Of a DNA stretch of 54,439 nucleotides, positions 1 through 54,439 are shown one piece after another; within the stretch, counting starts at the first letter, position 1, and each line of letters opens with the position of its first letter. The position numbers and the translations under genes are program-made. Under the pieces are notes generated by a model. The model was not told where the DNA came from, searched no databases, and saw only the letters and a list, made by a program, of their open reading frames with translations. Source of the DNA: Candidatus Gastranaerophilales bacterium (GTDB lineage Bacteria > Cyanobacteriota > Vampirovibrionia > Gastranaerophilales > Gastranaerophilaceae); the NCBI GenBank assembly GCA_944324845.1, contig CALUXX010000009.1, forward strand, positions 1 to 54,439, in the 5' to 3' direction.

Positions 1-1076
1 TTGGCATTAGAACGTAGTGTTAAATCAATCGAAGGTTTTTTGCCTGAATTTACGCTTCCAATGATTTGTGTTGTTTCTTTTTTGTCAGTTGAGGTAAATA
101 ACATAGAATCAATATCTATTTTTGAATTTTTGAATATTAAATCAATGTAACTTTCAGGAAGTTTTTCTCCGTTAACTGCTACAGATAATGCTTCCATATC
201 TATATCACCATTAATATTTGGTGATTTTAATGTACCGGATGTTTTAATGTTTGCTTTTATATCTCCGTGTAGTTGGTTTTTAACAATAGCGTCCAGTATA
301 TTTACAATATTATATATTTCTTTATTTGTATTGCTCTTTTCAAGCTTTTTTTCGTCTTCAGTTAGTGTATTTTCAGGAAAAACAATTTGATGTAATTGAA
401 CATCAGGCATAATTTTATTATCAAGTTTAATATCGTAATTGGAAACAGTTTTTCCATCTAATACAAATTTTCCGTTGGTTTTCAGTTTTATTCTTTTGTT
501 AAGTATGAAGTTTGAAATTTTGAAATCATTACCTTCAGTATAATATGTTTTTTTAGTATCCATATCAAATATTGTTATATTATATTGATCCATTTTTACA
601 TCAGGTAATTTGTTTGAAAGTTTTAGTCCCAAAGGTAATATGAAAGGTTCAGAATTCTTGTCAGTGTTTTGTGGAAGGTAATCAAGAACAAGTAGTGAAC
701 CATCTTTTTTTATATCAATAATAGTATCAATTTTTTGCGCAGATAAATTTCCAAGTTGAATTTTTCTAAATAATAATGGTATTAATTCTATATTTCCACC
801 AATATTTTCAGCATAAAAGAAATTATTCTCTTGGGTAGGAATTGAAAGAGCTAATTTATCAGCTTTTATTCCTGCTCTTAGGTTCCAACTGGTAGAAAAT
901 GAAAGGTTATCTATTTGTGTGTTAAAGCCTGTAGATGTTTTTATGCTATCAACAACTTTTGTCTGATTTTTTCTAAGAATAGGGGTCACAACAAGTGGTG
1001 ATGCTAAAAATATTATATAAACACTTCCTAAAACAATAGATGCAACACATAATGCTTTTTTTAATTTCTTATCCAT
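1..1076 (-). CDS. AsmA-like membrane-anchored protein, cut by the left edge
   Basis: The reading frame is open from an ATG at 1074-1076 to the window edge (358 codons plus two bases), so the C-terminus is missing. A GAGG ribosome-binding site lies about 10 bases upstream. Residues 8-30 form one hydrophobic segment, followed by a PLVVTPILRKN-type juncture and a long beta-rich region with repeated short strands and 'G-x-L/I-K-S-P-x-I-x-G-D-I' phrases (around residues 283-295). That layout is typical of AsmA/TamB/DUF748-type proteins, which sit in the inner membrane with a large periplasmic beta domain and influence outer-envelope lipid or protein traffic. The family is inferred from architecture, not from a catalytic motif. 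Its presence suggests a double-membrane envelope. Confidence 0.6.
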   Translation of the reverse strand, partial: MDKKLKKALCVASIVLGSVYIIFLASPLVVTPILRKNQTKVVDSIKTSTGFNTQIDNLSFSTSWNLRAGIKADKLALSIPTQENNFFYAENIGGNIELIPLLFRKIQLGNLSAQKIDTIIDIKKDGSLLVLDYLPQNTDKNSEPFILPLGLKLSNKLPDVKMDQYNITIFDMDTKKTYYTEGNDFKISNFILNKRIKLKTNGKFVLDGKTVSNYDIKLDNKIMPDVQLHQIVFPENTLTEDEKKLEKSNTNKEIYNIVNILDAIVKNQLHGDIKANIKTSGTLKSPNINGDIDMEALSVAVNGEKLPESYIDLIFKNSKIDIDSMLFTSTDKKETTQIIGSVNSGKKPSIDLTLRSNA

Positions 1077-1150
1077 ATACCTAACCTCAAAGTTTATTTT
1101 TAATATTTTAACACAAAATTAAAAAGCAAATTAGTAATATTTACTAAAAA

Positions 1151-1176
1151 AGCAGAACAAGATATTCTCGTTCTGC
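1151..1176 (-). terminator. Intrinsic terminator after the DUF4870-like gene
   Basis: An inverted repeat, AGCAGAAC with GTTCTGCT plus an inner AGA/TCT pairing, is followed on the minus strand by a T-rich run. It lies just downstream of the 1204-1512 gene and upstream of the AsmA-like start, so it separates those two minus-strand genes. Confidence 0.7.
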
Positions 1177-1203
1177 TCTTTTAGTTTTTATATTAAATAA
1201 AAA

Positions 1204-1512
1204 TTATTTAATCATATTAAAACATGGAACCTTAACTTCAGTATTATTATTGGCAGCTTGGAATGCTTTGATTGCAAATACAATATTAACAATCCATAAA
1301 ATTAAAATAAGTAACAGACCAATAAGAGGAATCCATCCTAATACAATGGCTAAAATAAGATAAGTTAATTCAAAATTGAACATTTGTCTGATTGCATCTC
1401 TAGCAGGTCCTTGTAGATCTTTACCTCCAGCAAACCAAGCAATAAGTGATGCCAGTAATCCAAAAATTATTGTTAGAATTGTTCCAATAATTACTAAAGC
1501 TTTTTGATCCAT
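1204..1512 (-). CDS. Small multi-pass membrane protein, DUF4870/Tic20-like
   Basis: This 102-residue protein has an N-terminal membrane helix (about residues 6-28), a short loop with 'AGGKDLQGPARDAIRQ', then 'MFNFELTYLIL' leading into two closely spaced hydrophobic segments (about 48-84). A short cytosolic-type loop, an 'NF-x-L' helix start and a paired C-terminal hairpin are the pattern of DUF4870 proteins, a widespread family of unknown biochemical role related in fold to Tic20. A poorly conserved polar tail ends in 'CFNMIK'. It is a single-gene unit: terminators lie on both sides. Family assignment is moderate; no function can be claimed. Confidence 0.65.
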   Translation of the reverse strand: MDQKALVIIGTILTIIFGLLASLIAWFAGGKDLQGPARDAIRQMFNFELTYLILAIVLGWIPLIGLLLILILWIVNIVFAIKAFQAANNNTEVKVPCFNMIK

Positions 1513-1593
1513 AAAATTTACCCTCTCTTTTTTATACTTCTATAACCGTTTATTATCTTAACATTTTTTTACAATTATTGCAAGTGGTATAAA

Positions 1594-1629
1594 AATAAAC
1601 CTCTTAAACTTTTGTTTAAGAGGTTTATT
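1594..1629 (-). terminator. Intrinsic terminator of the prepilin operon
   Basis: A near-perfect inverted repeat of about 16 bp (AATAAACCTCTTAAAC with GTTTAAGAGGTTTATT, loop of a few T) lies 20 bases beyond the stop of the last prepilin gene. The A/T-rich ends can supply the U-tract on either strand. Confidence 0.75.
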
Positions 1630-1648
1630 CAATATGGTTATTTTAGGT

Positions 1649-4162
1649 TTACCATTTAATTAACAGAGCACCATCAGCACCAGGACTGGCTGGAATATTT
1701 TTATAATCGTTACGACATCCTTCTGGTACATATTTGTTATGCGCTATTGCATAATCTGAAGCTGAATCTTTATCTACAAAGACACTGGAGCTAAGAATTT
1801 CACCTTCAAAAACAACATCGTGTCTTCCAGCCCAGCATCTGTGTTCAACACCGCCACCGGTTCCGCCTCTTCCAAATTTAATAAATCTATTAAATAAGTC
1901 AGAACTGCTAGATGAGCTGAATGCTACATTCATAAATGTTGAGAATACTCCTGTTGGTGTAGGATAATCTCCAGTGACGTTTCCTGCAACTTTGAAGAAT
2001 TTGTATTCTCCTATGTTATTGATCATACCAGCACAGTATCCAGGTTCTGTAGTTAATTTATTTCTAAGTTCTTGAGCTTCAGGTGAATTATCGCGATAGG
2101 TGTCATCTGGATTTTTCTCTGTATATTTAGTATAGAAATAACATAGGCTTTCTTTATCATGACGATCTTTATTATATGTAGGAAGAGTTTCTGCAGCTTG
2201 TTTTAACTTACCACTGCCGCCTTCTCCACCGTTAGCAACAATTATTTCACCCATTGAAGTAGCAGAACCTTTTGCTCCTTTAAGACCTGAATTATATGCA
2301 GCAGCAGAACCGCCTCTTCCGATTTTAATTGTTAAATCTACATCGGATAAAGATCTGACTATTGTTGTCTTGAATTGTCCAGGTGAACCAGCACCACCAT
2401 ATCCCAGATAATTTTGGTCATATCCATACCTAAATTCATATAGACCACCTGGTTCAGGAGTTGATAAGGCATAATGGTGTGCTAAGCAATATCCAAATTT
2501 ACCTGAACCTCTGCAATCAGATTGCGAAGATCCAATGGCGCATTGGCCATTTGTAGCTGTATGCTTTGGCGAGGTTGATACGTTGTAACAATGTCCATTA
2601 GCATCAGTAGCTGTAGTTCTACCGGCACCACCGCCACCTCGAGTAGCACTTTCTGCTTTTACTTCTACAGAGCCTACTGCCGGATTGGTAATTTTGTAAT
2701 ATGAATATGATGGAGATGCACAACTAGTACTAAGTGATCCGCCTGAGCATACAGCATAACCATCATAGGCATATGCTGCAGGTAAACAATTTTCTGCGGA
2801 AACCCCGACATCTAAATCTTCACCATCTTTAGGTGCACCAGTGTTAATTGTATCAGAGCCACTTTCAGTTACTTCTAAGCCGCCCTTAACTCTACCGGAA
2901 CTTTGGCAACTAGCTCCAGAACCGCCTGGAGCTCCAGAAGCTGAGGAATTTGACCAGTGCCAAAGTGATTCAGCCCATACGATGCACTCATCAGTTACTG
3001 TGTTTATTGGGATTTCTTCTTTGGTTTTACAATTTCTTACCCCAGATTGACAATCATCTGCGCTTTCAACAGTGAATGACCCTTCATTACATACAGTATT
3101 TGTAGTACAATTGCAGGCATAACTTTCTTTATATGTCTCAGAATGAGTTTCTGTTGGTGCACGTTCTATACAAGGACCAGGTTCAGTACATGTTTTTTCT
3201 ATTTTATGGGTTACAGTATCACATACTTGTTCATCGCTAGGGCATGTTGATGGGATTTGAGGACAACCACCTCCATGGTCTGCACCAGCACTGGCTCCAG
3301 GTGTCATACCTGTACCAGTACAATTTGAAAAACATGGTTTAGGAGGACCAGGTCTACAATTCTCCTGCGTAGTATATGTTGTTGAACAATCTTTTTCTAT
3401 GTCTGGTCCGTATTTAGTACATTCACCACCGGTTGTCCATGTTCTTGTCGCATCTCTATAACAGGTTTCACAGCTTCTAATATCGTCACAATCTTTCCAA
3501 TGACAAGTTATTGTGCCATCTTCACTTGTTGACGTACTTGTGCTTTCGTGTGGGCCTTCCCATTCTGTACAATTATATTCGTATGTTGTTTCAACTTTAT
3601 ATTCTGCACATCTTTTTTCTTCGGTAGGAGCATTGATTAGGCCAATATCACCCCCAGCTCCAGAACCAACACTATTGGCATAACCAATTAGTTCTCCTGC
3701 ATATAGTTTCCATTCCTCTATAAAAGGTCCTCTTTCACTTTCAGGAATATCCTCAAGGTCTAGCAATGTCGTTAAGCCATCAACAGTGATGCCGAATGGA
3801 GTTACTTTTGTATATTCTCCAGATGTACTTGTCCAATTACCACCGGTATATCCGGCATCACCGCCACCGCCGCCACCGCCAATGGCACTAACCTGAAAAT
3901 ATGCTGCTTTTTTAGGTGGCGTAAATACGCAGTTGTCGGTTGCTCTGTTAAACAATTCTTGTTGTTGAAATTTGCCTGCCCATTTAGCTTCTCTAAGTTG
4001 ACCATTTTCATAGTAACACATGTATGCTCCATGGTTAACTAAAGAAGGTAATCTAAAGTGTTTTTTGGTGACAACAGGCGCGATAGCTGCAATAATTAAT
4101 GATGCTACAAGTAGTATCATCATCAGTTCCACAAGGGAAAACGCTTTCAATTTCCTAATCAT
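1649..4162 (-). CDS. Giant type IV prepilin with Cys-rich insert and glycine-rich domain
   Basis: This is an 837-residue prepilin-like protein. The short leader MIRKLKA precedes FSLVEL (cleavage expected between A7 and F8, with Glu at +5 of the mature chain), then a hydrophobic helix to about residue 32. It continues with a module shared by the two upstream paralogs: H44-G45, C49, C78 with F-T-P-P after it, then A-I-G and seven glycines (95-101). Residues about 180-420 are an unusually Cys/Thr/Glu-rich insert. The remainder has glycine-rich blocks and strands such as 'LTIKIGRGG' and 'EIIVANGG', ending GADGALLIKW. That order matches glycine-rich domains of surface and phage-tail proteins. It is the last gene of a three-gene operon, 27 bases after its neighbour, and is probably a pilus-associated surface protein or adhesin. 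No known homolog is recognised for the Cys-rich part. Confidence 0.75.
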   Translation of the reverse strand: MIRKLKAFSLVELMMILLVASLIIAAIAPVVTKKHFRLPSLVNHGAYMCYYENGQLREAKWAGKFQQQELFNRATDNCVFTPPKKAAYFQVSAIGGGGGGGDAGYTGGNWTSTSGEYTKVTPFGITVDGLTTLLDLEDIPESERGPFIEEWKLYAGELIGYANSVGSGAGGDIGLINAPTEEKRCAEYKVETTYEYNCTEWEGPHESTSTSTSEDGTITCHWKDCDDIRSCETCYRDATRTWTTGGECTKYGPDIEKDCSTTYTTQENCRPGPPKPCFSNCTGTGMTPGASAGADHGGGCPQIPSTCPSDEQVCDTVTHKIEKTCTEPGPCIERAPTETHSETYKESYACNCTTNTVCNEGSFTVESADDCQSGVRNCKTKEEIPINTVTDECIVWAESLWHWSNSSASGAPGGSGASCQSSGRVKGGLEVTESGSDTINTGAPKDGEDLDVGVSAENCLPAAYAYDGYAVCSGGSLSTSCASPSYSYYKITNPAVGSVEVKAESATRGGGGAGRTTATDANGHCYNVSTSPKHTATNGQCAIGSSQSDCRGSGKFGYCLAHHYALSTPEPGGLYEFRYGYDQNYLGYGGAGSPGQFKTTIVRSLSDVDLTIKIGRGGSAAAYNSGLKGAKGSATSMGEIIVANGGEGGSGKLKQAAETLPTYNKDRHDKESLCYFYTKYTEKNPDDTYRDNSPEAQELRNKLTTEPGYCAGMINNIGEYKFFKVAGNVTGDYPTPTGVFSTFMNVAFSSSSSSDLFNRFIKFGRGGTGGGVEHRCWAGRHDVVFEGEILSSSVFVDKDSASDYAIAHNKYVPEGCRNDYKNIPASPGADGALLIKW

Positions 4163-4189
4163 ACTTTTATTCTATTCCTTTCATAATTA

Positions 4190-5311
4190 TTACCATAAGA
4201 TAAGTACACCACCAGCCGATCCATTCTGATTTTTACCCCCACCTTGACCAACGTTTGCGTCTTTGATTTTAGAGGTATATTGCAGACTTTCTATAATTCT
4301 ATGTAAGTTTGATGGATTTGGGTCATCACCTTCTGCGGTTGTATTCATTAATAGTTCCATTGTGTACATTGATGGAGCGTATATATCATATACATTTGGA
4401 GTCCAATCGGGTCTATTTGCTTTATATGTTGCGGTTGGATCAAGAGAAACATCATCATAGTCGCTAAACTGACTTATATCATGATATACCCAAGTATTTG
4501 CATTTTTAGGTTTTGTATAAACATTATTTACGATGAATCGCGGATTACCCATTTCTACAGTACCGTCACTTTTTTCAGATTTGTAGGTTAACTTTTGTGT
4601 TATATAAGTACCTTTTGTACGACAGTAACTAACTTCTATTTTCCCGTCAACTACTCGACAAGTTGGTGTAATCTGGCAATCAAATTGTTCTAATGTACAC
4701 CATTCAGTGATAGAACAATCTAGAATATCATTTACTGTAGTGTTTTCCAGGCTTGACACAGCTTTACCGCCATTTGCAGTTATCATAACATCATTATCTT
4801 GATTCTTTACTAAGGTAGTTTCGCCATTTTCAGCCGCGTTTGCACCTGTTTCCCGTTTCCCACCTTGTCCAGGTAGTATATAGTATTTTCTTTCGATTGA
4901 TGCGTAGAATGTTGATACAAACTGACCTTCACTTGCACCACCTTTTGGACTTCCACCAGCTCCACCACCTACAGCATCTATAATCAAATATTTTGCATAT
5001 GAAGGTGGTACAAATTCGCATACTTTTTTCATTTCTATTGAGCCATCTTCTTTCTCAAATCCAATTTCTTTAGTTGCTAATTTGCGCCCAGTTGTACTTC
5101 CTTCTGTATACATTTGTTGATATAATTTCCCGTTAGAATCGTAGTAGCATTCAAATCTACCATGTGCTTCTGATGCTACTTTTTCTTTTGGTCTATGAGC
5201 AACTGTGTTAGCCATAAGTGCAACAAATATTGCAACAATAAGCATTACAACAAATGCTTCAAATAAAGAAAATCCTCTTTTTAATTTATTATTCATTTTT
5301 ATTATTACCAT
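4190..5311 (-). CDS. Type IV prepilin-like protein with glycine-rich domain
   Basis: This 373-residue protein is a paralog of both flanking genes. The prepilin signal is KRG/FSLFEAF (cleavage after G13), then one hydrophobic helix. The shared module follows: H50-G51, C55, C98 with 'EFVPP', and A-V-G-G-G-A-G-G at 113-120. Further on are glycine-rich strands ('YYILPGQGG', 'VMITANGG') and the C-terminal signature GGVLILW. The start is ambiguous: the ATG at 5311 overlaps the upstream stop by 7 bases (translational coupling), while a second ATG at 5296 gives the usual 8-residue leader MNNKLKRG. Neither has a strong ribosome-binding site. It is probably a minor pilin or pseudopilin exported and cleaved by a prepilin peptidase encoded elsewhere. 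Confidence 0.75.
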   Translation of the reverse strand: MVIIKMNNKLKRGFSLFEAFVVMLIVAIFVALMANTVAHRPKEKVASEAHGRFECYYDSNGKLYQQMYTEGSTTGRKLATKEIGFEKEDGSIEMKKVCEFVPPSYAKYLIIDAVGGGAGGSPKGGASEGQFVSTFYASIERKYYILPGQGGKRETGANAAENGETTLVKNQDNDVMITANGGKAVSSLENTTVNDILDCSITEWCTLEQFDCQITPTCRVVDGKIEVSYCRTKGTYITQKLTYKSEKSDGTVEMGNPRFIVNNVYTKPKNANTWVYHDISQFSDYDDVSLDPTATYKANRPDWTPNVYDIYAPSMYTMELLMNTTAEGDDPNPSNLHRIIESLQYTSKIKDANVGQGGGKNQNGSAGGVLILW

Positions 5312-6978
5312 AAGATTACAACAGCTCCATCACTACCGCCACTTGCAGGGCATTTCATTTGTTTCTCGTTTGTACCATTTGTATAATTGGTTGATTCTTT
5401 TGAACGAGATTTTGGCTCCAATCCATTAGAGCATATGCTACTCCCTTTTTTAGTACATTTATAGACTTTTCCATTGGATATTTGCGTATAACAGTATATT
5501 TTCATCAAGCTTGTATCAAAATTACAATTATAAAATTTTGCATTTGTCGGATTATAAGCAGTTGGGGCGTTTTTGATATCGACATTTGTATATGTGAAAC
5601 TATTATTAGCAGCATTGTATATATAATCTATTACTACTGTAAATTTTTTCCAATCTGCCTCAGGACCTGGATCAGCTACAGAATTTATATTCGATATCGC
5701 TGCTGAAGGTACCTTCCCAATAGCACAAGTATATGTTAGTGTTGTATAGTCTGATGTTAGCCAATCGCAGAACCCCTCTCTTTTTACAATTATAGGTGTT
5801 GATGAATCTATTGTTTTTAATTCACAGTTTGGTTCTGTTGAAAAATTACTCCGTGTAAAGAAGGCTTCTTTTATTTTGTCTGTAATATTTTTCCAATCTG
5901 ACTCGATACGTCTATCATTGAAGCCTATTCCGTTATTATCATCATATTCATAATAAACTTGCCCATCTGTTTCTTTCGCATATTGAGTTTCTCCGCTACC
6001 TGAATCTCCAGCATTGCTAGGTACTTTTGTTTGTACCATATCATATTTTTCAACACTTTCAATAACATCATTAAAGCCAGATTTTTTACCTGCAATGGAC
6101 GCCTTTGAGGATATCTCAAAATCTGTTGATGGTCCACCTACTAGGGAATACGAAATTCTACTGTCAATGTCTCCATTGCCACCCTTGCCACCTTTAGCGA
6201 CTAAACCCTCAATAGGAGCTTCTCCATCATATATGTACATTATTTTGGTATCTTCACCATCACCACCTGAGCCATTGTTTGCTTTTGATATTTCTCCACC
6301 TTTACCAGGATATAATCTTAAAGTAACATTGCCTGGCAATTGGGGTAGAAATGTGGATACTATGTTTCCTGCACTTCCGCTAGAACGATATCGCAATATT
6401 TGTTTTGTATCTACAGAGCCTACATCAAATCGAGACTTTCCATCCCAAGGAATGGATGATTTAGGTAAAGTTACTTTGTCAACCCATGTTGCCCAATTAG
6501 GCCAAGGCATAGGGTTTGAAGTCATTAAATATGATATTGCTTGAACGTAGGGCTGCTTATCTTCTAAATCTGACACATTTACAGTGTCGATTGTTCCATC
6601 CCCATTGTCGATTTCTCTTGTGTATACAATTGCTCCAGCACCACCTCCGCCGACTGCGTGCATGATGAAATATATAGAGTTAGATGTCGGTTTAAATTCA
6701 CAATATGTTGCACTCGCCCCAAGAGGTGTTTCTATTTCTCGACCATTTTCTTCGGCTGTATATGACCATAATTCTTTTTTGCCTGTTGTTTCATTAACCT
6801 TCCAGTAACATTCATATCTTCCGTGAGCTTTTCTTGTGTCTTTTATCTTAAATACTTTTTTAGTTACTGGCGGTAATGCCAATATGATAAGCATTATTAC
6901 TGACATTACAACAAGTACTTCTGCTAAAGTATATGCGGTATTTTTTTTGTTTTTGTAATTACAGAAACTTCCAAACAT
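5305..6978 (-). CDS. Type IV prepilin-like protein with glycine-rich domain, first gene of operon
   Basis: A 557-residue prepilin-like protein. The leader is longer than in its paralogs, with the class III-type motif NTA/YTLAEVLVVM (cleavage after A15) and a hydrophobic helix to about residue 38. The shared module is present: H52-G53, C57, C93 followed by 'EFKP', and A-V-G-G-G-G at 108-113. Glycine blocks with strand phrases such as 'VTLRLYPGKGG' and 'EGLVAKGGKGG' follow, and the chain ends GAVVILW. GAGG lies 7 bases before the ATG. It heads the minus-strand operon, with a promoter candidate at 7064-7092 and a roughly 80-base leader containing a small AACCG/CGGTT hairpin (7002-7015). It is probably a pilus-tip or surface fibre component; function unproven. 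Confidence 0.75.
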   Translation of the reverse strand: MFGSFCNYKNKKNTAYTLAEVLVVMSVIMLIILALPPVTKKVFKIKDTRKAHGRYECYWKVNETTGKKELWSYTAEENGREIETPLGASATYCEFKPTSNSIYFIMHAVGGGGAGAIVYTREIDNGDGTIDTVNVSDLEDKQPYVQAISYLMTSNPMPWPNWATWVDKVTLPKSSIPWDGKSRFDVGSVDTKQILRYRSSGSAGNIVSTFLPQLPGNVTLRLYPGKGGEISKANNGSGGDGEDTKIMYIYDGEAPIEGLVAKGGKGGNGDIDSRISYSLVGGPSTDFEISSKASIAGKKSGFNDVIESVEKYDMVQTKVPSNAGDSGSGETQYAKETDGQVYYEYDDNNGIGFNDRRIESDWKNITDKIKEAFFTRSNFSTEPNCELKTIDSSTPIIVKREGFCDWLTSDYTTLTYTCAIGKVPSAAISNINSVADPGPEADWKKFTVVIDYIYNAANNSFTYTNVDIKNAPTAYNPTNAKFYNCNFDTSLMKIYCYTQISNGKVYKCTKKGSSICSNGLEPKSRSKESTNYTNGTNEKQMKCPASGGSDGAVVILW

Positions 6979-7063
6979 CCATTATCCTCATCATCTCATA
7001 AAACCGCGTCCGGTTCTTTTTATCTATTCATTATTGTTCATATATTCATCTTATATATTATTT

Positions 7064-7092
7064 ATGATAACATATGTAACAGACTTTTTCAA
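7064..7092 (-). promoter_or_regulatory. Candidate promoter of the three-gene prepilin operon
   Basis: On the minus strand TTGAAA (7092-7087) and TATCAT (7069-7064) are separated by 17 bases, close to the sigma-70 consensus. It sits about 85 bases upstream of the 6978 start in the divergent intergenic region. Confidence 0.5.
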
Positions 7093-7156
7093 GTGTACTA
7101 TATGCAATTAATACAACTATATCTTTAAAATCAAGCCTTCGATGATGTTTGCAGGG

Positions 7157-7185
7157 TTGAATTTGTATAAATAATAGTTTATAAT
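7157..7185 (+). promoter_or_regulatory. Candidate promoter of the divergent prepilin gene
   Basis: TTGAAT (7157-7162) and TATAAT (7180-7185) have a 17-base spacer, 33 bases ahead of the 7219 start. An exact tandem 10-mer, ATAATAGTTT twice (7171-7190), overlaps the -10 region. Confidence 0.6.
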
Positions 7186-7218
7186 AGTTTACATAATCAT
7201 TATTGAGGAGATTTTTAT

Positions 7219-8625
7219 ATGATGAATAGCAGAAGTAATAAATGGGCAATGACTTTAGCTGAAATGCTCATGTGTATTTGTATTATGGGTGTTATTATAG
7301 CGATTACATTACCACTACTTAGAAATGTTATGCCAACCAAAGAAGATTCTTTTAGAAAAAAAACAAATTATCTTGTAGAACAAGTCGTTTCTCAATTATA
7401 TGGTGATGAGATTATGTACCCTAAGAAAAGTGATTTCTATTCTCAAGGTTTCCAAAATACTGAAAAAGTTACTATAAACGGTGTTGAATATGAAGGCGAT
7501 GATAAATTTTGTAAGCTTTTTGCAAGTAAGTTTGAGATTTCCTCTGAATCAGGCGCACTTGTTTGCGAAAATGAAATTGCTGAAACATCGACAACTCTTG
7601 CACGTGGAAAACGATCTTTTAGGGCTAAAGATGGTGTAGATTGGTATCTACCTGTTACTAATTTCCAAAATGGTGCTGCAGAGATTATGGTGGATGTTAA
7701 TGGTGATGAACTACCAAATTGCTTGGATGGGGCTACTGATTGTAGTAAACCAGACAGGTTTTTATATTATGTTAAAGCTGATGGTGGTATTACTTATGAC
7801 AAGCCTGAAAATGTTGTTAAAAATAAGTTTAAAATTACTGTGAATGTTTCTACTGTTGGGTGTGGAGGCGATGATGAGAATGAATGTCCTGAGGGGACTG
7901 ATGGTGGATCATATAAGCTTGCAACATTATCGAATTCCGGAGTTGTTGGTTCTTGGTCTCCTGAAAAGACTGGAACGTCCAGTATAAATAATTTGGATAG
8001 TAATACTCGTTATATAATCAAGGCAAATCCTAAATCTGGGTATTATGTTGACTGGACTTTTGATCCGACACCAAATGTCACTGCTCCGGCTAAAAGAGTT
8101 AAAGTATATAATGCTGATCTTAAAGTAGATTTGAAGTTTCGTAAGAAATCAGAGTATTGTATAATCGTTGATACTCCATATTGTGCGGAAGATGATCCAA
8201 ATGATTGTATAACAGCTAAATTGACATCTGGTTGTGGGTATAAAGAGTACGCTAACAAACAAGGTGATTATAAGTTAGAAGATGGTGCCTTTATATATCT
8301 TGGTAGAGGTTCTGATGGTGCTAAGTACAGATTTGAATGCGAAGGTATTTTAGATGCTTATGGTAATGAAATTCCAAGCCATGATTATGACGTGTCTATA
8401 GAAGGTCATCCCGTAAGAAATGCGGATGGTATTATCTCTCAGGATAAATCATATAATGCTGTATATGTATGTGGATTAAATACTGGTGATTATAAACTTG
8501 TAGTTACTCCTGAGGCTGGGTATAAAGTTACTCCTGTTTCTGTGGAACATCCAGAAGGTCGTTATGAACAGGATGTTAGACTTGGGACTGAAGATTTGTC
8601 TTTTGAAGTTAATTTATCAAGATAG
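7219..8625 (+). CDS. Type IV prepilin-like protein with beta-repeat ectodomain
   Basis: This is a 468-residue protein with the prepilin motif KWA/MTLAEML (cleavage after A11) and a hydrophobic helix to about residue 35. The next 150 residues resemble the major/minor pilin body common in gut cyanobacterial relatives, with a 'VDVNGDELPN' phrase followed by 'DRFLYYVKADGG' near residues 155-190. From about 205 the chain changes to extended beta-type sequence with paired cysteines and two similar units ('SGYYVDWTF', 'AGYKVTPVSV'), reminiscent of InlB-B or BACON-type surface repeats. It lacks the glycine-rich domain of the divergent paralogs. GAGGAG lies 8 bases before the ATG; a second in-frame ATG follows directly. 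Likely a surface-exposed pilin or adhesin. Confidence 0.75.
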   Translation: MMNSRSNKWAMTLAEMLMCICIMGVIIAITLPLLRNVMPTKEDSFRKKTNYLVEQVVSQLYGDEIMYPKKSDFYSQGFQNTEKVTINGVEYEGDDKFCKLFASKFEISSESGALVCENEIAETSTTLARGKRSFRAKDGVDWYLPVTNFQNGAAEIMVDVNGDELPNCLDGATDCSKPDRFLYYVKADGGITYDKPENVVKNKFKITVNVSTVGCGGDDENECPEGTDGGSYKLATLSNSGVVGSWSPEKTGTSSINNLDSNTRYIIKANPKSGYYVDWTFDPTPNVTAPAKRVKVYNADLKVDLKFRKKSEYCIIVDTPYCAEDDPNDCITAKLTSGCGYKEYANKQGDYKLEDGAFIYLGRGSDGAKYRFECEGILDAYGNEIPSHDYDVSIEGHPVRNADGIISQDKSYNAVYVCGLNTGDYKLVVTPEAGYKVTPVSVEHPEGRYEQDVRLGTEDLSFEVNLSR

Positions 8626-8641
8626 TTAATTGAATCTTAAT

Positions 8642-8675
8642 AAAAAGTCATAGGATTTGTATCCTATGACTTTTT
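8642..8675. terminator. Bidirectional terminator between convergent genes
   Basis: A perfect 15-bp stem, AAAAAGTCATAGGAT with ATCCTATGACTTTTT and a 4-base loop, lies between the stops of the 7219 gene and the giant GNAT gene. A and T runs on both sides let it work in both directions. Confidence 0.85.
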
Positions 8676-8678
8676 AGA

Positions 8679-11600
8679 TTATTCGTAAATTTTCATTCTG
8701 ATATTTTCTTTTCCATTATTTATTGCTTCTTTTACTTTACTACCGCCGACTGAGTCACAATAGGTTTCTTCTGAGACTGTTCCAAGTATTTTCATTTGTT
8801 CCACATTTACAGATTTTAATCTTGATTCGTCAATATGGTTGTAGTTCGGTCCTATCATAATTTGGGCATCTTCTCTACCCATTTCTTTGCAAATTCGTTT
8901 ACCAAATTTTATCAGTTCATCGGTTACTATCGGGTTAGAACCAAGTTTTCCGTTTGCTTCAAAACTGTCTATTACAAATGTTAGTTTACCGTCCATATCG
9001 GCAAAGAAACACATTGAATTTCCATATGAGTTTCCATATTTATCTACAAGTTCTATACCTCTATTGAAGTTATTTAGAAGATGCATTGGCGCTGAGTATC
9101 CTGCAAAACTTGAATCTACACTGTTGCAGCAGCCAACGTGGTTGCCGAAGAAGATGTTTCTTCCGATATTATTATCGTCTGATAATCTTAGGTATATGTC
9201 ATTAACTGTTTTGGCACCTCTTATTTCTTTAATGTGGTTTGCTATATCTTTAAGGTGGTCTGTAAATGCTGCTATACCTGTTTTTTCATCTTCGGTTAAT
9301 TGACAATTTGGGTTGTTGATTGATTGCCAATACTCGTTTTGAGTAATATAGTTTGTTACAGTTTCTGTAAATTTTTCTAAATCATTGTTTTTAATTTGTT
9401 CTCCATTTTTGTATAGATTATTATTGAAAATTGTGTAACCTTGTGCTGTCAAATTTTTCATTAATTTTTCTGTTTCTTCAGGTTTGATTTTTTGGAAAAA
9501 TTCATCTTGGAATATATTTATTAAATTGTATGTTGTATTTTTGTATTCTGTATCAGGATCTGCTTCTACTGTGAAGGTATTGCTTTTTAGATTTGGGTCA
9601 AATGTGTTCCATTTGCCAAAATTTAAACCATGTTCCCTGAATTGTCTTGCTGTATCTTGATTTGCTTTTATTTGTTCAATAAGACCTAAATTTTGATATT
9701 CTTCATATTCCGCTGTTCCTGGGGTTGGCATTTCTAATCGGTTTTGGGTTAGTGGTCTTTCAGGGTGGATTTTTTGCAGTTCAATAAGTCGTCTGAAGTT
9801 TGTTTTAAAATCTTCTGTTGTTGAAAATAGTTTATCAAAATATTTTGAATCGAAATGAATTGTCTTTATTAAATCATCATTGATTTCTATTTTATAGTGT
9901 TGGTACATTGCTGTTAACATTGAGCTGTTAAATTCTGCGTCTGCATTTGGGATATTTACGTATGATACTACCATTCTTTTTAAATTTTCTAATGGCTTTG
10001 GAAATATTTTAGGTGTGGTGTATTTTTCAGGATGTGATTTCATATCCGCTTTTTTAATTTTGTATTCATCAATGTATTTTAATTTTTTCTCAAGCGGAGT
10101 TTGTGGATTGGTTAGCATTTGTTGTGCGAAAACATCCATTTGTGCCATTTGTTCTTCTATTGGTTTTGGGGTGTCTATTTGTTTATCTAGACGTGCTTGT
10201 TGCAAATATTCTCTTAGAATATTTTTTGTGTTTTGTGGAGCGTTTATTTCTCGGATAAATTTTTCAACACATGTTTCATAATCTGTTGTTTTATCTGTGA
10301 AAATTTTGTTTGCTAAATCGATTTGTTCTTTTGTCATTTCAGGTGAATGAATTAAATGCGTAAGTGTTCTTAGTGCATTTTCATCAACTTTTCCAGCTAA
10401 GGAGCCTAGTATGCGTAATCTTTTTACTTTGATTTCAGGTGACGGAAGCGTATCTAATCTTGTTTTTAAGTCTTCTATAAATGCATCAGAACATTCTCTT
10501 TTTAGTCTTGTACATTGATTTACAAAATTGATATAATTATCTATTTTTGCAGTTACAACATTATTCATTACGTCTTCGCCGAATAGTTCTGTTATTTCTT
10601 TTATGGATGAGGCATTATCTGCTATTCTTTTGACAACGTATGTGTCATCATGAGTTTGACCTTTTAACACTTCATGTTTTGAGCATAATTTTAATAGTTC
10701 ATTGTATTTCTCTTCATTGAATTTTTCATCTTTGTAACAAGATGTTAGGAATTGTATAATTCCTTTGTCATCAAAATTTTTGTAATGAAGTTTTGAAACT
10801 TTTTCGTATGCATTTGGATAGTATTTATTTGTGTGTTTATATTTGCAAGCATATAAAATTCCTGCAATATTATCTTTTTCTATACCTAATTCTTCAAGTT
10901 TGGCAATGTTGTTGTATATGTCCATGTTGAAAATTTCAGGTTCTTTTTCGTTGTCTGTTTTTTCATGGCATACATTTATTAGATCTGATATATTATTTGG
11001 TGAGAATTTCCGATCTTGAAGGTTAAGCGCAAGTTTGAATATTCGATCTTGAAATTTGCCGTTGATATGGCATTGTTTAATTACTTCATAAGAAAGTCCT
11101 CTTTTAATTGCTTGTTTTAGTCTTTCATATGCTATCGGGTCTTTCTTTACAATTGAGATTGCAGTTGTTGGTGTTTTTTCTCCAAGGTTGTATAATTCAA
11201 TACATTGTTCTAATGTTGTTGTATCAATTTCGCCATTTTCTGAGATACAATAATTTGCAATATTGCCGGCATTTTGAAGGTCTATTCCTTGAGCTAGCAG
11301 TTCTTTAATTTTTCCATATCTGGTTTGTGAAAAATGGCAATCTTGCTCATATTTATTAACTTGGCATTGGTAGAGTATATCTAAAACATCTCGTCCATCG
11401 TAGCCTTTGTCAATAAGTTCTATTGCTGCGTTATATGCTTGAAAATCAAATTTGTAGTCGTTGAATGAGTTATAACTTCTGCAAGCTTCCATTATATATT
11501 GTTCAGGATGACCGCAATACATAGAGTCATAATCAGAATTACGTTTGGTAAATTTGATGTTTTTATCTTCTAATTTTAGATAAGCATCTATTAGTCTTTC

Positions 11601-14045
11601 TGATGGGATGAATTTAGATTTGTTTTTTCCAAAAGTTTTGCGTTCAAATATAAGTTCCATTGGGACTTTTGTGGTGGTACATTTTTCGTGTAAATCTATA
11701 TCAAATGTACGGTTATATTTATCTGTGGTTTTGAAAAAATCCATTGAAGATGGTTTTGTAGATATATAAGAATCATCTATTCGAACATAACTTTTTAGTA
11801 ATCGTTCAAGGTTGTTTGGTCTGAATATTTCTTGTCCGTTTACCATATCGATTGATGGTTTTATATAGTTTACAAAATGTTTAATATTATAAGAATCTTG
11901 CGATTTATAGGGTTCAATTATTTTGTTATAAATTTCGTCACTAAATTCTTTTTTTTCTAATTCTCCTGTATATGGGTTAATATTTGAAAGTTTGCAGGCT
12001 TCAATACATTCAGCGATATGTTCTTCTTCTACTCCGTATTGTTTTAGTTGAAATGCTTTTTCTAATAGTTCAGGATTATATTTGTAGCTTGAATAAGATT
12101 GTTTTTTCTCTTTGCATGCTTCAAGTATTTCTGCTGCAGCTTCGGGATTTTCAAATACCGGTGGTTTGGCACTTTGTAGTTCTATAAATTTATTCAAAAC
12201 TTCATCATCAAAAAGTACTATTGTCTGACTTTTTAAATCATTTGTTGGTGTTTTTATATACCTTGTTGCATTATACGTGCAGGCTTTGAATAATTTAGCA
12301 TTAATTTTTTTCTGGGTTTTATATTCTTGCTTCCATGTGATGTCTGAAATCGCCTTGTTATTCCAGACTTTTTTCCCATAATCTAACAATGCTTTTGTAT
12401 CACAACCTAGTTTATTTGCATCAATTATTTCTGAGGCTGAATAAAAAACTCTATCTGAAAAATTGTGTTGCCCAAGAATTGCTTTTGTAAGTCCATTAAA
12501 TAGTTCAATGTCAAATTTCTCATCACCGTTGTCATCTTTTACTTTAGAGAGTATTAAAATGTCAAAAAGGGAATATCCTTCAACTTCAGGTAATTGAGGT
12601 AACGCTTTTTGAACTGTGCTGATTGCTTGGTCACTAAAAGTTTTGGAATTATCTTGTTTGTGTAGAAGACAAGCACTTATTACATCTTCTATATAACTAT
12701 TACCGATATATTTCCTTAGTGCTATTGCTAAATCTAATCCCTTAGTTGTGATACAATTTGTACCATCGGTGTATTCTTCTTTTGATTTGGTAAAAATCTT
12801 TGCATAATTTGAAAAATGAATTTTATTCTGTACAAAAAGATCTATATATGGTAAAAGATCTTTTCTTACTTTGCAAATATTGCCGGAGGAGTCTCTGTCA
12901 CATAAACTATTTAGCGTATCATTGTATTGGTAGGTTGAAAAACCATACGGGAATATTTCTTTATCTTCACTATATTTTTGTATAGTTTGTATTAGATATT
13001 TCCCGCATTCAAATAAATCATCATTAAAAATTTGATATTTGTTAGATGGTTCTTTTATAATACAAGGATTTAGGTAATTCTTAATTTCATTTTCAGCAAT
13101 ACCCATTTCGAGTAATTCATTTTTTGCTTGTTCTATTTTTTCATTTAATAGAATTTCAGCTTGTTCTTCTTCCAGTTGGTTTGCTGTTTCAATGTTTTCT
13201 TGTTGCTCAGGTTCTGTCGTTGTAATTGGAACTTCTGGGGTTTGAATTACATTGTTGTTTTCAACAGGTGTTTCTTCTTCCTGAATAGTTGTTGTTGGTT
13301 CTTCTATTTGATTTTCTGCTTGGGTTTCAGATTGAACGATTTCTTGTTGTGGTTCTGAAATTTCTGTATTGGATTGGTTTTCTTCTACAGGTCGTTCCAT
13401 ATAGTAGGCGTCTGTGCCGTTTGCATAATAATTATTCAGTGTTTCTTTTATTGTGAAACCTAAATTTTGATACATTCTAACAAGATTTCTGTTGCTTGCA
13501 TCTACGTGTAAAGATAATGTGTTTGCTCCATTTTCTGTTGCATAATCAAGAATCTTCTCCCAAGCGTATTTTATTGTGTAGTAACCTTTTCTTGTGTTTC
13601 GGTATTCAGGTTTTAAACCAATAGAATCTATATACAAATCCCCGTTGTTAATCGGTTCAAGTTGATAGTAGCCTAAAATAGTGTTGTGATTATTTTCATC
13701 TCGCACAACGTATGTTGATAATTGATTGTTTTGGACAATATTTCGAAATTCTTCATAACTTTCGTAGGGATCTTGGTCTGCAAAAATTTGTTTATCAAGT
13801 TCGTAAACTTCTCGCATATCATTTTCGGAGTCGTTTACTTTTTCAGATTTTATCGCAATAGGTGTGTGGTTTACTATGTATTGTCTGTAAACTTCAGGAC
13901 CTACGTGAATTTGAACTTCTTGAATAGGGTTTTGAACATTTTCATTTGTTTGATTTTCCCCTTGTTGCTGTCTTGTCGGACGTATCGTTTGTACTGGGTA
14001 AACATTTGGGGTAATGTTATTTCTTCTGTTTCCTTCTATCGGCAT
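8679..14045 (-). CDS. Giant protein: GNAT acetyltransferase domain, helical repeats, unknown C-terminal domain
   Basis: About 1788 residues. The start is set at the ATG at 14043-14045 (MPIEGNRRNN), which has GGAG 6 bases upstream; an earlier in-frame ATG at 14069 lacks one. Residues about 65-218 look like a GNAT N-acetyltransferase: strand 'LYIDSIGLKPEYR', an acetyl-CoA loop region around R149-G154, and 'NRNLVRMYQNLGFTI' at 185-199. A Gln/Glu/Thr-rich linker follows (220-300). Then come many roughly 40-50-residue helical units ending in phrases such as 'IAECIEACK', 'VLDILYQCQ', 'IAGILYACK' and 'ISDLINVCH'. The last 200 residues hold a separate domain with 'GNHVGCCNSVDSS' and 'LTFVIDSFEANG'. 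There is no signal peptide. The C-terminal domain could be a second acetyltransferase-like fold, but this is speculative. An effector-like or scaffold role is possible; substrate unknown. Confidence 0.7.
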   Translation of the reverse strand: MPIEGNRRNNITPNVYPVQTIRPTRQQQGENQTNENVQNPIQEVQIHVGPEVYRQYIVNHTPIAIKSEKVNDSENDMREVYELDKQIFADQDPYESYEEFRNIVQNNQLSTYVVRDENNHNTILGYYQLEPINNGDLYIDSIGLKPEYRNTRKGYYTIKYAWEKILDYATENGANTLSLHVDASNRNLVRMYQNLGFTIKETLNNYYANGTDAYYMERPVEENQSNTEISEPQQEIVQSETQAENQIEEPTTTIQEEETPVENNNVIQTPEVPITTTEPEQQENIETANQLEEEQAEILLNEKIEQAKNELLEMGIAENEIKNYLNPCIIKEPSNKYQIFNDDLFECGKYLIQTIQKYSEDKEIFPYGFSTYQYNDTLNSLCDRDSSGNICKVRKDLLPYIDLFVQNKIHFSNYAKIFTKSKEEYTDGTNCITTKGLDLAIALRKYIGNSYIEDVISACLLHKQDNSKTFSDQAISTVQKALPQLPEVEGYSLFDILILSKVKDDNGDEKFDIELFNGLTKAILGQHNFSDRVFYSASEIIDANKLGCDTKALLDYGKKVWNNKAISDITWKQEYKTQKKINAKLFKACTYNATRYIKTPTNDLKSQTIVLFDDEVLNKFIELQSAKPPVFENPEAAAEILEACKEKKQSYSSYKYNPELLEKAFQLKQYGVEEEHIAECIEACKLSNINPYTGELEKKEFSDEIYNKIIEPYKSQDSYNIKHFVNYIKPSIDMVNGQEIFRPNNLERLLKSYVRIDDSYISTKPSSMDFFKTTDKYNRTFDIDLHEKCTTTKVPMELIFERKTFGKNKSKFIPSERLIDAYLKLEDKNIKFTKRNSDYDSMYCGHPEQYIMEACRSYNSFNDYKFDFQAYNAAIELIDKGYDGRDVLDILYQCQVNKYEQDCHFSQTRYGKIKELLAQGIDLQNAGNIANYCISENGEIDTTTLEQCIELYNLGEKTPTTAISIVKKDPIAYERLKQAIKRGLSYEVIKQCHINGKFQDRIFKLALNLQDRKFSPNNISDLINVCHEKTDNEKEPEIFNMDIYNNIAKLEELGIEKDNIAGILYACKYKHTNKYYPNAYEKVSKLHYKNFDDKGIIQFLTSCYKDEKFNEEKYNELLKLCSKHEVLKGQTHDDTYVVKRIADNASSIKEITELFGEDVMNNVVTAKIDNYINFVNQCTRLKRECSDAFIEDLKTRLDTLPSPEIKVKRLRILGSLAGKVDENALRTLTHLIHSPEMTKEQIDLANKIFTDKTTDYETCVEKFIREINAPQNTKNILREYLQQARLDKQIDTPKPIEEQMAQMDVFAQQMLTNPQTPLEKKLKYIDEYKIKKADMKSHPEKYTTPKIFPKPLENLKRMVVSYVNIPNADAEFNSSMLTAMYQHYKIEINDDLIKTIHFDSKYFDKLFSTTEDFKTNFRRLIELQKIHPERPLTQNRLEMPTPGTAEYEEYQNLGLIEQIKANQDTARQFREHGLNFGKWNTFDPNLKSNTFTVEADPDTEYKNTTYNLINIFQDEFFQKIKPEETEKLMKNLTAQGYTIFNNNLYKNGEQIKNNDLEKFTETVTNYITQNEYWQSINNPNCQLTEDEKTGIAAFTDHLKDIANHIKEIRGAKTVNDIYLRLSDDNNIGRNIFFGNHVGCCNSVDSSFAGYSAPMHLLNNFNRGIELVDKYGNSYGNSMCFFADMDGKLTFVIDSFEANGKLGSNPIVTDELIKFGKRICKEMGREDAQIMIGPNYNHIDESRLKSVNVEQMKILGTVSEETYCDSVGGSKVKEAINNGKENIRMKIYE

Positions 14046-14183
14046 AAAATCTCCTACAACCTTCAACACTTATGTTTTATAAACACTTATTTTTCAGGTT
14101 TTTTGCTAGTTCCGATGTTTATATGAAAAAATATTAAGTAGGAATTTATATAAAAATATTTATATTTGAATTAAAATATTTAT

Positions 14184-14603
14184 ATGAAGGTTTTTGGTTA
14201 TTTTTTAATATTTTTTGTTTTAGGTTGTATGGTTGTGAAGGCGGATGAATTTGTGCCGGATTTTAATAATATGCAAGTTCTTCGTTGTGATTACGAAGAA
14301 ACAATCTATGAAGAAGATGGTAGCGAAGTTTCAACAAGTCAACAATATAAAATTTTTAGAATTGATGATGTTCATAATAAAATTTATGTTCAAAAAGATC
14401 CGATTTATAGAGTTTTAAAATTTGATAGCAATATTATAGAATATAATTCACAATATATGAGTGATTATTATATATCGGTAGAACATTCGGTAATAGACAG
14501 AGTTTCAGGAACATTTACTTCAAACGCAAGAATAACTTATGATAATTCGATTTTCGGAGTTCGAACATCAAAGTCAACAGGTACTTGCCAAGTTTTGAAT
14601 TAA
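14184..14603 (+). CDS. Small secreted protein of unknown function
   Basis: A 139-residue protein with a classic signal peptide: MKVF, a hydrophobic core to about residue 18, and likely cleavage after V-K-A (residue 20). The mature part is polar and strand-rich with no recognised motif; it has two cysteines (in 'LRCDYEE' and 'GTCQVLN') that could form one disulfide in the periplasm. No clear ribosome-binding site precedes the ATG, which lies in a very AT-rich stretch. I do not recognise a family. Confidence 0.6.
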   Translation: MKVFGYFLIFFVLGCMVVKADEFVPDFNNMQVLRCDYEETIYEEDGSEVSTSQQYKIFRIDDVHNKIYVQKDPIYRVLKFDSNIIEYNSQYMSDYYISVEHSVIDRVSGTFTSNARITYDNSIFGVRTSKSTGTCQVLN

Positions 14604-14701
14604 TCATTTATAACAATTCTTGGTTATAAAACTTAATAAACTTTTCAATATATGGCAATTATATTCTCTTTATATGCCTATATAAAAGATCCGGCGGTTA
14701 T

Positions 14702-15145
14702 TTGCAACCAAAAGTTCCTTTAGCAGCTTATACAACACCGGGAGAATATGTCATTTCAAAAGAAGGTGCCAAAGTCGGTTCAAAAGATTATAAATTGTAT
14801 GGTGAAAGGGTTCTTGTTCTAAGTGGTGATCATACAAAAGAGATTTCTAAAGGTAAACAAACTTTAGCATTGCATAGAATTCCGACTTCTCCAATGGGAA
14901 GGCTTAGACAAAGGGTATTAAAAAATCGTTCTAAAAGAGATAATAGAGTTTCTTTTGGGTGTGTAAATTATTTGGTAGAAACTTTTGATAAAATGAGAAG
15001 TCTTATTAAAGGTGTTTCGACTAAAGTTTATATATTACCTGAAGAAAAAGGAAATTCTTTATATCTTGAGCAACAAGCTGATGGAACGTTTAAATTTTTT
15101 CAGAAAAAATATCGTTTCGAAAGTCAAGAAAACCTTAAAAGATAA
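14702..15145 (+). CDS. L,D-transpeptidase-like protein with no ATG start, possibly truncated
   Basis: 147 residues from a TTG. The C-terminal half carries the YkuD L,D-transpeptidase signature: 'LALHRIP' (position of the conserved HG..P), then 'DNRVSFGCVNY' with the catalytic Cys in S-F-G-C, and 'KVYILPEEKG'. 'YTTPGEYVISKEG' near the N-terminus matches the usual 'TPxGxY' entry strand. Known family members cross-link peptidoglycan 3-3 or anchor proteins to it in the periplasm. Here no signal peptide or ATG is seen; the frame is open upstream only to about 14630 and no ribosome-binding site precedes the TTG. Either the start is unusual, or the gene is an N-terminally truncated remnant. The usual HG is HR and S-x-G-C is S-F-G-C, so activity is uncertain. 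Confidence 0.5.
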   Translation: MQPKVPLAAYTTPGEYVISKEGAKVGSKDYKLYGERVLVLSGDHTKEISKGKQTLALHRIPTSPMGRLRQRVLKNRSKRDNRVSFGCVNYLVETFDKMRSLIKGVSTKVYILPEEKGNSLYLEQQADGTFKFFQKKYRFESQENLKR

Positions 15146-15310
15146 GCATGTCTAACCTTTTTTATTGTTTTATTAAGTATTGTAACTGGTAAAAACACTT
15201 GATATTATTGGTTAAGAGGATATTTTGAAGATTTTTATAGCTTCTTCTAGCAAAAAAAAAAAATTAGATGCTTTACTATTTATATCGTAAAACTAACAAG
15301 GAGTAAATTA

Positions 15311-15913
15311 ATGCGTGTTAATGAGAATAGAAATTATTGTGTGAAAAATACTCCGACATTTGGAGCTATCAAAAGTGTTAAATGTACCGGCTTGTATGAA
15401 GAATTTCCTGACTTAGGAAAAGATTTGGTTGATACTTTTCGCGCTAATCCAAAAGCTATGGAATTTTGTAAAAAATATGATGTCGATATTGTATTTTCTG
15501 CTATTCAAACCAGTATGAGTTCTGTAAAAACTTCTGTAGAGCTATTTTATGACGATATTACAAAAGGTAAGTTTAAGAAATTTTGGCAATCTTTAAATTC
15601 TAATGAAGATAAAGTTACTGTATCAAGTTTTTCAGGTACATATAATTATGATATCCCTGCTAGTTTAAGGGTAACTACTTTAGCGTTGAAAGAAAGGATT
15701 GCTGCAGCGGGTCTAAAAGGTAGCAAAGGAGATCTTGATTCGCGGTTAAAAATTACAGATGAAAAATTGCAAAAAGCTATAGCAGGAAGAGCAGATATAC
15801 TTGCTAAAAAACGAGCAAAAAATGCGGCAAAAGATCCTGCTCAAGTTAAACTGGAAGAAGATACAGGCAAATTAGAAGACTCTATTAAAAATTTAATTAA
15901 TAGTAGTAAATAA
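15311..15913 (+). CDS. Unknown protein with N-terminal F-x-G-like motif
   Basis: This 200-residue protein starts at an ATG with AAGGAG 8 bases upstream. Near the N-terminus is 'NTPTFGAIKS' (residues 13-22), one instance of the short aromatic-small motif seen in several neighbours. The middle has 'KKYDVDIVFSAIQTSM' and a 'YDDITKGKFKKFWQSL' stretch; the last 60 residues are Lys/Ala/Glu-rich and probably helical. There is no signal peptide or membrane segment. It begins a run of small plus-strand genes. I do not recognise a family; a cytosolic or non-classically exported protein is likely. Confidence 0.65.
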   Translation: MRVNENRNYCVKNTPTFGAIKSVKCTGLYEEFPDLGKDLVDTFRANPKAMEFCKKYDVDIVFSAIQTSMSSVKTSVELFYDDITKGKFKKFWQSLNSNEDKVTVSSFSGTYNYDIPASLRVTTLALKERIAAAGLKGSKGDLDSRLKITDEKLQKAIAGRADILAKKRAKNAAKDPAQVKLEEDTGKLEDSIKNLINSSK

Positions 15914-15936
15914 TTTTTGCATATACAGGAGTAAAA

Positions 15937-16737
15937 ATGATAAAACTAAATGCCCCATTAAAATATCCAAAAATTGATTTAAAAAATATAAAAACAGAGA
16001 CCCTCGGTTGGGTAAGCCCTGATAATACTATAAATTTTCAAACTATCGAAGCTGCACAAACATATGCAAAAAATAGAGTTATCCAAGCATTAAAACAACC
16101 ATTACCTAGTGAACGAGGAATAATTGTTAATAAAAACCGAATATTAAAAGAATTCGATGGAAGCTCAAGCAAAATTGAACTTCAAGAAAATCTACCAGAG
16201 ACATTAACAGCATCTGCAGATTTTATACATGGACATCCAAACTTTTCGGAAAATGGAACAACCCCTGTAAGTCTTCATGATTACCTTTCATTAATTGCAA
16301 ATAAATTTAACAGAATAATTGCATACAATCAAAACGGTGAATTCTCAATGCTTGAAAAACAACCTGAAAGTAAATTTATGCATTATTTACCCAAAAAATT
16401 AAGAGCAATAATTGATCTTTGTTCACGTATTGGAGTATCTTCAAGCGCAATAGAAAAATATTCAAATATGTGGAAACAACTTTTTCCGGTAAAATTACAA
16501 AATAATATTCCACCTTTAATAAATGCAAATATTAATAACGAAATTATAACAAATAGAAAACTTTTGGCGGAAGGTAAAAAATTACTAAATGATTCCAACT
16601 TAATTAATGAAGTTACAACAATAGAAACAGAACTCTTTAAAAATGGACAAGCTGCAAAAGAAATTGATAAATTCTGGCAAGAAGAAGCTAAACATTTAGG
16701 AGTTAACTACTCTACCAATTTTCAAAACCTTAAATAA
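15937..16737 (+). CDS. JAB/JAMM-like predicted metalloprotein
   Basis: A 266-residue protein 23 bases after the previous gene, with AGGAG before its ATG. 'LPSERGIIVN' (E59) and 'DFIHGHP' (H98, H100), followed by S112-L-H-D115, reproduce the ligand order of JAMM/MPN+ metalloproteins: Glu, H-x-H, then S-x-x-D. The spacing between H-x-H and S-x-x-D is 11 residues rather than the classic 7, so the loop is longer. Family members cleave isopeptide or peptide bonds with zinc. The C-terminal 130 residues are helical and unrecognised. The start 'MIKLNAPLKYPKID' lacks the clear F-x-G motif of its neighbours. Fold assignment is inferred from motif order only; a toxin-like peptidase is possible. Confidence 0.5.
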   Translation: MIKLNAPLKYPKIDLKNIKTETLGWVSPDNTINFQTIEAAQTYAKNRVIQALKQPLPSERGIIVNKNRILKEFDGSSSKIELQENLPETLTASADFIHGHPNFSENGTTPVSLHDYLSLIANKFNRIIAYNQNGEFSMLEKQPESKFMHYLPKKLRAIIDLCSRIGVSSSAIEKYSNMWKQLFPVKLQNNIPPLINANINNEIITNRKLLAEGKKLLNDSNLINEVTTIETELFKNGQAAKEIDKFWQEEAKHLGVNYSTNFQNLK

Positions 16738-16849
16738 AAAAGATTTTATTATTGTAGGATATTTTAATAATCTTATTTTGTAATTATTTAAGTTATTTGT
16801 TAACTTTTTATTATATTCTGATGTAAAATTTTATGTTTATTTATATATA

Positions 16850-16858
16850 TGGTATAAT
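16850..16858 (+). promoter_or_regulatory. Extended -10 promoter element
   Basis: TGG directly before TATAAT makes an extended -10 (TGnTATAAT) 33 bases upstream of the 16891 start, in a 150-base AT-rich spacer. No good -35 is seen, as is usual for this promoter type. Confidence 0.45.
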
Positions 16859-16890
16859 TTGCATAATATAAAGGACAGACGATATTTTAT

Positions 16891-17697
16891 ATGCAAGGAA
16901 TTCACAATAATCAAATCAATTTTAACGGTGCTTATATAGTTAAAGGTAGTGCAAAATCTGTTACTCGCTTCGAATCTGAATTGAATAGGGTTTTGATGAG
17001 CAAAAGAAAGTCCGATGTTTTAACTATGCCATTAACAGATGTGTATCATGATAACCAACCATATATGGAAATTTTGGTATGCACTGATACTCATTCTAAT
17101 AATTTAAAAACTTATTTACAGCAAAAAGCAAAGTTAGAAGAAAAGAAAATCAAAAGGTTTGTGAAAGATTTTTACAGTTGGGACAGTGTAAAACAGAAAA
17201 AATGGGTTAGCAATTTACAAAAAGCTGTCGCTTATGCAAATGAAAATGACCAAAAAGTAACTGCTCCGGGTGAAATTTCATTACAGAAAGGCAATCCTGA
17301 TAGTTTTCTTATTTGGTATAGTAAAATGATAAAAGAGGCAAATGCTTTGTACAAAAAAATTAGCGGACTTGGGAATTTACCTTTTCCTGCAAAGATAAGA
17401 CGTCTTGATGCTGACAAAACTTTTGTTGCTTTGGTTGATGACAATTTTAATATCAAAGAAGGTTTTATTAGAGGCAAGTCTAGTAAGATTGATATTGAAG
17501 TTGTTGGAAATAAAGAGTATAGATATAAGAATGACAAATTTCATGAGATTATAACCTATAAAACAGAACCATTAGAAGAAAATGTAATAGAAACTTCTGA
17601 CAAATTTTATTACGACAAAAACGGAAATCTTCAAAGAGTAGTACGTAGAGATACATTGGGAAAGGTTCTTGATATAAAGAATATAAAACACGAATAA
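16891..17697 (+). CDS. Unknown protein with N-terminal F-x-G-like motif
   Basis: 268 residues. 'NNQINFNGAYIVKG' (residues 6-19) carries the N-terminal motif very clearly. The rest mixes a Lys-rich helical middle ('KIKRFVKDFYSW', 110-120) with a C-terminal beta part containing 'YYDKNGNLQRVVRRD', which resembles one RHS/YD-type or toxin-immunity style strand-turn unit. No signal peptide or membrane helix. Its upstream AAGGA is about 15 bases from the ATG, rather far. It is followed by a related-style small gene 39 bases later. Family not recognised. Confidence 0.65.
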   Translation: MQGIHNNQINFNGAYIVKGSAKSVTRFESELNRVLMSKRKSDVLTMPLTDVYHDNQPYMEILVCTDTHSNNLKTYLQQKAKLEEKKIKRFVKDFYSWDSVKQKKWVSNLQKAVAYANENDQKVTAPGEISLQKGNPDSFLIWYSKMIKEANALYKKISGLGNLPFPAKIRRLDADKTFVALVDDNFNIKEGFIRGKSSKIDIEVVGNKEYRYKNDKFHEIITYKTEPLEENVIETSDKFYYDKNGNLQRVVRRDTLGKVLDIKNIKHE

Positions 17698-17736
17698 AAA
17701 TATTAAACAAGAAGTAAACATGAGAGGTTTTAAAAT

Positions 17737-18141
17737 ATGAGAGTTCAAGCAATAAATAATAATAATATTCAGAATAATATTGATTTCAAAGCAAAGATTG
17801 ATTTAAGTGGCGGTGGGTTTTTCAAAGGCCCAAAATCATTGTTGCCAAAAAATTCATTAGAAAGACTTGAAGCAAAAGCCAAAAATATTGGTACTGATAA
17901 GGATACAATATTTGTGAATATTTTCAATTTTAATCCAAATTCGCCAGGAGCAATTTGGAGTAGAAGTAAAAATCTTAAAACAAAATTATATTTGTATCAT
18001 GATTTTCCAAGTAAAAACAGCCGTGATGTTAATTTTCCGGAGCCTAAAATTATAGATGGCGAAATTGAAAAACGAAAAGTTTCTGCGTATAGAGCAATAT
18101 GGGAATATATTAATTCATTGCAAGAAAAATTTAGTAAATAA
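17737..18141 (+). CDS. Small unknown protein with N-terminal motif
   Basis: A 134-residue protein starting MRVQAINNNN. The Asn-rich N-terminus and 'NNIDFKAKID' (residues 13-22) fit the short N-terminal motif shared in this region, with Ala in place of the final Gly. A glycine patch 'SGGGFFKGP' follows, then a mixed alpha/beta body without recognisable catalytic residues. AGAGG precedes the ATG by about 9 bases. No signal peptide. It may form a transcription unit with the 16891 gene. Confidence 0.65.
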   Translation: MRVQAINNNNIQNNIDFKAKIDLSGGGFFKGPKSLLPKNSLERLEAKAKNIGTDKDTIFVNIFNFNPNSPGAIWSRSKNLKTKLYLYHDFPSKNSRDVNFPEPKIIDGEIEKRKVSAYRAIWEYINSLQEKFSK

Positions 18142-18152
18142 TAAATTGTGTG

Positions 18153-18178
18153 TAGGGTGTGTCAAATGATGCACCCTA
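18153..18178. terminator. Hairpin between convergent genes, possible terminator
   Basis: A 7-bp inverted repeat, TAGGGTG with CACCCTA and a 12-base interval, lies between the 17737 gene and the minus-strand pseudogene. The T-rich tract after it is only moderate. Confidence 0.4.
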
Positions 18179-18183
18179 TATGA

Positions 18184-18518
18184 TTATAATTTTTTAATTA
18201 CATTCTGCCAATATTCGTTTTTATATATTTGTTTTAATCCATTTGCATAAATCTTATTGGCTTCGTTGCCCTCATCAGTTATTAGCTTATTCAGATAATC
18301 AATCATTTTATTATATGTTTGTTTAACGGTTATGTTAATATTGCTGTCATTTTTATTGTTGAATAATTTTTCGAATAATAAAGCCTTAATATCCATTTTG
18401 CTTTGTTCAATTTGCATAACAATATCACTAGGGTTTTGAAGTACATTTGCAGTTGCTCTATCATATTTTATGCCTTGTAAGATTAACTGTTTTTATTATT
18501 CTCGTGTGATTTTGTCAT
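18184..18518 (-). pseudogene. Frameshifted unknown gene
   Basis: From the ATG at 18516-18518 the frame reads MTKSHENNKN and stops after 11 codons. Adding one base to the A5 tract (T5 on the plus strand, 18490-18494) joins it to an open frame reading KQLILQGIKYDRATANVLQN and on through 'PSDIVMQIEQSKMDIKALLFEKL' (given in short pieces: PSDIVMQIEQ, SKMDIKALLF) to the stop at 18184. An intact ATG ORF covers only the last 77 codons. Protein-like sequence continues upstream of 18518 without an ATG (NSWEKEID) to an in-frame stop, and in another frame out to about 18640, suggesting decay of a longer gene. Family unknown. Homopolymer slippage or an assembly error could also explain the break. Confidence 0.5.
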
Positions 18519-18798
18519 ATCTATTTCTTTTTCCCAAGAATTGATTTTGTTTATTTTATCTTAAAAGAAGGTATCAACCCCTGTGATTTTTGAAGTATTG
18601 TAAAATTTTTAACCAAAGTAGCAAAAATAAATTTTACACTTTTTATATTTCCTTATAACACTGAATAGTAGATATAAATGTCTTTCCCAGCCCAATAATT
18701 ATTTAAATCAGTTTTGTAGGTCTGATTTAAGAATTCAATGAAAATACTTTTTTATACACCCCTCTGCTTAACAAAAGAATTATATTAGGAATTTAATT
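18519..18798. other. 280-base spacer without an intact gene
   Basis: No intact ORF or tRNA. The part nearest 18518 to about 18640 can be read on the minus strand as short protein-like fragments in two frames, consistent with remains of the neighbouring pseudogene. The rest is AT-rich with no clear promoter or hairpin. Confidence 0.4.
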
Positions 18799-19215
18799 AT
18801 GAAAATTTTAGATAATGTACCCCAAAATAGTATAAACTTTACATCAATAGAATTAAAACCGGAAGAAAAAGAAAATTCTGACAGATTAATCGAAAGTCTT
18901 AGAACTTCAAAAAATAATGATAAGATTAAGACGGATTTGTTTGATATGTATGATGTACATATTCGAAAAGAAGCCTTTCAAAAGTTAAAAAATAAACGTT
19001 CACCAAGAGCTTTGATACAGCAAATGTATCTTAATTTCTATGAAGCATTAGATAATATAGAAACTCTTACGACACAAAAGTTGGTTGATATTTTAAATGC
19101 AACTAAAGCTGATAAGATCAGAAAAAATAGACCAAATCCTCAAGATAATATCGATTCAGCAGAAAATAAAAATGATAAATTCAGTCAATATAAGAAATAT
19201 TTTCATTTAAAGTAA
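18799..19215 (+). CDS. Small unknown protein with N-terminal motif
   Basis: A 138-residue protein. 'QNSINFTSIEL' (residues 9-19) fits the N-terminal motif of this region, with Ser in the Gly position. The middle 'FQKLKNKRSPRALIQQMY' and 'LNFYEALDNIETLTTQKL' are amphipathic helices; the tail is polar and Asn/Lys-rich. AGGA lies about 10 bases before the ATG. No signal peptide or membrane helix. The helical core faintly recalls sigma-factor-like or DNA-binding segments, but no specific domain can be claimed. Confidence 0.6.
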   Translation: MKILDNVPQNSINFTSIELKPEEKENSDRLIESLRTSKNNDKIKTDLFDMYDVHIRKEAFQKLKNKRSPRALIQQMYLNFYEALDNIETLTTQKLVDILNATKADKIRKNRPNPQDNIDSAENKNDKFSQYKKYFHLK

Positions 19216-19264
19216 TCAAGTAAAACTTTGCAAAGTTAATATCAAAAAGTTCCATAATAATAAG

Positions 19265-19327
19265 ATCCTGAAACGAGTTCAGGATGACCTTTTAGGTGTT
19301 TATATTTCAAGTAATGCTTGAAATATA
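19265..19327. repeat. Two adjacent inverted repeats in a spacer
   Basis: ATCCTGAA/TTCAGGAT (19265-19285, 5-base loop) is followed closely by TATATTTCAAG/CTTGAAATATA (19301-19327, 5-base loop, 11 perfect pairs). They lie in the 233-base spacer between 19215 and 19449. The first could end transcription of the 18799 gene; the second has no T-tract and may be an operator or RNA element. Confidence 0.4.
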
Positions 19328-19448
19328 TTTGCTGAATGATGCAATGTTACAAAGTGTAAATATTTGCTCAAATAAAGTCAATATCCTAGCATATTTTATT
19401 TTTAATAAAATGTTAGTATTGTAGATGTAAAATAGAAGGAAAACTGTA

Positions 19449-19700
19449 ATGTCAAAAGTATTGAATTCTCAAACTTTTAATAAATTAAATGCTCCATTTA
19501 AAGGTGCTCCAAATCAATGCCGTAAACTTTCTGCAGAAGAAAAGAAGATGTTAAACGAGTATATGAGAAAAGCATTATTACAATCTTATAAAGACAGTAA
19601 TAAATTTGAATTTTTTCAGAAATATCTGCTTCCAATTTATAAAAAAGTTGCAGATGTCAGCGTAAAAATTGAAAAAATTTTTCATAAAGTTTTAAAATAA
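19449..19700 (+). CDS. Small unknown protein with N-terminal motif
   Basis: An 83-residue protein, GGA about 8 bases upstream of the ATG. 'KLNAPFKGAPNQ' (residues 13-24) is a clear F-K-G instance of the N-terminal motif. The rest is one or two amphipathic Lys/Glu/Tyr-rich helices ('EEKKMLNEYMRKALLQ', 'FFQKYLLPIYKKVADV') with no cysteine pair, signal peptide or membrane segment. Family unknown; possibly a truncated member of a larger group. Confidence 0.55.
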   Translation: MSKVLNSQTFNKLNAPFKGAPNQCRKLSAEEKKMLNEYMRKALLQSYKDSNKFEFFQKYLLPIYKKVADVSVKIEKIFHKVLK

Positions 19701-19712
19701 ATCAAAAAAAAA

Positions 19713-19799
19713 CAGAGAGGATGGGATTCGAACCCACGGTGAAGTTACCCTCACACAACCTTTCCAAGATTGCACCTTAAGCCGCTCGGACACCTCTCT
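19713..19799 (-). tRNA. tRNA-Ser (anticodon GGA)
   Basis: On the minus strand, acceptor AGAGAGG pairs with CCTCTCT and is followed by discriminator G. The D-arm starts TCCGAGCGG, the anticodon stem CAATC/GGTTG encloses loop TTGGAAA (anticodon GGA), then a long class II variable arm and T-arm GGTTCGAATCC. CCA is not encoded. Confidence 0.95.
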
Positions 19800-19985
19800 T
19801 TGTTTCTATCTTATTCCATTCTACTAAAAGATTTTCTTATTGTAAATATATTTATTATTATTTTTTCAACTACCCGATTATTTATGTTTTTATTTGAAAT
19901 TTAATCAAAATTATTTAAGGCATAAAAGTATTGTGAATGATTTTGAAATTATTTATCCTATAAATGTTTTTTACAAGGGGGAGAA

Positions 19986-20546
19986 ATGTCAAAGTTTGCA
20001 ATACAAATTGTTAAAGAGTCAGGTGTGGATGTTGATAAGTTATTAGAACTTCTTATATCGGGTGCAACTTCTGAAATTTCTACTTATTATCATTATGATT
20101 TGTTATGTAGAAATCTTTCTGATTGTGAGGGTGAAGATTTGTATGCACTTGTCGAAATTGCCAAATTGGAAGACAAAAATCATTATGATGCTTTGACGAC
20201 AAGAATTTATGAACTTGGTGGAGAGCTTCCTCAAGATTTGACTAAGTGTGGATATCTGACTGAAGGTGATTTGGTTGATGGGGTTGTTAATCCTATTGAT
20301 ATATTGAAAATTTTGAGAGAAACAGAGGCTTGTGCTATGGAAGGTTACAATGAAATTTGTAAAATGACTTATAGCAAAGATTTTAGAACTTATGATTTGG
20401 CGTTGGCTATATTGCATGAAAAAACAGAACATGAAAGTTGGTTTTCGGGGTTTTTAGATGGCGAACCAACTGAACAATATATTCGTCAAGGTGTAACATC
20501 TCCATTTGTTAGAAAATTTTTGAATAATGGCGATATAATAGAATAA
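19986..20546 (+). CDS. Ferritin-like di-iron protein (Dps/bacterioferritin type)
   Basis: A 186-residue, mostly helical protein with a strong GGGGGAG site before the ATG. Expected iron ligands are in register on four helices: E30 (in ATSEISTYYHY), E62 and H66 (LEDKNHYD), E114/E119 (TEACAMEGYNE), and E145/H149 (LHEKTEHESW). The pairs E..H and E..EH are the ferritin-like signature. Family members store iron or detoxify peroxide in the cytoplasm. A cysteine (C88) sits in the loop 'LTKCGYLTEG'. It is a single-gene unit between the two tRNAs. Whether it forms 12- or 24-mers cannot be told from sequence. Confidence 0.8.
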   Translation: MSKFAIQIVKESGVDVDKLLELLISGATSEISTYYHYDLLCRNLSDCEGEDLYALVEIAKLEDKNHYDALTTRIYELGGELPQDLTKCGYLTEGDLVDGVVNPIDILKILRETEACAMEGYNEICKMTYSKDFRTYDLALAILHEKTEHESWFSGFLDGEPTEQYIRQGVTSPFVRKFLNNGDIIE

Positions 20547-20573
20547 ATTTCTAATTGCTGCTGGACTTAAATT

Positions 20574-20601
20574 TTGCCGTGTGTTAGACTAGCAATATAA
20601 A
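20574..20601 (+). promoter_or_regulatory. Candidate promoter of tRNA-Arg
   Basis: TTGCCG (20574-20579) and TATAAA (20596-20601) have a 16-base spacer, with the mature tRNA starting 24 bases after the -10. Confidence 0.5.
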
Positions 20602-20624
20602 AAATATTGAAAATAAAGACAGAT

Positions 20625-20698
20625 GGCTTCGTAGCTCAGCAGGATAGAGCAGTGGTTTCCTAAACCAAAGATCGCGCGTTCGAATCGCGCCGGGGCCA
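20625..20698 (+). tRNA. tRNA-Arg (anticodon CCT)
   Basis: Acceptor GGCTTCG pairs with CGGGGCC (two G-U pairs), then discriminator A. D-arm GCTCAGCAGGATAGAGC, anticodon loop TTCCTAA with anticodon CCT, T-arm GCGCG TTCGAAT CGCGC. Length 74; CCA is not encoded. Confidence 0.95.
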
Positions 20699-20745
20699 TT
20701 TTTTGTTGGGTAATTATTATTAAATAAATATATAGGCAGCGATGA

Positions 20746-20778
20746 GAACGCCAACTTGCGTTCGAGCGAAAACGAGCT
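20746..20778. repeat. GC-rich palindromic block downstream of tRNA-Arg
   Basis: A hairpin GAACGC/GCGTTC (20746-20763) is followed by GAGCGAAAACGAGC (20764-20777) in otherwise AT-rich DNA. The second part resembles GAGCGAAGTGAGC inside rsmE (22841-22853), so the two may belong to one repeat family. It may also act as a terminator region for the tRNA. Confidence 0.4.
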
Positions 20779-20810
20779 GAGGCTGGAGCAATTTTACATA
20801 AAAAGGATAA

Positions 20811-22220
20811 TTATTTTATCTTTTTTACAAATTCTATGGCTTCTTCTTTTGTTGTTATATCACCTGATATTTGAGCTTCTTTCAAGGTGTCCAGTATTTC
20901 ACCCAATTTTGGTGATGGTGTTATATTTAAGATTTTCATAATATCGTTTCCATCAAGAAGTTTTGGTAGTGGTTTTAGTGTCTTTTGGGTTTCGATACAG
21001 AAATTCATCAAGTTATTCAGTGAATTTATATTTTCAGAAACAATTTCTTCTGTAATTTCAGGTCCTAATGCTGATAATCTATCTGCTTGAGCGATTAGGA
21101 TATTATCAATGGCATTATCTTCAGATTTTCTTAGGTATCTCATAAGGGTTTTGTCGTTTCTATCAGGAGCTGAAACTACTGCTGTCGGGTACATGTGTTT
21201 TTTTATAATATATGAGATATACTCAATTTGTTTATTAGAAAAACATAGTTTTTTTAGCATAGGAATAGCGATTTTTGCGCCTTCAGAATCGTGTTTGATA
21301 AATCTATGTCGTTTAGTATCTTCTTCTATTGTCCAAGTTGAAGGTTTTCCTATGTCGTGTAGAAAACAGGCCAGTTTCAGGTGTGCAATTCTTGAAAATC
21401 CGCCAAAATCTATTTTATCCATGTGGGTTTTAACTTCGGGAGAGGAATTTTCGTATAGAATTTGAACTTGTTTTACTGTTTCAATACTGTGGTTGAAAAG
21501 GTCTAGGTGGTGATGTTGATTTGGGGGAACTTGTTTTAATTCTTTTACTATTTGAAATATTTTTTCTAACAAGCCTGCTTTATCCATAAGCAAAAGACTT
21601 TCGGCACAATATTTACCGCTAAAAAGTTTCATCAATTCATATTCTATACGTTCTTTTGCGGGTTTATTTATGAGTTGTGCGTGTTTTAAGACGATTTTAA
21701 AAAGGCTTTCAGTTGGTTCAAACCCAAGTAGAGAGTAAAATCTAAATACACGAAGAAGTCTTAGCGGATCATCGGTAAAATTTTCTTCTGTAATTTCGCA
21801 CAGAACTTTGTTGTTCAAATCTTGTATATATTCTTGGCAAATTTGCGGAATTTCTCCTGTTTTTATATTTATTGCAATAGCATTTATTGTCAAATCACGT
21901 CTTTTTATGTCGTTTTCGAGAGAATTTTCGACAGGGTTTGTAATATCTAAATAATTTATTTTATCAGGTAAAACGACTCTATATATTTTATTTTCTTCAT
22001 CAAGCGGGATGAATTTTCCGTCAAAAAATTGGGCAACTTTTTTTGCGAAAATTCCGGCATCTTCATCTGTGATTATCAAATCTTTATCATAGGAGTTTTG
22101 CCCAAGTAAATAATCACGAGTGCTTCCGCCGACAAGGTAGATTTCATTATCAAAAAAACTTGCGATATTATTTAATATGGCATCATTTTTTATATTATTT
22201 GTCAAAGTTTGAATATTCAT
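20811..22220 (-). CDS. cca: CCA tRNA nucleotidyltransferase with HD domain
   Basis: 469 residues. The N-terminal class II nucleotidyltransferase domain has 'YLVGGSTRDYLLG' (28-40) and the metal-binding D45-K-D47, then 'NDIKRRDLTINAIA' with the RRD motif. A neck domain and an HD phosphohydrolase-type domain follow ('ACFLHDIGKPSTW'). The enzyme adds or repairs the CCA end of tRNAs, which is needed here because neither tRNA in the window encodes it. It could instead be a poly(A) polymerase or an A-adding paralog; the motifs alone do not separate these. The start overlaps the rsmE 3' end by 26 bases, so the two are translationally linked, in the order rqcH-rsmE-cca. Confidence 0.85.
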   Translation of the reverse strand: MNIQTLTNNIKNDAILNNIASFFDNEIYLVGGSTRDYLLGQNSYDKDLIITDEDAGIFAKKVAQFFDGKFIPLDEENKIYRVVLPDKINYLDITNPVENSLENDIKRRDLTINAIAINIKTGEIPQICQEYIQDLNNKVLCEITEENFTDDPLRLLRVFRFYSLLGFEPTESLFKIVLKHAQLINKPAKERIEYELMKLFSGKYCAESLLLMDKAGLLEKIFQIVKELKQVPPNQHHHLDLFNHSIETVKQVQILYENSSPEVKTHMDKIDFGGFSRIAHLKLACFLHDIGKPSTWTIEEDTKRHRFIKHDSEGAKIAIPMLKKLCFSNKQIEYISYIIKKHMYPTAVVSAPDRNDKTLMRYLRKSEDNAIDNILIAQADRLSALGPEITEEIVSENINSLNNLMNFCIETQKTLKPLPKLLDGNDIMKILNITPSPKLGEILDTLKEAQISGDITTKEEAIEFVKKIK

Positions 22221-22938
22221 AAATTATATTACCTAATCCAACAATAGTTGCACTTTCTGCTCTAAGGATAAGATTTCCAAGTGTTAGCATTTCAAGATTT
22301 TTTAATTTAAAATAATCAAATTCTTCTTGTGAAAATCCGCCTTCCGGTCCTATAAGAACAAGAACTTTGTCATTCTTTTGTATTGGAGATTTTTTGAACA
22401 TATCTCTTATTGTTTTATCTGCAATTCTTTCGCAAAATACAATAATTTTGTCAAAAGCTTCGTTTTCTAACAATTTTTGAATTGTTGTTGCTTCATAGCA
22501 TTGAGGAATATTTGAACGTTCACATTGTTTAGATGATTCGTACATAATTTTTTGCCACTTAGGAATTTTCTTATCTACAACAGAACGGTTTAGTGCGCAG
22601 TTATCTGTTATGATGGGGTAAACTCCTGTTACTCCAAGTTCTGTTGCTTTTTCAATCAATAAATTTTGGGCATCTGATCTTAGCGGACTTTGTGCTAAAT
22701 AAAGTTCAAATTCTAAATATCTTTGTGATGGGTATGATTTTTCGATTTTTGCTTGAATTTTATTTCCCGTAATTTCAGAGATTATTGTTTCGTATTGAAT
22801 TTGGTTTTCATCTATGAGCAGTAATCTTTCACCGGCGCGCGAGCGAAGTGAGCGCGCTATATGTTGATAATTCTCTTTGTCTGTTATTTCTATTGTTTTA
22901 TCGTTTATTTGTTTTGAATTGATGAAAAAATGTGGCAT
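22195..22938 (-). CDS. rsmE: 16S rRNA (uracil-1498-N3)-methyltransferase RsmE
   Basis: A 247-residue SPOUT methyltransferase. The N-terminal PUA-like part has 'IARSLRSRAGERLLLID'; the C-terminal knot has 'VLIGPEGGFSQEEFDYF' and 'LGNLILRAESATIVGLG', the SAM-binding signature of RsmE. It methylates U1498 of 16S rRNA in the 30S subunit. The codons for 'ARSLRSRAG' lie in a GC-rich palindrome (22834-22857) unlike the surrounding AT-rich gene. The gene sits 56 bases after rqcH and overlaps cca. Confidence 0.9.
   Translation of the reverse strand: MPHFFINSKQINDKTIEITDKENYQHIARSLRSRAGERLLLIDENQIQYETIISEITGNKIQAKIEKSYPSQRYLEFELYLAQSPLRSDAQNLLIEKATELGVTGVYPIITDNCALNRSVVDKKIPKWQKIMYESSKQCERSNIPQCYEATTIQKLLENEAFDKIIVFCERIADKTIRDMFKKSPIQKNDKVLVLIGPEGGFSQEEFDYFKLKNLEMLTLGNLILRAESATIVGLGNIIYEYSNFDK
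22835..22857. repeat. GC-rich palindrome inside the rsmE reading frame
   Basis: GCGCGC at 22835-22840 and again at 22852-22857 flank GAGCGAAGTGA, forming a strong hairpin within a gene that is otherwise about one third G+C. The reading frame is kept. The inner GAGCGAA..GAGC resembles 20764-20777. Confidence 0.45.
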
Positions 22939-22994
22939 ATTTTACCTCTTTTTTATTGATTTTAGCACAAAGGTTTTATATATGCTTTTGGGGG

Positions 22995-24599
22995 TTAATC
23001 CAAAACTATTTCTTTTTCGTTTCTATATGTCACATAGCCTAAGTTTGCGCCAGGTGGTTTCCGCAAATACTTTCTTTTGGTATAAATTACGCCAATTTTT
23101 GAGGAATTTTTTGCACTGGAATATTCTTTTGCTAATTTGGCACATTTTAAAATTAGTTCATCTGTTATTTCTTGAGTTTTTAAAAGTACATGTGAGCCTG
23201 CGCAGTTATGTACGTGGAACCATAAATCATCTTCATCTGCTAATTTTGATATTATATAGTCATTTTGTTTGTTATTTTTGCCTATGTAGATAGTTGTTGT
23301 ATCGTTAGGCGTAAGTTTTAGAATTTCTGATATTTGAATTTTGGATTTCTTTTTATGTTGAATTTCTTCTTCTATTATTTCGTCTTTTATTTCCAGCAAG
23401 TCATTAATATTTTGTGCTGAATTTATTGAGTATAGTATTTGTTCAAAGTATGTTTTATTTGCCTTGTATTCTTCTATAAGTTCTGTAAGTTTTGTTTTTG
23501 AGGCTTTTGATTTGTTGTAAAGTTTATAAAACTCGTTTGCATTATCTTTTATTGTTTTAAGTTTATCCAGTGAAATTTGAATTTGTTTATTATTTTCGTA
23601 GTCGTATACTGAAACGTTTTCGCTATAGTCTTTTAGCTGGTAAAGGTTTGCCATTAGCAAATCTCCGTATAATCTGTATTTATCAGAATCAGAATCGGAA
23701 ATTAATTTGTATTCCATTTGTTTAAGAGTTTTGCTAACTTTTTTTAGTTTCTTTGAAATTATTGAATGATAGTGCGTTTTTAGTGTTTCATATTTATTTA
23801 ATCCAATGTAGTGCGCATAATAATCATCAATCATTTCATTGACGGTGCTATATTTAATGGTATTGTTTTGGGGTAAAAGATTTTCAAATAATGAATAAGT
23901 TTTAAAATCTTTGGTTATGCAAGGAGATATGTTTTTAAGTTGAATATAATTTTTTATTTGCTCCAATGGCGTTGCTTGACACTGGTTTTCAAAATTTTTT
24001 GAAATCATATAGAAATCATCCGATAATCTTGAATAATCTATTTCGCCATTGTATGTTAAAATATTAGTTTTTTGCTGTTTGGGAGGATAAATGTATGGTA
24101 GGGAGCCGTATATTTCGCGTTCTCGACTTTTTTCAGCTCCGACATTATGCGCACAACCTATTATTATATTTGTGTCGTAGTTGTATAAAATAACGTTTGA
24201 ATGTTTTCCCATAAATTCAAATGCCAGACATAAATATATGTTATCCCCCAGTTCGTTGTATGATTCAATGTAAAATTCAAGTATCCTTTCATTTTCGGGT
24301 TGATTAACTTTTGCTATTTTTGAATTCTCTAAATATTTTCTTAATAGCATACAAAACATTGGAGGTTTTTGCGGAATTTCCAGTTGTCGTTTTTCGTAGT
24401 TTGTCTTACTCAAAAAACAGGCATGGTAAAATTGAGGGTTTATATTTACGTAAAATTGCTTGGTTTCTCCGTTGTTTCTCAATGAAAATATAAATTCCCG
24501 TCTTGTCGGCTGTTGAATTTTAGATATTCTTGCCCCGTCAATAAAACCTTCTAATTCAGTGTTTAGGGCTTTTAGTGTTAAGGCATCAAATGTAATCAT
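22995..24599 (-). CDS. rqcH: NFACT-family ribosome quality control protein RqcH
   Basis: 534 residues with the full NFACT layout: NFACT-N (about 1-220, 'MITFDALTLKALNTEL'), a helix-hairpin-helix/coiled-coil middle (about 270-410) and a C-terminal NFACT-R domain with 'DDLWFHVHNCAGSHVLL', 'LAKEYSSAKNSSKIGV' and 'KPPGANLGYVTY'. RqcH binds peptidyl-tRNA-blocked 50S subunits and directs alanine tailing of stalled chains for degradation. The D-R pair usual in the NFACT-N domain appears here as E104-R105 in 'PENERILEF', if aligned correctly, a conservative change. It was formerly annotated as a fibronectin-binding protein. It heads the rqcH-rsmE-cca group. Confidence 0.88.
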   Translation of the reverse strand: MITFDALTLKALNTELEGFIDGARISKIQQPTRREFIFSLRNNGETKQFYVNINPQFYHACFLSKTNYEKRQLEIPQKPPMFCMLLRKYLENSKIAKVNQPENERILEFYIESYNELGDNIYLCLAFEFMGKHSNVILYNYDTNIIIGCAHNVGAEKSREREIYGSLPYIYPPKQQKTNILTYNGEIDYSRLSDDFYMISKNFENQCQATPLEQIKNYIQLKNISPCITKDFKTYSLFENLLPQNNTIKYSTVNEMIDDYYAHYIGLNKYETLKTHYHSIISKKLKKVSKTLKQMEYKLISDSDSDKYRLYGDLLMANLYQLKDYSENVSVYDYENNKQIQISLDKLKTIKDNANEFYKLYNKSKASKTKLTELIEEYKANKTYFEQILYSINSAQNINDLLEIKDEIIEEEIQHKKKSKIQISEILKLTPNDTTTIYIGKNNKQNDYIISKLADEDDLWFHVHNCAGSHVLLKTQEITDELILKCAKLAKEYSSAKNSSKIGVIYTKRKYLRKPPGANLGYVTYRNEKEIVLD

Positions 24600-24630
24600 T
24601 GCTCTTTCATATTACTAGAAAATTGATATA

Positions 24631-24659
24631 TTGTCTATTTTTGATTTCTATGTTATTCT
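24631..24659 (+). promoter_or_regulatory. Candidate promoter for the 24689 gene
   Basis: TTGTCT (24631-24636) and TATTCT (24654-24659) with a 17-base spacer, 30 bases before the start, in the divergent gap with rqcH. Confidence 0.4.
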
Positions 24660-24688
24660 TGTAGAAAAAAGAGGAGAATGATTAAGAG

Positions 24689-25006
24689 ATGGAAGAAAAC
24701 AACGAACAACAAATAGTGGAAAATGGAAGATTAATTCTGGGTAATTCGGTTTACGTAATGATTACAACCAGAGATTATGTCGTAAAAGGTAATCTTTGTT
24801 TACCTGTAAATACAGGTGCAGCCAATCCTACTCCGGAAAACTTGTTATTCTATGTATTAAATTGCGGTAATATGTTTATTACTTTGAGAAACTGTGTAAT
24901 TACAACAAAAGATACTATTGAATATATTCCGGAAAGAGTTGATTGTTACAATATTAACCTTAATATTGTTGAGTCTTGCCGTATTATTGAAGATGAAGTT
25001 CGTTAA
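24689..25006 (+). CDS. Small unknown protein
   Basis: A 105-residue soluble, strand-rich protein ('RLILGNSVYVMITTRDY', 'NMFITLRNCVITTKD', 'YNINLNIVESCRIIE'). It has four cysteines but no C-x-x-C pair, no signal peptide and no membrane segment. AGGAG lies 12 bases before the ATG, slightly far. It precedes aspS by 84 bases and may be co-transcribed. The alternating beta pattern would suit a small barrel (for example Sm- or PilZ-like), but there is no motif to support a specific family. Confidence 0.6.
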   Translation: MEENNEQQIVENGRLILGNSVYVMITTRDYVVKGNLCLPVNTGAANPTPENLLFYVLNCGNMFITLRNCVITTKDTIEYIPERVDCYNINLNIVESCRIIEDEVR

Positions 25007-25090
25007 TTATAAAAAATCTTTCCGTGATTTTTCAAAGTGTTTTTGCTAATATAATGTTGAAAATATAAATAGATATAAAGGAAACAAAAA

Positions 25091-26872
25091 ATGATTAAAA
25101 GCAGATTCAAAGATCATGAATGCGGAAAGTTAAACCTGCAAAATATTGGTGAAGAAGTTACTTTGTCAGGTTGGGTTTCTTGTATTCGTGATTTAGGCGG
25201 TATTTTATTTGTCGAATTAAGAGACAGAAGCGGATTTTTCCAAATAGTTGCTAATCCGCAAATTAATCCACAGATTCACAAAGTTTTAGAACATGTTAGA
25301 TCAGAATATGTTATTAAAGTTTCAGGTAAAGTTTCCAAACGCCCTGAAGAAACTTATAACGAAAAATATCCTACAGGTCAGGTCGAAATGTATCCTGATT
25401 CTATAGAAGTTCTTTCAGAAGCAAAAGTTTTACCTTTTGTTTTGGATGATAATAATGTTTCTGAAGACATCAGATTGAAATACAGATATCTTGATTTAAG
25501 ACGTGAACCAATGTTATCAAAACTTGTTATGCGTCATAATATTGTTCAAGCAATTCGTAATTATATGAATAATTTGGATTTTCTGGAAGTTGAAACTCCA
25601 ATATTAATCAAAACAACTCCTGAAGGTGCAAGAGATTATTTGGTTCCATCAAGAGTTCAAGAAGGTAAATTTTATGCTCTTCCTCAATCTCCTCAAATTT
25701 TCAAACAGTTATTGATGGTTGGTGGTATTGAAAGATATTATCAAATCGCAAAATGTTTCAGAGATGAAGATTTAAGAGCAGACAGACAACCGGAATTCAC
25801 TCAAGTTGATATCGAAATGTCATTTGTAGAACAACAAGATGTTATAAGAGTTGTTGAAGGTCTTATTGTTGATGCGTTTAAAGCTGCAGGGGTTGAAATT
25901 AAACCTCCGTTTATTCAAATGCCTTGGCAAGAAGCTATGGATAGATTTGGTTCAGATAAGCCTGATACCAGATTTGGTCTTGAATTGTTCGATATAGGTG
26001 ATATTATTCTTCAATCTGAGTTCCAAATTGTTAAGAATACTTTGGAAAATGGTGGTATCGTTCGTGGTATAAGAATTCCTGGCGGTGCTAAGTATTCAAG
26101 AAAAGAAATTGATGATATTACCAAATTGGCAGTTTCATTTGGTGCCAAAGCACTTGCTAATATTATTTATAATGAAGATGGAACAGCTAAATCTCCTGTA
26201 TTGAAATTTGTTACAGAAGAACAAGCAAAACAAATTCAAGACAGAGCCGGTGCTCAACCTGGTGATATTATATTCTTCGTAGCTGATAAACCTAAATTGG
26301 TTTATGATGTTATGGGTAGATTAAGATTACATTTTGGCAAATCTTTGAATTTGATTGACGAAAGCAAACATAATTTGTTATGGGTAGTTGATTTCCCTAT
26401 GTTTGAATGGTCAGATGAAGAAGGTAGATTTATGGCAATGCACCATCCGTTCACTTCTCCTAATTTGGAAGATTTGGATAAACTTGATTCAGGTGATTTG
26501 GGTAATGTTAAATCTATCGCTTATGATATCGTTTATAACGGAACTGAATTGGGTGGCGGATCTGTTAGAATTCACTCTCCTGAAGTTCAGAAGAAAATCT
26601 TTAAGGCTTTAGGTTTAACAGAAGAAGAAGCAACTGAAAAATTCGGATTTATGGTTAACGCATTGCAGTATGGAACACCTCCTCATGCTGGTTTAGCAAT
26701 CGGTTTGGATAGACTTGTCGCATTACTTGCCAGAACAGATTCTATTCGTGATGTTATTGCATTCCCTAAAAATGCCGGTGCAAAATGCTTGATGAGTGAT
26801 GCTCCTGGTATTGCTTCTGCTCAGCAGTTGAGAGAATTGCACATTAAAAGTACCGCTAATTTAGGAAAATAA
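25091..26872 (+). CDS. aspS: Aspartyl-tRNA synthetase
   Basis: 593 residues, normal for the bacterial type. An N-terminal OB-fold anticodon-binding domain ('VTLSGWVSCIRDLGGI') is followed by the class II catalytic core: motif 2 'FRDEDLRADRQPEFTQVDIE' and motif 3 'AGLAIGLDRLVALL', with the bacterial GAD insertion between (about 290-420). It charges tRNA-Asp in the cytosol. AAGGAA precedes the ATG. Whether it also charges tRNA-Asn (non-discriminating form) depends on whether the genome has AsnRS or GatCAB, which the window does not show. Confidence 0.95.
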   Translation: MIKSRFKDHECGKLNLQNIGEEVTLSGWVSCIRDLGGILFVELRDRSGFFQIVANPQINPQIHKVLEHVRSEYVIKVSGKVSKRPEETYNEKYPTGQVEMYPDSIEVLSEAKVLPFVLDDNNVSEDIRLKYRYLDLRREPMLSKLVMRHNIVQAIRNYMNNLDFLEVETPILIKTTPEGARDYLVPSRVQEGKFYALPQSPQIFKQLLMVGGIERYYQIAKCFRDEDLRADRQPEFTQVDIEMSFVEQQDVIRVVEGLIVDAFKAAGVEIKPPFIQMPWQEAMDRFGSDKPDTRFGLELFDIGDIILQSEFQIVKNTLENGGIVRGIRIPGGAKYSRKEIDDITKLAVSFGAKALANIIYNEDGTAKSPVLKFVTEEQAKQIQDRAGAQPGDIIFFVADKPKLVYDVMGRLRLHFGKSLNLIDESKHNLLWVVDFPMFEWSDEEGRFMAMHHPFTSPNLEDLDKLDSGDLGNVKSIAYDIVYNGTELGGGSVRIHSPEVQKKIFKALGLTEEEATEKFGFMVNALQYGTPPHAGLAIGLDRLVALLARTDSIRDVIAFPKNAGAKCLMSDAPGIASAQQLRELHIKSTANLGK

Positions 26873-26896
26873 GGGTTACTTTATAAATAAAATAAT

Positions 26897-26926
26897 AAAA
26901 AGCCCCACATTGTATGGGGCTTTTTT
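26897..26926 (+). terminator. Terminator of aspS
   Basis: AAAAGCCCCA/TGGGGCTTTT hairpin with a 7-base loop and a run of six T, just after aspS and before the DUF3137 gene. Confidence 0.9.
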
Positions 26927-26939
26927 ATAGGAGAGATTA

Positions 26940-28118
26940 ATGGGCGAAAAAAGTTATCAAGATATAAAAAGAGAGTTTACGTATTTTTACCACAATAAGG
27001 TTCTGAAAGTTCTTCCAGCATATGAAAGAAATAGAAAAATTGCGGCAAAGAAACAATTTATGTTTTGGATGGTTTTTGGTGGCGTTTTTTTTATTTGGTT
27101 TGTCTTGCAGTTGGGTAGAGTTTTTAATGGTGCGGGATATAGTATATTTTTGGGTATAGTTATTGTTATTTGGATTAGTTGTTTGATATCTCTTCTTTAT
27201 CTTACAAGGAATGATAAAAAAGATTCCAGAGGTGCTGTCAGAATAGAAAATGATTTTGAAGGTAAATTGAAACGCAAACTAATGTGGGAGTTAGTTGGTA
27301 TATTTTTGGAAGATGCAAAGTGGTATAGAGGAGCATTGCTAACTATAGAAGATAGTGTTGGAGTGGATAAAGATGGGTTCCCTATATATTCAAATGAAAC
27401 AATTAGACACCAAGAGGATATGAAAAACAGGACAAAATTTTTGAGAGCTCAAAATATTATGAATCCTTTTCCTTGGATATTTTATGATGATATTATGTTT
27501 GGTAAATTTAAAAATGTTCGAGTTAGTATTATGGAAGGGAATGCTTGCATTATAAACATTGTTTCTGTAGTATTTCTAATAATAGGATTGGGATTTTGTT
27601 CTTTTATATTAAATATATTACTTATTCCTATAATTATTATATTGCTGATAGTTTTTTCTAAAAAAATATATCAGTATGCACCTTTTCGTGGTGTGATAGT
27701 TGTATTAGAAATGAATAAAAGATTTTCAGGACATACTTTTTTCTTTGAAAAATCTATTACTGCAAATAAAATTCCTATTGATAAGAAAAAAGTATCTGCA
27801 GTAATGTTGGAAAAATCTGATTTTTCCGATAAATATCAAGTTTTTTCGGATAATCAAATTGAGGCAAGATATTTGCTTACTACTGCAATGATGGAAAGAA
27901 TTGAAGGTTTATCTTTTGCATTCAAGGCAAAATCTGTTAGGGGTTCTTTTATGAACAATAAATTAACTCTTGCTATAAATACAGGAAGAGATATGTTTTC
28001 TATGGGTGGAGATTTTAAAGAATCTGATTCAAATGTATTTATGCAGCTTTATGATGAAATAATTTCTGTTTTGCAGATTATTGATGAGTTGAAACTTGAT
28101 GAACATACAGGTTTGTAA
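26940..28118 (+). CDS. DUF3137-family membrane protein
   Basis: 392 residues, AGGAG 6 bases before the ATG. Two membrane helices near the N-terminus (about 41-58 and 68-88), a soluble region with 'FGKFKNVRVSIMEGNA', another pair of hydrophobic segments (about 201-245), then a C-terminal domain with 'GVIVVLEMNKRFSGHTFFFE' and 'FKAKSVRGSFMNNKL'. This layout, and the paired strand-rich sections around the second membrane pair, match DUF3137 proteins, whose role is unknown. Terminators on both sides make it a single-gene unit. Function cannot be inferred. Confidence 0.65.
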   Translation: MGEKSYQDIKREFTYFYHNKVLKVLPAYERNRKIAAKKQFMFWMVFGGVFFIWFVLQLGRVFNGAGYSIFLGIVIVIWISCLISLLYLTRNDKKDSRGAVRIENDFEGKLKRKLMWELVGIFLEDAKWYRGALLTIEDSVGVDKDGFPIYSNETIRHQEDMKNRTKFLRAQNIMNPFPWIFYDDIMFGKFKNVRVSIMEGNACIINIVSVVFLIIGLGFCSFILNILLIPIIIILLIVFSKKIYQYAPFRGVIVVLEMNKRFSGHTFFFEKSITANKIPIDKKKVSAVMLEKSDFSDKYQVFSDNQIEARYLLTTAMMERIEGLSFAFKAKSVRGSFMNNKLTLAINTGRDMFSMGGDFKESDSNVFMQLYDEIISVLQIIDELKLDEHTGL

Positions 28119-28140
28119 TTTTTAAATTCATAAATTTTGT

Positions 28141-28170
28141 AAAAAAGCCCTTATTTATAAGGGCTTTTTT
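28141..28170. terminator. Bidirectional terminator
   Basis: AAAAAAGCCCTTA with TAAGGGCTTTTTT, 2-4 base loop, between the convergent 26940 and 28183 genes. A and T tracts serve both strands. Confidence 0.9.
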
Positions 28171-28182
28171 GTTTTACAATTA

Positions 28183-29136
28183 TTAAATATTTTCATTTTT
28201 AGCAGGTTTTGATTTGATTTTAAATATATTTTTAAATCTTTCTATTTGTTGTTTTTTTAATTCTGATTTTATACTTGGTATTGTTTCGTCATATAACATT
28301 GCATAGATTTCTGATTTTGTTGCATTAGGACTGGAGTTTCCGATTGATTCCTGCCAAAATCTTTCGACAGCACCTCCGGTTTTGTATGCTCTTGATTCAT
28401 CTCTTAAAACAAGTCGCAGTGCCTTTAATACTTTAATATTTGTTTTATAATCTTTTTGATCCATTAAACTATGGATGAAACAATCAAGATTATTTCGAAG
28501 GGCTTTGTATGAGTTCATACCCATTTGTTTCAACAGACCTTCTCTACTTAGTGCGTGCTCAATGTACCCCCAAAGTGCATTCCCATCTTCTAATCGGCTA
28601 CGCCATAAAAGACCTTGTTGTAAATCCATATTTTTTTCGTTTAATAATTGTCCATATTTTTGTACAAATTTATTTAAAAATTTTTGACTATGTAATTTAA
28701 GATATATTTTTTCAAGTGCTGCTCTTGGGCTTATGGCTTTGAATAATACATGTTCCAATTCGTGGGCGGCAATATTTAATGCAGCTTCTGTTTTTTCTCC
28801 TGCCGTTCTCAACGATAATAGTATGGTTTTATCTTTAGGATTTTGTAAGACTGCGGATCTAGAACCCATAAAATACATTTTTGCTAAATCATCATCAAAA
28901 CCCAGACTCTTTGTATATTTTTTGAATGTGTCTAAATCATCAGTAATAACAATTTTGCTTGCTTTTTTTGTTCCAACAGCTTCTGTTAGTAGTTTTCTTA
29001 ATTTTTCTAAATCAATATTTTCACCGGGTTTACAATCTTTGCCTAATTCTATTCCAATTTTTTTGCAGGTTCTAACAATTTCTTTTTGGGGCATTATACC
29101 AGTGGCGTTGTATAATAATCGTGAAATAATTGCCAT
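28183..29136 (-). CDS. Predicted zinc metalloprotein with HExxH motif
   Basis: 317 residues. 'LNIAAHELEHVLFKAI' gives H125-E126-x-x-H129 in a predicted helix, the zincin active-site signature. The 'KTILLSLRTAGEKTEAAL' strand-helix lead-in suits a gluzincin or minigluzincin. A downstream Glu ligand is not obvious; E155-E200 has several candidates. The C-terminus is Lys-rich and helical ('IKSELKKQQIERFKNIFK'). No signal peptide or clear N-terminal F-x-G motif. A second HExxH protein of similar size occurs at 40553, but the two sequences do not align well outside the motif. Substrate unknown. Confidence 0.6.
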   Translation of the reverse strand: MAIISRLLYNATGIMPQKEIVRTCKKIGIELGKDCKPGENIDLEKLRKLLTEAVGTKKASKIVITDDLDTFKKYTKSLGFDDDLAKMYFMGSRSAVLQNPKDKTILLSLRTAGEKTEAALNIAAHELEHVLFKAISPRAALEKIYLKLHSQKFLNKFVQKYGQLLNEKNMDLQQGLLWRSRLEDGNALWGYIEHALSREGLLKQMGMNSYKALRNNLDCFIHSLMDQKDYKTNIKVLKALRLVLRDESRAYKTGGAVERFWQESIGNSSPNATKSEIYAMLYDETIPSIKSELKKQQIERFKNIFKIKSKPAKNENI

Positions 29137-29193
29137 ATTATATTTCTTCCTTTCTCCTATTGTTTATATAAAAACATTCCACTAAAAAATTTG

Positions 29194-29493
29194 CTATTTA
29201 AAATTTTTTTTAATAAATCTATGTGCTTCAATAACGTCATCATAATTTATAGGAGGTGGTCCTTCAATAATTTCGAGTGGGGTATGTTTTTCTGTTTTGG
29301 GGTTAATGTTCAAAATTATTTCGCCAAAATCTTTTCCGCATTTTTCGCATATCAAATTACAAATTAAAGTGTCACTGTGTTTTTCAATGATTTTAAAGGA
29401 TTCTTTAGAAAAATCATTTTTGCAGTGAGAACAGCATAATTCTTTAAATAATGTGCTAATTAGCGTTTCGGTAATAATGTTATTATCGTTCAT
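29194..29493 (-). CDS. Small zinc-ribbon protein
   Basis: 99 residues with two C-x-x-C knuckles, 'CCSHCKNDF' (around 19-23) and 'LICEKCGKDFG' (around 49-52), about 30 residues apart, forming one zinc ribbon. The C-terminus 'EGPPPINYDDVIEAHRFIKK' forms a helix with an acidic patch. Comparable small cytosolic proteins occur in many bacteria without a defined role; adaptor or nucleic-acid binding is possible. It lies 57 bases upstream of the HExxH gene on the same strand and may be its operon partner. Confidence 0.6.
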   Translation of the reverse strand: MNDNNIITETLISTLFKELCCSHCKNDFSKESFKIIEKHSDTLICNLICEKCGKDFGEIILNINPKTEKHTPLEIIEGPPPINYDDVIEAHRFIKKNFK

Positions 29494-29530
29494 CTTTATT
29501 AACTTATGTAAAGTTTCTCATTCAAAAAAG

Positions 29531-29539
29531 TGATATAAT
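29531..29539 (+). promoter_or_regulatory. Extended -10 promoter of the microprotein/RNA locus
   Basis: TGATATAAT matches the extended -10 TGnTATAAT exactly, 54 bases before the microprotein ATG. There is no good -35. Confidence 0.55.
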
Positions 29540-29593
29540 GTTATTTTACTTCAAAAAATGGGATTAATATACATGTAACCAAAGGAGGTTATC

Positions 29594-29686
29594 ATGGCAA
29601 TTAATCTTATTTTATTCGGTTTTATTGTGTACACTGCATTAATTGTTATTCCAAGCATCTGGGAAGAATTAACCGCAGAAGGCTAA
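29594..29686 (+). CDS. 30-residue single-pass membrane microprotein
   Basis: A short ORF with an excellent ribosome-binding site (AAAGGAGG, 5 bases before the ATG) and an extended -10 promoter upstream. It encodes MAINLILFGFIVYTALIVIP followed by SIWEELTAEG: one membrane helix (about 3-20) and an acidic C-terminal tail. No family is recognised; size and topology recall small subunits of membrane complexes and other membrane microproteins, but there is no specific match. A strong Shine-Dalgarno for so short an ORF supports translation. A structured RNA candidate follows directly, so the ORF could alternatively be a leader peptide or part of a toxin-antitoxin-like unit. Confidence 0.55.
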   Translation: MAINLILFGFIVYTALIVIPSIWEELTAEG

Positions 29687-29699
29687 TCTTTGACTGATA

Positions 29700-29880
29700 T
29701 TTGGCAAAATTGGTGAGTGTAGGATAGAGTTCGTGGTCAGTTTAGTGTTAAATGTACGCTTATTAAATAGGCGGTTAGTTTGAGTTGCTTAAAATTCAAA
29801 AACCATAGTTGATAAACATACACTTAATCACTGGAACGGGGGTTATGGGCAATTTGCGCATAACCTCCGGTTCGGTGTCT
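29700..29880 (+). ncRNA. Candidate structured RNA downstream of the microprotein
   Basis: About 180 bases that fold into separate helices: GGTGA-GTGTA (29712-29721) with TACAC-bulge-TCACT (29819-29832) as a closing stem; CGCTTAT/ATAGGCG (29757-29773) with loop TAA inside; and a strong 3' hairpin GGAACGGGGGTTATG with CATAACCTCCGGTTC (29833-29873). There is no coding potential. The layout of a long closing stem, an open interior and a 3' hairpin is roughly 6S-like, but no 6S, SRP, RNase P or tmRNA signature is seen. Strand is assumed from the upstream promoter. Confidence 0.35.
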
Positions 29881-29883
29881 ATA

Positions 29884-30333
29884 TTAAACATTAAACATAT
29901 TTTTAACGGTATTTAAAGCTTTGTTTAATGGCTTTGCTGCATCTTGTAATTTTTGTGCAATTGGTAAGAAATCTTTAAGTTCTTGCGCATTCATTACCGG
30001 CATAGGTTTTTTGGCACCTTTGAATTTTAATTGGTGTAATACTTCACTATTTATAAAGAAGTCTTTAGGATATGTAGTTACAGATTCAATACCTAGTTTT
30101 CCTAACTTTGTACCTTCTCCTGGTTGTACAACTCTTATTCCTGCACCAATATCTTTAAATGTTTTTGTCCCTGTTGTTAAGTTTAATGTTCCTGGAATTT
30201 TTGTAACATCATCAGAAATAATACTTACTTTTTGAGCAACTTTAGGTGTTTTACCTACAACTTTTTTAGCTTCCTTAAGTGCATTTGTACTTACTTTTGC
30301 AATATTTGCAGTAACTTTTGACACTAAACTCAT
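29884..30333 (-). CDS. Small unknown protein
   Basis: A 149-residue Lys-rich, soluble protein. The N-terminal 45 residues form a basic amphipathic helix with Val/Ala/Lys alternation ('SKVTANIAKVSTNALKEAKK'); the middle has 'GAGIRVVQPGEGTKLGKLG'; the C-terminus is helical ('LKDFLPIAQKLQDAAKPL'). No cysteines, no signal peptide. GGTAAGG before the ATG is a modest ribosome-binding site. The function cannot be guessed. Confidence 0.6.
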   Translation of the reverse strand: MSLVSKVTANIAKVSTNALKEAKKVVGKTPKVAQKVSIISDDVTKIPGTLNLTTGTKTFKDIGAGIRVVQPGEGTKLGKLGIESVTTYPKDFFINSEVLHQLKFKGAKKPMPVMNAQELKDFLPIAQKLQDAAKPLNKALNTVKNMFNV

Positions 30334-30524
30334 AACAAAACCTTACCTTTCTTTTTCTTTCCTACATCTTGAAATTTCTACTTACCTATTTATAAAGTAT
30401 TTTTAGGCGAGAAATTTGCGTTTGCTTTGTTTTAATTTATAATTGCATAGTTTGAAAGGCTTTATTCATAACGATATTTAAATGAAATATTGTGAGTTAC
30501 AAAACTTTACAATCGTTTTTTTAG

Positions 30525-31391
30525 TTAAATTTTTACGGAATTCCAAACTTTATAAGAGCCTAAGTATCTGAAGAATGATGTTTTAGGACGAATTTCGCTA
30601 ATTATATTTATTAGGTTTGAACTTCTGATATGACCATCGAAAGTTGCAATAAATATATATTTATCAGGTTCAATTTTAGATGGTCTTGATGAAATGTATG
30701 AAAGATTGATATTATTTTCGAGAAATATTTTTAGAATTTCTAATAAAGCTCCAGGTGTATGGTTAATTCTAAAAGCCACAGTGGTATGGTCTTTTCCTGT
30801 TGGGTTGGTTTCTATATCGCCTATTAAAATGTATTTTGTATTGTTATTTTTATCATCGTGAATGTTTTCTTTTAGAATATTTAATCTATACTGTTCTGCA
30901 ATTTTTCTATTTCCTATTGCAGCATAAGTAAGATTATGATTAGATAATTCACGAGCGGCTTCTATCATTGTCGGAACTTCAATAATGTTCAGATTATAAG
31001 GCATTTCATTATTCATGAAATCCTGACATTTTGTTATAAGTCTTGGGGTTGCGATTATTCCTGTAATACTGTAAAACTCTGTTGTCTTTGAAAGCAGGCA
31101 ATATTCTATAGGAAGTGTAATTTCAGACACAATTCTAATATTTGGATTTGAAGAAGCCATAAGGGCATCTAAAGATTCTCTGATTGTTCCGTCTAAGGTA
31201 TTTTCAACAGGTAAAATCCCGAGAGAATCAGGAGTTTCGCTAACATAATCAACAATTTGTTTAATTGTTTTCATTGGAGTTGAAAAGCATTGAATATTAT
31301 ATTTTGTACAAATTTCGTCTTTTGCAATTTCAGAAAAAGAACATTCAGGTTCTAAGAAAACAATATTTTTCACACTTTCAAAATTTGGCAT
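30525..31391 (-). CDS. pheA: Prephenate dehydratase
   Basis: 288 residues with a PDT domain (about 8-185) and a C-terminal ACT domain (about 200-280, 'TPGALLEILKIFLENNINL' with 'YISSRPSK', the phenylalanine-binding ESRP region). It converts prephenate to phenylpyruvate in the cytosol, and the ACT domain usually gives feedback inhibition by Phe. Two positions are unusual: the first motif, usually GPxGTFS, reads 'EPECSFSEIA', and the catalytic T-R-F is 'T-K-Y' (in 'NTKYILIGD'). Length and order are normal, so it is probably active, but these changes are worth noting. The gene is divergent from the phosphohexomutase at 31449. Confidence 0.85.
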   Translation of the reverse strand: MPNFESVKNIVFLEPECSFSEIAKDEICTKYNIQCFSTPMKTIKQIVDYVSETPDSLGILPVENTLDGTIRESLDALMASSNPNIRIVSEITLPIEYCLLSKTTEFYSITGIIATPRLITKCQDFMNNEMPYNLNIIEVPTMIEAARELSNHNLTYAAIGNRKIAEQYRLNILKENIHDDKNNNTKYILIGDIETNPTGKDHTTVAFRINHTPGALLEILKIFLENNINLSYISSRPSKIEPDKYIFIATFDGHIRSSNLINIISEIRPKTSFFRYLGSYKVWNSVKI

Positions 31392-31448
31392 TTGCTAAAC
31401 TCCATATTTCAATTACAATTATATCAGAAATAAATGAGAAGGGAATAA

Positions 31449-32822
31449 ATGGCTAATATAAAATTTGGAACAGACGGCTGGCGTGCTGTTGTGGGTAAAG
31501 ATTTTAACGAAGAAAATGTTGCACTTGTTACAAATGCAATAGGAAAATACGTTTTTGAAAATTTTGGAATTTATAAACCTATAATTATTGGTTATGATCC
31601 GAGAAATATGGCAAAAGAATATTCTATGCAATGTGCAGAAATCTTAGCAAATGTTGGATTTAAGGTTTTATACAGTGACAAAGTTATACCAACGCCTGTT
31701 CTTGCATATAATGCAAAACTTTTGGATGCTTGTGCAATTATGTTTACAGCGTCACACAATCCGCCTGAATATTTAGGAATGAAGTTTATTCCTGATTACG
31801 CCGGACCTGCAACAAGTGATATTACTGATGAAATTGTTGCAAATATTGGGCAAAGTATTATGAAATGTGTTAAAGGGAAATTAATATATACTGATTTTTC
31901 TAAAAATTATTTCAAACACATTAGAACTCTTATCGATTTTCAAAGGATAAAAGATTATGCGCCTCATATAATTTTTGATGGATTATATGCTGCAAGTATT
32001 GGATATTTTGATAAGCTTTTATCAGATAGAGGAATAGAATATGACAGTATTCACATGTATCATGATCCGAATTTCGGCGGTGGAATGCCTGAACCGAAAC
32101 CTCAATATATGTCTGAGATGATGAATTATGTTAAAAATCACGAAAAATATGTTGGGTTTGCTAATGACGGAGATTCTGACAGGTTTGGTGTTGTTAATGA
32201 AAATGGTGAATATGTTACTCCAAACGAAATTATCGGAATTTTGTTAATGCACTTGAAAAAACATAAAAAGCTTAACGGATCTATAGTTAAAACTGTTGCC
32301 GCAAGTTTAATGCTTGATATTTTGGCTGAGAAATTAGGAGTAGAAGTTATAGAAACTCCTGTAGGTTTTAAACATGTCGGCGAGGCTATGCGTAAGTATA
32401 ATCCTATCATTGGCGGTGAAGAATCCGGAGGCTTAAGTATTCAAGGTCATATTCCTGAAAAAGACGGAATCCTTGCTAATCTCCTCATATTAGAAGCTAT
32501 GGCTTATGAAAATAGAACTTTAGTTCAGCTTCAAAATGAATTACATAAGTTTGTCGGATGTTCATTTATAAATACTCGTGTTGACAAAAGGTTAAATAAT
32601 GTGGATGAAGTTAAGCCCGTATTGGAAGAATTTTCAGCAATGGAAGAAGTTGCAGGGTTTAAAATTTCTAAAAAAGATTTTAAAGATGGTGTAAAACTAT
32701 ACCTTGAGGATAATAAAACTTGGATTTTGGTAAGACCTTCAGGCACGGAGCCTTTGCTGAGAATTTATATAGAAAGCGATTTGCAGACGAAAATAGATAA
32801 AATTTCAGAAAAGGTTAAATGA
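31449..32822 (+). CDS. Phosphoglucomutase/phosphomannomutase family enzyme
   Basis: 457 residues, alpha-D-phosphohexomutase superfamily. N-terminus 'FGTDGWRAVVG', phosphoserine loop 'FTASHNPPEYLGMKFIP' (Ser in TASHNP), metal loop 'NDGDSDRFGVVN', sugar-binding loop 'GGEESGGLS' and C-terminal phosphate-binding 'RPSGTEPLLRIYIES'. It interconverts hexose 1- and 6-phosphates in the cytosol, supplying activated sugars for envelope glycans or glycogen. The E-S-G-G loop fits PGM/PMM rather than GlmM, but substrate choice is uncertain. It is monocistronic: the terminator at 32831 follows directly. Confidence 0.88.
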   Translation: MANIKFGTDGWRAVVGKDFNEENVALVTNAIGKYVFENFGIYKPIIIGYDPRNMAKEYSMQCAEILANVGFKVLYSDKVIPTPVLAYNAKLLDACAIMFTASHNPPEYLGMKFIPDYAGPATSDITDEIVANIGQSIMKCVKGKLIYTDFSKNYFKHIRTLIDFQRIKDYAPHIIFDGLYAASIGYFDKLLSDRGIEYDSIHMYHDPNFGGGMPEPKPQYMSEMMNYVKNHEKYVGFANDGDSDRFGVVNENGEYVTPNEIIGILLMHLKKHKKLNGSIVKTVAASLMLDILAEKLGVEVIETPVGFKHVGEAMRKYNPIIGGEESGGLSIQGHIPEKDGILANLLILEAMAYENRTLVQLQNELHKFVGCSFINTRVDKRLNNVDEVKPVLEEFSAMEEVAGFKISKKDFKDGVKLYLEDNKTWILVRPSGTEPLLRIYIESDLQTKIDKISEKVK

Positions 32823-32830
32823 TATAAAAG

Positions 32831-32855
32831 AAAGAGGGTAAATTAAACCCTCTTT
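32831..32855 (+). terminator. Terminator of the phosphohexomutase gene
   Basis: AAAGAGGGT/ACCCTCTTT stem with a 7-base loop, followed by a TTAATTTT tract, 9 bases after the stop and before the ribosomal promoter. Confidence 0.8.
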
Positions 32856-32909
32856 AATTTTGGGTTTAAAAAACTTGTTACAAAACTAAACAAACATGAA
32901 AAAACACGG

Positions 32910-32938
32910 TTGACAGGGATTTTTGTTTATTCTAGTAT
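32910..32938 (+). promoter_or_regulatory. Promoter of the ribosomal protein operon
   Basis: A perfect TTGACA (32910-32915) and TAGTAT (32933-32938) with a 17-base spacer. The leader of about 120 bases holds a hairpin, GGCAA-GGG with CC-TTGCC (33003-33026), a possible autoregulatory site. Confidence 0.75.
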
Positions 32939-33059
32939 AAGTATGCTTGAAGTATAGTGTGTAAAATATCCGAAATATTTTAAATAGCGAACCTCAAGCA
33001 GTGGCAAGGGTAGAAGACCTGTTGCCGAGTAGCACATAGAAAAAGAAAAAGGAATGCAA

Positions 33060-33377
33060 ATGGCAAGTAGTACTAAAAAGAACAGAATCAGAGTTTGTTT
33101 AAAGGCATATGACCACAAACTAATTGATGTATCTGCTGAAAAGATCGTAGAAACAGCAAAAAGAACAGATGCTAAAGTAGCTGGCCCGATTCCTTTACCT
33201 ACAAAAAGACGTATTTATTGTGTATTGCGCTCACCACACGTAGATAAAAAATCACGTGAACATTTCGAAATGAGAACACACAAGCGCATTATCGATATAT
33301 ACGAACCAACTCAACAGACAATGGAAGAGTTACGTAGATTAGATTTACCGGCAGGAGTAGATATCGAAGCAAAATAG
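33060..33377 (+). CDS. rpsJ: 30S ribosomal protein S10
   Basis: 105 residues from the second of two close ATGs ([12 protein letters not shown]). The AAGGA site at 33049-33053 is correctly spaced for this start and too close to the ATG at 33054. The S10 core '[17 protein letters not shown]' and '[19 protein letters not shown]' are typical. S10 binds 16S rRNA in the 30S head and also serves as NusE in antitermination. It heads the operon here next to rplC; in oxygenic Cyanobacteria rpsJ normally sits with tufA. Confidence 0.97.
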
Positions 33378-33597
33378 TTGCTAAGATACCTGTCAAATGA
33401 AAATTGAATAAGCATTATGCATATAATGTGATCTACTATCCGTCCTAGCAGAGATGTTAAGCGGCGGAGGAGGTGAAAGTCCTCTCAAAGGTAAAGAACA
33501 GTTAGCAAAAGTAGCGCTCGCAAGAGAAAATGCAGACTCGAATTACGGCATCCCGTAGCGGTATGACTTAACTACGAGCGAGCAAGAAAGGTAGAAT
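33378..33597 (+). promoter_or_regulatory. Structured rpsJ-rplC spacer, candidate leader RNA
   Basis: A 220-base non-coding spacer inside a ribosomal operon. It holds GAGGA/TCCTC around GGTGAAAG (about 33467-33486), TACGG/CCGTA with a 4-base loop (about 33544-33557), and a longer GCTCG/CGAGC pairing around it. A TATAAT-like box (33422-33427) precedes, without a good -35. It could be an autogenous leader for rplC. The GGTGAAAGTCC block also recalls the 5' part of group II introns, but there is no intron ORF. Confidence 0.5.
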
Positions 33598-34233
33598 ATG
33601 ACACTAGGTGTAATTGGAAAAAAAGTTGGAATGACTCAAATCTTTGATGAGAATGGTTTGGCGATTCCTGTAACAGTTATCAAAGTTGATGAAACTGTAG
33701 TTACTCAAGTAAAGACAGTTGAAACTGACGGTTATAACGCAATTCAAGTAGGAACAATTGCAGCGAAAGAAAAACATTTAACAAAAGCTCAATTGGGTCA
33801 TTTTAAGAAAAATAACTTATCAAACTACAGACATCTACAAGAATTCAGAGTAGAAAATCCACAAGATTACAAAGTAGGTGATAAGGTAGAACTTTCAGTA
33901 TTAGACAATATTGAAAAAGTAGATGTAACAGGTAAATCAATAGGTAAAGGCTTCCAAGGTACAGTAAAAAGACACAATTTTGGAAGAGGACCTATGGCTC
34001 ACGGTTCAAAGAACCACAGAGAACCTGGTTCAATCGGAGCAGGTACAACTCCAAGCCGTGTTATCAAAGGTAAGAGAATGGCAGGTAACATGGGTAACGA
34101 AAGAGTTACAATTACTAAGCTAAAATTAGTTAAAGTAGATTCAGCAAACGGTTTAGTATTAGTAAAAGGTTCAGTACCTGGCTGTGAAGGAAGATTGGTA
34201 ACAATCGTTCCAACCAGAACAAAATGGAACTAA
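33598..34233 (+). CDS. rplC: 50S ribosomal protein L3
   Basis: 211 residues. 'LGVIGKKVGMTQIFDENG' opens the beta barrel; the long central loop 'GPMAHGSKNHREPGSIGAG' reaches the peptidyl transferase centre in known structures and holds the Gln/Asn target region for PrmB methylation ('GSKNHREPGSIG'). It is needed early in 50S assembly. AGAAAGG lies 7 bases before the ATG, following the structured 220-base spacer. Confidence 0.97.
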   Translation: MTLGVIGKKVGMTQIFDENGLAIPVTVIKVDETVVTQVKTVETDGYNAIQVGTIAAKEKHLTKAQLGHFKKNNLSNYRHLQEFRVENPQDYKVGDKVELSVLDNIEKVDVTGKSIGKGFQGTVKRHNFGRGPMAHGSKNHREPGSIGAGTTPSRVIKGKRMAGNMGNERVTITKLKLVKVDSANGLVLVKGSVPGCEGRLVTIVPTRTKWN

Positions 34234-34345
34234 TCCATAGGGACAAGGCAAAGTCATAAAAACCGGCTGGTCTTGCCAGATAAAGCGAAAGCAAGCGGTA
34301 AGCAGTCTTAAACGAAAGAAACAAGTAGTAAAAGGAAAACAAAAA

Positions 34346-34972
34346 ATGTCAAAAGAAATATTAAGTACAAACGGAGAAAAATTAGGTGAAATCACATTAG
34401 AAAAGAGTGTTTTCGGTGTGGAACCTAATCTTCATGTAATGCACTTAGCATTAAGAAGACAATTAAATAATGCACGTCAAGGCTCAGCATGCTGCAAAAC
34501 AAGAGCAGAAGTAGCAGGTGGCGGAAGAAAACCTTGGAAACAAAAGGGAACAGGTAGAGCAAGAGCAGGCTCATTACGTTCACCATTATTTGCAGGTGGT
34601 GGTGTAATCTTTGGACCAAAACCAAGAAGTTATGCGTTCAAAATGCCTCAAAAAGCAAGACAATTAGCATTAAAATCAGCATTGTCAGCAAGAGAAGGAC
34701 AACTAGTAGTTGTAAAAGATTTTTCAGCTATATCTGAACCAAAAACAAAATTAATGGTTAGTGCATTAAAATCATTAAACGTTAACGGCAAAGTATTAAT
34801 CGTTGCTAATACAAAGGCAGAAGAAAACAAGAATTTGGAATTATCATCAAGAAATATTCCAAGTGTAAAACTTCTTTTACCTACAAACTTAAATGTGAAA
34901 GATTTATTGGAAGCTGATTTTGTTGTAATGACTGAATCTGCTGTAAATGAAATAACTGAAAGGTTACAATAA
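34346..34972 (+). CDS. rplD: 50S ribosomal protein L4
   Basis: 208 residues. The conserved exit-tunnel loop 'GGGRKPWKQKGTGRARAGS' (about 53-71) is intact, as is 'RSPLFAGGGVIFGPKPRSY'. L4 lines the polypeptide tunnel and in many bacteria represses its own S10 operon by binding the leader. AAAGGA precedes the ATG by 9 bases. It overlaps rplW by one base and follows a 112-base spacer with its own CTGG/CCAG hairpin. Confidence 0.97.
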   Translation: MSKEILSTNGEKLGEITLEKSVFGVEPNLHVMHLALRRQLNNARQGSACCKTRAEVAGGGRKPWKQKGTGRARAGSLRSPLFAGGGVIFGPKPRSYAFKMPQKARQLALKSALSAREGQLVVVKDFSAISEPKTKLMVSALKSLNVNGKVLIVANTKAEENKNLELSSRNIPSVKLLLPTNLNVKDLLEADFVVMTESAVNEITERLQ

Positions 34973-35277
34973 TGAGTAAAGAAATATCAAACACAGAAAG
35001 ATTATATGACGTTATTAAGAAGTCATTAATTACAGAAAAATCAGTGGCAGCAACGGAAAATGCACAATATACATTCGAAGTAAAAAAAGATGCAACAAAA
35101 ATTGAAATTGCTAAAGCTGTAGAATTAGCTTTTCCTGGAAGAAAAGTAAAAAAAGTAAGAACAGTATATATGCCATCTCACGAAAAGAGAATGGGATATA
35201 AGTTCGGCAGAACAGATTCAAGTAAGAAAGCCATCGTAACAATCGAAGGCGAACCATTAGAATTTATAGGAGTGTAG
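34972..35277 (+). CDS. rplW: 50S ribosomal protein L23
   Basis: 101 residues starting on a TAATG overlap with rplD, so translation is coupled. The core '[18 protein letters not shown]' and '[20 protein letters not shown]' match L23, which sits at the tunnel exit and docks trigger factor and SRP. The C-terminus is of normal length. It is followed 4 bases later by rplB. Confidence 0.96.
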
Positions 35278-35281
35278 TAAA

Positions 35282-36109
35282 ATGGCTAACAGAAAAATTA
35301 ATCCGACAACTCCGGGACAAAGAGGTATGACAAAATGTGATTATCAAGAAATCACATCAACAACTCCTGAAAAATCTTTATTAAGATCATTGAAAAAAAC
35401 AGCAGGAAGAAATAATACAGGTAGAATTACATGTCGTCACAAAGGCGGTGGAGTAAAAAGAGCATACCGTATTATTGATTTCAAAAGAGATAAATTTGGC
35501 GTACCAGCAACTGTAAAGACTATCGAATATGATCCAAACAGAAACGTAAGAATATCATTATGTTTCTATGCAGATGGTGAAAAGAGATATATCTTAACAC
35601 CGGAAGGTTTGAATGTAGGCGATACAATTATCAGTGGTCCTGAAGCACCTGTACAAACAGGAAACGCATTACCATTAGAATTAATCCCATTAGGTTCAAT
35701 AGTTCACAACATCGAATTATTACCTGGACGTGGTGGAGTAATGGTAAGATCAGCTGGTAACTCAGCACAAGTAATGGCAAAAGAAGGTAACTATGTAACA
35801 ATAAAACTTCCTTCAGGTGAAATGAGAATGGTAAGAAAAGAATGTATGGCAACAATTGGTGCTTTAGGCAATTCAGAATTCAAAAACTTATCAATCGGAA
35901 AAGCCGGAAGAAAACGTTATATGGGTATCAGACCAACAGTACGTGGTGTAACAATGAACCCTTGCGATCACCCACACGGTGGTGGTGAAGGTAAAACAGG
36001 TCCAGGCGGACATCCTAAGACTCCTTGGGGCAAACCTGCACTTGGTTACAAGACTCGTAAAAAAGGCAAAGCTTCTGATAAGTTAATAGTTAGAAGAAGA
36101 AAGAAATAG
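35282..36109 (+). CDS. rplB: 50S ribosomal protein L2
   Basis: 275 residues, full length. 'RRLKK'-type N-terminal region, '[17 protein letters not shown]', the OB/SH3-like core with '[19 protein letters not shown]', and the conserved C-terminal loop '[20 protein letters not shown]' whose His is near the peptidyl transferase centre. L2 is essential for subunit association and peptidyl transfer. GGAGTG precedes the ATG. Confidence 0.97.
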
Positions 36110-36115
36110 ATAAAA

Positions 36116-36170
36116 TTTGAGTAAAGTTTGTGCCGGAATGTGAAGGCAAACCGGCACGAAAAACTCAAAG
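36116..36170 (+). promoter_or_regulatory. Intercistronic hairpin rplB-rpsS
   Basis: In the 138-base rplB-rpsS spacer an outer stem TTTGAGT/ACTCAAA encloses an inner stem GTGCCGG/CCGGCAC. It is a compact two-tier hairpin without a T-tract, so it is more likely a processing or regulatory element than a terminator. Confidence 0.5.
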
Positions 36171-36247
36171 ACTGTTTAAAGTTAGATAAAAATTTAACGG
36201 ACGACAGAAAAAACAAAATATACTCAAACAAATAAAAGGAGAAATAA

Positions 36248-36526
36248 ATGGCACGTTCATTAAAAAAAGGTGCATATGTAGAAGAAGCTCTACAAAAGAA
36301 AATAGACAAGATGAATGCAAATTCAGAAAAGAAAGTTATAAAAACTTGGTCAAGAGCATCAATGATTGTACCAGATATGTTAAACCATACAATAGCTGTA
36401 CACAACGGGAAGACTCACGTACCTGTATATGTAACAGAACAAATGGTAGGACATAAGTTGGGCGAATTTGCACCTACAAGATTATTCAAAGGTCACGCTG
36501 GTGCAGATAAAGCAAAAAGAGGTTAG
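36248..36526 (+). CDS. rpsS: 30S ribosomal protein S19
   Basis: 92 residues, '[17 protein letters not shown]' at the start and '[19 protein letters not shown]' in the middle, both diagnostic. S19 binds the 16S head with S13 near the A-site. AAGGAG lies 6 bases before the ATG. It follows the long hairpin-bearing spacer after rplB. Confidence 0.97.
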
Positions 36527-36572
36527 TACAAATAATCCAAAGTGATATTTATATTAAATAAAGGATAAAAAA

Positions 36573-36911
36573 ATGGAAGCAAAAGCAAGACAAACAGACA
36601 TAAAAATGACAGCAAGAAAACTTCGTAGAGTAATCAACGAGGTAAGAGGAAAAGCTGTTATTGAAGCTCAAGATATGTTACGTTTTATGCCATACTTTGC
36701 AGCAAGAGTAGTAGAAAAGAACTTAAAGGCTGCAGTAGCAAACGCTCGTGAGCAGTATGGAGTTGCTCCAGAATCATTAAAGATTTCACAAATCTTTGCT
36801 GATGAGAGTGTAACATACAAACGTGCAAGAACCAGAGCACAAGGTCGTATGTATTCAAGAATGAAACGTACATCACACCTTACATTGGTAGTTAGTGATA
36901 CAACAAAATAG
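36573..36911 (+). CDS. rplV: 50S ribosomal protein L22
   Basis: 112 residues. '[19 protein letters not shown]' and the tunnel hairpin '[20 protein letters not shown]' are conserved; the latter reaches the tunnel constriction opposite L4. AAAGGA precedes the ATG. rpsC starts 11 bases later. Confidence 0.97.
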
Positions 36912-36922
36912 GAAATAATAAA

Positions 36923-37663
36923 ATGGGACAAAAAACACATCCAACCGGATTTAGAGTAGGTATTATAAAACCTTGGGAAAGCACATGGTATGCAAAATTC
37001 AAGGAATACCGCACTTTCGTCAAAGAAGATGATAAAATTAGAAAATTCGTAAAGAAAAAATTATATGCAGCAGGCGTATCAAGAATATTGATCGCTAGAA
37101 AAGCACAAAATACAACCATAACAGTTGTAACAGCAAAACCTGGTATAGTTGTTGGCAGAGGCGGTCAAGGTATTGATGAACTTCGTCAAGAAGTAACAAA
37201 ATACATTGGCAAACCGGTTATAATAAATGTTGTAGAAGTAGCAAGAATCGATGCAGATGCACAATTAGTAGCCGAAGCAATCGCACAACAATTAGAAAAA
37301 CGTATCGCATTCAGAAGAGCAATGAAACAAGCAATGCAAAGAACAATGCGTTCAGGCGTACAAGGTATCAAGGTAATGGTATCAGGACGTTTAGGCGGAG
37401 CTGAAATTGCACGTTCAGAATGGGCAAAAGAAGGAAGAATCCCTCTACAAACTCTAAGAGCTGACGTAGATTACGGATTTACCGAAGCAGATACAATAAT
37501 GGGTAAAATTGGTGTTAAGGTATGGATTTTCAAAGGCAACTTGATGCCTGGGGAAATGGCTGATCAAAACATCAAACATAAAAACAGCAAGGACTCTTCT
37601 GAAAAATCAGGAAGACGTCCAAGACGTGGCAGAAATGTTGAAGTTTCAACAGATGCTAAGTAA
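36923..37663 (+). CDS. rpsC: 30S ribosomal protein S3
   Basis: 246 residues. '[20 protein letters not shown]' opens the protein; the KH domain has '[16 protein letters not shown]', and the C-terminal domain has '[16 protein letters not shown]'. S3 forms the mRNA entry helicase with S4 and S5. The tail from residue 215 is Lys/Arg-rich. An A/G-rich GGAAATAATAAA stretch precedes the ATG. Confidence 0.97.
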
Positions 37664-37691
37664 GGTATAAAAATAATAGGAGCAAAATATA

Positions 37692-38111
37692 ATGTTACAG
37701 CCTAAAAAGACTAAATACCGCAAAATGATGAAAGGCAGAATGAAAGGTACCGAAACTAGAGGTACAAAACTTGAATTCGGTCAATATGCACTACAAGCAG
37801 TAGAACCAGGTTGGATAACCAGCCGTCAAATCGAGGCAGCACGTCGTGCTATGACTCGTGAAATCAAACGTGGCGGTAACGTTTGGATTAAAATATTCCC
37901 AGATAAACCGATTACTGCAAAACCTGCAGAAACTCGTATGGGTTCAGGAAAAGGTAACGTAGAATACTGGGTAGCGGTTGTTAAACCAAATAGATTATTA
38001 TTTGAACTTGATTATTTTGATAGAAGTGTAGCAGTTCATGCATTAGAATTAGCAGCACAAAAATTACCTATCAAAGTTAAGATAGTAGAACAACCAAGAG
38101 AACAAGCATAG
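37692..38111 (+). CDS. rplP: 50S ribosomal protein L16
   Basis: 139 residues: '[19 protein letters not shown]', '[20 protein letters not shown]' and '[19 protein letters not shown]' are the family motifs. L16 positions the A-site tRNA in the 50S. AGGAG lies 8 bases before the ATG. Confidence 0.97.
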
Positions 38112-38115
38112 CAGT

Positions 38116-38160
38116 TAACTCGTCTTTACAAGAGGAATCCTCGGGTCGAAAGGACGAGCT
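38116..38160 (+). promoter_or_regulatory. Intercistronic hairpin rplP-rpmC
   Basis: Outer stem CTCGTC/GACGAG with inner GAGG/CCTC in the 72-base spacer, about 25 bases ahead of the rpmC start. No T-tract follows. Confidence 0.45.
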
Positions 38161-38183
38161 AGACAAGATAAAGGAAAAGTAAA

Positions 38184-38381
38184 ATGAAATTAAGTGAAAT
38201 GCGTGAAAAATCAGTAGATGAGTTACAAAGTGCAATTATAGATTGGAAGAAACAATTACTAGATGCAAGATTGCAACTTTCAACGCACAAATTAGAAAAT
38301 ACAGCAACAATTTCTAATACAAAGAAACTTATCGCTCAAGCAAAAACAATAATAACAGAAAAAGGGGTACAAAATGCCTAA
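38184..38381 (+). CDS. rpmC: 50S ribosomal protein L29
   Basis: 65 residues, two-helix L29 fold: '[20 protein letters not shown]' and '[19 protein letters not shown]'. It sits near the tunnel exit beside L23. AAAGGA precedes the ATG. It overlaps rpsQ by 8 bases. Confidence 0.95.
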
Positions 38382-38619
38382 GAAAGAAAAACAAGGAATC
38401 GTAGTTAGTAATAAAATGGACAAAACTGTCGTAGTGAAAGTTGCGTCTTACGAACCACATCCAAAATATAAGAAAATTATGGAATCAAATAAAAACTATA
38501 AAGCACACGATGAACAAAACGTTTGTAACGAAGGTGATACAGTTAGAATTGTTGAATCAAGACCAATTTCTGGCGGCAAACGTTGGACAGTAGCTGAAGT
38601 AGTTGAAAAAGCAAGATAG
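38374..38619 (+). CDS. rpsQ: 30S ribosomal protein S17
   Basis: 81 residues: '[16 protein letters not shown]', '[19 protein letters not shown]' and '[18 protein letters not shown]' identify the OB-fold S17. It binds helix 11 of 16S rRNA. The start overlaps the rpmC end; AAAAGGGG lies just upstream. Confidence 0.97.
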
Positions 38620-38702
38620 TTTTAAATAAACTATGATAAAAAGCAACATTACCAAAGAGTAATGAGAGGCGAAAGTAGTAAAAATACTAAAAGGAAAGAA
38701 AA

Positions 38703-39071
38703 ATGATACAACAAGAAACAAGACTAGAAGTAGCAGATAACACAGGTGCAAAACAATTGTTATGTATCCGTGTTATGGGCAGTTCAAATAAAAAGTTTGC
38801 AGCAGTTGGAGATGAAATCGTTGCTTCAGTAAAGGATGCAACTCCAAATATGGCTGTAAAAAAAGGTGAAGTTGTTCGTGCAGTTGTTGTTAGAACTAAA
38901 GCAGATATCAAACGTAATGACGGTTCAGTTATTAGATTTGATGAAAATGCAGCGGTAATTATCAACAAAGATGGCAACCCTAGAGGAACACGTGTATTCG
39001 GACCTGTAGCTCGTGAACTTAGAGATAAAGGTTATATGAAGATTGTTTCTCTTGCACCGGAAGTAATCTAG
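38703..39071 (+). CDS. rplN: 50S ribosomal protein L14
   Basis: 122 residues, the canonical length. '[20 protein letters not shown]', '[20 protein letters not shown]' and '[20 protein letters not shown]' are diagnostic. L14 forms the inter-subunit bridge B8 area. AAAGGA precedes the ATG; the 83-base spacer holds CATTAC/GTAATG. Confidence 0.97.
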
Positions 39072-39093
39072 TTACAACAGTAACAGATTATCC

Positions 39094-39150
39094 TGAATAT
39101 AATTCAGGACCCCAAAAGGGGCGAAACCATGTAATAGACCAATCATGGTC
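39094..39150 (+). promoter_or_regulatory. Hairpin cluster rplN-rplX
   Basis: Three consecutive small stems in the 111-base spacer: TCCTGAA/TTCAGGA, CCCC/GGGG (loop AAAA) and CCATG/CATGG. They are compact and have no T-tract. Confidence 0.45.
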
Positions 39151-39182
39151 AGTCCATGAAAAATAAAAACCAGGAGAATAAA

Positions 39183-39521
39183 ATGACAAACAAAGGTAAG
39201 AAAAATTTACATGTAAAGAAAACTGACAGAGTCGTTGTAATTGCAGGTAAAGATAAAGGAAAAATCGGCAACATAAAAAAAGTTGATTTGGAAAAAGGCA
39301 GAGTAATTGTGGAAGGTGCTAATATGGTAACAAAAGCACAAAAACCACAACCAGCTGCAGGAATCCAAGGTGGATTAATCAAATTAGAAGCTCCAATTGA
39401 TTCTTCTAATGTTATGATAATTTGCCCAGCTTGTGAAAAAGCAACAAGAGTAGAATCAAAAGTTGTTGATGGTAAAAAAGTTCGTGTTTGTAAAAAATGC
39501 GGTGAACAACTAGATGCTTAA
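39183..39521 (+). CDS. rplX: 50S ribosomal protein L24
   Basis: 112 residues from the ATG at 39183 (MTNKGKKNLHVKKTD), which has AGGAG 6 bases upstream; the in-frame ATG at 39156 has no site and adds an unconserved tail. The KOW motif is 'VVVIAGKDKGKIGNIKKVD'. The C-terminus carries a zinc-ribbon-like pair, 'ICPACEKATRVE' and 'RVCKKCGEQLDA', seen in many bacterial L24s. L24 initiates 50S assembly. Confidence 0.95.
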   Translation: MTNKGKKNLHVKKTDRVVVIAGKDKGKIGNIKKVDLEKGRVIVEGANMVTKAQKPQPAAGIQGGLIKLEAPIDSSNVMIICPACEKATRVESKVVDGKKVRVCKKCGEQLDA

Positions 39522-39589
39522 TGTGTGCCTTCCAGTTATAATATTGGCAAGGACACGACATTAATACCAATAGTAAAGGAAAAAGAAAA

Positions 39590-40147
39590 ATGACAGTAAC
39601 AAAGAATTTAAAAACAAAATATCAAGAAGATGTTGTTCCAGCTTTGAAAGAGAAGTTTGGATACAAAAATGATCATCAAGTTCCAAAACTAGTTAAAGTA
39701 GTTTTGAACATGGGTGTAGGTGAAGCTTCTCACAACTCAAAAATTGCTGATACAATTGAAGCTCAATTAACAAAAATTGCCGGTCAAAAAGCAGTTGTTA
39801 CAAAAGCTAAAAAATCAATTGCATCATACAAATTAAGAGAAGGAATGCCTGTTGGTGCAATGGCAACATTGCGTGGTGAAAGAATGTATGATTTCTTACA
39901 GAAATTAATCTGCGTTGTATTACCAAGAATTCGTGACTTCCGTGGTATCAGTGCAAAAAGTTTTGATGGACGTGGAAACTATACATTAGGCTTGAAAGAA
40001 CAAGCTTTATTCCCTGAAATCACTTATGAAGAAGTAGATTTAGTTAAGGGTATGAACGTTTCAGTTATTACAACTGCTGAAACAGATGAAGAGGCTAGAG
40101 AATTATTAAGACTTCTCGGTATGCCATTCAAAGGTAGTAAAAAATAA
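39590..40147 (+). CDS. rplE: 50S ribosomal protein L5
   Basis: 185 residues. '[20 protein letters not shown]', '[21 protein letters not shown]' and '[18 protein letters not shown]' match L5, which binds 5S rRNA in the central protuberance. AAAGGA precedes the ATG; a GTGT-CCTT/AAGG-ACAC hairpin sits in the spacer before it (39522-39556). Confidence 0.96.
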
Positions 40148-40168
40148 TAAGTAATAAAGGAGAAATTC

Positions 40169-40375
40169 ATGGCTAAGAAAGCGATGATTAACAAAGAACT
40201 TAGACGAGAAAAACTTGCTGCTGCCGGAAAATACCCAACAGTAAGACTACACAACAGATGCAGTATCTGTGGTAGACCTCACGGTTTTCATAGAGATTTC
40301 GGTTTGTGCAGAATCTGTTTAAGAAAAATGGCTCACCAAGGTTTATTACCTGGTGTTACTAAAGCAAGCTGGTAG
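40169..40375 (+). CDS. rpsN: 30S ribosomal protein S14, zinc (C+) type
   Basis: 68 residues with the four-Cys zinc ribbon '[10 protein letters not shown]' and '[18 protein letters not shown]', i.e. the short zinc type rather than the roughly 100-residue zinc-free form of oxygenic Cyanobacteria. It binds the 16S head. AAAGGAG precedes the ATG by 8 bases. It is the last ribosomal gene here: the terminator at 40431 follows. Confidence 0.95.
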
Positions 40376-40430
40376 TTTTAGGTTTTATCTTAACTTGCAG
40401 TTTATATGCTATAGTTTGATGTTAATAATT

Positions 40431-40458
40431 AAAAAAGGCGGTTTTTACCGCTTTTTTT
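40431..40458 (+). terminator. Terminator of the ribosomal operon
   Basis: GCGGT/ACCGC stem (extended by A/T pairs) with a 4-base T loop and seven trailing T, 55 bases after rpsN. It ends the operon before rpsH. Confidence 0.85.
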
Positions 40459-40552
40459 ATTGCAATTATGAAATTATGTAAAAATAACGCAATTTTTCTA
40501 TTTTGAATGACTTAATAATTGTGTAGTAAGTTTTTTAGTAGGTAAATTAGAT

Positions 40553-41518
40553 ATGAATATTGGATTTATTAAAGGAATTAGACAAACTATAGCAAAGCGT
40601 GCTGCCAACAAATCTGCTTATAAAGAATATAGAACAATAATTAAGGATTGGGAAAAAAGACTTAATAAGGTGTCTTGCCTCAAAATTGAAATAGCTAAAA
40701 CTCCAAGATCCATTGTTAGCAAAAACGGTTTTGTCAAAGAAACTTTAGAAACTTTACAAACTTCTGAGTTTTTAGAAAAGTTCCACAGGTTTTTAAATTC
40801 AAAAGGTTATCGCTTGCCTCATGATTTATATTTTTCTGAATCGTTTATATCTAGAAACTCTGGTGTTTTGGGCGTGCACTTTAATAAATCTATAATTTAT
40901 AATCCAAGAGGAATAAATCTTTTGGATTTGCGAATTCCAATTCATGAAACAGGTCATTGGCTTACTAAAGGAATTAATGTTCCCTTTTTATCCAATTTGA
41001 AATTTGGGAAGGATAATCACTTATATAGTTTTGGATCTTTATTGAAAAAAATTCCTTGGGTAAAAAACTTTTTTAAAGAAACTCAAATTTGTCATTTGAC
41101 TAAAAAAGAACAGCAAATTCTTCGAAAAGATTTTAAACGAGCTTGGGACGAGGGGTTCTTTAAGCATAATCCTTTACCTGCTCGGTTAAAAGAAGAAGTA
41201 AGTGCTTGTGAAACTGCTGCTAAAGCAAAAGAATGTAAAAAAGATCTTATTAAGCTATTCCGTGATTATAGAAAAAATCCTGTTGAATATTTAATGCCTA
41301 ATGCTCAATTAAATAGGTTTGAATTTGTTGCAGATTATTTTAACTTAGCGGCTCAAGGGTTTAAATTTTCACCTGAAATTACAGCAAGATATATTAAAAG
41401 TGGTGGCCCTAAAATTGAAACTATTATTACTAAAGAAGATATGGCATATTTAGAAAAACTTAGAAGACAAATTGCTAAAAAATCTCTAAGTGATTATGGT
41501 TATACAATGTCTGTTTAA
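40553..41518 (+). CDS. Predicted zinc metalloprotein with HExxH...E motif
   Basis: 321 residues. 'IPIHETGHWLTKG' gives H131-E132-x-x-H135. Downstream 'NRFEFVADYFNLAAQG' offers E257 and D261, the pattern expected for the third ligand helix of a gluzincin. Basic N-terminus ('IKGIRQTIAKRAANK'), no signal peptide, many lysines; no N-terminal F-x-G motif. It follows the ribosomal terminator and precedes the phosphoribosyltransferase-like gene. It is likely a metallopeptidase acting in the cytosol or exported by a non-classical route; substrate unknown. Confidence 0.6.
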   Translation: MNIGFIKGIRQTIAKRAANKSAYKEYRTIIKDWEKRLNKVSCLKIEIAKTPRSIVSKNGFVKETLETLQTSEFLEKFHRFLNSKGYRLPHDLYFSESFISRNSGVLGVHFNKSIIYNPRGINLLDLRIPIHETGHWLTKGINVPFLSNLKFGKDNHLYSFGSLLKKIPWVKNFFKETQICHLTKKEQQILRKDFKRAWDEGFFKHNPLPARLKEEVSACETAAKAKECKKDLIKLFRDYRKNPVEYLMPNAQLNRFEFVADYFNLAAQGFKFSPEITARYIKSGGPKIETIITKEDMAYLEKLRRQIAKKSLSDYGYTMSV

Positions 41519-41571
41519 TTTATGTGATTTTAATAGCAAAAAATATATTTAGGTGTTTTTAAAGATTTACT

Positions 41572-42900
41572 ATGCGTATTTATCCGAATTGTTATAATCA
41601 AAGTTATTATAACCAATATCAGAAAAATAATTATAAAAAATCAGAACCAAAAATTCCAATGTTAAATTCAACAGAAGTGTTGCCGACTTCAAATGTTTCG
41701 TTTAACGGGATTTTTAATTTGTCCAAATTTATCAAAAAAATTATGAGCGAGCCGATTGATGAATTTGTGCATTTTAATAAAGAGGAATATTTAAAGTTAT
41801 CAGAGGCTCAAAAGGATAAAATAAGAACTCAATTTAATTTAATTATGGAAAATGAAAATGATAATCTTAGATTGATAGGAGAGATTAATGCATATATTTC
41901 TGATTGTGTGAAAACAATGTTTGATAAAGAATTTGGCGAGGGTAAATATGTTGTGCTTCCGATAGGAAGATCTTTATCAACTATAGGAAAATCCTTAGGG
42001 GTAAGAATTGGAGAAGAAAATGTTGTTGATATTCCTTTAAGTAATGCGTATAGATTTTTTAATCCTTTTTTTAACTCTGATTATAAAGTGTATTATGGTG
42101 GGTTTGTAGATAAATTAAAAAATGATAATGGATTAAAAATATTTCTAAAGTTCCTTAAGGAGAAGAATTTAAGTAGGTCTGATATTGAAAATTCAGGTAA
42201 AAATTATATTTTAATGGATTATTGTTTGTCCGGAAATTCTTTGAAAGGTGCTGAACAATTATTTAAATCTGACTTTGTATGGGGAAATAAGAAAAGGAAT
42301 ATTTTTGCGGTTGATATTTTAAAGTTAATGGAGAATTTTGAGGATTCTGATAATTTATCTAAGTTATGCAGTTATAATTTAGGTTATAGGGTTAACAGAC
42401 ATTTAGAAAATATTTTGTATGATTCTGAATATAAGGCTTTTGCAACTATTGGAAATTCTCCTACATTATCTGATACAATTAGAGCAACACAAGTTCTTTC
42501 GGATTTTGGTGCAACTACAAGAGAAAAAAAATTTGTATGGTTTAAGTTGCTTGATTCAGTTATTGCAAAGGGTGATGATTTTAAAAGTAAATTGAAACCA
42601 AATTTAGGTCTAGCAAATAGTTTACCAAATCAAAAAGTTAGTCCCTGGAATGACTCAATTACCCAATATATAACTGATTTGAGAGATGATATGAATGATG
42701 TTATAAAACTTATGATAAAATATGATTCAAAACCTCAATCAGATGTTTTGAATGGAAAAAGGGAAGAGTTAGCAAAGTTATATTCTTTTTTAGAAAAGTG
42801 TTGTGGGGATAGAAGAAATTTGCAATGTGAATCTGATTATTACAAACGTCGTGATGAAATTCAAAAAATTATTGATGAATTAAGCTCTCAAATCGTGTAA
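41572..42900 (+). CDS. Phosphoribosyltransferase-like unknown protein with N-terminal motif
   Basis: 442 residues. After a Tyr/Asn-rich start (residues 1-30), 'TSNVSFNGIFNL' (about 40-51) carries the N-terminal F-x-G motif. 'YVVLPIGRSLSTIGKSLG' followed 80 residues later by 'ILMDYCLSGNSLKGAEQLF' recalls the PRTase fold: an Arg/Ser phosphate loop, and a hydrophobic-D-x-x-x-S-G-x-S-L loop in place of the usual VDDxxxTGxT. If correct, it would bind a phosphoribosyl or nucleotide substrate. The remaining 200 residues are helical and unrecognised. No ribosome-binding site stands out before the ATG. Confidence 0.5.
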   Translation: MRIYPNCYNQSYYNQYQKNNYKKSEPKIPMLNSTEVLPTSNVSFNGIFNLSKFIKKIMSEPIDEFVHFNKEEYLKLSEAQKDKIRTQFNLIMENENDNLRLIGEINAYISDCVKTMFDKEFGEGKYVVLPIGRSLSTIGKSLGVRIGEENVVDIPLSNAYRFFNPFFNSDYKVYYGGFVDKLKNDNGLKIFLKFLKEKNLSRSDIENSGKNYILMDYCLSGNSLKGAEQLFKSDFVWGNKKRNIFAVDILKLMENFEDSDNLSKLCSYNLGYRVNRHLENILYDSEYKAFATIGNSPTLSDTIRATQVLSDFGATTREKKFVWFKLLDSVIAKGDDFKSKLKPNLGLANSLPNQKVSPWNDSITQYITDLRDDMNDVIKLMIKYDSKPQSDVLNGKREELAKLYSFLEKCCGDRRNLQCESDYYKRRDEIQKIIDELSSQIV

Positions 42901-42989
42901 ATTGCTTTTGTCACAACAAACTATAGAATATAGAAGAATTTTTGCTCCTCTATATTCCAAATAGTTAGTGTAATAAGCTACCAACGGTG

Positions 42990-44369
42990 TTAATTACTTT
43001 TTTTCTCTATAATTGTACCGTCTTTTGTGTCTTTTAAGATAATTCCCATGTTATCAAGGGTTATTCGAATTTTGTCTGCTATTTCCCAATTCTTTTCTGC
43101 TCTGGCTTGTTGTCTTAATTTTAGTACACTGTCCATTGAATCAAATTCTTGAGAAAGTGCATTGGAAAGTTCTTTAACTGCTTTTGTCAATTCTTCTTCT
43201 GTTAAAGAGGCTTTTTCGAATGTAAAACCAAGTGTAGTGCCTAATTTATATAGTATTGTATAAGCATTTTCTTCATCTTTATTTGCTCTATTTGCCAAAT
43301 CAAACAATATTGCAAGTGCTTTTGATGTATTTAAATCTTCATCCATTGCTTCGGTGAAGGCTTTATATTCTTCTGTTTTTGTAATATCAAGTGATTCGTT
43401 TATTGGTGTTTGTTTTGCATTTACCAATCTTTTTGCACCTGCTTTTGCTGAGCTTAGCGCTTCATCTGAAAATTCTACAGGCATTCTATAGTGGTTTGTT
43501 AAAATGAATAATCTTAGTGTATTGGCATCATAATTTTTCAGTATATCATCAATGGTTAAGAAATTGCCAAGTGATTTTGACATTTTTTCTTTATTTATAG
43601 TTACAAAACCATTATGGAGCCAGTAATTTACAAATTTACAACCATTTGCACATTCTGATTGTGCAATTTCGTTTTCGTGGTGTGGAAATATCAAATCTGC
43701 ACCGCCTGCGTGAATATCAATAGTTTTTCCCAAATATTTGCGGCTCATTGCAGAGCATTCAATATGCCACCCGGGACGTCCAACTCCCCATGGTGAATTG
43801 TATCCGAATTTTTCATCTTTTTTCCATAGCGCAAAGTCAAGAGGATCTTCTTTTTGTTCTCCGACTTCTATTCTTGCTCCGCTTTCAAGTTGGTCTATTG
43901 GCTGTTTTGATAATTGACCATATCTAGGGAATTTTTTTACTCTAAAATAAACATCACCATTTGCTTCATAAGCATATCCGTTTGCGATTAAATCTTTTAC
44001 TATTGAAATCATTTCACCAAGTGTTTTTGTGGCGAATGGTTCAATATCAGGTTTGAGGGTATTTAGTGCTTTCATTGAATTTGAAAACTGTTTGTACCAA
44101 TATTGTGAAACTTCTTCAGGAGTTTTTCCTTCTTTTTCAGCTTTTTTAAGAATTTTATCATCTACATCTGTGACATTGCGGCAATATGTTACATCATAAC
44201 CTTTGAATTTTAAATATCGATATAAAACATCCCAAGTAATATAGCATCTTGCATGTCCCAAGTGTGCATAGTCATATACGGTCGGTCCGCATACATACAT
44301 TTTTACTTTGTTTTCTTCGATTGGCTTAAATTCTTCGATTGTATTTGTGTAAGAGTTAAACAGTTTCAT
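42990..44369 (-). CDS. cysS: Cysteinyl-tRNA synthetase
   Basis: 459 residues, normal length. 'MYVCGPTVYDYAHLGHAR' holds zinc ligand C27 and the HIGH-equivalent HLGH (36-39). 'GWHIECSAM' and 'HHENEIAQSE' supply the other zinc ligands, and 'KEKMSKSLGNF' is the KMSKS loop. It charges tRNA-Cys in the cytosol. The C-terminal helical domain is complete. It is transcribed alone on the minus strand. Confidence 0.95.
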   Translation of the reverse strand: MKLFNSYTNTIEEFKPIEENKVKMYVCGPTVYDYAHLGHARCYITWDVLYRYLKFKGYDVTYCRNVTDVDDKILKKAEKEGKTPEEVSQYWYKQFSNSMKALNTLKPDIEPFATKTLGEMISIVKDLIANGYAYEANGDVYFRVKKFPRYGQLSKQPIDQLESGARIEVGEQKEDPLDFALWKKDEKFGYNSPWGVGRPGWHIECSAMSRKYLGKTIDIHAGGADLIFPHHENEIAQSECANGCKFVNYWLHNGFVTINKEKMSKSLGNFLTIDDILKNYDANTLRLFILTNHYRMPVEFSDEALSSAKAGAKRLVNAKQTPINESLDITKTEEYKAFTEAMDEDLNTSKALAILFDLANRANKDEENAYTILYKLGTTLGFTFEKASLTEEELTKAVKELSNALSQEFDSMDSVLKLRQQARAEKNWEIADKIRITLDNMGIILKDTKDGTIIEKKSN

Positions 44370-44499
44370 AAAAATCCCTCATTTCTTTAATTAATACTAT
44401 CACAAAATTTTTGGTAAATATATGTAAAGATAAAAATTTTTTTAAGCAATTATTATTGTAAAAAATACTTTTTATATACATAGAAAACGGAGGATAATT

Positions 44500-44916
44500 A
44501 TGGGCGATTTAACAGTTGCAAACAAGGCACAAGGCAATACTTTTAAGGTAAAAGTTGACGGAAACGTTACTATTAGAAATACAAAAGGTAACGGACCTAT
44601 GAAAAATAATGAGGCTAAAACCGTTGTACAAGACGGTCAAGTGACCAATTATTATAAATGGGGTAACAAGGATTCTGCGACAAAAGAAAGAGCATTAAAT
44701 CTTAATGCTTCAAATTATTTGATTTTTGACAAATTAAGAAGTGCGGATAAATCTGATAAAAAAGGTGAAAAACTTACCCAATCTGATCTTGAGGCTCTTA
44801 GAAAGAATAAAGCACTTCAAAAAGAACTTGGTGTTACCGTAAAATATGATCCTGATGAAAAAGTTTATGGATTGTATGGCTCAAGTGGTTCAACTTTATA
44901 TTTTGATTTTGATTAA
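44500..44916 (+). CDS. Small unknown protein
   Basis: A 138-residue soluble protein, GGAGG 6 bases before the ATG. The N-terminal half is strand-rich ('NTFKVKVDGNVTIRNTKG'); the middle has a helix-loop 'EKLTQSDLEALRKNKALQ' and the end is aromatic and acidic ('YGLYGSSGSTLYFDFD'). No cysteines, signal peptide or membrane segment. The helix-loop faintly recalls an EF-hand-type segment but lacks a proper calcium loop. It may be surface-related; no family recognised. Confidence 0.6.
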   Translation: MGDLTVANKAQGNTFKVKVDGNVTIRNTKGNGPMKNNEAKTVVQDGQVTNYYKWGNKDSATKERALNLNASNYLIFDKLRSADKSDKKGEKLTQSDLEALRKNKALQKELGVTVKYDPDEKVYGLYGSSGSTLYFDFD

Positions 44917-44919
44917 TAT

Positions 44920-45561
44920 TTAAAATAAATTAAAAATTTCAAATATCGGTGGAATAAGATTTTCTACCGGTATTTTTTCGTCTAATTCCAATGTAATTGT
45001 CGGAATTTTACGTTCTACACCGCAATAAGTACCAAAGCTTCCCGGAGTCGGATAGCCGATACTGGCTTCTATCGGGTATCCGATAATATTTGATATCTTT
45101 TGTGCCTGAATTTCGGCGGGACCATCATAATTAACGACTTTGTAAGGTGCGTGTAGTGTTATAATCAATGATGGTGAGTATTTTTCTATAATATTTACAA
45201 CAAATTGTGTTTCAATTTCGCTGACAGGAGTTCTTCCTCCGTAATAATTTGTTGTGCAATCATCACAAGTTGCATTCTCACCTTGGTTAAGTCCCCAGTT
45301 TTGGGTTGGGAAATTCCTGTTCAAATCTACACCGCTTGCGTTTGTTCTGGTGTTTTTTGTCATTCCGTCAGGATTTAGGCATGGTATAAATATTTTATTA
45401 TCTATTTTTGGGGTAGATTTTAAGTATTCTTCTATTAAAAATTTCCCTTGAGGTTCGTCACCGTGAAAAACTCCTATTATTAATGTGGGGTTTTTCTTTA
45501 TATTTCCTACAAGTTCAATATTATTGCCAAGTTTTGTTTTTGTACTTTCGAGAATTTTCAT
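44920..45561 (-). CDS. M14-family zinc carboxypeptidase, MpaA-like amidase
   Basis: 213 residues from the ATG at 45559-45561 (MKILESTKTKLG); an earlier in-frame ATG at 45609 would overlap ftsY and is less likely. Zinc ligands H33 and E36 lie in 'GVFHGDEPQG'. 'CLNPDGMTKNTRTNASGVDL' with NRNFP gives the substrate Arg/Asn region, 'ITLHAPYK' the third zinc His, and 'TLELDEK' the general-base Glu. This compact form resembles MpaA, which cleaves gamma-D-Glu-mDAP in recycled murein peptides, though succinylglutamate desuccinylase-type members look similar. Lies just downstream of ftsY. Confidence 0.8.
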   Translation of the reverse strand: MKILESTKTKLGNNIELVGNIKKNPTLIIGVFHGDEPQGKFLIEEYLKSTPKIDNKIFIPCLNPDGMTKNTRTNASGVDLNRNFPTQNWGLNQGENATCDDCTTNYYGGRTPVSEIETQFVVNIIEKYSPSLIITLHAPYKVVNYDGPAEIQAQKISNIIGYPIEASIGYPTPGSFGTYCGVERKIPTITLELDEKIPVENLIPPIFEIFNLF

Positions 45562-45580
45562 AGATACTCTTATATAATAT

Positions 45581-46498
45581 TTATTCAAATATAGTTTCAA
45601 TAAATTCATCAGGGTTAAATGGCTTTAAATCTTCCATTTTCTCACCAACTCCAACAAGTTTGACAGGTAATTTCATTTCTTTGGCTATTGCAATAATTAT
45701 TGCTCCCTTTGAACTGCCATCAAGTTTTGTTAGGGCGATTGATGTAATATTTACAGCCTGTGTGAATACTTTTGCTTGTTGTAGTCCGTTTTGTCCTGTA
45801 TTTGCATCAATTACTAATATGCTTTCTCTTAATGCTTCAGGTGCTTGTTTATCAATTACGGTTTTGATTTTTGCAAGCTCTTCCATTAGGTTGAATTTGT
45901 TTTGTAATCTACCTGCCGTGTCAACTAAAATAACATCGTAGGCTTCTTCTTTAGCCTTCTGTATCGCTTCGTAAACAACAGAAGCCGGATCAGCCTTATC
46001 CCTGCGGACAATATCCGCTCCGGCTCTTTCTGACCAAATGTTTAATTGCTCTTCTGCTGCTGCTCTGAATGTGTCGCCAGCTGCAATAAGAACTTTTTTC
46101 CCCTCTTTCTTAAACAGATAAGCCATCTTTGCTATTAATGTCGTTTTCCCTGCGCCGTTAACTCCCGCAATAAAATATATGTTTAATTCGTTATCCTTAT
46201 AAGATAACTCGGTTGTACCGGCATCGGAAAGTGTCTTTTTAAATTCTTCTTTTAAGTACATTTTTAGTTCAGATGGTTTGGCATTTTTCATCTTGCGAAG
46301 CCTATCTACAAGTTCTGCAGCATACCCAACCCCTAAATCTGCACTGATTAATGTGTCCTCTATATCATCAAGCGTAAATTCTGAATACCTTTCCTCAGTT
46401 TCATCTATATTAGCTAATACATTCCCCACTAAGTTCTGTGTGGTATTCGATATCTTTTGCTTGAAATCCTCTATTTTACTTTTTAGAAATCCAAACAT
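45581..46498 (-). CDS. ftsY: Signal recognition particle receptor FtsY
   Basis: 305 residues: an N domain of helices (about 1-90) and a GTPase G domain with P-loop 'GVNGAGKTT' (112-120), 'DTFRAAAEEQL', 'DTAGRLQNK', 'TKLDGSSKGG'-like 'TKLDGSSKGAIII' and 'GVGEKMEDLKPF'. The long acidic A domain is absent, as in many bacteria outside Proteobacteria. FtsY docks SRP-ribosome complexes at the membrane and hands them to SecYEG. The stop is 20 bases before the preferred start of the M14 gene. Confidence 0.95.
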   Translation of the reverse strand: MFGFLKSKIEDFKQKISNTTQNLVGNVLANIDETEERYSEFTLDDIEDTLISADLGVGYAAELVDRLRKMKNAKPSELKMYLKEEFKKTLSDAGTTELSYKDNELNIYFIAGVNGAGKTTLIAKMAYLFKKEGKKVLIAAGDTFRAAAEEQLNIWSERAGADIVRRDKADPASVVYEAIQKAKEEAYDVILVDTAGRLQNKFNLMEELAKIKTVIDKQAPEALRESILVIDANTGQNGLQQAKVFTQAVNITSIALTKLDGSSKGAIIIAIAKEMKLPVKLVGVGEKMEDLKPFNPDEFIETIFE

Positions 46499-46519
46499 GC
46501 CATGATTTTAACATAAAAG

Positions 46520-46795
46520 TTATTTATCTTCACCCCATTTTATTTCCGGTCGAAAATCTTTTACCTTGATATTGTATTTTAAACATTGCCAACGTTTGAA
46601 AAATTGTAGTTGTCGCTTTAATAGGCGGTATTTGTTTTTGATGTCTTTGCGGGTTTGCAACATATCTTTTAGTATGAAATAAATATATGCAATTTCACCC
46701 CATATAGTTTCAGGTACTATAATGTATTCCTCTTCATCAAAATTTTCGTCTAAATATTTTACGTATGCTTCGTGTTCTTCCCGAGTTTTCTTCAT
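46520..46795 (-). CDS. Small unknown protein
   Basis: 91 residues, highly charged, with helices 'KKTREEHEAYVKYLDENFDE' and 'LLKRQLQFFKRWQCLKYNIK'. 'IWGEIAYIYFILKDMLQ' is a moderately hydrophobic helix but not a clear membrane segment. A poly-basic patch follows. No recognisable domain. It lies upstream of ftsY on the same strand, 21 bases away, so it may be transcribed with ftsY. Confidence 0.5.
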   Translation of the reverse strand: MKKTREEHEAYVKYLDENFDEEEYIIVPETIWGEIAYIYFILKDMLQTRKDIKNKYRLLKRQLQFFKRWQCLKYNIKVKDFRPEIKWGEDK

Positions 46796-46911
46796 AATAC
46801 TTCTTGTTTCATATTGTTACACATTTAACGAATATAGCAATCAATTATCTATAATATAAATCAGAAAGTTATACATTTGTCAATATTATATTAAAATTCT
46901 AAACTGTTATT

Positions 46912-47127
46912 ATGCTAGATATAAAACAAGAAATTGAAATTTTATTATTAAAGAAAAGACTTTCTATGCGTAAGATTGTTGCTCTTATGAAAGAGGCAGG
47001 GTATGATATTCCTCAACAGAGCACTGTATCAACAGCTTTTAATAATAAACGTATCAGATTTGAAAATGTTCAAGAAATTCTTGATTTTCTTGGATATGAG
47101 TTAAGGATTCATGAAAAGCAAAAGTAA
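46912..47127 (+). CDS. Mini helix-turn-helix protein, tandem copy 1
   Basis: 71 residues, first of three adjacent paralogs of identical length. 'KKRLSMRKIVALMKEAGYDI' and 'VSTAFNNKRIRFENVQEIL' form a helix-turn-helix-like pair, ending 'DFLGYELRIHEKQK'. The pattern resembles short XRE-type DNA-binding domains. The copy differs most from the other two, mainly in the recognition-helix region. No separate ribosome-binding site is obvious. Function as a regulator is inferred. Confidence 0.65.
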   Translation: MLDIKQEIEILLLKKRLSMRKIVALMKEAGYDIPQQSTVSTAFNNKRIRFENVQEILDFLGYELRIHEKQK

Positions 47128-47151
47128 AAAATAGGAAGTATTAGTTATATT

Positions 47152-47367
47152 ATGCTTAATATTTACGAGGAAATCAGAATAATACTTTTACGTAAGGGGT
47201 TGTCCATGCGTAAACTGGCTGCTAAATTATCGGAAATGGGATATAAAGTTCCTGTAAAAGGTGGTTTGTCTGAACAATTTAAACATGAGCGAGTTCGTTT
47301 CAAGACAGTTCAGCAGATACTTGATTTTTTAGGGTATGAAATAATTATTCAAGAAAAACTGAAATAG
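47152..47367 (+). CDS. Mini helix-turn-helix protein, tandem copy 2
   Basis: 71 residues, 24 bases after copy 1. 'MLNIYEEIRIILLRKGLSMR' and 'KTVQQILDFLGYEIIIQEKL' are nearly the same as in copy 3. The loop and presumed recognition region ('SEMGYKVPVKGGLSEQFKHE') differ from its sisters, suggesting divergence in DNA target while the scaffold is kept. Weak GGAAG precedes the ATG. Confidence 0.65.
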   Translation: MLNIYEEIRIILLRKGLSMRKLAAKLSEMGYKVPVKGGLSEQFKHERVRFKTVQQILDFLGYEIIIQEKLK

Positions 47368-47369
47368 AA

Positions 47370-47585
47370 ATGCTAAATATATACGAAGAAATAAAAATAA
47401 TATTACTTAGAAAAGGATTATCTTTGAGAAAACTTGCATCTAAAATGCAGGAACAAGGTTATGATGTTCCTGTACCTGATGCAATTTCTGCACCATTTAG
47501 AAGAAAACGCGTCAGGTTTGAGATGGTTCAGGAGATACTGGATTTTCTTGGGTATGAAATAATTATTCGCGAAAAGCAAAAGTAG
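47370..47585 (+). CDS. Mini helix-turn-helix protein, tandem copy 3
   Basis: 71 residues starting 2 bases after the stop of copy 2, so the pair is translationally coupled. 'MLNIYEEIKIILLRKGLSLR' and 'EMVQEILDFLGYEIIIREKQ' match copy 2 closely; 'QEQGYDVPVPDAISAPFRRK' is the variable part. A bidirectional terminator follows at 47604. Role probably transcriptional; unproven. Confidence 0.65.
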   Translation: MLNIYEEIKIILLRKGLSLRKLASKMQEQGYDVPVPDAISAPFRRKRVRFEMVQEILDFLGYEIIIREKQK

Positions 47586-47603
47586 AATTGAATTTTATTT
47601 ATA

Positions 47604-47640
47604 AAAAATATGATGTTGATAATTTCAACATCATATTTTT
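47604..47640. terminator. Bidirectional terminator between HTH genes and serS
   Basis: A 16-bp perfect stem, AAAAATATGATGTTGA with TCAACATCATATTTTT and a 5-base loop, with A and T runs at both ends, between two convergent units. Confidence 0.85.
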
Positions 47641-47670
47641 ATTATTAGTATGAACTATTTAAATATTATT

Positions 47671-48936
47671 TTAAATTTTATCGAAGCCTGTATATTTTCT
47701 AAGAACTTCAGGAATGATGATAGAACCATCTGCTTGTTGATAGTTTTCTATGATAGCAGCGAATGTTCTACCAACTGCAAGACCTGAACCGTTTATAGTG
47801 TGGACAAATCTTGTTTTTCCTGTTGCGGCTTCTTTGTATCTGATATTTGCTCTTCTTGCTTGGTAATCTCCGTAATTTGAGCAACTGGAGATTTCTTTAT
47901 AAGTATTATAAGAAGGCATCCATACTTCTAAATCCCAGCATTTGTTAGCTGAAAATCCGATATCAGCTGTACAAAGTGCTACTTTTCTGTATGGAAGTTT
48001 TAATAATTGAAGCATTCTTTCGCCATCTGCAGTTAGTTTAGCGTGTTCTTCAGCAGAGGTTTCAGGAGTTGTATATTTAACCATTTCTACTTTATTGAAT
48101 TGGTGTACTCTGATAAGACCTCTTGTATCTTTTCCTGCTGAACCTGCTTCTCTTCTGAAGCATGGTGTATAAGCAGTCATATATTTTGGAAGTTCATCTT
48201 CTGATAGAATTTCGCCAGCATAGATATTTGTTACAGGAACTTCTGCGGTTGGGATTAAGTATAAATCTTCATCAACGCATTTATACATATCATCTTTAAA
48301 TTTAGGAAGTTGACCTGTACCGGTCATTGTTGCTGCGTTTGCCATAAATGGAGGCAGGATTTCTTCATAGCCTTCATTTTGGGTATGTTCATCAAGGAAG
48401 AAGTTGATTATGGCTCTTTCAAGTTTTGCACCTTTTCCTCTATATAGTGTGAATCTTGATTGTGATAATTTTACACCACGTTCAAAATCAACAAGATTTT
48501 TTTCTTCGCAGATATCCCAGTGGGCTTTATATTCAAAATCAAACTTTGTAGGTTCGCCCCAAGTTGAAACAACAACGTTGTCATCTTCTGATATGCCGAT
48601 TGGAGTTGTTTCATCAGGGATATTTGGGATATGAAGCAAAATATTTTTTTGTCTTGCATCTAATTCTGTTTGTTTTTCTTCTAATTCTTTAATTTCATCG
48701 CCGAGTTTGCGGACATCTTCTTGGATGGCATCAGTATTTTCGCCATTTTTTTTCATAAGACCGATTTTTTGAGATTCATTTTTTCTACGGGCTCTCATTT
48801 CATCCGCTTGGGTTTGTATTTTTCTTCTTTCTTCGTCTATTTTTATTACTTCATCGATAGACAAATCAGGGTTTCTTCTTTTTAGCAGTTCATTAATCTT
48901 TTCGGGATTTTCCCTAATTAATTTAATATCAAGCAT
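47671..48936 (-). CDS. serS: Seryl-tRNA synthetase
   Basis: 421 residues. The N-terminal coiled-coil arm (about 30-105) has '[20 protein letters not shown]'. The class II core carries motif 2 '[20 protein letters not shown]' and motif 3 '[19 protein letters not shown]', with '[13 protein letters not shown]' before it. It charges tRNA-Ser, such as the tRNA-Ser(GGA) at 19713. AAGGAGA-type sequence precedes the ATG. Expressed alone. Confidence 0.96.
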
Positions 48937-49039
48937 AATGACCTCTTTCTCCTTCTATTTCAGTACTTGCATTCTATTTTAAACATGACTAATAATCAAG
49001 TTGTGATTTGATTTTTTAGGAGTGTCAGGCAATTAAAAT

Positions 49040-49067
49040 TTGCAAAATTTTTGAAATAATGTATAAT
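49040..49067 (+). promoter_or_regulatory. Candidate promoter of the 49091 gene
   Basis: TTGCAA (49040-49045) and a perfect TATAAT (49062-49067) with a 16-base spacer, 24 bases before the start. Confidence 0.6.
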
Positions 49068-49090
49068 AGTAGTGTTCTTAGGGAGATGTA

Positions 49091-49414
49091 ATGTTCAAGA
49101 AACTTGCAAAACAACTTAAAGCGTCAAGAAAGGAAATTGGGTGTTTCCCAATGGATTCGCCTGTTGACGATTTAAAGGTGGAAACAAAAAAGACATTTCT
49201 TAAGGGATTATCCAGGCATGCTCTAAATTTGTACGAAAGAAAAACTGATATTACAAATTTCACAAGGCTTGCTCTTTCAAATCCTGAAAACAATTCGCAT
49301 AATGAGATTGTAGATGAGTTGTTCCACAAAGAGGGTGTAGTTGATCCTTTTAGTGAAGATGCTTTGTTTTCTTTGACAGAAAATCAAAAATTTTTAAAAG
49401 ATTTAGGGCTGTAA
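49091..49414 (+). CDS. Small unknown protein
   Basis: 107 residues, GGGAG 6 bases before the ATG and a good promoter just upstream. Basic N-terminus 'FKKLAKQLKASRKEIGCFPM', then an alpha-rich body 'LSRHALNLYERKTDITNFTR' and 'SHNEIVDELFHKEGVVDPF'. No signal peptide, membrane helix or known motif. Followed 87 bases later by another small unknown gene. Family not recognised. Confidence 0.6.
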   Translation: MFKKLAKQLKASRKEIGCFPMDSPVDDLKVETKKTFLKGLSRHALNLYERKTDITNFTRLALSNPENNSHNEIVDELFHKEGVVDPFSEDALFSLTENQKFLKDLGL

Positions 49415-49501
49415 TTTATTCGATATAAGCGAATTGTTAATATTTGTAACAGTTACTAGCAAAATTTTCTATGAGCAGTTTTACTTTCATAGGAGGTATT
49501 T

Positions 49502-50080
49502 ATGAATACAAATTATAGTGGAAATCGCCCTACATTTACCGCAACTTTATCAGTGAATAATTTTAAATTAAATCAGGAAAAAGTTAGTGCTGTAAGTAAA
49601 GAATTTGCGAAAAATACTTTACATTATACGCAAGACTTTTTGAATATAAATAAAACTCCAATAAAAAGAGAAGATGGAAGTACATTTTATATTTTAGATT
49701 TTACTAATCAAAAGACATCAGCCGGATTTATTCTTGATATTGCGTCTTTTAAAAAATGGTTTGATGAAACTCCTGTTTCTGATATTGCGCAATCTTTTAC
49801 AAGGGCATTTAAGTATGCAAAACTGAAGGAAAATAAGAAGGTTCAAGTTGATGAAATCCGTAAATATTATGATAGTTCAATGAATCAATCAATGTTGAAT
49901 AGGATGAAATATGAATCAACACAGAATCCTGTTTATAAGACTTTGTATGAAAGAAATGAAAAAAGAGCAAAAACTTTAGAAACGGAATTAAAAAAGACAA
50001 AGGCTCATTTTGAAAATATTGAAAATAAAATTCAAGATAAGTCGATTGGAAATCTTTTAAATTGGTGGGAAGAATACTAG
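49502..50080 (+). CDS. Small unknown protein with N-terminal motif
   Basis: 192 residues, strong AGGAGG 6 bases before the ATG. 'NRPTFTATLSV' (residues 8-18) is an instance of the short N-terminal motif (Phe-x-Ala). The body has 'FYILDFTNQKTSAGFILDI' (strands) and 'VSDIAQSFTRAFKYAKL' (helix); the last 70 residues form a coiled coil ('NEKRAKTLETELKKTKAHF'), ending 'NLLNWWEEY'. No signal peptide. Terminator directly after. Family unknown. Confidence 0.65.
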   Translation: MNTNYSGNRPTFTATLSVNNFKLNQEKVSAVSKEFAKNTLHYTQDFLNINKTPIKREDGSTFYILDFTNQKTSAGFILDIASFKKWFDETPVSDIAQSFTRAFKYAKLKENKKVQVDEIRKYYDSSMNQSMLNRMKYESTQNPVYKTLYERNEKRAKTLETELKKTKAHFENIENKIQDKSIGNLLNWWEEY

Positions 50081-50084
50081 AGTG

Positions 50085-50117
50085 AAAAAAGTTCCTTGTA
50101 TAAGGAACTTTTTTTTT
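50085..50117 (+). terminator. Terminator after the 49502 gene
   Basis: AAAAAAGTTCCTT with AAGGAACTTTTTTT and a 4-base loop, nine T at the end. Confidence 0.9.
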
Positions 50118-50271
50118 GAATATTAAATTAGCCAAATGGCGAATTGTGCTGTAATTTTGTCGGGCTTACTCTTATAGACATTGCAGAGTGCATTTATGAT
50201 TTAGTTCTCAAATCTTTTATTTTTAAAGGGTGTGAGTTGTTATATTGCTTATATAAATTACGAGGAAGATA

Positions 50272-52017
50272 ATGAGTGAGTGTATAAATGTTTGTCTAGC
50301 GAGTGATGACAATTATTCCAAGTATGCAGGAGTTGTAATAGCTTCGATATTAGCAAATGCTAATTCGACAGACAAATTAAATTTTTATATTTTAGATGGT
50401 GGAATTTCAAAAGAAAACAGGCAAAGAATTTTGGAATTAAAATCAATCAAAGATTGTGAGATGAATTTTATAACAATATATGAGGGGTTATTTGAGGAGT
50501 ATAAAAAGGTTAAAACACATGAATATATAACACTTGTTACATATTACAGGTTGAAATTGGCATCAATTTTAACAAATATTTCGAAGGTTATATATTTAGA
50601 TTGTGATGTTGTGGTAGAGAGTTCTTTAAAAGATTTATATAACAAGGAATTAGGTGATTATCCTTTAGCTGGAGTGTTGGATATAAGTTTAAAAAGTGTG
50701 AAAAAAAATCCTACTTATGTGAATGTCGGAATGCTTTTAATGAATTTAGAAAGTATTCGCAAGCAAAATATAGAAACCAAATTTGTACAGTGGACGAATG
50801 AGCATTTTGAAAAAATAAAAACGGGAGATCAAGAGATAATAAATGAAGTTTGTCGTGGAAACATTTTGATAATAGAAGATGAATGGAATGTTCAATCAAG
50901 CAATTTTACAAATCGTTCGAGCTATACGAACAATTCTAAAATTATTCATTTTACTTCGAAAAGGAAACCTTGGCATTATGCGTCTTTTAGTTTTCATAGG
51001 GATTTATATTTTAAATATTTGCAACTAACACCATGGAAATTATCAGAAAAAGAATTAAATCATTGGACAAAGGATAATCAAAAAGCATCAATAATTTCTT
51101 ATTTAAAATATCGTCCGTTATTTTTTCTAAGACCGAGATTTTACAAGGCATTATTTTACACCTATTTCAAACCTGTGCCTCAAAAGAAAAATATAAAAAT
51201 ATTGGTTGCTTATCATAAAAAAGATAAATTATACAACAATAATTTCTTAATTCCTATTCATTGCGGCCGAGCGATAGCCGTTCAAAAATATAAAGAGGGT
51301 AAAATTTCTGTATCAGATTTTGATTGGATGATAGAAAATTTATTAGGAGATGATACAGGGGAAAACATTTCCCATTTGAATTTAACATTAAATGAAATGA
51401 CTGCAATATATTGGGCATGGAAAAATTATGACAAAATAGGAAATCCTGATTATATTGGTTTAAATCATTATCGTAGATTTTTTGATATAAATTATTCCAA
51501 AATAGATAGAATTCTTGCGAAATATGATTTTATCAAACATAAGCATTCTCGTTCCAAACAAAGTTTTTATAAACTGTGGGGCATGGAATATGGTAGAAGT
51601 GTTGAATTTATGGATAATGCTATTTCAATTTGTAAGAGAGTAAATTTCAAAGAAGGTGTTAATATCGAGAAATTTTTAAAAGGTAATATTCATCGAGGTT
51701 TTTGTAATATGTTTGTCATGTCGCGGAAAGATTTTTTCAAATATTGTAATTTTGTTTTTCCGATAATTTTGGAACTTCCTCAGGATATTAAATATGGCAG
51801 ACAAGCCGGATATTTTGCAGAATTGTTGACATCTTATTATTTATATGAACTTTCTAAGCGTAAAAAGGCTTTTAGTACATCAATCACAAGTTATTTTGAA
51901 GATAGTAGTACAAATTTTGTAAAGGATAATATCTTTTCCGTAAAGGTTGAAAAACTTTCTGACAAAGCTCACATGATAATAAAATTTTTGGGACTAAAAA
52001 TGAAATTAAAATATTGA
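50272..52017 (+). CDS. Two-domain glycosyltransferase: GT8 plus DUF4422
   Basis: 581 residues. The N-terminal GT8 domain (about 1-250) has 'VCLASDDNYSKYAGVVIASI', the metal-binding D110-C-D112 in 'VIYLDCDVV', 'NVGMLLMNL', 'TGDQEIIN' and 'IIHFTSKRKPWH', all typical of LgtC-like retaining transferases. From about 308 a DUF4422 domain follows, with 'ILVAYHKKDKL', 'YWAWKNYDKIGNPDYIGLNH' and 'YRRFF'. DUF4422 domains commonly accompany capsule or LPS sugar genes. The next gene makes UDP-galactofuranose, so the product may extend a galactose- or Galf-containing surface glycan. Substrates are inferred. Confidence 0.85.
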   Translation: MSECINVCLASDDNYSKYAGVVIASILANANSTDKLNFYILDGGISKENRQRILELKSIKDCEMNFITIYEGLFEEYKKVKTHEYITLVTYYRLKLASILTNISKVIYLDCDVVVESSLKDLYNKELGDYPLAGVLDISLKSVKKNPTYVNVGMLLMNLESIRKQNIETKFVQWTNEHFEKIKTGDQEIINEVCRGNILIIEDEWNVQSSNFTNRSSYTNNSKIIHFTSKRKPWHYASFSFHRDLYFKYLQLTPWKLSEKELNHWTKDNQKASIISYLKYRPLFFLRPRFYKALFYTYFKPVPQKKNIKILVAYHKKDKLYNNNFLIPIHCGRAIAVQKYKEGKISVSDFDWMIENLLGDDTGENISHLNLTLNEMTAIYWAWKNYDKIGNPDYIGLNHYRRFFDINYSKIDRILAKYDFIKHKHSRSKQSFYKLWGMEYGRSVEFMDNAISICKRVNFKEGVNIEKFLKGNIHRGFCNMFVMSRKDFFKYCNFVFPIILELPQDIKYGRQAGYFAELLTSYYLYELSKRKKAFSTSITSYFEDSSTNFVKDNIFSVKVEKLSDKAHMIIKFLGLKMKLKY

Positions 52018-52035
52018 TATAATATGGGATTTTAA

Positions 52036-52131
52036 ATGTTAACCTTGTTGAAAAAATCTTTATTTTTCGATATTATAAAAGGAAGTTTAAAGTCTTTTTT
52101 ACGTAATATTATAAAGATTCAGGTTTGGTAA
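52036..52131 (+). CDS. Possible 31-residue ORF, weakly supported
   Basis: MLTLLKKSLFFDIIKGSLKS followed by FLRNIIKIQVW fills most of the 133-base gap between the glycosyltransferase and glf. It is a basic amphipathic helix. GGGA lies 8 bases upstream, with no stronger support. It could be a small membrane-binding peptide, a remnant, or chance. Confidence 0.2.
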   Translation: MLTLLKKSLFFDIIKGSLKSFLRNIIKIQVW

Positions 52132-52150
52132 AAAGGTAGGAAAGTATATT

Positions 52151-53284
52151 ATGGTAAAGTTAAATATTGTAGTAGGAGCAGGGTTTAGCGGAGCGGTAAT
52201 TGCCAATTTAGTTGCCGACAAACTTAATGAAAAAGTTATCGTAATTGAAAAAAAAGATCATATAGCAGGAAACAGCTATGATTATCGTGATGAAAACGGA
52301 ATTATGATACACAAATACGGCTCTCATATTTTCCATACAAATAATGAAAAAGTATGGAAATTCCTAAAACAATTCACAGACTTTAATACTTATATGCACA
52401 AAGTTGTTGGTATTCTTGATGGAATAGAAGCACCAATTCCTTTCAATTTTAATACTTTATATAAAGTTTTTCCTGCGACAATGGCCAAAAGACTTGAAAC
52501 AAAATTGTTAGATGCTTTCCCTTATAATTCAAAAGTTCCAATTTTGGAATTTCAAAAACAAGATGATGATGATTTGCAATATCTAGCAAATTATGTATAT
52601 GAAAAAATCTTTTTGAATTATACAACCAAACAATGGGGAGTAACACCAAAAGATGTTGATGATGGTGTAACTGCAAGAGTTCCTGTTTATTTGTCACTTG
52701 ATGACAGATATTTTCAAGATAAATACCAAGGGATACCATTAAACGGTTATACAAAAGTTGTGGAAAACATGCTTAGTCATAAAAATATTGAAGTTGTTTT
52801 GAATACTGATTATGAAACTTTCAAAAATAATACTCAAAATACGATTGACTGGCATGATGTAAGAATTTTTTATACAGGTTCTATAGATGAATTTTTCAAT
52901 TATAAGTATGGACAACTTTCATATCGCAGTGTAAATTTCAAATTAGAAACACATGATGTTGAATTTTATCAATCACATGCTTGTATAAATTATCCGAATA
53001 ACTACGATTTTACAAGAATACATGAATATAAACATTACTTGAATGACAAATCTGAAAAAACCGTTATTGCAAAAGAGTATTCGGAATTTTTCGAACTTGG
53101 CAAGAATGAAAGATGTTATCCGATAGCGAGCGATGAAAATTTTGAACTATACGCAAAATATCTTGAAGATGCAAAGCAGTTGGATAATGTTTATTTCTTA
53201 GGCAGGCTTGGAGATTACAAATATTACAATATTGATTCTGCAGTTGCTCGTGCGCTTGAATTATTTGAAAGTTTAACTGCATAA
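52151..53284 (+). CDS. glf: UDP-galactopyranose mutase
   Basis: 377 residues. The FAD Rossmann motif is 'VVGAGFSGAVIA' (7-18), then 'GNSYDYRDENGIMIHKYGSH' with 'IFHTN', and 'YEKIFLNYTTKQWG', all diagnostic. The substrate arginines are in 'VTARVPVYLSLDDRYFQ' and later. It converts UDP-Galp to UDP-Galf in the cytosol using reduced FAD, feeding galactofuranose into LPS, capsule or other glycans. AGGAA precedes the ATG by 8 bases. Its position after the GT8-DUF4422 gene suggests a common pathway. Confidence 0.95.
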   Translation: MVKLNIVVGAGFSGAVIANLVADKLNEKVIVIEKKDHIAGNSYDYRDENGIMIHKYGSHIFHTNNEKVWKFLKQFTDFNTYMHKVVGILDGIEAPIPFNFNTLYKVFPATMAKRLETKLLDAFPYNSKVPILEFQKQDDDDLQYLANYVYEKIFLNYTTKQWGVTPKDVDDGVTARVPVYLSLDDRYFQDKYQGIPLNGYTKVVENMLSHKNIEVVLNTDYETFKNNTQNTIDWHDVRIFYTGSIDEFFNYKYGQLSYRSVNFKLETHDVEFYQSHACINYPNNYDFTRIHEYKHYLNDKSEKTVIAKEYSEFFELGKNERCYPIASDENFELYAKYLEDAKQLDNVYFLGRLGDYKYYNIDSAVARALELFESLTA

Positions 53285-53309
53285 TTATAGGCATGCCCAA
53301 TTATAAGGA

Positions 53310-53876
53310 TTAAGGAATTTCTTTTTCTACGATTTGCGGAATTTGAAGGATAATCATTTGTTCCATATAATCATCGTTTACTGATTTAATATCTTGGGCA
53401 ATTTTTGTTATTTCTTCTTTAGTATTAAATACATATTTTTTAGCAAACTTAAGAACGAGAGTGCCTTTTTTAGGATGTTTTTCGTACTTGCATATATTGT
53501 AAATGAAATAAGTTTGGTTATTTTGGATAATATTTTCTAAATAACTTATCACAGCAACATCTTGTTTTTTATTTTGTATAAATTTCAAAAGTAAGAGATT
53601 TTCTTTTTTTTCTATATCCACATCCTGTTCAGCGGCGAATTTAAGCGGGTTATTTATTTCGGGATAATACAGAATATCAATAGAACTTGTCCAAAAGTCT
53701 TTATTTTCGTTTTTTGTAAAATATTCATTTTTAATTATTTTAGGGCTGTTAGATAAATCAGTTGACTTTAAAGTGTAAATAAAATCATTAAAATGAACAT
53801 TTTCGGCATGAACATTTTGAGCAATAAGAAATCCGGTAAATAGTATAGAAATATATAATGGTAAAAGTTTTCGCAT
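53310..53876 (-). CDS. Secreted protein of unknown function
   Basis: 188 residues with a signal peptide: MRKLLP, hydrophobic core, and likely cleavage after V-H-A (residue 24). The mature part is Lys/Asn/Ile-rich with strand-type patterns ('FTKNENKDFWTSSIDILYYP', 'TYFIYNICKYEKHPKKGTLV') and a C-terminal helix ('DDYMEQMIILQIPQIVEKE'). One cysteine. A periplasmic location is likely. No recognised family. A GGAGA-type site precedes the ATG. It is convergent with glf, 25 bases apart. Confidence 0.6.
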   Translation of the reverse strand: MRKLLPLYISILFTGFLIAQNVHAENVHFNDFIYTLKSTDLSNSPKIIKNEYFTKNENKDFWTSSIDILYYPEINNPLKFAAEQDVDIEKKENLLLLKFIQNKKQDVAVISYLENIIQNNQTYFIYNICKYEKHPKKGTLVLKFAKKYVFNTKEEITKIAQDIKSVNDDYMEQMIILQIPQIVEKEIP

Positions 53877-54153
53877 AAGAAATCTCCGACAATAATAATT
53901 AAATCAGAAATTATGAAACTATAAAATAACCACCTGGGTAATATCATGAAGGTTAGATTATTCAAATAAAAAAATACATGAACCATGTAATAATTTTGAA
54001 AATTTTTTATAAATTTTAGAAAATTTTTCAAGAAAATATAGCCCAACTGTGTAATGCTAAAATTTTAACCAAGTCAAAAGTGTTGTTATTAGGGGATTTC
54101 AAAGAGTTATTAAATTTTATTAAAAAAAATAAAAAAAATATTGAACAAGGGGG

Positions 54154-54182
54154 TTGATTTTTAATTTTTTTTGATTTACTAT
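54154..54182 (+). promoter_or_regulatory. Candidate rRNA-type promoter P1
   Basis: TTGATT (54154-54159) and TACTAT (54177-54182), 17-base spacer, embedded in A/T tracts that could act as an UP element. Confidence 0.45.
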
Positions 54183-54252
54183 CAAAGACGTGCAAGGCGC
54201 ACATTAAAATTTTAAAAATATAAATAGCAAATTTAAAATTTTTAAAAACTAC

Positions 54253-54280
54253 TTGACAATGAAAATTGACGAAGTAAGAT
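54253..54280 (+). promoter_or_regulatory. Candidate rRNA-type promoter P2
   Basis: A perfect TTGACA (54253-54258) and TAAGAT (54275-54280), 16-base spacer, preceded by an A/T-only stretch of about 40 bases and followed by a G+C-rich transcribed region. Confidence 0.6.
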
Positions 54281-54439
54281 AAAGGAACTGGCGCGAGGGA
54301 AGCTGGTTTGAATGCCCCGATAGCGAAAGGAAGAATGGTCGCGTTGGCGGCGATAGAGAAGACCCGAACATTGAAAACAGAATAGCTGAAAACGAAAAAC
54401 TTGTTAATTTCGAAAAATGATTCAAAGACAAGAACGAAA

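Follow-up and report, generated by a model that had tools for sequence, protein, structure and literature searches.

Three adjacent genes of a gut bacterium (Candidatus Gastranaerophilales), here called A, B and C, encode prepilins whose predicted ectodomains, in the case of A and B, share the TNF-like/glycine-rich fold of the tail fibre protein gp24 of cyanophage Pam3 and of the TG domain of the receptors ALK and LTK. We consider it probable (roughly 0.6) that the products of this trio are modular minor type IV pilins whose ectodomains form a receptor-binding tip, most likely a 1:1:1 heterotrimer. The trio lies near one end of the window, the whole stretch of 54,439 nucleotides that was analysed, and its features are collected in Table 1.

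Sequence features of the gene trio

The three minus-strand reading frames with prepilin leaders reported in a preliminary description were located as described, and all three leaders are of class III with Glu at position +5. The first ATG of gene B overlaps the end of gene A, an arrangement found in several relatives as well; an internal ATG at 5296 is an alternative start. Of 121 homologues, 118 carry the leader pattern, G/A then F/Y-S/T-x-x-E followed by a hydrophobic helix. The three that miss it (loci L075, L081 and L086) have the G/A-F-S-x-x-E core and lack the K/R ahead of the core. Pfam N_methyl gives weak matches in the window proteins and is matched in 30 of 40 homologues of A and 31 of 41 of B.

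Table 1. Features of the window discussed in the text
Feature	Position	Strand	Basis or remark
Gene A: prepilin, 557 aa; predicted TNF-like/glycine-rich ectodomain with long insert (about residues 331–545)	5305–6978	minus	ORF; AYTLAE leader, helix residues 18–39; ectodomain from model and homologue comparison
Gene B: prepilin, 373 aa; predicted TNF-like/glycine-rich ectodomain	4190–5311	minus	GFSLFE leader; model
Gene C: prepilin, 837 aa; Cys-rich insert about residues 102–585; Gly_rich_2-like scaffold 586–652	1649–4162	minus	ORF; AFSLVE leader; sequence/profile
Shared module, gene A (HGRYEC...CEF...AVGGGG)	6634–6825	minus	profile
Shared module, gene B	4952–5164	minus	profile
Shared module, gene C	3863–4033	minus	profile
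Fourth prepilin, 468 aa, without module	7219–8625	plus, divergent	AMTLAE leader; no Pfam match
ORF, 1796 aa, GTG start; GNAT acetyltransferase-like N-terminal part, long uncharacterised remainder	8679–14069	minus	NCBIfam rimI match 5e-11, below its cut-off

The module assigned earlier to all three genes, HGx[YF]xC ... CxFxP ... A[VI]GGG, is present in each, and a whole-genome search recovers exactly these three copies in the organism's own genome (E about 1e-20 each). Among 40–41 homologues per gene, both module cysteines, the histidine and the first glycines vary little or not at all, and this conservation shows that the module is not a chance resemblance. A C-terminal strand ending in GxxGA[VIL]xIxW is a further feature common to A, B and C. 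The Pfam family Gly_rich_2 (PF21722) has a curated cut-off of 24.3 bits; gene C of the window scores 21.5 bits, below that value, and its homologue at locus L063 scores 27.1 bits, above it. Matches to this family at E ≤ 0.01 are found in 13 of 40 A and 27 of 40 C homologues, and at E ≤ 0.1 in 7 of 41 B homologues; the search of the organism's own genome with PF21722 gave no match at E ≤ 1e-3. The ectodomains had been described as long glycine-rich sequence. Glycine blocks are indeed present, but in A and B the richness in glycine is confined to the scaffold blocks, and inserts account for much of the length of all three proteins. A prepilin at the position of the fourth prepilin recurs beside the trio in close relatives.

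Structure of the ectodomains

A disordered chain had been named beforehand as the prediction that would speak against the proposal; AlphaFold, supplied with alignments of 41 (B) and 40 (A) homologues, gave ordered models with mean pLDDT values of 87.7 for B and 90.5 for A. In structural alignments with VIA-align the best solved match of both is the Pam3 tail fibre gp24 (PDB 7YPX, 7YFW), with Z 12.3 over 131 residues at 2.6 Å for B and Z 12.1 over 156 residues at 2.9 Å for A. The mycobacteriophage Bxb1 tail tip ranks second (Z 9.5 for B, 10.1 for A). The TG (TNF-like/glycine-rich) domain of ALK/LTK matches at Z 7.3–9.5 (8.5–9.5 for B, 7.3–8.2 for A), and the next unrelated entries are at Z 3.9 (B) and 3.5 (A). 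Foldseek with B against the PDB gave no match at E ≤ 1e-3, so that the PDB match of B rests on the structural re-alignment; against a viral library it gave 58 matches at E ≤ 0.001, many of them to phage proteins that are named as glycine-rich domain proteins. As modelled, A and B share the fold of Pam3 gp24 and the ALK TG domain. The earlier proposal of a pilin anchor joined to a glycine-rich ectodomain like that of tail-fibre tips is borne out by these matches of A and B and by the occurrence of Gly_rich_2 among homologues of all three genes.

Gene C is provisionally tied to the fold by profile alone; in profile–profile comparison A aligns with C and with B at a probability of 99.9%, and the aligned region is the glycine scaffold or the N-terminal part. 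Sequence-profile searches of the PDB returned weak matches to pilin helices (geopilin, PilA) and nothing credible for the ectodomain, and a scan of viral contigs with gene A found no relative. The definition of a modular pilin, as far as PMC8179133 sets it out, can be compared with these models: the extra module is present, and of the pilin module A and B show only a short helix, with no separate pilin β-sheet.

The two known proteins that share the fold differ from the trio in several respects. In Pam3 gp24 the glycine-rich motifs stack, and their dihedrals are described as close to those of β-sheet (PMC9608196). It is, however, a phage protein docked to the baseplate and assembled with the chaperone gp25; it has no prepilin leader, is much shorter than the trio proteins and lacks their large inserts. 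The TG domain belongs to the ectodomain of an animal receptor tyrosine kinase, and its likeness to A and B is one of fold.

Conservation, distribution and ancestry

Mean pairwise identity is 0.41–0.67 in the leader and helix, the module and the C-terminal strand, and 0.21–0.27 in the main inserts, which also vary in length (in C, for instance, between 248 and 906 residues). On sequence grounds, this combination of conserved parts and variable inserts fits a fixed scaffold that would carry variable contact parts.

A scan with the module pattern, covering one genome per species in 84,980 species, yielded 46 related loci, all apparently from Gastranaerophilales, those with informative names being Gastranaerophilales, Melainabacteria, Scatousia or Cyanobacteria bins; the pattern is strict, and its absence elsewhere is weak evidence. 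With the module profile, 64 of 386 genomes from the phylum contain the module, usually in three copies, and all 64 belong to one family. The combination of prepilin and glycine-rich domain, whose confinement to a single genome would have counted against the preliminary description, is thus carried by many. At 32 of the 46 loci, and in the window besides, the genes stand in the order A-B-C on a single strand; several of the remaining loci end at contig edges. C is separated from A-B in some cases (loci L078 and L083), and in some genomes lies on a different contig. In a maximum-likelihood tree built from leader and module, which has few columns and unsure inner branches, one branch sets off all A sequences (support 77/86), another all B (96/81) and a third all C (99/99). 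This separation indicates that the trio probably descends from one old triplication and has been retained together. The nearest neighbours of the window genes in the tree agree with an origin in Candidatus Gastranaerophilales.

Alternation with S74 prepilins

In place of the trio, most other species of the genus have about three large prepilins that end in an S74 (endosialidase chaperone) domain, which is of the type found in phage tail spikes. These resemble the trio proteins in being large prepilins, but the ectodomains of the two kinds are unrelated. Among 78 genomes sampled from the family, the module is present in 30 and S74 genes in 37; 11 genomes have neither and none has both (Fisher p about 1e-12, relatedness of the genomes not being corrected for). 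A prepilin leader is present in 31 of 33 inspected S74 reading frames; the other two are at contig edges, with no leader in the stretch seen. In a wider set of 79 relatives, module and S74 occur together in two genomes: G028, a bin of lower completeness that has 5% contamination, and G060, a member of another family. Clusters of S74 prepilins were observed at loci L117–L120, L125, L128 and L131, in relatives without the trio.

Pilus machinery and other prepilins

The organism's own genome encodes a PilB-type ATPase, a PilC-like protein, a second, PilT-like ATPase and a secretin, the only one found, together with several other prepilins and a reading frame for a PilD-like peptidase with a Pfam score below the cut-off. 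A search for the PilY1 domain (PF05567) gave no match in the 78 family genomes, and the control genomes were equally silent. A divergent pair of prepilins of 330 and 217 aa is located elsewhere in the same genome (locus L121, 7856–9646), and pairs of this kind adjoin the trio in several relatives. At locus L146 of relative G039, a long Cys-rich open frame follows a prepilin start and continues into an N stretch. In one relative, an open frame of 26,118 codons that begins as a prepilin was set aside; it runs into N stretches and its length is uninformative.

Discussion

In the mechanism that we propose, a prepilin peptidase would cleave the leaders of A, B and C, and their hydrophobic helices would enter the pilus. 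The ectodomain, a TNF-like sandwich with stacked glycine-rich loops, would be displayed at the end of the pilus as the receptor-binding part, and the three ectodomains would associate 1:1:1 into a heterotrimeric tip, their variable inserts facing the target. Incorporation into the pilus, the position at its tip, the heterotrimer and adhesion to host or microbial surfaces are what we infer for these proteins. A heterotrimer is the most likely assembly because of the shared fold, the trimeric state of the phage version (Pam3 gp24, whose trimer is built on an N-terminal helix) and the co-inheritance of A, B and C. A broader version, held more tentatively and at somewhat less than even odds, is that pili of the Gastranaerophilaceae end in a prepilin heterotrimer with interchangeable phage-tail-fibre modules, either the TNF-like/glycine-rich trio or S74, of which each genome has one kind.

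Each prepilin might instead form its own homotrimeric or monomeric tip, giving three tip specificities per cell and no heterotrimer. Pam3 gp24 is a homotrimer (PMC9608196), the inserts differ greatly from one gene of the trio to the next, and C is unlinked in some genomes, all of which would suit separate tips; yet the three genes are nearly always present together and appear to stem from one ancient triplication, which fits a joint function better than interchangeable specificities, and we regard separate tips as unlikely, although of the alternatives considered they deserve the most weight. Less probable still is a place for the proteins at the tip of a short pseudopilus resembling that of type II secretion, or a lasting anchorage in the inner membrane, in either case outside an extended type IV pilus. 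The second, PilT-like ATPase, the several other prepilins and an ectodomain fold of the receptor-binding fibre type all argue against such a placement, for which one can cite the single secretin and the known three-component tip of minor pseudopilins, GspI-GspJ-GspK, discussed in PMC8179133. That the products are low-complexity glycine-rich surface chains with no defined fold is suggested by composition alone and by the Pfam scores of the window proteins, which are under the cut-offs; the confident ordered models of A and B and the invariant Cys, Gly and Trp positions make this very improbable.

Modular pilins are an established kind, catalogued in 264 architectures, one of them with S74 (IPR030392), and the earlier designation of the trio as a new class of pilus-tip or surface fibre was too strong, as judged from the catalogue as PMC8179133 describes it; in that description a glycine-rich module is not named. 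According to the account given there, PilB and PilC of Streptococcus sanguinis likewise combine a prepilin leader with a large functional module proposed to be exposed at the tip. These, however, have a small globular pilin module with vWA or lectin domains, whereas in the trio the ectodomain follows the helix and a short linker, and three paralogues occur together. A literature search for a prepilin with a glycine-rich domain and tail fiber found no paper, and one for peptidase S74 with pilin found unrelated proteomics papers only. The literature searched contained no description of the architecture of the trio proteins, of the conserved trio itself or of its alternation with S74 pilins.

If the proposal of a modular pilin tip is correct, a bacterial pilus would have as its end piece the fold with which phage tail fibres bind receptors, one also present in ALK/LTK, and two unrelated versions of the tip would alternate among close relatives. 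This offers a testable case of tip modules common to phages and pili, and the trio provides concrete candidates for attachment by a common, hardly cultured gut lineage.
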